Shown: piece by piece, positions 1 to 38,113 of the stretch
How the letters are laid out: each line of letters opens with the position of its first letter
How positions within the stretch are numbered: position 1 is the first letter of the stretch
Assembly (NCBI GenBank): GCA_036397555.1
Contig: DASWIS010000024.1
Location: 1-38,113 of the forward strand
Source of the DNA: Candidatus Zixiibacteriota bacterium
Lineage (GTDB): Bacteria > Zixibacteria > MSB-5A5 > WJJR01
Direction of reading: 5' to 3'
Length of the DNA stretch: 38,113 nucleotides
Notes under the pieces: model-generated
The model's input: the letters and a program-made list of their open reading frames with translations, nothing else
Databases searched by the model: none
What the model was told of the DNA's origin: nothing
Made by a program: the position numbers and the translations under genes

Positions 1-75
1 CACGAGATTCCCGATTCTGACGTCACTCCGCGTACGCCGCAACATGTTTGTTCGCCGGCACACGGGGCCATTGAG

Positions 76-321
76 TCACTTCGGGTGTGGGATGACGTCA
101 ATCAACTGATACGTGTCTCCTTCGATCACGAAGTAGAAACGCCAACCCCGGTTGACCCTCGCCTGCCAGATGCCTCGTTTGATGTCATACTTCTTGGCCC
201 TGAGTGACGGGTGGCGAAGATTGCCCATCAAGAGCGTCAGGCGGCGCTCGATGGCGCGTCGAATTCCCGGCGGCGCTTCCTCGTAACTGCGTCGAAAACG
301 CTCGGAGTAGACTAGTCGCAT
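76..321 (-). CDS. RelE/ParE-superfamily toxin of a toxin-antitoxin pair
   Basis: This 81-residue basic protein has the size and layout of RelE/ParE-type toxins: an N-terminal 'SERFRRSYEEAPPGIRRAIE' helix region, a central basic stretch, and a C-terminal beta region with 'GIWQARVNRGWRFYFVIEGD' and 'LIDVIPHPK'. RelE members usually cleave mRNA in the ribosome and ParE members poison gyrase; the sequence does not decide between them. The ATG follows directly on the stop codon of the antitoxin gene (TAG then ATG), so the two are almost certainly co-translated. The residues 'RVNRGWRFYF' fit the beta-strand that carries active-site arginines in RelE-like toxins. A housekeeping mRNA interferase or a decayed toxin cannot be excluded. 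Confidence 0.82.
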   Translation of the reverse strand: MRLVYSERFRRSYEEAPPGIRRAIERRLTLLMGNLRHPSLRAKKYDIKRGIWQARVNRGWRFYFVIEGDTYQLIDVIPHPK

Positions 322-582
322 CTACTTGCGTCGGGTTCGGCGTGAGCCACGCAGAGATTGTGTTGCTTCCTTCGCTGTAGCGTAGGGTCCATGAACCCTG
401 CCCTTATTGATGTCTTCGAGACCCTCTGCAAGGCGCTTCTCGATCAGTTCCTTGGGAGTCAGGATGAGCTTATCCCCCTTGAGCTCGACTTCGAGATAGT
501 CCCCCGCGGTCAGATGGAGCTGGTCGTAGACCTTCTTGGGGATGACGATCTGCCTGCTGGTACCAATTTTGACTGCTGACAC
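322..582 (-). CDS. AbrB/MazE-type (SpoVT-AbrB swapped-hairpin) antitoxin
   Basis: The protein is 86 residues from the preferred start. Its N-terminal 45 residues form a swapped-hairpin AbrB domain ('KIGTSRQIVIPKKVYDQLHL', then 'AGDYLEVELKGDKLILTPK'), which in this family dimerises to bind DNA. The basic C-terminal tail (ending 'RGSRRTRRK') would be the part that wraps the toxin. I chose the GTG at 580-582 because GGAGGAG lies at the correct distance in front of it. The longer frame, which opens at 735, runs through a palindromic repeat, and the ATG at 598-600 has no comparable ribosome site. The pair probably represses its own promoter in the AT-rich stretch at about 600-655. An AbrB antitoxin paired with a RelE-fold toxin is a known hybrid arrangement. 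Confidence 0.85.
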   Translation of the reverse strand: MSAVKIGTSRQIVIPKKVYDQLHLTAGDYLEVELKGDKLILTPKELIEKRLAEGLEDINKGRVHGPYATAKEATQSLRGSRRTRRK

Positions 583-677
583 GTTGCTCCTCCGCTGCAT
601 TTCATCGTGAAACCATATTTCCATATAAACATACGCACAGCACACTTTGTGCATGGTGTTTTCTGATGACTGAATCT

Positions 678-699
678 GCCCAGGCGAGGACGCCTGGGC
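678..699. repeat. Perfect 9-bp palindrome with tetraloop, REP-like
   Basis: GCCCAGGCG (678-686) and CGCCTGGGC (691-699) pair perfectly around the loop AGGA. The element sits between cinA and the antitoxin gene and could end cinA transcription, although no T-tract follows. A second, weaker palindrome at 718-742 (GTAGG...CCTAC) contains the cinA stop codon. Both look like members of short dispersed repeat families. Confidence 0.6.
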
Positions 700-738
700 T
701 GCACATTGGCCGGAGTCGTAGGGCGGACCAAGCACGTC

Positions 739-1962
739 CTACAAAAGCCGCCCCCGCAGCATGTTGAGCGCCGCCTGGGCGGCACGGGCGCGGATGACTT
801 CGCGATCGCCAAGAAGGTTGAAGCGTTTGGTGGAGACTGAGTCGCCCTTTATGGCAGTTGCCAGCCAAACAGTGCCGACCGGCTTGTCGGGGGTGCCGCC
901 GTCGGGACCGGCGATCCCGGTCACCGCAATGCTGCAATCGGCGCCGCTGCGGGCGATCGCGCCTTTGGCCATGGCGGTCACGACTTCTTCGGACACTGCT
1001 CCGTGCTTGGCGATTAACTCAGGATTCACCCCGAGCATGTCGGTCTTGGCGCGGTTGTCGTAGGTCACATACCCGCCCCAGACATACGCCGACGATCCGG
1101 GGACATCGGTGAGCCGTTTGGCGATCAGGCCGCCGGTGCATGACTCGGCGAGCACGATTGTGAACCCGCGCTGCTGGAGCATCCGTCCGACGACCACTTC
1201 CAGCCCCACATCGTCTTCTGCATAGAGTGATTCGGCGACCAATGGACGCGCCGCATCGGTGAATCGCCGCAAAGTCGTTTCGGCATCGGGACCGTGCGTG
1301 GTGAATCGCAGTCGCACGCCCAATTCCGAGGGCAGGAACGCGACTTCGACCTCGGGATTGTCGGCCATGACACGGGAGAGCGTTTCATACAGCCGCGACT
1401 CGGGCCAGCCGACGGTCGACCAGGTGATCGTTTGTGAGCGGGTCTTGGCTTGCGCCGCGATGCGCGGGATGATCACATCGCGGACCATCGGCTCCATCTC
1501 GCGGGGCACACCGGGGACGGCCACAACGGTTGTCCTGCCTTCGGTCAGCACAATGCCCACCGCGGTGCCGTACTCGTTGGGGATAAACTCGGCATCATTG
1601 GGTAAAAGTGCCTGCGTGTCCAACAGCGGCGTGATCGTGCGGCCGAGTTTCTGATACCGCGCCTTGAGCGCTTCGAGAATCTCCGGATGAAAGATCAAGG
1701 GACGTTCGAAGACGTGCGACAATGCGTTCTTAGTCACGTCATCGTTGGTCGGCCCCAGGCCGCCGGACACGATCACCCAATCGGCGCGCTCGATGCACTC
1801 GCGCAATGTCGCGACGATAATCTCGTGTTGATCGGGAATCGATGTCTGCCGTGAGAGAGTCAGTCCCGCGCGCGAGAGTTCATCACCGATGAAGAGCGCG
1901 TTGCTATTGAGCGTGCGCCCGGCGAGCAGCTCAGAGCCGATGGTGAGCAGTTCGATAGTCAT
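739..1962 (-). CDS. cinA: CinA-family protein: molybdopterin-binding-like domain plus nicotinamide-nucleotide amidase domain
   Basis: At 407 residues it has the full two-domain CinA length. The N-terminal COG1058 domain opens with 'ELLTIGSELLAGRTLNSNA' and carries 'WVIVSGGLGPTNDDVTKNAL', the MoCF-like phosphate-binding loop associated with ADP-ribose pyrophosphatase activity. The C-terminal PncC domain has 'LAESCTGGLIAKRLTDVPGS' and 'IAVTGIAGPDGGTPDKPVG', typical of the amidase that converts NMN to nicotinate mononucleotide in pyridine nucleotide salvage. It is cytoplasmic. The ATG has only a weak ribosome site and lies 6 bases after the pgpA stop, so translation probably depends on pgpA. The pgpA-cinA order is common in bacteria, which supports both calls. 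Confidence 0.95.
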   Translation of the reverse strand: MTIELLTIGSELLAGRTLNSNALFIGDELSRAGLTLSRQTSIPDQHEIIVATLRECIERADWVIVSGGLGPTNDDVTKNALSHVFERPLIFHPEILEALKARYQKLGRTITPLLDTQALLPNDAEFIPNEYGTAVGIVLTEGRTTVVAVPGVPREMEPMVRDVIIPRIAAQAKTRSQTITWSTVGWPESRLYETLSRVMADNPEVEVAFLPSELGVRLRFTTHGPDAETTLRRFTDAARPLVAESLYAEDDVGLEVVVGRMLQQRGFTIVLAESCTGGLIAKRLTDVPGSSAYVWGGYVTYDNRAKTDMLGVNPELIAKHGAVSEEVVTAMAKGAIARSGADCSIAVTGIAGPDGGTPDKPVGTVWLATAIKGDSVSTKRFNLLGDREVIRARAAQAALNMLRGRLL

Positions 1963-1968
1963 GCTGTG

Positions 1969-2490
1969 TCAAAACCACGCAGGCGTGAACAGGAAGAGCA
2001 GTCGGCAGGCGACATTGGTATACACCCCCGCCCCGATGTCGTCGGCTGTGACACCCCAGCCGCCGGTGAGCGATTCGAGGCGACGGCAGGGCCAGGGTTT
2101 GGCGACATCAAAGATGCGAAAGAGCACGAAGACCGGAATCATCATGTGCCAATGAGTCGGCAAACCGAGCAGGGCGACGAATGCGCCCGCCCATTCGTCG
2201 ATGACGATGCGTCCGGAGTCGTGGCCGAACAACGGCTCGGCGCGCGCCGAGACCCAGACCGACAAGACGATCATCGCCACGGTCGAGACGATCATCAGAG
2301 CGTCATTGCCGGTGCGCAGGATCCCCCAGCCGACCAGCACCGCCGGGATCGAGCCCCAGCTTCCCGAATAGGGACGGATCATGCCGCTGCCCAGGCCGGT
2401 CGCCAGGAGCGCGACCATGGGATTGCGCGACCAGGGGCCGGGAGCGCTCTCCGACACCCGTGCAGGACTCTTCGTGACCTCGTGTGACAC
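1969..2490 (-). CDS. pgpA: Phosphatidylglycerophosphatase A
   Basis: This 173-residue membrane protein removes the phosphate from phosphatidylglycerol phosphate, the last step of phosphatidylglycerol synthesis. It shows the PgpA signature blocks: 'ATGLGSGMIRPYSGSWGS' near the N-terminus, then the acidic metal-binding motif 'IVIDEWAGAFVALLGLP', and a C-terminal 'DDIGAGVYTNVACRLLFLF' that carries a conserved Asp-Asp. Three to four hydrophobic stretches fit an inner-membrane enzyme. The start is a GTG preceded by AAGGGA. The gene lies just upstream of cinA and downstream of pgsA, which makes its substrate, so the two steps are encoded next to each other with a 130-base spacer that contains a palindromic repeat. 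Confidence 0.92.
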   Translation of the reverse strand: MSHEVTKSPARVSESAPGPWSRNPMVALLATGLGSGMIRPYSGSWGSIPAVLVGWGILRTGNDALMIVSTVAMIVLSVWVSARAEPLFGHDSGRIVIDEWAGAFVALLGLPTHWHMMIPVFVLFRIFDVAKPWPCRRLESLTGGWGVTADDIGAGVYTNVACRLLFLFTPAWF

Positions 2491-2568
2491 TAGTCCCTTT
2501 GTTGATCCGTTGGGGCACCCATTCGCTTCGCTCAGGACAAGCGGCGCGCCGTGCCCTTAATGCTGTGA

Positions 2569-2588
2569 GGGCACGACACGTCGTGCCC
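2569..2588. repeat. REP-like palindrome (GGGCACGA/TCGTGCCC)
   Basis: GGGCACGA (2569-2576) and TCGTGCCC (2581-2588) form a perfect 8-bp stem with a CACG loop in the pgsA-pgpA spacer. It is followed by CTACAAAA, and a closely related palindrome lies at 6244-6263. Such elements are usually scattered through intergenic DNA in one genome. It could also fold in mRNA between the two genes. Confidence 0.6.
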
Positions 2589-2620
2589 CTACAAAACCCT
2601 GCAAATCATCGTGCCGCATC

Positions 2621-3208
2621 CTACTTCAACACGCTCTTGACCAAGCTCAGATGACGCACGAAATAGTCGATGCCGGTGATGACCGTGACGAGCATCGTGA
2701 TCGTAACCAGAATATCGAACACCAGCATCGTTCGAGTGCTCTCAAAGATCGTCCAGTGGTGTCCCAGGGGCACCAGCATCGCTTTCAAATAAACAAATAA
2801 CAGGATCGCGCTGACGGTCACCATCTGCAACGCGGTTTTCAACCGCGCGCCGAACGAGGGTACGATCAGTATGCCACGATACGCCGCCAGCGAGCGAAAG
2901 CCGGTGATGAGAAACTCGCGGGCGATGATGACGATCACCATCCAGCCGCGCACGTACCCCAAACCGACCAGCGAGATCAGCGCGGTCGAGATGAGAATCT
3001 TGTCGGCCAACGGGTCCATGAACTTGCCGAATCCGGTAACCCGCCCGCTTTTGCGCGCCAGATAGCCGTCGCCCAAATCGGTCAGCGCCGCAACGACGAA
3101 CACAATCAGCGATGCCAGCTTGGCACGGGTGTCGTCGATTAAGATCAGCGCCATGAAGACCGGCGCCAACGCGATGCGCAACAGCGTCAGTTTGTTGGGA
3201 AGGTTCAT
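2621..3208 (-). CDS. pgsA: CDP-diacylglycerol--glycerol-3-phosphate 3-phosphatidyltransferase
   Basis: At 195 residues this is a typical PgsA. It joins CDP-diacylglycerol and glycerol-3-phosphate to give phosphatidylglycerol phosphate in the inner membrane. The CDP-alcohol phosphotransferase signature D-x2-DG-x2-AR-x8-G-x3-D-x3-D is intact in 'DLGDGYLARKSGRVTGFGKF' plus the following 'MDPLADK'. It opens with the usual 'MNLPNKLTLLRIALAPVFM' and has four to five further hydrophobic segments. The gene is transcribed away from the AAA+ regulator; only 81 bases separate the two starts, so their promoters share that spacer. Downstream lies pgpA, the next enzyme in the pathway. Other CDP-alcohol transferases are possible, but the N-terminus and length favour PgsA. 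Confidence 0.94.
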   Translation of the reverse strand: MNLPNKLTLLRIALAPVFMALILIDDTRAKLASLIVFVVAALTDLGDGYLARKSGRVTGFGKFMDPLADKILISTALISLVGLGYVRGWMVIVIIAREFLITGFRSLAAYRGILIVPSFGARLKTALQMVTVSAILLFVYLKAMLVPLGHHWTIFESTRTMLVFDILVTITMLVTVITGIDYFVRHLSLVKSVLK

Positions 3209-3289
3209 CGGCTCCGGCTCTGCCGCGGAAAGCTACGGTACCAGACGCCATCAACCCAAGTCAATCGAGGGGACGCTTGTCGGTTTCCT

Positions 3290-5179
3290 GTGGAACGTCT
3301 TGACAGTCGGGTCCCGTGCGGCCACACTCGCAGACAGATGAGCCGATCTCCGACGCCGCCGCCACGGTTTGATTGGTCCGCCGAACACGCGGGCCTGAAG
3401 CGCGAACTGTCCCGTTTTCGCTCACTGTTGGCGCGCTCGCTCCCGGCACGGGGAGCGTCGTCGCCATGGAAACGGCGCTTCGAGGAGCTGCGGCACCAGT
3501 GGGAACTGTTGGCGCAGCGCCTGGAGGGGCGTTGGGCGCGCGGTGCCGAATCGGAGATTGCGCTGGACGCCGAATTGGACGTGTCGCGACGCGAACGGCT
3601 GCAATTGCGGACGCTGGTTGAGCTGGACGAACGTTTCGATGCGGCGGAATCGGTTGAAGCGTGTCTGACGGAGACACTCCGCGCGCTGGCCCCTGTCATC
3701 GCCAACGACGGCGCGATGATGAACCTGCACGACATCGTCCCCGACGGGGGCCTGCGTGTGACCACCGCGCGTCCCGGGCGCCGGGCCTGGCCCCTGGCGT
3801 CGGATCTGGAATTGTGCGAGCATCTGCTGACGGGGGCGTCCGACGGGCGACGCATCGTCATCGAAGGGCGTCCAGTCGGTGCCGATGCGCGCGCGCACGG
3901 CCGCATGACGCATTGGCTGGCTGTGGGGATCGCGCATCGCGACAGCCACTACGGGTCGCTGGTCATGGGACGGCGCCTCGGCGCGCACCCCTTCGACGAA
4001 GATGAGATCGCCGTTGCCGAACGCATCGTTTCGCGGCTGGGACGTGCCCTGGCGTCGCGCGTCGGCGCCGGAGTGCGCGCGCTGCCCGGTATCGGCTTGC
4101 GGCCCGAGGGCTTCGATCACCTGCGGGGGGAATCGCCCGCGTTGCGGCAGGCGGTTGCACTGGCGGCACGGCTGGCGGCATCGGACGGGCCCGTTCTCTT
4201 CGAGGGGGAGATCGGCACCGGACGCGAAACGTTGGCGCGGGCGATTCATGCGCGTTCGGCCCGGGCCGGTAAACCGTTCGTGGTTCTGCGCGGCGCCGAT
4301 CTGCCGCAACCGCATGTCGCGGAGCGACTCTTCGGTGTCCATCGGGTTGAACCCGATGGCACGCTCACGGATCGGCCGGGCGATCTGGAACTGGCCAAGG
4401 GCGGGTCGCTGTACATCGACGAACTGGCGGCGCTCGACAATGTGTTGCAGGTGCAACTGGTACGACTCCTCAACGAGCTGACATTCGAACGGGTCGGCGA
4501 ACGCAAGGCCCGCCGCGCCGATATTCGCCTGATGCTGGCGACCACGCAGCATATCGAGGACGCGGTAACGCACGGCCGCATCCGCGAAGATCTCTTTTAT
4601 CTCGTGCTGGCCGGTCGCATCGCGCTGCCGCCGTTGCGCGAACGCGCCGGCGACATCGTGGAACTGGCGCGACGATTTGCGATCGAGACGGGACATCGCG
4701 CGGGCAAGCGCATCGACGGGATCGACCAGGACACGGCAGCGCTGCTGCTGGCGGCCTCCTTTCCGGGAAACATCCGCCAACTGTCGCAGATCATCGAACG
4801 CGCGGTGTTCATGTCCGGCCGACCGTTGATCGGCGCCGGCGATCTGCCGGAAGACTTCGCCGCCGAGGTGATCGCGGCGCCCCTGGATACGTCGGACTGG
4901 ATCGAACAGGCCGCGCAGGGTGTGCGCGCCTCGGTCGGCGCCGGGCGCGGCGGCGACTACGCGGCGTTTCGCCGCGTGCGCGCCTCGGTGCAGCGCGCGC
5001 TGTCGGCGGCGTTCGTCGCCTCGGTGCGCAAAGCGGTCGGACCGCAGCCGGCGCGCGCGGCACGGCACCTGGGCGTGCACCGCGCGCAATGGTGGCGTCT
5101 GATGCGCGACGCGGAGCCGGAATCGGCCGCGCCGGCACAGGGCGACGACGGCGAAGACAACAATGCACAAAAACAGTAA
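3290..5179 (+). CDS. GAF-AAA+ transcriptional regulator, sigma-54-activator-like but lacking the GAFTGA loop
   Basis: The protein is 629 residues from the GTG at 3290; an in-frame ATG at 3338 is an equally weakly supported start. The order is a coiled basic N-terminus, a GAF-like sensor (about 105-255), an AAA+ domain (about 275-525) and a Fis-type helix-turn-helix (about 575-605, 'ARHLGVHRAQWWRLMRD'). Recognisable AAA+ motifs are Walker A 'GEIGTGRE' (306-313), Walker B 'GGSLYIDE' (371-378), sensor I 'RLMLATT', 'IREDLFYLVLAGRIALPPLR' with the arginine-finger region, and 'FPGNIRQL'. Two departures stand out. The Walker A lysine is arginine (R312), and the segment that should hold GAFTGA reads 'GVHRVEPDGTLTD' (349-361). 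GAFTGA contacts sigma-54, so this protein probably acts another way, as TyrR does with sigma-70. Its ligand is unknown. Confidence 0.85.
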   Translation: MERLDSRVPCGHTRRQMSRSPTPPPRFDWSAEHAGLKRELSRFRSLLARSLPARGASSPWKRRFEELRHQWELLAQRLEGRWARGAESEIALDAELDVSRRERLQLRTLVELDERFDAAESVEACLTETLRALAPVIANDGAMMNLHDIVPDGGLRVTTARPGRRAWPLASDLELCEHLLTGASDGRRIVIEGRPVGADARAHGRMTHWLAVGIAHRDSHYGSLVMGRRLGAHPFDEDEIAVAERIVSRLGRALASRVGAGVRALPGIGLRPEGFDHLRGESPALRQAVALAARLAASDGPVLFEGEIGTGRETLARAIHARSARAGKPFVVLRGADLPQPHVAERLFGVHRVEPDGTLTDRPGDLELAKGGSLYIDELAALDNVLQVQLVRLLNELTFERVGERKARRADIRLMLATTQHIEDAVTHGRIREDLFYLVLAGRIALPPLRERAGDIVELARRFAIETGHRAGKRIDGIDQDTAALLLAASFPGNIRQLSQIIERAVFMSGRPLIGAGDLPEDFAAEVIAAPLDTSDWIEQAAQGVRASVGAGRGGDYAAFRRVRASVQRALSAAFVASVRKAVGPQPARAARHLGVHRAQWWRLMRDAEPESAAPAQGDDGEDNNAQKQ

Positions 5180-5191
5180 CATCTTCGTTAC
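5176..5191. promoter_or_regulatory. Candidate operator dyad GTAAC-N6-GTTAC (copy 1)
   Basis: GTAAC (5176-5180), six bases, then GTTAC (5187-5191). With the flanking A and T it becomes a perfect 18-bp dyad with an N6 centre. It overlaps the stop codon of the AAA+ regulator. The half-site geometry resembles the sites bound by Fis-type regulators such as TyrR. The role is inferred from symmetry and position only. Confidence 0.5.
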
Positions 5192-5264
5192 TAACAGCGA
5201 AATGGCCGTTCCGCCGCTGCCCCCTATTGATTCTCCCGCCCGGCCGCCCCGCTAAGGTCAAATA

Positions 5265-5280
5265 GTAACACTTATGTTAC
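5265..5280. promoter_or_regulatory. Candidate operator dyad GTAAC-N6-GTTAC (copy 2)
   Basis: GTAAC (5265-5269), six bases, then GTTAC (5276-5280): same half-sites and spacing as the copy 89 bases upstream, with a different centre. An 89-bp offset is about 8.5 helical turns, which would put the sites on roughly opposite faces of the DNA unless it bends or loops. The pair lies between the regulator and the unknown gene at 5430, which is the likely target. Confidence 0.5.
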
Positions 5281-5429
5281 AAACCAGCGTCTCGGATCAC
5301 TTTTTTGCTGAAAAAAATCTTGCTGGTGTCCGATGACAGGATCATGCTGGTGGTGTCGCCCCAGTAAGTGGCGATGCGCCAACAAGATTGCCCGCTCCAG
5401 CCAAGGGGCATCGCTTGGCGGACTCCGTC

Positions 5430-5774
5430 ATGAAGAATTCAGACCTCGGCACGGCCGACCAAATCTACCGCAGCGGGATCGAAGCGGCCCGTCAGGCCGA
5501 CTCCAGAGAAGTCCCCGTTGCCACGACCGCGGCGGCCATGGTCGGAGCGGCACTGCGACGTTGGGCGGGGCCGGTCCAGGCCCTCTCCGGCGGGACGGTC
5601 TTTGAAGCAGCCGGCCGTCACGGGGTGATTGTGACATCCGCCCGGGAGCCGTTGCCACCCGACCCGACCGGGATCATGCAACGGCGCCAATGGATCAACG
5701 TGCATGTGATGAACTTCGGGTCGCGCACGCTGCATGTGCGCACGATCGGTGCGCCGCGGCCCGGACGTGAATGA
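5430..5774 (+). CDS. Hypothetical 114-residue protein
   Basis: I do not recognise a family. From the ATG at 5430 the product is 114 residues. It has an alanine-rich helical stretch ('VATTAAAMVGAALRRWAGPV'), a central 'GGTVFEAAGRHGVIVTSARE' that looks like alternating strands, and an Arg/Pro-rich end ('TIGAPRPGRE'). There is no signal peptide and no cysteine. The frame stays open upstream to 5388, but neither start has a good ribosome site. It lies behind the AAA+ regulator and its two dyads and 75 bases ahead of the histone-like gene, so it may be the regulated target. It could be a spurious frame, since GC-rich DNA leaves many frames open, but no competing frame covers the stretch better. 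Confidence 0.5.
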   Translation: MKNSDLGTADQIYRSGIEAARQADSREVPVATTAAAMVGAALRRWAGPVQALSGGTVFEAAGRHGVIVTSAREPLPPDPTGIMQRRQWINVHVMNFGSRTLHVRTIGAPRPGRE

Positions 5775-5831
5775 GGCAATGATCTGAGGAGATCTTAGGC
5801 AACCAACCGACGGTACACTTCAGACCACCGC

Positions 5832-5842
5832 TAAGGAGGTGA
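5832..5842 (+). promoter_or_regulatory. Maximal Shine-Dalgarno site of the histone-like gene
   Basis: TAAGGAGGTGA matches the complement of the conserved bacterial 16S rRNA 3' end over 11 bases, with a 7-base spacer to the ATG at 5850. No other gene in the window has so long a match. It points to very strong translation initiation. Confidence 0.8.
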
Positions 5843-5849
5843 AAGCCAG

Positions 5850-6119
5850 ATGCCAGTGAAACGCAGAAAGACCGCGAAGAAGGCAACGACGCGTAAGCGT
5901 CGCACCACGAAGAAAGCCACCGGTCGCAAGACCGCGCGCAAGGGTACCCGTAAAACCGCGAAGAAGGCGACGACGCGCAAGCGCCGCACCGCCAAGAAGG
6001 CCACCGGCCGCAAGAGCACACGCAAGACCGCTCGCAAAGCCGGAGCACGCAAGGTCGCGCGTCGCAAAACCGCACGGAAAGCGAGTTCGCGTCGCAAACA
6101 GACCATGATGATGATGTAA
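5850..6119 (+). CDS. Histone H1-like Lys/Arg/Ala/Thr-rich DNA-binding protein
   Basis: The 89-residue protein consists almost only of Lys, Arg, Ala, Thr, Gly and Ser and ends in four methionines. It is built from an imperfect tandem repeat of 28 residues: T8-K35 and T36-K63 match at 23 of 28 positions and contain 'TAKKATTRKRR' and 'KKATGRK'. A shorter, diverged third part follows. Such AKKA-type tails are known from bacterial histone H1-like proteins, which bind DNA through charge and compact the nucleoid. It is cytoplasmic and has no acidic residue. A full-length Shine-Dalgarno site and a strong terminator frame it, suggesting an abundant, independently terminated product. A ribosome-associated basic protein is a less likely alternative. 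Confidence 0.85.
   Translation: MPVKRRKTAKKATTRKRRTTKKATGRKTARKGTRKTAKKATTRKRRTAKKATGRKSTRKTARKAGARKVARRKTARKASSRRKQTMMMM
5871..6038 (+). repeat. Two 84-bp tandem repeats inside the histone-like gene
   Basis: Unit 1 (5871-5954) and unit 2 (5955-6038) encode the 28-residue repeats. Many differences between them are synonymous (for example gcaacg versus gcgacg). That indicates an old duplication kept at protein level, not a recent slippage event. Confidence 0.75.
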
Positions 6120-6126
6120 GTCATCG

Positions 6127-6145
6127 CCCCGCGCTGCGGGGTTTT
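6127..6145 (+). terminator. Rho-independent terminator of the histone-like gene
   Basis: CCCCGC (6127-6132), loop GCT, GCGGGG (6136-6141), then TTTT. It begins 7 bases after the stop codon at 6119. Confidence 0.85.
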
Positions 6146-6152
6146 CGATCAG

Positions 6153-6182
6153 CCGGTCCCGTGGAGGATGCCGCGGGACCGG
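6153..6182. other. Second strong hairpin after the histone-like gene
   Basis: CCGGTCCCG (6153-6161) pairs perfectly with CGGGACCGG (6174-6182) around a 12-base loop, followed by a short T/C run. It may be a backup terminator or a dispersed palindrome. Confidence 0.5.
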
Positions 6183-6243
6183 TTCTCTATTGCAGCCGAC
6201 TTTCCCTGTGACACAAGCCGCAACGTACGCGTCCTGCGACAAC

Positions 6244-6263
6244 GGGCACGGCCCGTCGTGCCC
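6244..6263. repeat. REP-like palindrome related to that at 2569
   Basis: GGGCACG (6244-6250) and CGTGCCC (6257-6263) form a 7-bp stem, followed by CCACAA. Stem and downstream bases resemble the element at 2569-2588. It lies in the spacer ahead of the DUF1028 gene. Confidence 0.55.
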
Positions 6264-6361
6264 CCACAACCGATCGGCGCCTCCCCGGTCGAGTCTGTGA
6301 TGTAGTCGTACGGCGTCGACTCTCGTATCTTCCACGACGCAACATCACAGGGAGGGGACTG

Positions 6362-7357
6362 ATGACAAATCGGCACTTTCTTGGTCTGGTGGTCGCTGTA
6401 CTGGCACTGCTTGTTTCCGCTGAAGTTCACGCCGACACCGTCCGTCCGGTCTCGACGTACTCGATTGTCGCGCGCGACTCGGCCACCGGCCAGATGGGGG
6501 TGGCGGTGCAGTCGCACTGGTTTTCGGTCGGGCCGATTGTCCCCTGGGCCGAGGCGGGCGTCGGCGCGGTCGCGACCCAATCGCTGGTCAGGATCGACTA
6601 CGGTCCTGACGGGCTGGATCACTTGCGCGCCGGTGAAAGTGCGGCATTGGCGCTGACCGCGATGCTGGCCGCCGATTCGGGGCGCGAGGTCCGTCAGGTG
6701 GCGATCGTCGACGCCAACGGCAACGTCGCAGTGCACACCGGCAAACGGTGCATCGCCTATGCCGGGCACATTACTGGGCGCGGCTTTTCGGTGCAGGCCA
6801 ATCTGATGGCCGACTCGATCGTCCCGACGGCAATGGCACAGGCATATCGCACGGCCACGGGCTCGCTTGCAGAACGGATGCTGGCCGCGCTGGAGGCGGC
6901 CGAAGCGGTCGGCGGCGACATTCGCGGACGGCAATCAGCGGCGATCCTCGTCGTGGATGGGAAACGTCACCCGCAACGCTGGCAGGGAAAGCTGATCGAG
7001 CTGCGCGTGGAGGACCATCCTACGCCACTGGTCGAATTGCGTCGCCTCTACGATCTGCAATTGGCCTACGATTGGATGAATCGCGGCGACGTCTACGCCG
7101 AACACAGCCAATGGGATTCGGCCGCGATCGCCTATGGCAGCGCTGAGAAACTGGCGCCGCAGATCGCCGAGATTCCCTTTTGGCACGCAGTCACGCTCAC
7201 CGCCGCCGGACGCATCGAAGACGCGCTGCCGGTTTTCAGGCGCATATTCGCAAGCGAATCACGCTGGGTCGAGCTGCTGCCTCGCCTAATCCCGGCGGGA
7301 TTGCTGCCGGTTGATTCGACGGCGCTGGAGCGGATTCTTAAGACGGCGGGGGAGTAG
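6362..7357 (+). CDS. Exported DUF1028 protein with C-terminal TPR-like region
   Basis: This 331-residue protein has a signal peptide (about 1-24, ending 'AEVHA'). Next comes a DUF1028 domain (about 28-230): 'STYSIVARDSATGQMGVAVQ', 'GVGAVATQS', 'GRGFSVQANLM' and 'GGDIRGRQSAAILVVDG' are its landmarks. DUF1028 proteins have an Ntn-hydrolase-like fold, but their substrate is unknown. The C-terminal about 100 residues ('LQLAYDWMNRGDVYAEHSQW' onward) are helical and read like one or two TPR units, matching the 'putative peptidoglycan binding' extension often seen in this family. GGGAGGGG stands in front of the ATG. It converges with the Ig-like gene behind it. Export to the periplasm or outside is inferred from the signal peptide. 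Confidence 0.85.
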   Translation: MTNRHFLGLVVAVLALLVSAEVHADTVRPVSTYSIVARDSATGQMGVAVQSHWFSVGPIVPWAEAGVGAVATQSLVRIDYGPDGLDHLRAGESAALALTAMLAADSGREVRQVAIVDANGNVAVHTGKRCIAYAGHITGRGFSVQANLMADSIVPTAMAQAYRTATGSLAERMLAALEAAEAVGGDIRGRQSAAILVVDGKRHPQRWQGKLIELRVEDHPTPLVELRRLYDLQLAYDWMNRGDVYAEHSQWDSAAIAYGSAEKLAPQIAEIPFWHAVTLTAAGRIEDALPVFRRIFASESRWVELLPRLIPAGLLPVDSTALERILKTAGE

Positions 7358-7431
7358 GTCGGGACATGGGGAAAGCCGCCATGCGGGTTACTGGAGTGAA
7401 TGTCCGCAACGGGCGGCGCCGACGTCCAGAT

Positions 7432-8169
7432 TCAAGGTCGCTGCACCGGGCGGGCATCGGGGCAGTCCGTCCAGGCGAATTCATTCAGCAGTGCGGCAAT
7501 CTTCTCCGGCTGCGGGCCGGTCATTCGGTGCAATTCGCAGATGTAATCCGTGTAGGAGTCGCCGTCCCAGGTGCAGATGATGATCCGGCAGGGATCGAAG
7601 GCAATGAACTCACACACCATGAATGTCTGCTCGGTAATCGAGGACGTATCCATTGCCCGACTGAAGGTCACTCTGATTTCTGCCAGATCTGCCGGGACGT
7701 TGACTTCGCCCGTCCCAGGTTCACGATCAACGACCGTGGGACTCTCGCACGTGTAGAATTCCCAAGTGAAAGGGGATTCCAGGGTGTCACCGAATATCGA
7801 TTGAATCGCGGTCGTCAATTCCACATACACCGTTTCGGTCGAGGCATAGAGCGAATCGGGTACAAAGATGACGCTGTTCGTCATTGTATCGAATTCGAAT
7901 GTACCGGTAATGCCGCCGGAGATTGACCCAGTGGCCAGGAAAGTCGTGTCGTTTAAGGTGCTCGTGTCCATCGGCATGCTGAAGGACGCTGTAATGGTCT
8001 CGTCCGACAGCACTGCCACTGCGGAATCGCCGGGCCAGATTGAATCAACGACCGGTGGATCGGCATACACTACGGCGCGACCTAAGATGACAAGCATCAC
8101 TGCCATTGCCCATGTCGCCAAGCCGCTAACAGGCCTGAGTGCCCTGAAACAGCATTCCTTGCTACGCAT
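7432..8169 (-). CDS. Exported protein with two bacterial Ig-like (Big_5/SbsA) domains
   Basis: The 245-residue product starts with a signal peptide ('LATWAMAVMLVILGRAVVYA'). Two Big_5 Ig-like domains follow. The first (about 38-140) has 'PGDSAVAVLSDETITASFSM' and 'MDTSTLNDTTFLATG'; the second (about 145-225) has 'PGTGEVNVPADLAEIRVTFS' and 'MDTSSITEQTFMV'. The 'F(S)xxMD' turn is the hallmark of this Ig family, found in surface and S-layer-like proteins. The C-terminal part is cysteine-bearing and short, so the protein may be an adhesion or structural module. AAGGAGG precedes the ATG. It is the second gene of a minus-strand unit, 23 bases after the FG-GAP-like gene at 8193-9845. No catalytic motif is visible. 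Confidence 0.8.
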   Translation of the reverse strand: MRSKECCFRALRPVSGLATWAMAVMLVILGRAVVYADPPVVDSIWPGDSAVAVLSDETITASFSMPMDTSTLNDTTFLATGSISGGITGTFEFDTMTNSVIFVPDSLYASTETVYVELTTAIQSIFGDTLESPFTWEFYTCESPTVVDREPGTGEVNVPADLAEIRVTFSRAMDTSSITEQTFMVCEFIAFDPCRIIICTWDGDSYTDYICELHRMTGPQPEKIAALLNEFAWTDCPDARPVQRP

Positions 8170-8192
8170 TTGTTCCTCCTTGAATGGGTGTG

Positions 8193-9845
8193 CTATGGGC
8201 AGGGAGTACAGAACGCCTGGGCGGGAACTCCGTTGCGAAACGCGACATCGACCAGTGCGATCACGTCAAACACGTTCGTAACGCCGTCGCAGTTTACGTC
8301 ACTGCGAACGTATGGGCATTGAGGGAAGGGGTCCGTCATCGGCGCCGCAGACCGAAACGCCACATCGACTGCCGCGACAACATCGAACACGTTGGAGAGG
8401 CCGTCACAGCCAGGATCAGCGAAACAGTGACAATAGCAATCCTCGCCAGGCGGGATGCATTCTCCCGACTCTTCACAGTTGTAACATGTATCTCCTTGGA
8501 ACACTCGGAAGATGATGGCGTGATTGACAGACGCAAACTCAGACGCGCGATTCTGATCAATATCTATAGTGTACCATCGAACGAGGCTTCCGAAGTCGTC
8601 AAATCCCCAGGCACAAGTGTGAATGAACTGTCCGGTCAACAAATCCCACTCCCACTGCCGCTCCATGGGGTAGAAGTGCATAACCAACTCCTCCAGACCA
8701 TCACAGTCAGTGTCCGCTGCCCAGCACGGGTGAATACCGGTCGCACCGGTCTGCTCTTGGAACGTGTGGGCGACGACAAACTCGTTGTCATCGACCGCCT
8801 CCAACAGTTGGTAGCGAAACCCGAGTTGGCTGGAGGAGTGCCCGAGCAGGGCGTATAGCTTCCCGTCCGGTTTAGGACGACAAGCTACCGCAGTGGCGTT
8901 GCCCCCCCAGGCCGTGTCGGTGATGACCCCTATGTACGAGAGTCCCGTGGCCTGCCACTCGAGGAGGCTGTAACCAAAAATGTTATTTCCCGATATGAAT
9001 TCGACCCTCCCATCCTCGTCGAAGTCCCCAACGGCAGGGTACCCGGCCGCGCTGTTCGGTACCGGTATATCAGACGTCGTGACGAATGTGCCCAGTGAAG
9101 TGTCATAGTCAATTATCACGGCCCTTCCAACGCCAAAGCTGTGTGGATTGACATAGATTTCAGAGTACAGGTCCCCGTCGATCTCTGTCAGCACCGGGTT
9201 CATTTCGATATTGAATCCTGGCCACCGCCAACTCGCTCGCAGAGTCCAGTCGGGACCCGAATGTATCAGGAGCTTGTCGCCCCACTGTGAGACAAGCTCG
9301 ACGCTTCCATCCAGATCGAGGTCCGCGGCGATCAGGGGGACCGCTGAGTCGATGGGGACATCTACCTCTGTGTGCGTGACCAGTGAGTCGATGTCGTGGC
9401 GGGCGATGCCACCGAGCTTGCGGATGTAGAGTTCCCAGACCTTCCGGGTGGAATCGAAATGAGGTGCAATCCTCTCCAATGTCACGGGAAAGTCGAGAAT
9501 CGACGGGCAGCTCGCAGAAGTTCCGGCGGGAGTCGTTCGCACAGTGTGTGGGAAGTTCTGAATGCGTATTGGAGAATCTTGAATGGCGCACCAGTCTGGA
9601 ACTATCCCGCCTTGGCAATGGGTCGGGTCACACAACGGAGTCGACCGCAAGGAAGAGATTGTCCTCACGCGCTCATCTTCTGTGCGGGCGCTCGCTCCTG
9701 ATCTCGCTGATGATCCAACAGACCGACCGTTAAGGTATGCGAGCAGCGCAACCGTGAGAATCGCTGCCCACAAGCCATTGGAGTGCGAAACCTGAGGATA
9801 GTCATTCCCCGTCAACCCTATCGTGTCGGTCCGAGACGACTTCAA
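8193..9845 (-). CDS. Exported FG-GAP/VCBS-like repeat protein with C-terminal dockerin-like doublet
   Basis: The 550-residue protein starts at a TTG with AGGAG six bases in front. An N-terminal hydrophobic stretch ('LWAAILTVALLAYL') suggests export. The middle (about 150-430) holds calcium-loop repeats of FG-GAP/VCBS type: 'IAADLDLDGSVELVSQWGDK', 'VGDFDEDGRVEFISGNNIFG' and 'CWAADTDCDGLEELVMHFYP', which usually form a beta-propeller. The last 80 residues are cysteine-rich and contain two F-hand-like loops, 'DPGCDGLSNVFDVVAAVDVA' and 'DVNCDGVTNVFDVIALVDVA', matching the tails of the two LVIVD proteins downstream. The tail fits a dockerin-type calcium-binding domain and may anchor or sort the protein. 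The role is unknown. Confidence 0.8.
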   Translation of the reverse strand: MKSSRTDTIGLTGNDYPQVSHSNGLWAAILTVALLAYLNGRSVGSSARSGASARTEDERVRTISSLRSTPLCDPTHCQGGIVPDWCAIQDSPIRIQNFPHTVRTTPAGTSASCPSILDFPVTLERIAPHFDSTRKVWELYIRKLGGIARHDIDSLVTHTEVDVPIDSAVPLIAADLDLDGSVELVSQWGDKLLIHSGPDWTLRASWRWPGFNIEMNPVLTEIDGDLYSEIYVNPHSFGVGRAVIIDYDTSLGTFVTTSDIPVPNSAAGYPAVGDFDEDGRVEFISGNNIFGYSLLEWQATGLSYIGVITDTAWGGNATAVACRPKPDGKLYALLGHSSSQLGFRYQLLEAVDDNEFVVAHTFQEQTGATGIHPCWAADTDCDGLEELVMHFYPMERQWEWDLLTGQFIHTCAWGFDDFGSLVRWYTIDIDQNRASEFASVNHAIIFRVFQGDTCYNCEESGECIPPGEDCYCHCFADPGCDGLSNVFDVVAAVDVAFRSAAPMTDPFPQCPYVRSDVNCDGVTNVFDVIALVDVAFRNGVPAQAFCTPCP

Positions 9846-10053
9846 TTACGACTCCTGGCTGTGAGGGACTCCAACCCAATATATCGGCTGATTGCGCCTA
9901 TCCAAGCGGAAACCAGCCCGGGGACCATAGTCTGACAATACCTGACAATTCGGCATGGGCTGAGCACGGGCGCGGCCACATGCAGAATCCCGCCGCGCGC
10001 GGAGACTCAGAGCAGCGCGGCGGGTCCGATCGACAGGAGATTCGTTGCTGTCC

Positions 10054-10485
10054 TTACCGTCCCAGCAGCGCTTCCGCCTCGACGACCGCATTCATTTCGT
10101 CCATGAGGATATGGGTGAGCGCGTGGACGAAGACGGTGTTGCCTTTGACCAGCGGCAGAATCTTACGGTACGAATCCGCGGCGGCGCGTTCGGTCTTCAG
10201 GGCTTCTTCGAGCATCGTGCGGGTGTCCGTCGTGTGGACGATCGGCGCGGGATCGCGCGTCGTGACCGCTTCGCCCCCCAACTGACCGATGATGTCGCGC
10301 ACTTTGGCGGCATGGTCGAATGACTCGGTCGCTTCCTCTTCGAAGTGGCTCTTGAGCGTCAGGGAATCCAATCCCTTCAGGTAAACGGCGTAGTGCGCGT
10401 ACATCGCCTGCGCGCGCAGCTCCCAGCCGAGCGCTTTGTTGAGCTTGGTGATCACCTGTTTCTTACCGGCTGATGACGGGGGCAT
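10054..10485 (-). CDS. Ferritin-like four-helix protein (bacterioferritin/Dps-like)
   Basis: From the ATG at 10485 (GAGGAG in front) the protein is 143 residues; the longer frame to 10536 adds 17 residues with no ribosome site. It has the four-helix ferritin layout: helix A 'LGWELRAQAMYAHYAVYLKG', helix B 'SHFEEEATESFDHAAKVRD', helix C 'TRTMLEEALKTERAAADSYR', helix D 'HILMDEMNAVVEAEALL'. Such proteins oxidise and store iron or protect DNA. The usual ExxH in helix B reads ESFDH, so the ferroxidase ligand set may be altered. There is no haem-binding Met that I can place with certainty. It is a single gene, flanked by the surface-protein genes and divergent from the LVIVD pair. Confidence 0.82.
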   Translation of the reverse strand: MPPSSAGKKQVITKLNKALGWELRAQAMYAHYAVYLKGLDSLTLKSHFEEEATESFDHAAKVRDIIGQLGGEAVTTRDPAPIVHTTDTRTMLEEALKTERAAADSYRKILPLVKGNTVFVHALTHILMDEMNAVVEAEALLGR

Positions 10486-10691
10486 CGGAGTCTCCTCACT
10501 GCGAATCGTGGTTTGCCTGTAAAGGCGGTCCGCCACACGTGGTCTGAAAGGTCTATCGCATTGACCGCCAACGGATAGTGCCGCGGGCGATCCGGTCCTT
10601 ATGGTACCTCCGTCCCGCGCTCAAAGCAACGGGGTGCGTCATGAGTCCTCGTGCGTCGGGTCGTTCCGGTGGCGGGGCGACGTTCCACACG

Positions 10692-10720
10692 TTGACAAAA
10701 CTCCAAATCACGCTTACATT
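10692..10720 (+). promoter_or_regulatory. Sigma-70-type promoter for the LVIVD protein pair
   Basis: TTGACA (10692-10697), a 17-base spacer, then TACATT (10715-10720). The predicted start near 10727 leaves a leader of about 110 bases before the ATG at 10836. This also argues against the frame's earlier start at 10578. The rest of the 10486-10835 spacer holds no gene that I can support. Confidence 0.6.
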
Positions 10721-10835
10721 TGCAGGGCATTTATGGTCGGGGCGGTCCGGCTCCTCCTCACCACAAGTGGGCCAACCTGCAGTGCGCGTACTTTACATCA
10801 GTAACGGTATTCCCGTTCCGGACGAGAGGTCCATC

Positions 10836-12842
10836 ATGGCGGTCTGTCCCCGATTGTTGTTGTGTGGTCTTGTTGTAGTCATCTTTGCCATTCCCGCCAA
10901 TGCTGAAGTGGGGCCGTGCGACACATTGCCGCCGCGCACGGTCATCGCCTTCGACAGTATCGCGTCGTTTACCGGCTATACCGAGGGGAACGACTGCTGG
11001 GGCTGGGTGTCGCCGGGCGGCATCGAGTATGCCATCTATGGTGCGCGCGGCGGGCTGGCGTTCATCAATCTGAATACGATGCAGGAAGACGACTTTGTCT
11101 CCGGCCCCAACTGCATCTGGCGCGACATCAAGTCGTACCGCAACTATTGCTACGAAGTCACCGAGTGCGGCCCGGGGCTGAAGATCATCGACATGAGCTT
11201 TCTGCCCGACAGCGTGCACGTGGTCGGGACCTTCACCGGCGGTTCGACCCGTTCGCACAATCTCACCATCGACACGGCGAAGGGATACGCGTACCTCGTG
11301 CGTCAGAACTATTCGGGCTTCCGGGTGATCTCGCTGGCCAACCCCGAATCGCCCGCCGAATTGCCCGGGGTCAACACCGGCGATGCGCACGATGTCTATG
11401 CGCGCAACGATACGGTCTGGGCGGCCGAAGGATGGGATTCGCAGTTTTCGATCTGGGACATGAGCAACAAGTCGTCGCCGCAGATGCTGGCATTGGTCAC
11501 TGTTCCGGGGCAGGGCTACCTGCACAACATCTGGCCGATGGACTACATGCCGTACGTGGTCACAACCGAGGAAACCGCCGGACACACGATCAAAATCTGG
11601 AACACCGCCGACCTGCAAGACATCTCGCTGGTCGCGCAATATCTCGCGCCGTCCGGACTGGCGCACAACGCGCACATCGTCGGCAAGTACCTCTTTCTCT
11701 CGCACTATGAGTCGGGCGTCGTCGTCGTCGATCTGACATTCCCGGAGTGCCCGGTGGAAATGGCGCGTTTCGACACATACCCCGATCGCGAGTTATCGGG
11801 CTACAACGGCTGCTGGGGAGTCTATCCGCACGCGGGCACCAATCGCATCTACGCCTCGAACATCGAAGGCAACATCATGATCTTCGAGACCGACATTCGT
11901 GTGGTCGGATTCGGCGGCGGTCCTCTGGTCGGCGCAGCGCCTTTGAGTTCGTCTTTTCTCAGCTATGCGCAGGGCGATATTGTCAGCCAGACGTGGGATT
12001 TCGGCGATGGTGCCTTCGGTAACGGCACCGTGGGGGCACACGCGTACGGGCCGGGGATCTATGACGTCGCCTTGGATGTGACGTTTCCGGAGAGCACGAC
12101 CACGATCGGATACGCTCATTATGTCACGGCGCTGGCGGAATCGCTCACGGTCGAAGATGTCGCGTTGATGCCGGGCCAGGCCGGGTACTGGGAGGCCGGG
12201 CTCATCAATCACGTGCCGATTCTGGAAACGACGATACCGGTCTCGATGAGCGGTGTGCCGTCGCAGGCGGTGTTTGACTCCGTCAGCCGAGCGGGGACAC
12301 GCACGGAGTACTTTGAAGTTGTGACGATTCCCTATGACAACCACGCGGGCGGGCAGGTGTATGTCCGTCTTATCGCCGATGGCGGGGGCGGTTCACCGCC
12401 CTTGGCGCCCGGAACCGGTCCGATTTTGAGGGTGTACTATCATCTGCTGCCGACGGCTTCGCCGGGGTCGGTGCTGACTCTGTCGACGGACGATTTCAGC
12501 GGTCCGGTCGGTGGTGGGATTCAACTGGATGCGAAAACGACGACCGCCGCGTTTGTTCCATCGCCCGACGGGGGCACGCTGACCGTGCTGACGCCGCCGT
12601 GCGAGTGTCCCTGCTACGGCGACCCCTCATGCAACGGCGTCGTCGATGTGTTCGACGTTGTCGAAACAGTCGATGTGGCGTTTCGCGCGGAATCGCCGCC
12701 GTTCGACTTCGGCTGTCCGTCCGCGCGCACCGATGCCGATTGTGACGGTCTGACGAACGTGTTCGATGTGGTCGCCATGGTCGACGTCGCGTTCCGCAGT
12801 GGCGATCCGCAAACGACGTTTTGCGATCCTTGTGAACTATAG
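10836..12842 (+). CDS. Exported choice-of-anchor-B/LVIVD propeller protein with PKD, cohesin-like and dockerin-like domains (copy 1)
   Basis: The 668-residue product begins with a signal peptide (about 1-23, 'VVVIFAIPANA'). The N-terminal part (about 28-355) carries LVIVD-type propeller repeats such as 'GLKIIDMSFLPDSVHVVGTF', 'GFRVISLANPESPAELPGV' and 'GVVVVDLTFPECPVEMARFD', the pattern of the choice-of-anchor-B family. A PKD domain follows ('QTWDFGDGAFGNGTV', about 360-430), then a beta-rich region (about 436-590) that reads like a cohesin-type fold. The tail has two F-hand-like loops ('DPSCNGVVDVFDVVETVDVA', 'DADCDGLTNVFDVVAMVDVA'). I chose the ATG at 10836 from the signal peptide and the promoter. 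It is followed after 48 bases by a close paralogue. A surface or extracellular structural role is inferred; no enzyme motif is seen. Confidence 0.85.
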   Translation: MAVCPRLLLCGLVVVIFAIPANAEVGPCDTLPPRTVIAFDSIASFTGYTEGNDCWGWVSPGGIEYAIYGARGGLAFINLNTMQEDDFVSGPNCIWRDIKSYRNYCYEVTECGPGLKIIDMSFLPDSVHVVGTFTGGSTRSHNLTIDTAKGYAYLVRQNYSGFRVISLANPESPAELPGVNTGDAHDVYARNDTVWAAEGWDSQFSIWDMSNKSSPQMLALVTVPGQGYLHNIWPMDYMPYVVTTEETAGHTIKIWNTADLQDISLVAQYLAPSGLAHNAHIVGKYLFLSHYESGVVVVDLTFPECPVEMARFDTYPDRELSGYNGCWGVYPHAGTNRIYASNIEGNIMIFETDIRVVGFGGGPLVGAAPLSSSFLSYAQGDIVSQTWDFGDGAFGNGTVGAHAYGPGIYDVALDVTFPESTTTIGYAHYVTALAESLTVEDVALMPGQAGYWEAGLINHVPILETTIPVSMSGVPSQAVFDSVSRAGTRTEYFEVVTIPYDNHAGGQVYVRLIADGGGGSPPLAPGTGPILRVYYHLLPTASPGSVLTLSTDDFSGPVGGGIQLDAKTTTAAFVPSPDGGTLTVLTPPCECPCYGDPSCNGVVDVFDVVETVDVAFRAESPPFDFGCPSARTDADCDGLTNVFDVVAMVDVAFRSGDPQTTFCDPCEL

Positions 12843-12890
12843 ACGATGTTGGACCCTGCCGACGGACTGTCGGTGATGAGAGAGGCAGTA

Positions 12891-14888
12891 ATGCCCCGAC
12901 GTTTCTTGATCCGGATGTTGTTTCTGACGATTCTGTCACCCCTGTTGTGGATGCCGACTTCGTCTGCCGTGGCGATCGATTGCGACACGCTCCCGCCGCG
13001 TCCCGTTATCCAGTTTGACAGCATTGCCTCGTTCAATTACGGCGGCGGCAACGATTGCTGGGGGTGGGTCGCACCGGACGGCACCGAGTACGCGATCTAT
13101 GGTGCGAGCAACGGTTTGGCATTCATCAACGTGACCACGTTAACTCAGGCCGATTTCGTGACCGGGACATCGTGCACGTGGCGGGACATCAAGACCTACC
13201 GTCACTATTGTTACGAGGTCAGTGAGTGCGGCACAGGGTTGAAGATCATCGACATGAGCTTCTTGCCCGACAGCGTGCGCGTCGTGACCACATTCAGCCC
13301 GGGTGTCAGTTGCCACAACCTCAACATCGACACGGCGAGAGGATTTGCCTATCTGGTGAGGCCGGGATACAACGGTTTTCGCGTAATCTCACTCGCCAAT
13401 CCCGAATCCCCGGCGGAGTTTTCCGGGGTCGGCACGTTCGACATGCACGACATGTACGCGCGCAACGACACGGTCTGGGCGGCAGAGGGCAACGGTCACT
13501 CGTTTTCGATTTGGGACATGACCAACAAGTCGCAACCGACGCAGATCGGCTTCGCCCTCATTCCGGGGAACGGATATGTCCACAACATCTGGCCCACGGC
13601 CGATGGACGGTATGTCGCAACCACCGAGGAGACTGCCTTCAGGACCGTCAAGATCTGGAATACCGAGAATCTGGGAAACATCAGTCTGGTTGCCGAGTAT
13701 CTGGCGCCGAGCAACCTCGCGCACAACGCCCACATCGACGGGAACTACCTGTTCATTTCGCATTACCAATCGGGCGTTGCCGTCGTCGATATCCGCTATC
13801 CCGAATGCCCCGCCGAAGTGGCCCGCTTCGATACCTACAAACCCGGAGAGTCGCCGGGGTTTCAGGGCTGCTGGGGTGTTTATCCGCACGCCGGTACCGG
13901 GCACATTTACGCCTCAACCATCGAGGGCAATCTGATGGTCTTCGAAACCGACATCCAAAACGTCAACTTCGCGGCGACGCCGACCATCGGCTCCGCGCCG
14001 TTGAGCGTCGATTTCACCAATCTGTCGGCAGGAACGATTCTGTCCCAGGTGTGGGACTTCGGCGACGGCGATACCTCCACCGCGTCATCTCCCACACACG
14101 TGTATCAGGCGGGCGTGTACAGTGTCCAACTGGAGATCGAGACCACAACCGGCAGCGGCCAGACGATCAAGCCAGATTTCGTGACCGCGCTGGCGGAGAC
14201 AACCGTAATCGGCGATGTGTCGGGGCAGCCGACCACGCAGGTGGCCTGGGATATCGATTTGACCAATCACGTTCCCATCACCGAGTTGATCATTCCGGTC
14301 AAAGTTTCTCAGGTCCCGACGTGGGCCACGCTCGATTCGTTGTCCCGGGTCGGGACGCGCACCGCGTATTTCGAACAACAGCAGAATCTGTTCAACAACA
14401 AATTCTTCGGTGAAATGGTAGTCCGGCTCAATGCCAACAACGGCGGCGGCGCGCCGCCCCTGCCGGCGGGATCGGGGACGGTGTTGCGTGTCTGGATGAC
14501 GCTGAAGTCGGTCGCCCCTGCGGGAGAAACCATTACACTGTCGAACGACGACACGCTGAGCGGGCTGACCCTCACGGGCGAGACGTTCACGACAACGTTT
14601 GCGCCCGTTGCCGATGCCGGGATCCTGACGATTTTGACGCCGCCGTGCGACTGCCCCTGCCACGCAGACCCTGTCTGCGACGCCATTTCCGATGTGTTCG
14701 ACGTTGTCGCCGCCGTTGACGTCGCCTTCCGCGCGAGTCCGGGAGTGTTCGATCCGGCCTGCCCGAATGAACGGACCGATGTCACCTGCGATGGCCTCAC
14801 CAATGTTTTTGATGTCATCCGATTTGTGGACGTCGCGTTTCGCAGCGTTGACCCGGCGACGGCGTTTTGCGATCCCTGTCTGCCATGA
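12891..14888 (+). CDS. Exported LVIVD/PKD/cohesin-like/dockerin-like protein (copy 2, tandem paralogue)
   Basis: The 665-residue protein has the same order as its neighbour: signal peptide ('MLFLTILSPLLWMPTSSAVA'), LVIVD propeller, PKD domain with 'QVWDFGDGDTSTASS', cohesin-like beta region and dockerin-like tail ('DPVCDAISDVFDVVAAVDVA', 'DVTCDGLTNVFDVIRFVDVA'). Long blocks are nearly identical, for example 'GLKIIDMSFLPDSVRVV', 'GFRVISLANPESPAEF' and 'HNIWP', while the PKD and cohesin-like parts diverge. That suggests the propeller surface is under stronger constraint. The first F-hand of this copy has Ala-Ile in place of Gly, so its calcium loop may be weaker. The ATG at 12891 sits behind GAGAGG. 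It is probably co-transcribed with copy 1 and ends at a strong hairpin shared with the convergent FecR gene. Confidence 0.85.
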   Translation: MPRRFLIRMLFLTILSPLLWMPTSSAVAIDCDTLPPRPVIQFDSIASFNYGGGNDCWGWVAPDGTEYAIYGASNGLAFINVTTLTQADFVTGTSCTWRDIKTYRHYCYEVSECGTGLKIIDMSFLPDSVRVVTTFSPGVSCHNLNIDTARGFAYLVRPGYNGFRVISLANPESPAEFSGVGTFDMHDMYARNDTVWAAEGNGHSFSIWDMTNKSQPTQIGFALIPGNGYVHNIWPTADGRYVATTEETAFRTVKIWNTENLGNISLVAEYLAPSNLAHNAHIDGNYLFISHYQSGVAVVDIRYPECPAEVARFDTYKPGESPGFQGCWGVYPHAGTGHIYASTIEGNLMVFETDIQNVNFAATPTIGSAPLSVDFTNLSAGTILSQVWDFGDGDTSTASSPTHVYQAGVYSVQLEIETTTGSGQTIKPDFVTALAETTVIGDVSGQPTTQVAWDIDLTNHVPITELIIPVKVSQVPTWATLDSLSRVGTRTAYFEQQQNLFNNKFFGEMVVRLNANNGGGAPPLPAGSGTVLRVWMTLKSVAPAGETITLSNDDTLSGLTLTGETFTTTFAPVADAGILTILTPPCDCPCHADPVCDAISDVFDVVAAVDVAFRASPGVFDPACPNERTDVTCDGLTNVFDVIRFVDVAFRSVDPATAFCDPCLP

Positions 14889-14986
14889 GCGACTTGTCTC
14901 GCACGCAGCAAAAGGAAACGTAAGGCTTCATTCTGCGCGACGGCCGCTTATCCGTCGCAGGGGACATTTACCCGCGTGAAATGAAA

Positions 14987-15013
14987 CGGCGTCGACCGGA
15001 ACGGTCGACGCCG
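14987..15013. terminator. Bidirectional terminator-like hairpin between convergent genes
   Basis: CGGCGTCGACCG (14987-14998) and CGGTCGACGCCG (15002-15013) form a perfect 12-bp stem with a GAA loop. On the minus strand it is followed by TTTCATTTC, on the plus strand by CTGTTGC. It serves copy 2 of the LVIVD pair and the FecR gene. Confidence 0.65.
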
Positions 15014-15045
15014 CTGTTGCATTCCGGAGAGTCGTGCCGGGGGTA

Positions 15046-16044
15046 TCAGTTGACTGTTTTCCAATTATCGAACAGCGCTTGCGAGCATGGCTGACGGCAG
15101 GGGATGAACTCGTCACGCTCCAGTGCGTACCCCCAGATGTTCAGCATGGTTGAGTCCAGCGACACGATCCCGTCGCGCGTGACCTCCTCCGGAGGCGGTG
15201 CAAACTCCGCCAGTTGATCGAAGATGCGGCTGCGCGCCTCGGGTCCGACTTCGGAGAGGAGTCGCCAGAGTGTAAACGCTTCGCAGGTTCCGGCATCGGC
15301 CAGCAGCGTATCGAGAATTGGTGCGGCATTGCCGGCATAATCGTATTTTGACAGGATCTCGCGGAATTCATCCGACGCGCCCGCCCACAATGGTGTGCCG
15401 GGGCCGTCTTGTGGGCGCGTTTCACACAACGCACCGGCGGGGACGACGACTGCGCGTCCCTTCCATTCGAGCGCGACCTCGCCGAATTCCACGCACACGT
15501 AGCCGCGACCGGTCGAATCGACGCTGAGCGTGTAGACGCATCCCAGATCGACGGCGACCGCTGAGGGCGTCTCCACGAAGAACAAACGCGGCGGCGCCCA
15601 GATCGACGCGTGCAGGGTCCCGTGGGCCAGTTGCAGTCGATGTTCCTTCGGGCCGATGTTCACCACGCGCAGACGCGAGTTCGGCTCCAGCCGCACCTTG
15701 CCGATGTCGCCGATCTCGATTAAGGCAACCGATTCCTCCATTGTCTCCAACCATTCTCCCTGACGGATGGCGGAGTGTCCGCTGACCTGCGTGAATCCTT
15801 CCCCCGCGTTCCCGGTCAGGCGTTGCACGGAGTAGTTTGCGCCCGGCCGGGACTGGCCGGCGATCCAGATCACCAATGCCGCGGCTGCCGCCAGCGGCAG
15901 GATGATCCACACCGGTGCTGAACGCCGGGGTACTGGTCGTGTCTTCGGCGTGTAACGAAAGCGGCCCAGCAACACTTCCAGTCGTTTGATATCGGGATCG
16001 GGCTGCCCCGACTTGTCCCACAAATAGTCGTTATGCTCGTTCAT
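15046..16044 (-). CDS. FecR-domain membrane protein, probable anti-sigma partner
   Basis: The 332-residue protein has a cytoplasmic N-terminus with the 'YLWDKSGQPDPDIKRLEVLL' opening seen in FecR proteins encoded beside ECF sigma factors. A single membrane helix follows ('VWIILPLAAAAALVIWIAG', about 46-65), then a FecR domain (about 80-215: 'SGHSAIRQGEWLETMEESVA', 'VRLEPNSRLRVVN', 'AVDLGCVYTLSVD'). The C-terminal about 100 residues are helical and not assigned. FecR proteins sit in the inner membrane and pass a periplasmic signal to the sigma factor. Its ATG lies inside the last codons of the sigma gene (14-base overlap), so translation is coupled. The pair suggests sigma-FecR control; the inducer is unknown. 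Confidence 0.85.
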   Translation of the reverse strand: MNEHNDYLWDKSGQPDPDIKRLEVLLGRFRYTPKTRPVPRRSAPVWIILPLAAAAALVIWIAGQSRPGANYSVQRLTGNAGEGFTQVSGHSAIRQGEWLETMEESVALIEIGDIGKVRLEPNSRLRVVNIGPKEHRLQLAHGTLHASIWAPPRLFFVETPSAVAVDLGCVYTLSVDSTGRGYVCVEFGEVALEWKGRAVVVPAGALCETRPQDGPGTPLWAGASDEFREILSKYDYAGNAAPILDTLLADAGTCEAFTLWRLLSEVGPEARSRIFDQLAEFAPPPEEVTRDGIVSLDSTMLNIWGYALERDEFIPCRQPCSQALFDNWKTVN

Positions 16045-16573
16045 GGTTCACACCCAGTTTCTCGCGCAGGAGTTGCAACCCGCGGTGAAGATTGACGCGC
16101 ACCGAACCGTGCGACATCCCGGTGCGCTCGGCGATCTCCGGACCGGTCAGCCCTTCGACCAGGCGGAGTGCCAGGGGTTCGCGATACGCTTCCGGCAGCG
16201 CCCGCAGGAGCGCCAAAACCCGCACTGCTTCGTGCGCGTCGGTCGAATTGTGATCGACGACCACGTCCATATCGAGTTCGTCAGTTTCGCGTCGTTTGCG
16301 ATGATGATCATTGGCGCGGTTGCGCGCGATCGACAGGAGCCAGCCTCCGAACGATGCGTGGTCGCGCAGATCGCCCAGGCGGCGCATCGCACTCAAGAAC
16401 ACCTCCTGCATCAAATCTTCGGCGTCCGCGCGCTGCACGCGGGCCAACAGAACGCCATGGACCATCGAGGCGTAGCGTTCATACAACCGGCCGAACGCGT
16501 CACGGTCACCGGCCGCGGCGGCTGCCACCAACGCCGATTCGTCGACTGCGATGCGAACGCGCGCCTCTGCCAT
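16031..16573 (-). CDS. ECF-type RNA polymerase sigma factor
   Basis: The protein is 180 residues from the ATG at 16573. The frame stays open upstream into the preceding gene, but this start leaves a 31-base gap and the usual ECF length. Region 2 spans 'LYERYASMVHGVLLARVQRA' and 'DAEDLMQEVFLSAMRRLGDL'. Region 4 is 'ALPEAYREPLALRLVEGLTG' with the helix-turn-helix 'EIAERTGMSHGSVRVNLHRG'. A short acidic linker ('DELDMDVVVDHN') joins them. It directs RNA polymerase to alternative promoters and is probably held by the FecR protein encoded in an overlapping gene. No clear promoter motif for it was found in the window. Its ribosome site is weak, in keeping with coupling to the gene ahead. Confidence 0.9.
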   Translation of the reverse strand: MAEARVRIAVDESALVAAAAAGDRDAFGRLYERYASMVHGVLLARVQRADAEDLMQEVFLSAMRRLGDLRDHASFGGWLLSIARNRANDHHRKRRETDELDMDVVVDHNSTDAHEAVRVLALLRALPEAYREPLALRLVEGLTGPEIAERTGMSHGSVRVNLHRGLQLLREKLGVNHERA

Positions 16574-16604
16574 TCGTCGAAGGTGTCTGACCCTAAACGC
16601 GAAA

Positions 16605-17333
16605 TCAACGGCGTTCGCCGGCATCGATTCCGCCATAGCGGGCACGCAACCCCTCCAGGGATGTTCGACCGTCGCCGAAGACTGCGACAATGTTGCGGGC
16701 CAACGGCGTGTTGTCTTCCGTGCCCTCGATCGCACAGCGCAAGTGATCCGTGAATCGGCTCTCACGCGGGTACGCGGTGACCACGGCGCAGGCGAAGTGA
16801 AACTGCGGATCCTCGCCCAGCAAGGGCTCCGCCCGACGCAGCAGGTCGTAGCCGCTCACGTTTTGCAGTGACGGCAGGGCGGGCGCGCCACCGAGCCAAT
16901 CCGGCAGTCCGGGCGACCGGCCACCCAGTTGTTCGCACGTCGCCAGAAGATAGCCGACGTCGAACTGCAGCAGGGCGTGAGCGCGATTGTCAGCTCCCTC
17001 GCGCAGTTGACGCGCCAACAACTGCATCAACAGGGCAGCGCCGACACCGTCGGTCTTCTTCGCGTAGATCGACGCCCGTCGCAGCGTTTCCATGCGGACA
17101 AGGATCGGAGCGCTGGGGGACAATACATCGAGCGTTTGAACGACAATCTCCTCCGCGGACAGTCCGGACTGAATGTCCGACCAGGATTCTTCGCCGAACG
17201 GGATCGTTTGGGCATCGCCCAGATCGAATCGGTGGCACAACAGCGGCGGTCCGGCGAACGCGGACAGCGCCCCGAAAACGACGATGGCAACCGTGGTGAT
17301 GGCGGTCGTGGCATTACCGTGTCGGCGTGTCAT
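16605..17333 (-). CDS. Exported protein of unknown function, first gene of the sigma-FecR operon
   Basis: From the ATG at 17333 (GGGAGGG in front) the product is 242 residues; a longer frame to 17420 has no ribosome site. A signal peptide is clear ('ITTVAIVVFGALSAFA'). The mature part is mainly helical with two cysteine-containing segments ('LLCHRFDLGDAQTIPFGEES', 'LLATCEQLGGRSPG') and 'DWLGGAPALPSLQNVSGYDL'. It resembles helical exported proteins encoded next to ECF sigma genes, but I cannot name a family. The stop lies 31 bases ahead of the sigma factor start, so it belongs to the same transcript. A periplasmic part in the signalling path is a guess from position. Confidence 0.7.
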   Translation of the reverse strand: MTRRHGNATTAITTVAIVVFGALSAFAGPPLLCHRFDLGDAQTIPFGEESWSDIQSGLSAEEIVVQTLDVLSPSAPILVRMETLRRASIYAKKTDGVGAALLMQLLARQLREGADNRAHALLQFDVGYLLATCEQLGGRSPGLPDWLGGAPALPSLQNVSGYDLLRRAEPLLGEDPQFHFACAVVTAYPRESRFTDHLRCAIEGTEDNTPLARNIVAVFGDGRTSLEGLRARYGGIDAGERR

Positions 17334-17498
17334 TGTCCCTCCCTTGGTCTGTGCTACGTCAATCGGACTAATCACTGCCTGCATCGAAAGGACGCGGAAT
17401 CGAAGATTACTGTTAACCATTGATATCCGGGCAGCGTCTAAGAGATCAGACGATCGATCAGCAACTCGGCGTAAGTCACAAGGGACGAGGAGGATCGG

Positions 17499-18323
17499 AT
17501 GTTCAATCTCAGATTGTGGGCCACTCTATCAATGCTCGTTATGGCAGTGCCAACCGGGGTTGGCTCCATTGAAGCCCTTGCGGCGACGCCGGATGCCGAT
17601 GCGTGGGTCTGCCCGCCCTGTCGAGGCGATTGCGACACGCTGCATTTTTCTGAGGCGGGGAATTGCTCCGGATGCGGAATGCCGCTGATCCGTCTGCGCG
17701 ACATTCTGCAGGTGGCGTTGGTCCTGTGGGATGGCGCCGAACTGCTCGATTTTGCCGGACCAGGGGAGGTTTTCTCCGCGGCCGGGTCATTTGCGGCAGA
17801 GGAGGGGCGCTCGACGCGTGTGTATACCGTTGCCTCAAAGCCGGGGAACGTGGTGAGCCAGGGCTTTGTCACCATCATCCCCGAGTACACCATCGCCGAC
17901 TGCCCCGATCCCGATATCATCGTTTTGCCCGGCGGCGGCGTTCGCAATGCCACCGATGACACGGCGATGATGCGTTGGATCACGCAAGTCGTCTCCACCG
18001 CCGATTACGCCATGTCGGTCTGCACCGGAGCGTTCGTTCTTGGGAAAGCCGGCGCTCTCGACGGTCTGCATGCGACCACATGGTATGGCGCAATCGACGA
18101 TTTCCGGCGCGCGTTCCCCAATACCACCGTGCGCGATAGCGTCCGTTTTGTCGACAACGGACGCATCATCACGACCGAGGGGGTCTCTGCGGGAATCGAT
18201 GGAGCGTTGCACCTGGTGGCGCGCATTTTCGGCGACGAAGTCGCAGTACTCACGGCGCGATACATGCAATATGATCGCTGGGATCCGGAGGCCGGATTGG
18301 TGCGAGTTGCGCCGGGGAATTAG
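17499..18323 (+). CDS. Exported DJ-1/PfpI-family protein with N-terminal cysteine ribbon
   Basis: The 274-residue protein has a signal peptide (about 1-29), then a small cysteine-rich unit (C38, C41, C45, C56, C59; 'CPPCRGDC' and 'CSGCGMPLI') like heavy-metal-binding or zinc-ribbon domains. The rest (about 68-265) is a DJ-1/PfpI glutamine-amidotransferase-like domain with 'DFAGPGEVF' (Glu90), 'DIIVLPGGG' and the nucleophile elbow 'SVCTGAFVLGKAG' (Cys175), followed by 'HATTW'. This order of motifs matches the branch related to AraC-type regulators and isonitrile hydratase. AGGAGG precedes the ATG. It converges with moaA and the two stop codons overlap. Periplasmic thiol or metal chemistry is possible; the substrate is unknown. 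Confidence 0.85.
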   Translation: MFNLRLWATLSMLVMAVPTGVGSIEALAATPDADAWVCPPCRGDCDTLHFSEAGNCSGCGMPLIRLRDILQVALVLWDGAELLDFAGPGEVFSAAGSFAAEEGRSTRVYTVASKPGNVVSQGFVTIIPEYTIADCPDPDIIVLPGGGVRNATDDTAMMRWITQVVSTADYAMSVCTGAFVLGKAGALDGLHATTWYGAIDDFRRAFPNTTVRDSVRFVDNGRIITTEGVSAGIDGALHLVARIFGDEVAVLTARYMQYDRWDPEAGLVRVAPGN

Positions 18324-19306
18324 CCGCCGACGGCGATCATGGTCGGACGGCCGAGAAACGACGGATCTTCGAGGCGGTGCGCCGGCGCTTTCGTGCGCCA
18401 GTAGCCGGCGAGGGAGTCCCGCATCTCGTCGTTATCGGCGCCGCCGCGCAGCATCGCACGCAAGTCCAGTAACGTTTCCGAAAACAGACAGTTCGCAACG
18501 CGGCCGTCAGCCGTGATGCGAATGCGCGTGCAATCGGCGCAAAACTTGTGTGTCATGGTGGAAATGAAGCCGATGCGGCCGGGGCGGTCGGGCAGCGTCC
18601 ACAGCTTGGCGGGCGCGGCCGAATCGCCGTTGTCGATCGGACGCAACCGCGGGCCGAAATGGTCGCGGAGTTCACGCTCCGGCACCAGCATGTCGCGTGA
18701 GTAAGCAACCTCGGCGGTCGGCATAAACTCGATAAAGCGCACGTCGACCTTGGGATGAAAGCAGAGGCCGGCGAGATCGTCGATTTCATCGTCGTTGATC
18801 CCACGCATGACGACCGTGTTGATCTTCACGCGTCGGATCCGCGGGTGCTCCAGGCTGGCGTCGATGGCGGCGCGCACACGGTCCAGGCCGTGACGGCGCG
18901 TAATTTGCACGAAGCGCTCCTCGCGCAGCGTGTCGCAACTGATGTTGACGGTGTCCAGCCCGGCAGCAATCAAGGCATCGAGATTCTCTTCCAACAGGTA
19001 CGCATTGGTGGACAGCGCGATGGTTCTGATGCCGGGCATATGTCCAATCCGCGCCATGAGCATCGCCAGTCCCGGACGCAACAGCGGCTCACCTCCGGTG
19101 AAGCGCACCTTCCGCACACCCAGTGGCGCCAGGATTGCCACCAACCGAACGATCTCGTCATCGGAGAGTGCGTTGGGACTGATGCGTCCGGGTTCGTCGT
19201 TCTCAGGGGCGCAATAGAGGCAGCGGAAGTTGCACCGCGCCGTGACCGATATGCGCAGGTAACGCGGACGGCGCCCGAAACGGTCGACGCAATCGACCGT
19301 TCCCAT
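18320..19306 (-). CDS. moaA: GTP 3',8-cyclase, molybdenum cofactor synthesis
   Basis: The 328-residue radical-SAM enzyme makes 3',8-cyclo-GTP, the first step of molybdopterin synthesis. It has 'DRFGRRPRYLRISVTARC', the SAM-cluster motif 'CNFRCLYC', the 'FTGGEPLLR' motif, and the C-terminal second cluster 'CADCTRIRITADGRVANC'. It ends in the double glycine 'VGG' needed by MoaA, so the protein is complete. I chose the ATG at 19306; the frame extends to 19351 but adds 15 residues not usual for the family. A good promoter lies about 200 bases upstream, leaving a long leader. No other molybdopterin gene is in the window. The last 4 bases overlap the DJ-1 gene. Confidence 0.95.
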   Translation of the reverse strand: MGTVDCVDRFGRRPRYLRISVTARCNFRCLYCAPENDEPGRISPNALSDDEIVRLVAILAPLGVRKVRFTGGEPLLRPGLAMLMARIGHMPGIRTIALSTNAYLLEENLDALIAAGLDTVNISCDTLREERFVQITRRHGLDRVRAAIDASLEHPRIRRVKINTVVMRGINDDEIDDLAGLCFHPKVDVRFIEFMPTAEVAYSRDMLVPERELRDHFGPRLRPIDNGDSAAPAKLWTLPDRPGRIGFISTMTHKFCADCTRIRITADGRVANCLFSETLLDLRAMLRGGADNDEMRDSLAGYWRTKAPAHRLEDPSFLGRPTMIAVGG

Positions 19307-19514
19307 TCGGGATTTGAGGGTTGCCGACAGCATCGCGGACCACATACACAAAACCGACCGTCATGGCGAATCGTTGCCGATGTCGATCGGTCGCAAACGG
19401 TGGATAATCTCCTTTGCCAAACACGGGCAGGCCGGGCGGTTACCCCCCCGACCGTCGAGTCCCCGTCGCCCCGACTTTATGGCGGGGTCGGGCGGGGTTC
19501 GGAGTTGTCACTAT

Positions 19515-19543
19515 AGTATACGCGCCGAATGGCGATCTGGCAA
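19515..19543 (-). promoter_or_regulatory. Sigma-70-type promoter for moaA
   Basis: Read on the minus strand: TTGCCA (19538-19543), 17-base spacer, TATACT (19515-19520). Both boxes match the consensus at five of six positions. Transcription from about 19508 would give a leader of about 200 bases before moaA. Part of the leader (about 19440-19500) is GC-rich and can fold. I did not recognise a riboswitch in it. Confidence 0.65.
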
Positions 19544-19564
19544 ATGACTCAAATGATAGTCAAC

Positions 19565-20293
19565 TCAACCGCTGCGTCGTCCCTTGGGAACCGGCACCAG
19601 CATCGAGACGCCGCTGCGGTAAACGCGGTATTGTTCGCCGAAGACGCTGATTAAGTCCCGTTCCTCCAATTGGATCGCGACCAGGATGTATCCGGTGGTC
19701 ATGATGGAAAAAAGCAGGTGCCCCATCGTCATGTGCGGGGTCGCACAAAACCCCAGCAGAAATCCCATGTAGATCGGATGGCGCACGAACTTGTAGAAGC
19801 CCGGCGTCGCAAATACCGGCGGCTGGAATTCGTGTCCTTTGAAATAAATCCAAACCTGCTTGAGCCCGAACAACTCAAAATGGTCAATTAGAAATGTAGC
19901 GATCAAGAGAATCGCCCAGCCCATCCAGAAGACGACATGCAGCGCCGTGATCCAGAACGGGCTTTCGATCTCCCAAACGGTCTCCGGCAGCGGCTGCCAA
20001 AAACGCACGATGAGCCACAGGCAAATGCTGGCGGCCAGCACATAGGTGCTGCGTTCGATCGGGCGGGGAATCAGTTTCAGCCACATCCGCTTGAAGCCAT
20101 GCCGCGCCATCACGCTGTGTTGGATCGCAAACAGCGACAAAAGCCCGGCATCGATCAGCATGTGCCTGAGCCATGGGACCATGGTGGCCTGCGTGTCGTC
20201 CATCGTCCACACAAACCAGATGGCACTGAGGAAGACATAGAGGAAAAAGACATAACACAGAGCACCGTATCCCAATGCCAGTATGCGTCCCAC
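19565..20293 (-). CDS. mddA: Methanethiol S-methyltransferase-like membrane protein (MddA/NnrU family)
   Basis: The 242-residue integral membrane protein has about five hydrophobic segments. The C-terminal half carries 'FYKFVRHPIYMGFLLGFCAT', 'MTMGHLLFSIMTTGYILVAI' and 'QLEERDLISVFGEQYRVYR', the RHP...EERDL pattern of isoprenylcysteine methyltransferase-like enzymes. The particular wording is closest to MddA, which transfers methyl from S-adenosylmethionine to methanethiol and releases dimethyl sulfide. The N-terminal 'QHSVMARHGFKRMW' also fits that family. The GTG start follows GGAGG. It stands alone between moaA and pcrA. A different thiol or lipid substrate is possible, as the wider family is varied. 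Confidence 0.78.
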   Translation of the reverse strand: MGRILALGYGALCYVFFLYVFLSAIWFVWTMDDTQATMVPWLRHMLIDAGLLSLFAIQHSVMARHGFKRMWLKLIPRPIERSTYVLAASICLWLIVRFWQPLPETVWEIESPFWITALHVVFWMGWAILLIATFLIDHFELFGLKQVWIYFKGHEFQPPVFATPGFYKFVRHPIYMGFLLGFCATPHMTMGHLLFSIMTTGYILVAIQLEERDLISVFGEQYRVYRSGVSMLVPVPKGRRSG

Positions 20294-20407
20294 CGAACGC
20301 CTCCTTGTGTGTTATCGATTCCTTGTCATGCGTGCGACGCGATGTCACGCGATTCCCCGATCCAAAAAAATCCGATCGCACAGATACTGTCAAGCGGGAA
20401 TGGACGC

Positions 20408-22678
20408 TCAGGGCCGCAACAGTTCCAGCGGCGCGTAGCGCACCATGATTGTCTTGGTGAATCCGGCACGGAAGGAAATCTGACAAGTGGTGCCGTCGCC
20501 GGATCCGTGAATCGAGAGGATTTCCCCTTCACCGAATTGCGGGTGCCGGATGATGGATCCGGCTTGCAGCGCCTCGGCGATGCCGGTCCGCGGCACCGCG
20601 ACCGTCGAGCCGATGCGCGCGACTGTGCGTCCTTGCTTCTGAGTCTGCATGAATCCGGTGCGCCAGGATCGTCCGGGGGCATTGTATCCCAGGCCGGTGC
20701 CGTCCAGCTCGATGTCGGGAATCAGATTCTCGATGTCGAGATGGTCGCGCGGAATTTCCTCGATGAAGCGTGATTTGATCGAGATCATCGACCCGAAACG
20801 ACGTCGGGTGCGAGCGTAGGTCAGGGTCAGCCGCTCCTTCGCGCGCGTCGCGGCAACATAGAACAAGCGGCGCTCTTCCTCGAGCGTTTCCGGCTTTTCC
20901 ATCGAGCGCGACAACGGAAAGAGTCCCTCCTCCAAGCCGGTGATGAAGACGACCGGAAACTCCAGTCCTTTGGCGGCGTGGATGGTCATCAAGGTCACCG
21001 CGTCCTGTTGGGATTGGTAAGTGTCGATGTCGGTGACCAGCGCCGCATTTTCGAGGAAACCGGACAACGACGGCGCATCCTCGGTCTGTTCGTATTCGGC
21101 CATGGCGGCGAAGAGTTCGTCGACGTTTTCCTCACGCGTGGTTGCGATGACGGGATCATCCTCGCGCCAGGCGTCCTTCAGTTGCACCGTGTCGACCAGG
21201 TAGCGGCACCACTCAGCCAGCCCCATGCGCGTTCGGGCCTCTTTGATGTCGTCGAGGGCGGTAACAAACCGCCCGATCGCGGTCGCGGCGCGCGCACCGA
21301 CACATTCGCGCACCGCGTCGGAATCGGCCAGCACATCGAGCCAACGGCGCGCGCTGCGGCGGCGCAGGGCATCGAGCTTATCGATCGTCGCCTCACCGAT
21401 GCCGCGGCGCGGCTTGTTGAGGATCCGTTCGAGCGCCACGCCGTCATTGCCGTTGATGGTTAAGTGCGCGTACGCGAGCACGTCTTTGACCTCGGCGCGC
21501 TGATAGAACTTCGTGCCGCCGACCAGCACATACGGCATCGTGTAACGGCGCAACGCTTCCTCGAACGTGCGCGACTGGGCATTGGTGCGGTAGAGCACGA
21601 CACACTCACCGCCGCTGACGTTGTCGCGGTCGCACAGCAGACGGATCCGTCCGATGACCATCTCGGCCTCGGTGCGGTCGTCGGGTGTCATGATGAGCGT
21701 GATCTTGTCACCTGGCCCTTTGTCGGTCCAGAGTTTCTTGGGGTGACGGTTGATGTTGGCCGAGACGACCGCGTGGGCGGCCTCGAGGATATTCGGGCGC
21801 GAACGGTAATTCTGCTCCAGACGAATCGTCTGCGACTGCGGGAACCGTGATGTAAAATCGAGGATATTCCTGATATCGGCGCCGCGCCAGGCGTAGATCG
21901 ATTGGTCGTCGTCACCGACGACACAAATGTTGTTTTGCGGCGCCGCCAGCAATTCGATCAGCCGCGCCTGCGCCGCATTGGTGTCCTGATACTCATCAAC
22001 CAGCACATACGAAAACCGCATCTGCCAGCGCTCACGGGCACGCGCAACGTGCGTCAGGACGTCGACTGCGCGCAGTATCAGATCATCGAAGTCGACCGCG
22101 CCGGCATCGTCGAGTTGCTGCTGGTATTGTCGATAGATTTCGGCGATGCGGCGGTCGTAGTCATCCTTGGCGAGATTGGCGAAGGCGGCCGGGTCGCGCA
22201 ATTGGTCTTTCGCGCCGGAGATTGCGCTCCCGACCGAGCCGGGCGTGAAGGTCCGCGACGGAAGATTGAGATTGGCGATCACCCGCTTGAGCAAGCTGGA
22301 GCGGTCACCGTCGTCGTATATGGAAAAATCGCGCGGCAGACGCGCCGCTTCATGCTCGAGTCGCAGAAAGCGGGCGCAGAACGAATGAAAGGTCGACACC
22401 CACATCGAATCGGCGACCGGCCCGACCAACTCGCGCACACGCGCTTTCATCTCTCCGGCGGCTTTGTTGGTGAATGTTACCGCCAGGATCTGCTGCGGAT
22501 GGGTGCCGTTGTTCAAAAGCCACGCAATGCGATAGGTAATGACGCGCGTCTTGCCCGATCCGGCGCCGGCTAAGATCAACAGCGGCCCTTCGCCGTAAGT
22601 GACTGCCTCGCGTTGGGGCGGATTCAAGTCGTCCAAAAGTTGCGGAGCGTCTGATCGTTGCGCTGTATGTGTGTTCAC
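20408..22678 (-). CDS. pcrA: UvrD/PcrA-type DNA helicase with C-terminal Tudor domain
   Basis: The 756-residue superfamily 1A helicase has all motifs: 'LAGAGSGKTRVITYRIAWLL' (Q/I), 'VTFTNKAAGEMKARV' (Ia), 'VLVDEYQDTNAAQ' (II), 'VVGDDDQSIYAWRGAD' (III), 'LEQNYRSRPNILEAAH' (IV), 'VTLMTIHAAKGLEFPVVFIT' (V) and 'ERRLFYVAATRAKERLTLTY' (VI). The end has 'RHPQFGEGEILSIHGSGDG', the Tudor-like domain that binds RNA polymerase in PcrA. It unwinds DNA 3' to 5' in repair and at collisions with transcription. The long frame opens at 22990 but overlaps the glycosyltransferase gene. I take the GTG at 22676-22678; the ATG at 22726 is a possible alternative. Neither has a good ribosome site. Confidence 0.94.
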   Translation of the reverse strand: MNTHTAQRSDAPQLLDDLNPPQREAVTYGEGPLLILAGAGSGKTRVITYRIAWLLNNGTHPQQILAVTFTNKAAGEMKARVRELVGPVADSMWVSTFHSFCARFLRLEHEAARLPRDFSIYDDGDRSSLLKRVIANLNLPSRTFTPGSVGSAISGAKDQLRDPAAFANLAKDDYDRRIAEIYRQYQQQLDDAGAVDFDDLILRAVDVLTHVARARERWQMRFSYVLVDEYQDTNAAQARLIELLAAPQNNICVVGDDDQSIYAWRGADIRNILDFTSRFPQSQTIRLEQNYRSRPNILEAAHAVVSANINRHPKKLWTDKGPGDKITLIMTPDDRTEAEMVIGRIRLLCDRDNVSGGECVVLYRTNAQSRTFEEALRRYTMPYVLVGGTKFYQRAEVKDVLAYAHLTINGNDGVALERILNKPRRGIGEATIDKLDALRRRSARRWLDVLADSDAVRECVGARAATAIGRFVTALDDIKEARTRMGLAEWCRYLVDTVQLKDAWREDDPVIATTREENVDELFAAMAEYEQTEDAPSLSGFLENAALVTDIDTYQSQQDAVTLMTIHAAKGLEFPVVFITGLEEGLFPLSRSMEKPETLEEERRLFYVAATRAKERLTLTYARTRRRFGSMISIKSRFIEEIPRDHLDIENLIPDIELDGTGLGYNAPGRSWRTGFMQTQKQGRTVARIGSTVAVPRTGIAEALQAGSIIRHPQFGEGEILSIHGSGDGTTCQISFRAGFTKTIMVRYAPLELLRP

Positions 22679-22830
22679 TCTGAGTCCGAATCGACCGTCC
22701 GATGACCATCGGGGACGTGCGGTCATCGGCAAGGTACGGAGTCCGGTGGCGCGGAGCAATCGGCACGGCTCGGCATGGCATTGGTGAAGGGCCGTTCTGT
22801 ATGTCCCAGAGTTGCCGGGCCTGACATGTT

Positions 22831-24000
22831 CTAACGCAGCGCGACCACACCGACCGAATGCAGAAGATCGGCCCAGCGACGGCGGGCGCGGTCGCCGGAG
22901 TACTCGATGAGCGCGCGCTGACGCGCGGCGAGGGCGAATCGATCGGAGAGTTCCTGCGAGAGCACCAGCACGGTCATGTACATGGCCCATTGGTCGGGCT
23001 CGCGGATGGTCGCCAGGTATCCGGTTTCACCGTGGCGGACGATCTCCGGATTGCCGCCGGCGTTGGCGGCGATCAACGGCAGCCCGGCGGCCATGTAGGT
23101 CAGCAGCATCGGCGGGCAGCTTTCACCGTAGCCGGTGAGGACGCCGATGTCGGCTGCCGCGAGCCACTGCATCAGGTGCGAGCGGTTGGCATCGTCGATG
23201 ATGCGTTCACGGACCCCGCATTCATTGAGTGTCCGATTCCATTCGTCCGTCGCCGACCGATCGCCCGTGCCGAGCACCACGAAACGCGCATCGGGCTGTA
23301 CCGTGCGCAGGAACCCGGCGGCTTCCAGGAAAGTGCGGTGATCGCTTTTCCTCTCAAATGGCGCCGCCATCAGAATGAGCGGCTGTGCCGTCGAAAACCC
23401 CATGACATGCTTGGCCTCGGCAATCGATTCGGGTGTGCGCCGTTCCAACTCCAGCGCATCGACGCCGTTGGGGATGATCTCAATCCGTGTTCGTTCGACG
23501 GCTTCCTGATGCACCAGCCGCCGCGCCCCCGCATACGACGTCGCCACAAACCTGGTCGCCTGCTGGTTGGCGAGCTTAAGCGCCCCGAGCGTCAGGACGG
23601 ACGTTGCGAATCCCATGTCGTCGATAACGGCGACGCGTTGGGACACGCCGAGACGGGCCGCCGCCGTCAGACCGTGCAAACGGGCATGCAGACCGGATGC
23701 GACGACGCAATCGGGCTGATATTCGGCGACCGTTTGAGCCAGCACCCGTCGCGCCTGCATGCGTCCTGCAAGACCTGCGATGAGCCCGCGATTCTCAACA
23801 TCAGGCAAGTCCAACCGCTGGATCGAGACCTGACCTTCGCGCGCGGTATTCCCGGTATCCGTTCCGTGGAGCACGACGGCTGCGATCTCGACCGAATCGC
23901 CGTTTGCCAAGGGATGCAGGTTGAACGGATCGAAGCACGACGCGGGCCAGTGATCGAGCGCGCGGTCGAACAGGCAGAGGATGCGTTTGGGTCCGAACAT
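22831..24000 (-). CDS. Family 4 (GT-B) glycosyltransferase
   Basis: This 389-residue protein transfers a sugar from a nucleotide-sugar donor, most likely at the cytoplasmic side of the membrane. The C-terminal half is typical of GT4 enzymes: 'IEIIPNGVDALELERRTPES', 'PLILMAAPFERKSDHRTFLE', 'DARFVVLGTGDR', 'ADIGVLTGYGESCPPMLLTY', and 'AAGLPLIAANAGGNPEIVRH' with the conserved donor-site glycines. In place of the usual ExxxxxxxE motif it has 'ESCPPMLLTYMAAGLP', which lacks the second Glu, so the donor contact may differ. The acceptor is unknown. The N-terminal Rossmann half has 'QPDCVVASGLHARLHGL'. Genes on either side give no sugar context. The ATG at 23998-24000 fits the family start. Confidence 0.82.
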   Translation of the reverse strand: MFGPKRILCLFDRALDHWPASCFDPFNLHPLANGDSVEIAAVVLHGTDTGNTAREGQVSIQRLDLPDVENRGLIAGLAGRMQARRVLAQTVAEYQPDCVVASGLHARLHGLTAAARLGVSQRVAVIDDMGFATSVLTLGALKLANQQATRFVATSYAGARRLVHQEAVERTRIEIIPNGVDALELERRTPESIAEAKHVMGFSTAQPLILMAAPFERKSDHRTFLEAAGFLRTVQPDARFVVLGTGDRSATDEWNRTLNECGVRERIIDDANRSHLMQWLAAADIGVLTGYGESCPPMLLTYMAAGLPLIAANAGGNPEIVRHGETGYLATIREPDQWAMYMTVLVLSQELSDRFALAARQRALIEYSGDRARRRWADLLHSVGVVALR

Positions 24001-24149
24001 GGCATCAAGGGGAGATGTTCACGCAGTACCCCACTGGGTTTATCGGACCAAACGGCGCCGGGCTGAAAGCGACGAAGCGGAGGCAGCGAGCGCTTGATCC
24101 GACGCGGCAGGCGGGATAGCTTTCGGACGGTCGCGAGACCGCGCACACT

Positions 24150-24236
24150 GGAGAGATGTCCGAGCGGTTGAAGGAGCACGCCTGGAAAGCGTGTAGGCGT
24201 TCACGCGCCTCCCGGGTTCGAATCCCGGTCTCTCCG
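24150..24236 (+). tRNA. tRNA-Ser (anticodon GGA)
   Basis: The acceptor stem GGAGAGA (24150-24156) pairs with TCTCTCC (24229-24235), discriminator G at 24236. The anticodon stem CACGC (24177-24181) and GCGTG (24189-24193) encloses CTGGAAA, with anticodon GGA at 24184-24186, reading UCC and UCU. A long variable arm (about 24194-24212) is normal for tRNA-Ser. The TPsiC arm 'CCGGGTTCGAATCCCGG' is intact. CCA is not encoded (the next bases are TTTA), so it must be added by an enzyme. It sits between the glycosyltransferase and the efflux pump, both on the opposite strand. No integrase or direct repeat follows. Confidence 0.96.
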
Positions 24237-24315
24237 TTTAGGATTGCGCGTCACGAATGCCACCCCGATTGATCAGTGATTCGCGCGTTCGCGCTACGAA
24301 TCCGTGCGATGGTCG

Positions 24316-27300
24316 TTAAGCTTTGTCGGCACCAGTGTGTGAAGACCCCCATCGCGAGAACAGCACCGGCACGAGGATCATGTTCAGAAACGTTGAAGTC
24401 AGCAGTCCTCCCAATATCACCTGCCCCATGGGACTCTGGATTTCATTCCCCGGTTCCTGACCGGCAATCACGAGCGGGATGAGCGCCAGCCCCGCGCACA
24501 GTGCGGTCATCAGGACAGGTCCGAGACGCTGCAGAGAGCCGGTTCGGATTGCATCGGGCAGCGACATGCCTTCGTCGCGCATCAGATGCTGATAATGCGA
24601 CACCAATAACACGCCGTTCCGGGTCGCAATCCCGAAGAGCGTGATGAATCCGACCAACGTCGCGATGCTCATTGTCTTGGCCCCCAGCGCCACTGCGACG
24701 ATCCCGCCGATGAGCGCCAGCGGGAGATTGACGAGCACAATCAGCGTGTGACGGTGATTGCCGAACGCGCGGTACAGGATCGCATAGGTCGCCAGCAGGA
24801 TCAACACGCCCAACACGATCAGGTTTCGCACGCTCTTGACGGCTTCCTCGAACTGGCCGCCGAAAACGATCCGATATCCGGTGGGAAGGGGCACGGAATT
24901 GTCGATCCGGTGTCGCGCTTCCTCAACGGGACCGGCCAGATCGGCGCCCTCGATATTGGCCGTGAGCATCGCCACGCGCTGGACACTTTCCCGGCGGACC
25001 ATGCTCGGCCCCAGATCGAAGCGGACATCGGCGACATCCGCCAATCGAATCGCATGCCCCGTCGGAGTGATGACCGGAAGCGTGCGCAAGCGCTCCCGTT
25101 CGTCGCGCAGACGCTCCGGAAACCGGACGGCGATGCGGGAGGCGACGCCGTCCTCCACGATCTCTCCGACTTCCGTTCCCTGAAACATCGCCTCGACCGT
25201 TCGCGCCAACGACGTGGTGCTCAAACCATGCCGGGCCATCGCTCTGCGGTCAAAATCGATGAGAAGCTGCGGGATACTGGACTGCTCGGTGTTGCTCAGG
25301 TCCACGATTCCCGGCACGTCGCGCAAGACCTGTTCGCACCGCGTGGACAGACTTCGCAGAACCGAGAGATCGGGTCCGAAGATTTTCACGGCGAGGTTTG
25401 ATTTGCTGCCGGAGATCATGTGGTCGATGCGATGGCTGATCGGTTGGCCGAAGCTGACGTTGACTCCGGGGATCGTGGCGACTGCACCCCGCATGGCGGC
25501 CAGCAGCTCCGCTTTTGGGCGTCCGGGCTGCAATACGACCTCCATCTCCGATGCATTGACGCCCTGAACATGTTCGTCTTTCTCGGCGCGTCCGGTTCGG
25601 CGGCTGGTAGAGATGACTTCAGGAAACGCCAGTAACACCGCCTCGACTTGGCGTCCGAGGGCATCGCTTTCAGCCAGTGTGATGCCGGGCACACTCACAA
25701 TGGCAACCGTCAGCGATCCCTCATTGAACGGCGGGAGGAAACTGCGTCCAAGGAACGGCAACAGGCCCAGTGCAGCAATGAACGCAACTGCCGTCAGGCC
25801 AATGACGAGACCCCGTTTTCGCAACGCGATTTCGAGGGACGGCCGGTAGGCGCGCTTCAGCGAGCGCATGAGCAGTGACTCTCTCTTGTCCAGGGCTCGC
25901 GAATTCGGCAACAGGTAATAACAGAGGACCGGCGTCACCGTGAGCGAAACCAACAGCGAGGCGGCCAGCGCCGCGATGTAGGCAAATCCCAACGGCCGCA
26001 GCAGGCGTCCTTCCATTCCCGGCAGAAAGAACAGCGGCACGAACACAAGCCCGATGATCAACGTGGCAAAGAAGATGGCGGCCCGCACCTCGGACGATGC
26101 GCCGAAGACCACATCAAGCGCCGGCCGGCGATCCTCCGGCGGCTGGGCGCGGTTTTCACGCAGTCTGCGGAACACATTCTCAACATCGATGATGGCGTCA
26201 TCGACGAGAGCGCCGATTGCGATGGTCAGGCCACCGAGCGTCATCGTATTGATCGATAGACCAAACAGGGAAATCGCCAAGATTCCGGACACCAACGACA
26301 GTGGCAGTGCGATCGCCGAGATCAGAGTGGTGCGCAGATTGCCGAGGAACAGCAGGAGTATGGCCATGACGAGGATGGCCCCGTCACGCATGGCGATGGC
26401 GACGTTGTGGATGGCGACGCTGATGAAGTCGGCTTGCCGGAAATTTTCTTTTTCGATACGGACGCCGGTGGGCAGAGTCCGTTCCAATTCCAACAGCACC
26501 CGGTCAATCGCTTCGGTCAACTCGAGCGTGTTTGCTCCGGGCTGCTTTTGCACACTGAGGATGACGGCCGGTTGCATCCGGTACGACGCAGTGCCGCGCT
26601 TGGGCTCGGGGCCTTCTCGTACCGTTGCCAAATCGCCGATGCGCAATGGAATACCGTCATGAACACGGACCGGAGATGCGGCGAGGTCGAAAGTGGTCCG
26701 AGCCCGACCCAGTCCCCGAACGAGGTACTCTTCCCCCTGATCAACGTGAAATCCGGCGGCCGGACTCTGGGTCACGCCGGCGAGGGCGCCGACGACCTCA
26801 TCGACATCGACGCCGTGCTGAGTCATCTTCGCGGGATCCAGTTCCACCTGGAACTCTCGCACATCGCCGCCGATGGGCGTGACCTGCGAGATGCCGGAAA
26901 TCGCCAGCAGATTGCGACGCAAGACGATCTCCGCCAGACGACGAAGCTCCATCGGCGAAACGCTGTCGGAATCCGCAGTCAGCGCGATAAAAGTGATTTC
27001 CCCCATAATCGAACTGATCGGTCCGAGTTGCGGCGCTTCGATCTGATCGGGCAGTGAAACGGGCTGGATTCTCTCCGTCACGACCTGGCGGGCGCGGTAG
27101 ACGTCCTCGGTCCATTGAAACTCGACCCATATGACCGAGATGCCATCGGCCGAGACCGAGCGCACTCTCCGAACTCCGGGTGCGCCATTGATGGCCGACT
27201 CGAGCGGGAATGTGATCAACAGTTCGATTTCTTCGGGGCCGAGACCCTGGGCCTCGGTGATGACGGTCACGGTCGGCGCCGTCAGATCCGGGAATACGTC

Positions 27301-27408
27301 GATCGGCACTTCGAGTGTCCATACGGTGCCGACGACCAGAACCAGAGCGGCCGTCAACAGAACCAGCGTCCGGTGGCCGAGGGAGAATGCGATGAGACGA
27401 TTCAGCAT
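24316..27408 (-). CDS. Heavy-metal RND efflux pump, CusA/CzcA family
   Basis: At 1030 residues this is a full-length inner-membrane HME-RND transporter that drives metal ions out of the periplasm or cytoplasm using the proton gradient. It opens with 'LNRLIAFSLGHRTLVLLTAA' and 'VPIDVFPDLTAPTVTVITEA', shows 'GLTIAIGALVDDAIIDVENV' in the proton-relay helix (Asp-Asp), and ends in 'QVILGGLLTSTFLNMILVPV'. Twelve membrane helices in two blocks flank two large periplasmic loops. The ion (copper, zinc, cobalt or nickel) cannot be told from this; the DDA wording places it among CusA/CzcA-like pumps. It follows the adaptor by 24 bases. No outer-membrane factor gene is present, so a TolC-like protein must be encoded elsewhere. 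Confidence 0.93.
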   Translation of the reverse strand: MLNRLIAFSLGHRTLVLLTAALVLVVGTVWTLEVPIDVFPDLTAPTVTVITEAQGLGPEEIELLITFPLESAINGAPGVRRVRSVSADGISVIWVEFQWTEDVYRARQVVTERIQPVSLPDQIEAPQLGPISSIMGEITFIALTADSDSVSPMELRRLAEIVLRRNLLAISGISQVTPIGGDVREFQVELDPAKMTQHGVDVDEVVGALAGVTQSPAAGFHVDQGEEYLVRGLGRARTTFDLAASPVRVHDGIPLRIGDLATVREGPEPKRGTASYRMQPAVILSVQKQPGANTLELTEAIDRVLLELERTLPTGVRIEKENFRQADFISVAIHNVAIAMRDGAILVMAILLLFLGNLRTTLISAIALPLSLVSGILAISLFGLSINTMTLGGLTIAIGALVDDAIIDVENVFRRLRENRAQPPEDRRPALDVVFGASSEVRAAIFFATLIIGLVFVPLFFLPGMEGRLLRPLGFAYIAALAASLLVSLTVTPVLCYYLLPNSRALDKRESLLMRSLKRAYRPSLEIALRKRGLVIGLTAVAFIAALGLLPFLGRSFLPPFNEGSLTVAIVSVPGITLAESDALGRQVEAVLLAFPEVISTSRRTGRAEKDEHVQGVNASEMEVVLQPGRPKAELLAAMRGAVATIPGVNVSFGQPISHRIDHMISGSKSNLAVKIFGPDLSVLRSLSTRCEQVLRDVPGIVDLSNTEQSSIPQLLIDFDRRAMARHGLSTTSLARTVEAMFQGTEVGEIVEDGVASRIAVRFPERLRDERERLRTLPVITPTGHAIRLADVADVRFDLGPSMVRRESVQRVAMLTANIEGADLAGPVEEARHRIDNSVPLPTGYRIVFGGQFEEAVKSVRNLIVLGVLILLATYAILYRAFGNHRHTLIVLVNLPLALIGGIVAVALGAKTMSIATLVGFITLFGIATRNGVLLVSHYQHLMRDEGMSLPDAIRTGSLQRLGPVLMTALCAGLALIPLVIAGQEPGNEIQSPMGQVILGGLLTSTFLNMILVPVLFSRWGSSHTGADKA

Positions 27409-27432
27409 GGTTGATCTCCTTCCAGCGGATGC

Positions 27433-28953
27433 TTAGTGAACATGGCCTTCGATGCCCCCAGACGACAGAAGCGTTGAGCGACGGATCATCGCGCCGCCGA
27501 CGGTGACCAGGCGCAGGCCGGGTGTCAGTCCCTCGATGAGGATGCTGTCGCCATCACGGGCCACGACGTGCACTTCGCGACGTTCGAACGATTCGCCCTC
27601 GATCTGGACGTAAACGACCGATGTGCCGCCGTCATCGACGAGAGAGGACTGGGGTATGACCACACCGTCACGAGTCTTTGTGCTCGCGATTTCGACTTCG
27701 ACCACAGCGCCCAGCCGCAATCGCTCGTCGGCCTTTCGGATTTCGAGAAGGGCGGTGACCGTCCCTGTTTCGGCATCCACGGATGGCGATAGCGCGATCA
27801 ACCGGGATTCCTCGGCCCCAAACGAGAGCCGCGACCCGGAGCCCGGGATTCTGATATGGAACCCGTGCACCCCCGCACTGAGGGCGTCGGCCTCTGCCGG
27901 ATCGAGCGCCACTTCAATCCACAGCGGAGAGGTCTTCACGACTCGCAGGAGCGAATCACCGGCCGAGACAGACTGACCTGGGCGCACCCACACCTCAGCC
28001 ACTGATCCGCTCAACGGCGATGTAACGGTCAGGCCCGCCGACGCCGCTGAGGACTCAACCAGCGGCTCCAGCCCCGCCACCCGCGACCGGGCCGCGTCAA
28101 TTTCGGCCTGAGTAACAGCGCCCGCCCTGAAAAGCGTCTCAAGTCGTTCAAGATCGATTCGCGCGAGCGACAGGTCACTGCGCAATTCGGAAATCGATTG
28201 CTCGGCTGCCGCCCGCGGTTGGAGCCGCACCAGCGGCTGTCCCGATTGCACATCGGCGCCCGTGTAAACGTTCAGATCAGTCGAGACGATCCCGTTGACC
28301 GGCGCTGAAACTATGACGTCTCCGCCGACCGCCGCGCGTATCCGCGCCGGGCCATCGACCATCTCACGAACTGTCCCGGTCGTCACCCATTCGGTCGCGA
28401 AGGCGGTTTTCCACTGCTGTTCCTTGAGAAAGCCAACGGGCGGCGAACCGCTCGGCGCTGCGTCAGACCAATAGGCGGGCGCCTCGATCAATCCACCGGG
28501 CTGCGTGGTGTTGCCTACGCGCACGCGACCGGATGGAATGGCCTCAATTCCATTGGGTGTCTCAACACGAAAGATCAGTTCGAACTCGCCCTCAACCTGT
28601 GGAACGACCACAATTGAATAGATCCCCGGTCGGAGCGGCTGCGGGCGCATGAACACCGTTTCGGTTCCGTCCGGAGACCGAAGGACGGCGGAAACCTTGC
28701 CCTCCGTGAGCGCCTGAAATCGATCCAGGACGGTTACGTGAGTATGAGACTTCACGACCTTTCCTGCAACCAGGGGGTCCGCCTCGGCGAAGATCTCATA
28801 CTGATCGCCCCACGACGTGACGGCCCAGCTCTCTTCCTGGTTGGAGGCGGCATCGTGTGAGTGTCCTCGCTGATTCTCTGCAGTGTCCGGTCCGCAAGCG
28901 GCGATCCATCCGGTCATGGCGAGAGCGATTATCCACTTGATCTGCATGTTCAC
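27433..28953 (-). CDS. RND efflux periplasmic adaptor (CusB/CzcB type) lipoprotein
   Basis: The protein is 506 residues from the GTG at 28951-28953, which has GGAG seven bases ahead; an ATG two codons later is the alternative. A lipobox ('TGWIAACGPD') suggests a lipid-anchored protein. The N-terminal region (about 40-150: 'YEIFAEADPLVAGKVVKSHT', 'TEGKVSAVLRSPDGTE') is the extra beta domain found in some metal-pump adaptors. Next come lipoyl, hairpin and barrel parts ('VNGIVSTDLNVYTGADVQSG', 'LEPLVESSAASAGLTVTSPL', 'TVTALLEIRKADERLRLGAV'). The coiled hairpin is short. It links the pump to an outer-membrane channel. A His-rich patch near the start ('GHSHDAA') and the 'GHVH' end could bind metal. 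Confidence 0.9.
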   Translation of the reverse strand: MNMQIKWIIALAMTGWIAACGPDTAENQRGHSHDAASNQEESWAVTSWGDQYEIFAEADPLVAGKVVKSHTHVTVLDRFQALTEGKVSAVLRSPDGTETVFMRPQPLRPGIYSIVVVPQVEGEFELIFRVETPNGIEAIPSGRVRVGNTTQPGGLIEAPAYWSDAAPSGSPPVGFLKEQQWKTAFATEWVTTGTVREMVDGPARIRAAVGGDVIVSAPVNGIVSTDLNVYTGADVQSGQPLVRLQPRAAAEQSISELRSDLSLARIDLERLETLFRAGAVTQAEIDAARSRVAGLEPLVESSAASAGLTVTSPLSGSVAEVWVRPGQSVSAGDSLLRVVKTSPLWIEVALDPAEADALSAGVHGFHIRIPGSGSRLSFGAEESRLIALSPSVDAETGTVTALLEIRKADERLRLGAVVEVEIASTKTRDGVVIPQSSLVDDGGTSVVYVQIEGESFERREVHVVARDGDSILIEGLTPGLRLVTVGGAMIRRSTLLSSGGIEGHVH

Positions 28954-29114
28954 GGCAAAACTCCATTTCGGTAAGTTGGCCGACCACGCCGCATCCGATT
29001 GATGAGACAATCCCGGAACGGCATTGGCTCGTGACGCACGGGCCCCGGCACCAGCGACGGACAGCGCGCAGCACCGCCGCATCACAGTGTGATTGTGCGT
29101 TGACCCGGAAATCG

Positions 29115-29477
29115 TCAGGCGATTGAAGGCGGGGCTCGGAGAGCGGGACGGCCCGTCAGCAACCGGCGACCGAGCGATTCGTCGTCGGTGAGCCGGCGCA
29201 ACAGTCCCGATTCGGCCGGTGGTTCGAGGAGTGCGCAATCCGATACCGGTATGTACACAAACTGCGCACGAACGCGCCAAGCGTCGCGCTCGTGGTCGTC
29301 GATGGGATGTTGATGATCTTCGTCGGTGAATTCAACCTGCGAGCCCGCTATCGGTCTGATATCCGCGTGTTCGTGGGCCAGATGGTGGGGCGTGGCCACT
29401 GCGATTCCCACGATAAGGCACAGCAGTACCGCGCTGCACAGACGTCGCCCGCCGGATTCGGATTGTTGGACAGCCAT
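29115..29477 (-). CDS. Small His-rich exported protein leading the metal-efflux operon
   Basis: From the ATG at 29477 it has 120 residues; the frame runs back to 29645 without a ribosome site, so the start is uncertain. A signal-like hydrophobic stretch ('LCSAVLLCLIVGIAVATP') is followed by a His/Asp/Glu-rich segment ('HHLAHEHADIRP' and 'DEDHQHPIDDHERD') and an Arg/Leu-rich tail. I do not recognise a family. The composition and the place ahead of adaptor and pump fit a periplasmic metal buffer or sensor, as is common for small proteins opening such operons. The gap to the adaptor gene is 161 bases, so co-transcription is likely but not certain. Confidence 0.65.
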   Translation of the reverse strand: MAVQQSESGGRRLCSAVLLCLIVGIAVATPHHLAHEHADIRPIAGSQVEFTDEDHQHPIDDHERDAWRVRAQFVYIPVSDCALLEPPAESGLLRRLTDDESLGRRLLTGRPALRAPPSIA

Positions 29478-29991
29478 GACCGACAATACATGACGGATTT
29501 CATCTCCCTTCGGCAAGCCCTTTCTTGTGACCACGAGCCGCGAGACCCCGCCAACTCGAGTGTATTCCAGCAAATCTGCGTCACGGAAGGCAGCGAATTC
29601 GTGGAAACTCCGAATTCCGAATGCAGTCATAGTTTGCGTCAACATGGCACACGCAGAGCTCGATCTCTCCTCCCCGATCGCACCACTCGACGATGCTGAG
29701 TGTGAATGGTGCGTCCGCAGGAATCATGAGCCATTGTGTATGCGACCACTTCGGCGCAACCGGGAAGGCGACGGTCACACAGACTGGGTTCATCGCGGGT
29801 TTTCGGTGTTCGGTCAGATGCAGCTTCGGACAGCATCACCGTGAAAGGATGTGTCGTCGAAACGGGCCGGGAGTCAGCTTCATAACCCGGAATGGTGGCG
29901 TCACCCGACCCCGGGTGATGCCTCTTCTCGTCACGCGGGGCAGCGTGGCGGGGACTTACGGATGCGTGGAAACAGGGTTTCGGAACTGATT
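29478..29991. other. 514-base spacer without a supported gene
   Basis: This stretch lies upstream of the metal-efflux operon and behind the DUF1572 gene. Several short frames are open on both strands, but none has a ribosome site, a recognisable domain or a credible composition. It probably holds the efflux promoter. A TTGACG occurs near 29638 on the minus strand, but without a convincing -10 box. CACCC/GGGTG at 29907-29922 can form a small hairpin. Confidence 0.55.
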
Positions 29992-30519
29992 CTACGTCGA
30001 TCGAAGCGATCTCGTAAACTCTTCGGACTTTCCGCGCGGAATCGACAACGTCTGCCACTGGTCGCCGGCGTAGTGTTTGGCCAACAATGCAATCTGCCCG
30101 ATGTGCATGGAGTAGTGCACCAGTTGACGGTGCAGCGCACGCGGGATGGTGTGCTCCTGGCCGCGGATGGTGATCGTGCGGCCGATGTCGGCGGCGGTCA
30201 GGGGATCGATCGCGGCGAAGAGAATTCGCCAGCCATCCTCCCAGTGTCGCATGATCGAAGCGCGCGAATCGGATTTGTCGATGATGAATTCACCGTCGCG
30301 ATGACGGTCGGGCTTTTCACCGTCGGATGTCAGGAAATCGGTCCAGCGCGAACGCATGTTTCCCGCCATGTGCTTGATGATTACGGCGATGCTGTTGGAT
30401 TCGGGATCGAGCGTGGCAAAGAAGTCATCATCGGATACCTGCGCGAGCGCGCGGTCGACATATTTCTTGAGATTGCGGAATTCGCCGCGGATTTCGGTCA
30501 GATAGAATTCGGGGTCCAT
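29992..30519 (-). CDS. DinB-superfamily protein, DUF1572 type
   Basis: The 175-residue protein has the DUF1572/DinB four-helix layout: 'NLKKYVDRALAQVSDDDFFA', 'NSIAVIIKHMAGNMRSRWTD', 'DGEFIIDKSDSRASIMRHWE', and 'PRALHRQLVHYSMHIGQIAL'. Histidines in 'IKHMAGN', 'ALHRQLVHY' and 'HIGQ' are the metal ligands expected for this fold (His-His-His). Members are metal-dependent enzymes, some using mycothiol or bacillithiol as cofactor, or damage-induced proteins; this one's function is unknown. It is the last gene of the minus-strand run, 98 bases after phhB with a hairpin-rich repeat between them, so it may have its own transcript. Confidence 0.85.
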   Translation of the reverse strand: MDPEFYLTEIRGEFRNLKKYVDRALAQVSDDDFFATLDPESNSIAVIIKHMAGNMRSRWTDFLTSDGEKPDRHRDGEFIIDKSDSRASIMRHWEDGWRILFAAIDPLTAADIGRTITIRGQEHTIPRALHRQLVHYSMHIGQIALLAKHYAGDQWQTLSIPRGKSEEFTRSLRST

Positions 30520-30559
30520 ATCGCATTGACGCGTTGAACGGATCCCTCATCCCCGCCCT

Positions 30560-30590
30560 CACCCCCGCCTTCTCCTGACGGGAGGGGGTG
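30560..30590. repeat. GC-rich hairpin/REP-like repeat between phhB and the DUF1572 gene
   Basis: CACCCCC (30560-30566) pairs with GGGGGTG (30584-30590); CTCC and GGAG inside extend the pairing imperfectly. Read on the minus strand it lies 28 bases after the phhB stop and could end that operon. The CCCTCACCCCC...CTCCTGACGGGAGGGGGTG pattern looks like a dispersed intergenic repeat. Confidence 0.5.
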
Positions 30591-30617
30591 GTCCCATCAT
30601 GGCATCAGAAGCGTCAG

Positions 30618-30950
30618 TCATGATTTCGGGATGCGGTCGATCTTGGCGGCCATGATGAAGTCGCTTTCGGTCAGGCCGTCGATCTTGTGCGTCCACACTT
30701 TGATTTCGACTTTGCCCCATGCCAGGTAGATGTCGGGATGGTGCCCCTGGTCTTCGGCGAGTTCACCGACTCTGTCGACAAATGCCAGCGCCGTGGCGAA
30801 ATCGGGAAACTCGAATGTCTTCTGAACGTGATGTTCGCGCACGACGGTCCAGCCATTGACCTGCTCAAGCAGATCGGTGAGTTGAGTTCCCGACAACGGT
30901 GGCACGCCGCCGCGACAGGGTATGCATTTGAGTTCGGCCAGATCAGGCAT
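30618..30950 (-). CDS. phhB: Pterin-4a-carbinolamine dehydratase
   Basis: The 110-residue protein dehydrates 4a-hydroxytetrahydropterin, recycling the cofactor of aromatic amino acid hydroxylases. The family core is intact: 'EDQGHHPDIYLAWGKVEIKV' holds the catalytic histidine pair, with 'TFEFPDFATALAFVDRVGEL' before it and 'WTHKIDGLTESDFIMAAKID' after it. 'CRGGVPPLSGTQL' at the start is also typical. The gene overlaps the end of larB by 8 bases, so the two are co-translated. No phenylalanine hydroxylase is nearby. In bacteria such proteins also occur beside unrelated pterin or molybdopterin genes, so the true substrate here is open. Confidence 0.92.
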   Translation of the reverse strand: MPDLAELKCIPCRGGVPPLSGTQLTDLLEQVNGWTVVREHHVQKTFEFPDFATALAFVDRVGELAEDQGHHPDIYLAWGKVEIKVWTHKIDGLTESDFIMAAKIDRIPKS

Positions 30951-31734
30951 GTTCGGTCCTTTCGAGTTTCGTGTTGATGCGACATGCCGCCAGCGCCGCG
31001 CCGAAACCGTTGTCGATGTTCACGACGCTGACACCCGGCGCGCAACCGGCGAGCATACCCAATAGCGCGGCCAGGCCGCCGAGCGCGGCCCCGTATCCGA
31101 CCGAGGTGGGAACCGCAATGACCGGGCGCGCAATCAGGCCCGCCACCACCGACGGCAACGCGCCTTCCATACCGGCGACCACGATCACGCAGCCGCAACG
31201 GTTCAGTTCGTCACGGATGCCGGTGACGCGATGCAGTCCGGCGACGCCGACGTCATAATGCCGCGACGGCGTGTGCCCGACGGTCTCGATCGTCAGCGCC
31301 GCTTCTTCGGCGACGAACACATCGGACGTTCCGGCCGAAACGATCGCGATCGGCGCGGCGATGACTTTGCGATCGGGATCCAATCGGCGCAGCAGTCGCG
31401 CCGCGCGGTGATATTCCAAATCCGACACGGCGGCTATCGCCGCTTCGGCGTGCTCCGGATTCGCGCGCGTCGCCAAAAGGGCGCGCTGATGTTCGGACTG
31501 ACGCGTCAGGATCGCCGCGGTTTGTTCCGGAGTCTTGCCCTCGCAATAGAGCACTTCGATGAATCCGGTACGGCCGTCGCGGCCGTGGTCCAGATTGGCG
31601 AAGGCGCGCGCGTGGTCCTCATTCCGTTGAGGATTGTTCTGCAACAGACGCGCCGCATCATCGACGCTGATTCGTCCGGCGGCGACTTCGCCGAGTATGG
31701 AATTCAGATCCGGTATGGCGGTGGTGGTCGGCAT
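30943..31734 (-). CDS. larB: LarB, pyridinium-3,5-biscarboxylic acid mononucleotide synthase
   Basis: The protein is 263 residues from the ATG that overlaps the larE stop by one base (TGATG). LarB carboxylates and hydrolyses nicotinic acid adenine dinucleotide in the first step of nickel-pincer nucleotide synthesis. The C-terminal part is the PurE-like domain: 'PIAIVSAGTSDVFVAEEAAL', 'DVGVAGLHRVTG', 'CVIVVAGMEGALPSVVAGLI', 'PVIAVPTSVGYGAALGGLAA' and 'VVNIDNGFGAALAACRIN'. The N-terminal region contains 'VLYCEGKTPEQTAAI', also conserved in LarB. The frame extends to 31854, but those residues overlap larE. With larE it forms a two-gene cofactor unit. Confidence 0.94.
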   Translation of the reverse strand: MPTTTAIPDLNSILGEVAAGRISVDDAARLLQNNPQRNEDHARAFANLDHGRDGRTGFIEVLYCEGKTPEQTAAILTRQSEHQRALLATRANPEHAEAAIAAVSDLEYHRAARLLRRLDPDRKVIAAPIAIVSAGTSDVFVAEEAALTIETVGHTPSRHYDVGVAGLHRVTGIRDELNRCGCVIVVAGMEGALPSVVAGLIARPVIAVPTSVGYGAALGGLAALLGMLAGCAPGVSVVNIDNGFGAALAACRINTKLERTEHA

Positions 31735-32576
31735 CACGTGTTCTGTCCTGCCGGACGGTACCCGGCCAGATCGAGCGTCACATATCTGAATCCGAACTGC
31801 CGGACGTGGTCGACCACACGTCCGCGTCGGTCGGCATCGGCGATCTTGTTCCAATCGTCTTGCTGCAACTCGATGCGGGCGATCTCGCCGTGATACCGCA
31901 CGCGGTGGCCTACGAATCCCAGTGCCTGCAAGGCGGCCTCGGCGCGGTCGACTTGACGCAAAGCATCATCGCTGATCTTTGTACCGGTGGCAAACCGCGA
32001 GGCCAGACAGGCCATCTGCGGTTTGTCCCAACTGGGCAGGCCGCGTTTCCTGGAGAGCCAACGAATCTCCGGTTTGGTCAGACCCGCCTCCACCAATGGC
32101 GCGCACACGGCGAACTCAGTGGCGGCGCGCTGCCCCGGACGAACATCTCGTGCATCTTCGGGAATGGCGCCGTACAGAATGTGACGGATCCCTTCCTGAT
32201 TCGCCAGGTTCGTCAACACACCGAATAACTCGGCCTTGCAAAAGTAGCAGCGGTCGGCGTCGTTGCTCTGCCAGCGGGAATCGGCGGTTTCGTGCGTCTC
32301 TATTGCGCGGAAGTTCCAGCCGCGTTCCCGCGCGAGGGTTGCGGCAAAGACATACTCCGCTTCCGGCATCGAGGGCGATTGCGCCGTCACGATGAGCGCG
32401 CGGTCGCCGAAGGATTCGTACGCGACACAGGCCAGATAGGTCGAATCGACCCCGCCCGAATAGGCGACCACGGCCGACTCCATTCCGGCAAGAATCGCGC
32501 GCAGATGCCCCTCGCGCGTGGAGATGATCTCCGATTCGCCGGACGGTGATGATCGGGAAAGCGGTGTCGTGATCAT
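31734..32576 (-). CDS. larE: LarE, ATP-dependent sulfur insertase for the nickel-pincer cofactor
   Basis: The protein is 280 residues from the ATG at 32576; the frame upstream to 32774 overlaps the next gene. It is a PP-loop ATPase with 'VVAYSGGVDSTYLACVAYES' near the N-terminus. LarE adenylates the pyridinium dicarboxylate nucleotide and inserts sulfur. The family block 'DRCYFCKAELFGVLTNLANQ' contains two cysteines, and 'PSWDKPQMACLASRFATGTK' contains a third that aligns with Cys176, the sulfur donor in sacrificial LarE enzymes. Three cysteines are also compatible with the cluster-dependent type, so the mechanism is open. It lies 11 bases after the HEAT lipoprotein. larC, the nickel insertase, is absent here. 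Confidence 0.94.
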   Translation of the reverse strand: MITTPLSRSSPSGESEIISTREGHLRAILAGMESAVVAYSGGVDSTYLACVAYESFGDRALIVTAQSPSMPEAEYVFAATLARERGWNFRAIETHETADSRWQSNDADRCYFCKAELFGVLTNLANQEGIRHILYGAIPEDARDVRPGQRAATEFAVCAPLVEAGLTKPEIRWLSRKRGLPSWDKPQMACLASRFATGTKISDDALRQVDRAEAALQALGFVGHRVRYHGEIARIELQQDDWNKIADADRRGRVVDHVRQFGFRYVTLDLAGYRPAGQNT

Positions 32577-32587
32577 GGTCGGCTCGT

Positions 32588-34618
32588 TCAGGTTTCGTCC
32601 TGAGGGATTTCGATCGTGATGGTTCGGATCGTGTCCTCGACCGTCAGTTGCCGGGCAATGTCTAAGCCGTCGGTTACAGTCCCGAAAATCGCGAAGCGCC
32701 AGTCCATGTATGGCAATCGCGAGAGGGCGATTCCAAATATACCACGCCCCGCGTCGCGCGTGTTGCTGGACCAAAAGATGGACCCCTCTTCAATTCGCAA
32801 GGGTGAGTACTCGTCGCGCACAGCCGGGTCGGGGGTGCCGAATCCATCCCCCCGGCGGTCACCCGCGTGCACCGCCTGGTCGGCCTGCACGTCGTTGATG
32901 GGTGTATTGTCGTAATGTCCTGAGCGGGCGATCTCGATAAAGCGGCGCACGGTGCGCGGCGCCCATTCGTCCAGAAACGCGACCGTGATGTCGCCCCTAG
33001 TCGTGTGCAAGATGGCGCGCGGCGATGCCGGATACGGGTGGAGCAATTCCTCGACATTCTCGACTGTCAGATCCGTTTGGAAAGTACCCATTCCGCTGCC
33101 AAGCTCCTGCCGGAATTTGCGCGCGACCGCGATCGTGTACCATCGCACCAGCCGATCTGGGTCGGCCATGCCCCAGTTGAGAATGTCCTGACGGATCGAG
33201 TCGATCTGGACCGTCGGCAGGAGGTTGGTGCCGGCCGCGGCAATCGCCCATTTGACCTCGGGACGGGCATCGTCGCGGTGCTTACGGTAAAGCGGCCGCA
33301 GCGAATCGGTGTATGCGTGAATATAGGCCGAGCCGATCAGATTGACCGCCGTGCTCACACACTTAAGGTCGTCGTCATTGAACAGCCGGTTGAGATACTC
33401 GAACAAATCGGGGGGGCCGTAGGCCGCGTATGCCTGCACGGCATACGCACGCACCATCGGCGATGGATCGGACGTGAGGCGCCGGACTGTGGGCAGCAGG
33501 GTCGTATCGCGTGACCCCAGGCGAATGAGTTCCTCGACAGTCTGCATGACCGCCAGCCTCACGCGGGGATGCGGGTCATCGGCGGCGGGAATGATGAAAT
33601 CCGCGCACGCGAGGTCGGGACGTTTGCATAATGCGTTGACCGCTTCGGCGCGGACCGAGTGATCGGGGTGATCCAACAGTTCGGAGTAGTACGGTTGCGC
33701 CCACATTTGCCAGTGCAGTCCCGCGGTCTTGACCATCTTCTGCAAAACCGGCGCATTGGTCTCCCCCGCCAGCAGAGGAACCATGTGCTGAGCGCCAACC
33801 GAGTCGCGCGTCAGCAGCATGGTCTCGGCCGCTCCGGCGCGCACCCGGGCGTCGGGGTCCTGCATTCCCTCGACCATCTTCAATGCGCCCTCGGGCGTCT
33901 GCATCGATCCCGCCAATGAGTAGGCGCGTTTGCGCATCACCGGATCGGGGTCATCGCAATGTGCAAATCCCCATTCAGCCGCCCGGGCGGAACGCATCCG
34001 GGCCAGCGAGAACGCCGCCAGCCAGCGCGTGGCTGGATCATCGAGCAATGGCAAAATCGAGTCGGCCGCATCGCGCTGGTTGCAGAGATCCAGTGCAAGT
34101 GCCGTCTGGGCGCGCACACGCGGGTCAGGATGATGCAACAGATGCACATAGGTCAGCCATTCGTCGCGGGCGTAGGTCCGTGCGAGACCATGCAGGATAT
34201 TGATCAGCGCGTCAGGATCGGTTTCTGTCCGCACTGCTTCCAGCAGCGCGTCCTTGCCATTACGGAATATCCAGGCGCCCATGGCAAATGCCGCCATGCC
34301 GCGTACCTCGGGGCTCTGGTCGTTCAGCAGGACACTGCGCAGCGTGTCGAGATTGAGCGTGTCGTTGATGCGCCCCAGCGCTAACGCCGCCCGCACACGA
34401 ACCGCTTCGTGGTCGTCGGAGAGAAGAGTGAGCATTTGCCCGTTGCCGTCCCAGCCCTGATCCTCCCAGACGGCAATCTGCGCGAGCTTCTTTTCGAGCG
34501 CATTGTCGGCCCGTCCGCAGCCGCCGGCCGCAATCGCGAACAGCAGCAACACGACTGCCATGCGTGTCCCGGATGATGAGAATCTGCGGATGGCAAATCT
34601 CATTGTGACATTCGGCAT
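32588..34618 (-). CDS. Lipoprotein with HEAT repeats and a C-terminal cyclophilin-like domain with a decayed active site
   Basis: The 676-residue product has a lipobox ('LFAIAAGGC', Cys34). About 450 residues of HEAT-type helical repeats follow, for example 'HEAVRVRAALALGRINDT', 'SPEVRGMAAFAMGAWIF', 'DPRVRAQTALALDLCNQRDA' and 'DHSVRAEAVNALCKR'. From about residue 534 on comes a cyclophilin-type domain ('AILHTTRGDITVAFLDEWAP', 'FAIFGTVTDGLDIARQL'). Cyclophilins carry FHRV and QGGD; here those places read 'INDV' (574-577) and 'VHAGD', so the catalytic Arg and Gln are gone. Isomerase activity is therefore unlikely, and the domain may bind partners. It sits in the run with larE, with AGGAG about 12 bases ahead of the ATG. 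Confidence 0.85.
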   Translation of the reverse strand: MPNVTMRFAIRRFSSSGTRMAVVLLLFAIAAGGCGRADNALEKKLAQIAVWEDQGWDGNGQMLTLLSDDHEAVRVRAALALGRINDTLNLDTLRSVLLNDQSPEVRGMAAFAMGAWIFRNGKDALLEAVRTETDPDALINILHGLARTYARDEWLTYVHLLHHPDPRVRAQTALALDLCNQRDAADSILPLLDDPATRWLAAFSLARMRSARAAEWGFAHCDDPDPVMRKRAYSLAGSMQTPEGALKMVEGMQDPDARVRAGAAETMLLTRDSVGAQHMVPLLAGETNAPVLQKMVKTAGLHWQMWAQPYYSELLDHPDHSVRAEAVNALCKRPDLACADFIIPAADDPHPRVRLAVMQTVEELIRLGSRDTTLLPTVRRLTSDPSPMVRAYAVQAYAAYGPPDLFEYLNRLFNDDDLKCVSTAVNLIGSAYIHAYTDSLRPLYRKHRDDARPEVKWAIAAAGTNLLPTVQIDSIRQDILNWGMADPDRLVRWYTIAVARKFRQELGSGMGTFQTDLTVENVEELLHPYPASPRAILHTTRGDITVAFLDEWAPRTVRRFIEIARSGHYDNTPINDVQADQAVHAGDRRGDGFGTPDPAVRDEYSPLRIEEGSIFWSSNTRDAGRGIFGIALSRLPYMDWRFAIFGTVTDGLDIARQLTVEDTIRTITIEIPQDET

Positions 34619-34639
34619 TGTCCCATGATCTCCTTCATC

Positions 34640-35056
34640 TTAGTCCGGCGCCAACGGCAGATACGATGGAAAATGCTGCTCATTGAACGAAAGCTGTTCG
34701 GGATGCGGGGCGCCGTCCCAAGACGACAGATACCCTTTGATCCACTCAACCCAGGCGCCCCGGTCAATGCCCCAGTGTTCCTCGGGATACTCTTCCAGCT
34801 TGGCAATAGACCTACCCCAAAGACTCCGGGCGCCGGCCGGGTTGTCCATCTCGTGATGATACGCGCCCACCGCCAATTGGATGAGTCCCTGCAGAAAGCG
34901 ACGGTCGGGGCCATTGAGCTGATGCCAGAAGTCCTCCCAAATGTCGTGCGCCTCGAAGTATCGCCCGGCGTTGAACTCGCGCAGCCCCGCATCGAACATC
35001 GCCCGACCTTCGACGGTTCGGTCGGGAATCCGCGATTTGGCGTGTGCCGTCATCAT
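34640..35056 (-). CDS. DUF309 protein
   Basis: The protein is 138 residues from the ATG at 35056; a TTG one codon before and an ATG one codon after are also possible, since none has a clear ribosome site. The DUF309 pattern is plain: 'MFDAGLREFNAGRYFEAHDI', 'WEDFWHQLNGPDRRFLQGLI', 'QLAVGAYHHEMDNPAGARSL'. In this helical family the HD/HE pair and the second 'YHH' are thought to form a metal or ligand site; function is unknown. It lies 21 bases ahead of the HEAT lipoprotein and 75 bases after nth on the same strand. Links to the Lar genes are positional only. Confidence 0.9.
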   Translation of the reverse strand: MMTAHAKSRIPDRTVEGRAMFDAGLREFNAGRYFEAHDIWEDFWHQLNGPDRRFLQGLIQLAVGAYHHEMDNPAGARSLWGRSIAKLEEYPEEHWGIDRGAWVEWIKGYLSSWDGAPHPEQLSFNEQHFPSYLPLAPD

Positions 35057-35133
35057 CAAGGTGGCAGTGGCCCGTCAATGCCACAGAACACTAAGAATAA
35101 CACAGTGTTGCAGCAAAACCAATAGTTGACCGA

Positions 35134-35826
35134 TTATCCGGGACGCGCAGCCCTGTGGCTCGTCGGCAAGTGGTCCTTCGCCCCCGGACAATCCGGCACC
35201 AATGGGCACTGTTCGCATCTGGGACGGCGTGCCACGCAGATTGCGCGGCCGTGCCAGATCATTCGGTGCGAAAACTCAATCCATACCTTCCGGGGTAACA
35301 GCGCGATGAGGTCGCGTTCGATCTTGACCGGGTCGGTGTGAGCGGTCAGTTTCATTCGCCGCGCCAGCCGACCGACATGTGTGTCGACCACCACTCCCTC
35401 GGCCAAGCCGAATGCGGTTCCCAGAACCACATTGGCGGTCTTGCGTCCAACGCCGGGGAGTTGAACCAGCAAATCGAGCGATCGGGGGATGACCCCGCCG
35501 TGGCGCACGACGAGCCCGCGGCTGGCGCCGATAATGCTCCTGGTCTTGGCGCGGAAGAATCCGGTCGAGCGGATGATCGATTCGACTTCTTTCGGATCGG
35601 CATTCGCGAAATCATCCGGAGTCTTGAACCGCGCGAAGAGCTTCGGCGTCACAATGTTCACCCGTTGGTCGGTGCATTGCGCCGAGAGGATCGTTGCGAT
35701 CAGGAGCTGGAATGGGTTGTCATGCGTCAATGCGCACTGGGCCGGATACAGCGCCTTGAGCGCACCGGCGATGCGTCGCGTGCGCCGGATCCTTTCTGGT
35801 TTGGATTCACGCGGCACGGAGGTCAC
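35134..35826 (-). CDS. nth: Endonuclease III, base-excision repair
   Basis: This 230-residue DNA glycosylase/AP lyase removes oxidised pyrimidines. The helix-hairpin-helix 'LPGVGRKTANVVLG' carries the catalytic Lys, 'VVDTHVGRLARRM' the catalytic Asp, and 'CVARRPRCEQCPLVPDC' the 4Fe-4S ligands in C-x6-C-x2-C-x5-C spacing. 'ATILSAQCTDQRVN' is the usual N-terminal block. The GTG start at 35824-35826 overlaps the stop of the small membrane gene ahead in a GTGA junction, and this fixes the start over the longer frame to 35910. That overlap implies coupled translation. Downstream the DUF309 and HEAT genes continue on the same strand. Confidence 0.95.
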   Translation of the reverse strand: MTSVPRESKPERIRRTRRIAGALKALYPAQCALTHDNPFQLLIATILSAQCTDQRVNIVTPKLFARFKTPDDFANADPKEVESIIRSTGFFRAKTRSIIGASRGLVVRHGGVIPRSLDLLVQLPGVGRKTANVVLGTAFGLAEGVVVDTHVGRLARRMKLTAHTDPVKIERDLIALLPRKVWIEFSHRMIWHGRAICVARRPRCEQCPLVPDCPGAKDHLPTSHRAARPG

Positions 35827-36113
35827 TCCATGCGGTCGGCGGATTCTTTGGTGCGCGGGTCGTGCAGCATGCGTGATTCTTCGTACAATTCGATGATGCA
35901 GCGGTCGCAAAACCAGCGACGGTACCCGCCGTCGCCGATCTTGCGTTCGATCATATCCTCTTCGTCAAACTCGTCCTGGCAGATCGCACAGGACTGGACT
36001 TTGCGTTCCTCACGCGGGACACCGATTCCCGGCGTGTCGGTGCGCTTCATCATCATCGTCAGCACGAAAAACAGTACGAACGCGACGCCGATGATGAGGA
36101 AGATGGCGGACAC
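35823..36113 (-). CDS. Small membrane-anchored zinc-ribbon-like protein
   Basis: The 96-residue protein has one N-terminal membrane helix ('AIFLIIGVAFVLFFVLTMMM') and a cytoplasmic or periplasmic acidic part with two CxxC pairs ('CAICQDEF' and 'CDRC'), spaced like a small zinc ribbon. I do not recognise a named family. It ends in a GTGA overlap with nth, so it is co-translated with it. It may tether a partner to the membrane; no enzymatic motif is seen. The ATG at 36113 is accepted from the helix right after it. A 73-base spacer separates it from the 35-residue peptide gene upstream. Confidence 0.75.
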   Translation of the reverse strand: MSAIFLIIGVAFVLFFVLTMMMKRTDTPGIGVPREERKVQSCAICQDEFDEEDMIERKIGDGGYRRWFCDRCIIELYEESRMLHDPRTKESADRME

Positions 36114-36186
36114 CGGGGAGGTCGGATTCCGGGGTTATCAGGTTGGAGGCATTGGGCGGACGGCCCGCCCAGGGGCAATCGACGGT

Positions 36187-36294
36187 TTAGAACCAGCCCT
36201 GCATGTCGCTGAAAATCAGCACCAGCGCCACAAGGGTCAGAATGGCCAAAACGGCGATCGTCACCAGTTCCAGCGGTCGTTTCGATTCAGCCAT
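36187..36294 (-). CDS. 35-residue single-span membrane peptide
   Basis: A short frame, ATG at 36294 and TAA at 36187-36189. It encodes a basic start ('MAESKRPLE'), one hydrophobic span ('LVTIAVLAILTLVALVLIF') and a short polar end ('SDMQGWF'). AAGGGGGA stands about 9 bases ahead of the ATG. The clean membrane helix with a positively charged N-terminus is unlikely in a chance frame of this size. It lies at the head of the minus-strand run. Function unknown; it resembles other small single-span bacterial peptides. Confidence 0.7.
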   Translation of the reverse strand: MAESKRPLELVTIAVLAILTLVALVLIFSDMQGWF

Positions 36295-36548
36295 CGATGC
36301 TTGTCCCCCTTCCGGATCCAATTGCAAGATAATCAGTCGCGTCTCTCAGAACAACCGGGTTCGGGCGACGGCTTTCGGACGGAACCGGTATCGCCTCGCT
36401 GTGGAACGCTGGTGTTCGTCCTGTTTACAACCCTCAGCAGGGTCTTGATCCTTGTGCGTTCCCCGGGCGAGGGATAGATTTCACGGGGAAACCCGATACG
36501 GCCGCAGTTGGCTGCCGGGTCGGCGCAGTCCGAGAGGGGAGGCGGCAG

Positions 36549-37757
36549 GTGTTCGCCGATTATCCATCGTACCGATCCAATTCAGACATCGCGTTGAATA
36601 AGACGTGGGTCGAAATCGACGCGTCCGTGCTGCGCGCCAACCTGCGCCGCTTGCGGGTCGCGGCCGGGCCGGGCCGTTCGATCATCCTCGTGGTCAAATC
36701 CGACGGATACGGTCACGGCGCCGAGACCGTCGTGCGCATCGCCGCCGAGGAAGGAATCCATCGCTTTGCGGTGGCGAGTGTCGATGAAGGGATCGACCTG
36801 CGGTGCTCGGAGATCGAAGATGACATCCTGCTGTTGCATCCGCCGCTCGAATTCGAAATGCCGGCGATCGCCGAATGGGACCTGATCCCGACGATTTCCC
36901 ATGAAGAAACCGCGCACGCACTTGACGAATGTTTCGATGGCGAACCGCGCGCGGTGCATGTCGAAATCAACACCGGCGTCAGCCGTCTCGGATTCGAATG
37001 GACCGTCGCTGCCGATGCGATCGCGCGAATTGCCTCGCTGCCGAATCTGAAGCTTGGCGGCGTCTTCACCCATTTCCGCAATGGCACGACGGAGGATGCC
37101 GCTATGATCCGTCAGCAAATGGAACGCTTCAACGACGCCACCGGCGAATTGAAGAAGCGCGGTGTCGAATGCGGTCTACGCCACGCGGCGTCGTCGTACC
37201 CGATGGCGTTTCATCCTGATACCTACTGCGAGGCAGTGCGTCCGGGGCTGATCGCCTATGGCGCCATGAATGTCTCCGGCGCGGCCGTGCCGATCCTCAC
37301 GCAGGTCGAGCCGGTGATGAGCGTGCGCACCCGCATCCTCCACATCCGCACGGTCCGGGCCGGGGAGTGGATATCCTATGGCGCGACATTCCAGGCGCCG
37401 CGCGATATTTCGGTCGCTGTGTTGCCCATCGGCTATGGCATGGGATACCACCGCCAAATGTCCAACCGGGCTTGGGTGCTGATCAACGGACACCGCGCGC
37501 CGATTGTCGGCGTCATCGGCATGGACATGACGATCGTCGATCTGTCAGGAGTCGGTGATGTGTCGATTGGCGGGGTCGCCACCGTCCTTGGCCGCGACGG
37601 TCAAGAGACTATCACCGCCGAGGACTTGGCGCGCTGCGCCGGGACGATCCCCTACGAGATCACCTGTGCTTTGGGCAATTCGCTGCCGCGCTGTGTGATG
37701 AATCAAGAGACCGAAAGCCCTGTGACTGTGGAAGTCAAACGCGTCGCAGTGCCCTGA
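36549..37757 (+). CDS. alr: Alanine racemase
   Basis: This 402-residue PLP enzyme makes D-alanine for peptidoglycan. The PLP lysine lies in 'VVKSDGYGHGAE', where most family members have VVKADAYGHG, so two small changes surround the active Lys. Other family blocks are 'VHVEINTGVSRLGFEWTVAA', 'GLRHAASSYPM', 'CEAVRPGLIAYGA', 'GEWISYGATFQA' with the catalytic Tyr, 'LPIGYGMGYHRQMSNRAWVL' and 'VGVIGMDMTIVDLSGVGDVS'. It is cytoplasmic. The GTG start has GGGAGG in front. It runs divergently from the 35-residue peptide gene, with 254 bases between. No cell-wall gene is adjacent. Confidence 0.94.
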   Translation: MFADYPSYRSNSDIALNKTWVEIDASVLRANLRRLRVAAGPGRSIILVVKSDGYGHGAETVVRIAAEEGIHRFAVASVDEGIDLRCSEIEDDILLLHPPLEFEMPAIAEWDLIPTISHEETAHALDECFDGEPRAVHVEINTGVSRLGFEWTVAADAIARIASLPNLKLGGVFTHFRNGTTEDAAMIRQQMERFNDATGELKKRGVECGLRHAASSYPMAFHPDTYCEAVRPGLIAYGAMNVSGAAVPILTQVEPVMSVRTRILHIRTVRAGEWISYGATFQAPRDISVAVLPIGYGMGYHRQMSNRAWVLINGHRAPIVGVIGMDMTIVDLSGVGDVSIGGVATVLGRDGQETITAEDLARCAGTIPYEITCALGNSLPRCVMNQETESPVTVEVKRVAVP

Positions 37758-37825
37758 TTGCGACTTCTGGGCACCCGACGGAATCGACTGAGTCACGCCT
37801 CACAGACCTGTATGGTCCATCCGTC

Positions 37826-37856
37826 AGGGCTCGCCTATCTCACGTTGACGAGCCCT
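37826..37856. terminator. Perfect 8-bp hairpin behind alr, possible terminator
   Basis: AGGGCTCG (37826-37833) pairs with CGAGCCCT (37849-37856) around a 15-base loop, 68 bases after the alr stop. There is no T-tract, so a rho-independent role is unproven. The rest of 37758-37941 holds no supported gene. Confidence 0.4.
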
Positions 37857-37941
37857 CGGCAATTCCATCGAGACCGCGTGCTTGTATACAAAGACGACTC
37901 TGAGTGTCGGGCGTTGCTTAGGCCGGCCCCGACCAAAAGCG

Positions 37942-38113
37942 GGGCGTGTTGAAAAAGCCCAATTTGATGTCACCCCGAGCGGAGCGAGGGGTCTCGATGC
38001 GCGAGTGGCCGCCGACAACGCGTTGGAGATTCCTCGCTTCGCTCGGAATGACCCGAATGATTATTTCCATGAAACTCGATTATGTGGGTTCCGATGGGTT
38101 TTTCAACACGCCC
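37942..38113. mobile_element. Fold-back/MITE-like element with nested inverted repeats at the window edge
   Basis: The outer repeat GGGCGTGTTGAAAAAGCCC (37942-37960) is matched, but for one base, by GGGTTTTTCAACACGCCC (38096-38113). Inside lies a second inverted pair: GTCACCCCGAGCGGAGCGAG... (37969-37995) against its imperfect reverse complement at 38026-38052, the CGAGCGAAGCGAGG palindrome. The core has no open frame, so any transposase would act in trans. The element is complete to the last base of the window. Confidence 0.75.

Follow-up and report, generated by a model that had tools for sequence, protein, structure and literature searches.

An IS1182-derived MITE with a REP-like hairpin pair inside and a preference for hairpin tips as insertion sites

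What is the short sequence bounded by inverted repeats at the right edge of the window, and how does it move? The window is the whole stretch of 38,113 bp that was analysed (G000:C24:1-38113), and its host genome is an assembly of 35 contigs and 2,626,775 bases (2.63 Mb). We conclude, with a probability of about 0.9, that the sequence is a non-autonomous MITE with IS1182-family ends, which an IS1182 transposase most likely recognises, mobilises and inserts at hairpin tips, and whose inner REP-like pair was probably captured.

The structure of the element was determined from the window (Table 1). A repeat search revealed outer arms of 18 nt that are 17/18 (94%) complementary at a spacing of 136 nt, in agreement with the outer inverted repeat of 18–19 bases claimed in a sequence-only reading of this DNA. 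The chance expectation for such arm pairs is ~0.006 (38113 positions × 200 spacings × 55/4^18), an estimate that is moot because the element is multi-copy. No ORF of at least 80 aa was present in the ORF list within the 172-bp element, consistent with the further claim that it is gene-less and non-autonomous, and the neighbouring 402-aa ORF is one that we take, from reading its sequence, to be alanine-racemase-like. The same reading had described an inner inverted pair that forms a palindrome. The pair is real, but the single palindrome is not: each inner unit is an imperfect hairpin by itself, and the interior consists of two hairpins in opposite orientation.

Table 1. Positions of the element, its parts and the neighbouring ORF in the window
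Feature	Position	Strand	Basis
MITE, subfamily A, 172 bp, complete copy	37942..38113	+	BLAST matches in own genome
Left terminal inverted repeat, GGGCGTGTTGAAAAAGCC	37942..37959	+	Repeat search; IS1182-family IS on C1 with the same end type
Right terminal inverted repeat, GGGTTTTTCAACACGCCC	38096..38113	-	Repeat search; 18/18 identical to IS left end GGGCGTGTTGAAAAACCC
REP-like hairpin unit 1, GTCACCCCGAGCGGAGCGAGGGGTCTC	37969..37995	+	Sequence; other copies with alternative tip CCCTTCGGG
REP-like hairpin unit 2, GTCATTCCGAGCGAAGCGAGGAATCTC	38026..38052	-	Inverted relative to unit 1; exact 28-base form in many unrelated bacteria
Right-hand spacer	38053..38095	+	Unrelated sequence in its place in subfamily B copies (read by eye)
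Neighbouring ORF, 402 aa, outside the element	36549..37757	+	ORF list; stop 184 bp upstream of the element, same strand

The copy number of the element was then established. BLAST of the 172-bp element returned 26 matches in its own genome, 11 of which, at 85–100% identity, either were near full length or ran into a contig end (beyond the window copy, nine near-full-length matches at 85–98% and one contig-end-cut match at 100%), confirming that the element is multi-copy, as had been supposed from the window alone. Moreover, a pattern built on the pair of terminal inverted repeats recovered ten elements in the genome, the identical ten on either strand, and the control pattern recovered 0. About 18 loci were counted when the halves on contigs C11 and C31 were taken as one copy. 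Reading of the copies showed three subfamilies with common ends: A, to which the window copy belongs; B (L012–L014 and L016–L018), with a right-hand spacer different from that of A; and C, a single copy (L030) whose interior is a different hairpin pair. At the hairpin tips of L007, L009, L010 and L011, GGA or GAA is replaced by CCCTTCGGG. Comparison of L009–L011 with L001 indicated that these tips interchange in both inner hairpins together, in copies that are otherwise similar.

The sequence-only reading had also proposed a search for a transposase with matching ends, and one was found in this genome. Contig C1 begins with an insertion sequence (IS) of ~1.41 kb with the ends GGGCGTGTTGAAAAACCC and GGGTTTTTCAACAGGCCC and a single ORF of 443 aa. 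The encoded protein scored 366 bits with NF033551, the best of ten families and above its cut-off of 270 (E=3.3e-109), and contains the Pfam domains DUF772 and DDE_Tnp_1_6, which identifies it as an IS1182-family transposase. The right end of the MITE and the left end of this IS are identical at 18/18 positions, and reading both sequences showed no likeness beyond the ends. The copy on C1 is the only full-length one in the assembly, with three further left ends cut at the ends of contigs C9, C10 and C13. The shared ends suggest that this IS is the probable mobiliser of the MITE in trans. Like other IS-derived MITEs, which are short, gene-less and multi-copy, show target duplications and have terminal inverted repeats in common with a full IS of the genome, the element is short and non-coding with terminal inverted repeats, occurs in dispersed copies with target duplications and shares its ends with an autonomous element. 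It is thus a MITE.

The insertion sites were examined for target-site duplications and hairpins. Many copies in the own genome have target-site duplications of 4–6 bp, and direct duplications seen at the MITE include ACAAT, GCTTAT, CATATC, CCAGA and CTTGA. Duplications of at least 4 bp were present at 11/18 own insertions, compared with 5.6% for mismatched flank pairs, and at 19 of 40 insertions in relatives, compared with 1.5% for mismatched flanks; the window copy, whose right flank is missing, lies outside this evidence. As the elements start with a run of G, a duplication of 4 bp is not always distinguishable from one of 5 bp. Furthermore, a stem of at least 7 was found at the insertion site in 15/40 insertions in relatives (5.5% for mismatched flanks) and at 1.0% of 5138 contiguous background sites. 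The corresponding value for the own genome was 9/18, in a sample that is not fully independent, with 17% for mismatched (partner-swapped) flanks, a null that is inflated because many copies and flanks come from one palindrome family; the sample from relatives is the better one.

The duplicated letters were compared with the hairpins themselves. At the IS insertion on C9/C1 the duplication CTCTG is the loop of CCCACAG-CTCTG-CTGTGGG, and in relatives the duplication frequently coincides exactly with the loop, as for GAAA in CCCGC-GAAA-GCGGG (L331) and CAAG in CCACCG-CAAG-CGGTGG (L346). Many further copies sit in an intergenic palindrome family with the consensus GAAACCCGGACC-AAGG-TCCGGGCCAC, a target hairpin also given as CCCGGACC-AAGG-TCCGGG, and empty copies of this preferred target palindrome exist as well. 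Insertion therefore occurs preferentially at the tips of intergenic palindromes, and it is usually the loop of the hairpin that is duplicated. Under the mechanism that we propose, the IS1182 transposase, whose gene lies at another site of the genome, would most likely recognise the ends of the MITE and mobilise it. Insertion would favour the tip of a hairpin formed by an extruded intergenic palindrome, presumably recognised as a cruciform, and the loop of 4–5 nt would be duplicated in the process. A separate observation concerns the intergenic palindrome family GAAACCCGGACCAAGGTCCGGGCCAC, which at times forms head-to-head pairs and is a landing site for both the MITE and the IS (L299, at G000:C22:2800-2965; L111; L116).

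Within the same transposase family, IS1272 and TnSha1 also target hairpins, which they remove wholly or partly without any duplication (PMC5678879, PMC4923244). By analogy, the present elements might replace stem-loops, deleting the target hairpin and leaving no duplication, and four copies without a direct duplication (L003 and L006, and in relatives L332 and L210, which resemble them) would agree with this. L003 and L006 are each flanked left and right by one palindrome arm, in inverted orientation. However, two ordinary duplications result when their right flanks are swapped. The flanks thus look reciprocally exchanged, and either recombination (a crossover) between copies of the MITE or an assembly error (a misjoin) in contigs C8 and C35 would explain both cases. 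Two other copies, L007 and L011, lack both a clear duplication and a long stem. In most resolvable copies both hairpin arms are kept and the loop is duplicated. With arms retained and duplications present, stem-loop replacement was rejected as the main mode of insertion and is improbable as an explanation.

The hairpin preference is thus the one known from IS1272 and TnSha1, but IS1272 deletes the stem-loop without duplication, whereas the present elements keep the arms and duplicate a loop of 4–5 bp, and the element was therefore filed as an IS1182-derived MITE. An alternative pathway depicted in PMC5678879 corresponds to this combination of retained arms and a duplicated loop. In addition, some IS1182 members target palindromes according to a review as cited in PMC5678879 and PMC4923244, and a table of PMC3281130 apparently gives a 4-bp duplication for ISPse1, another member of the family.

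The interior of the element bears on a second alternative, in which a RAYT (Y1 transposase) mobilises the unit as a REP/REPIN-like repeat that has its outer ends only incidentally. RAYTs are the presumed movers of REPINs (PMC3116915), and REPINs resemble the interior of the present element in consisting of two short palindromic repeats in inverted orientation. The genome contains four Y1_Tnp (Y1-type transposase) hits above cut-off, and the inner motif stands alone in many bacteria: its exact 28-base form, GTCATTCCGAGCGAAGCGAGGAATCTCC, occurred in 91 stretches from many bacterial phyla, with exact matches in Bacteroidales, Acidobacteria, Chloroflexi, Eggerthellaceae and others (L117–L196). In contrast to REPINs, the pair sits here between IS1182 ends, at which the copies terminate exactly and with duplications, and the core motif was absent within about 1.5 kb of all four Y1_Tnp loci. 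At these hits no RAYT gene was flanked by the motif in the manner of a REPIN, which leaves the RAYT link unsupported and this explanation very improbable. Still less credible is a conserved structured RNA or terminator in place of a mobile element, because the strong folding and the site downstream of a gene are set against a window without any Rfam match and against dispersed copies that bear target duplications and have the ends of the IS.

The IS1182-derived MITE thus encloses a repeat with a distribution of its own. Among 84 exact core-motif matches from other phyla that were read, none (0/84) was enclosed by a pair of IS1182-type ends at distances of up to about 200 bp, which indicates that the inner repeat is independent of such ends. 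Since the REP-like repeat also exists without them, the interior of the MITE was probably captured as an inverted pair between two IS ends. GTCATTCCGAGCGAAGCGAGGAATCTCC contains GCGAAGC, an unusually stable DNA mini-hairpin. A literature search on the inner-motif string and on insertion into loops found nothing relevant. The sequence-only reading had overlooked both that the inner pair belongs to a separate and widespread repeat and that the element favours hairpin tips.

The position of the element at the edge of the window was also accounted for. Contig C24 (38113 bp) ends exactly at base 38113, the last base of the element, and the window ends there because the contig does. The last 141 bases of C24 are the first 141 of contig C31, and 141 is also the overlap length at many other contig joins of the assembly; the C24/C31 overlap is a k-mer-length overlap, which supports the earlier proposal of an assembly break at a multi-copy element. 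Contig C11 also runs into C31, its final 25 bases being the first 25 of C31, and the left flank on C11 and the right flank on C31 together give a clean duplication inside GAAACCCGGACCAAGGTCCGGGCCAC. This duplication suggests that C11 and C31 are probably the true neighbour pair and that the right neighbour of the window copy is absent from the assembly. Across the assembly, 7 of 70 contig ends fall in this IS or this MITE.

Related genomes were searched for the same ends and transposase. IS1182-like transposase matches were obtained in 18 of 58 genomes, own genome included, and TGTTGAAAAA end pairs were found 98–128 bp apart in 24/58 genomes and 129–159 bp apart in 11/58, with almost no control hits at either spacing. 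Many of the copies read in relatives, although not every one, have as their interior two short palindromic repeats in opposite orientation, which are frequently of the GTCAT..GAG..AATCTC type. In one relative, G001, a different MITE (L306, L308 and L310) was observed that has the same IS1182-type ends and an inverted pair of CGTAGGTCCGGCTCTTAGCCGGACC-type repeats as its interior, and that sits at the tips of another palindrome.

The feature adds a new and well-supported case to a known class of elements. It is a MITE derived from IS1182, and its targeting of hairpin tips is a notable property. No description of IS1182-derived MITEs with REP-pair interiors was found in the part of the literature surveyed. 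ISPpu9, which appears in PMC8450116 as an IS inserted in REPs (repetitive extragenic palindromes), is alike in inserting into such palindromes, the likeness noted here being one of target.

The element accounts for the stop of the contig and offers one way for small palindromic repeats to become mobile. With the IS, the MITE, the empty target and the occupied target together in one genome, it provides a clear case in which to study the choice of hairpins by an IS1182-type transposase, and in which to ask whether a single mechanism can lead either to a duplicated loop or to a deleted hairpin. More tentatively, a branch of IS1182 and its MITEs might target the tips of extruded REP-like hairpins, duplicate exactly the loop and repeatedly capture inverted REP pairs as their interior; we regard this wider proposal as possible rather than likely. 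If it is true, IS1182 ends would be a main vehicle that spreads transposase-less palindromic repeats in this class of bacteria, and each MITE would also bring new hairpin targets with it.
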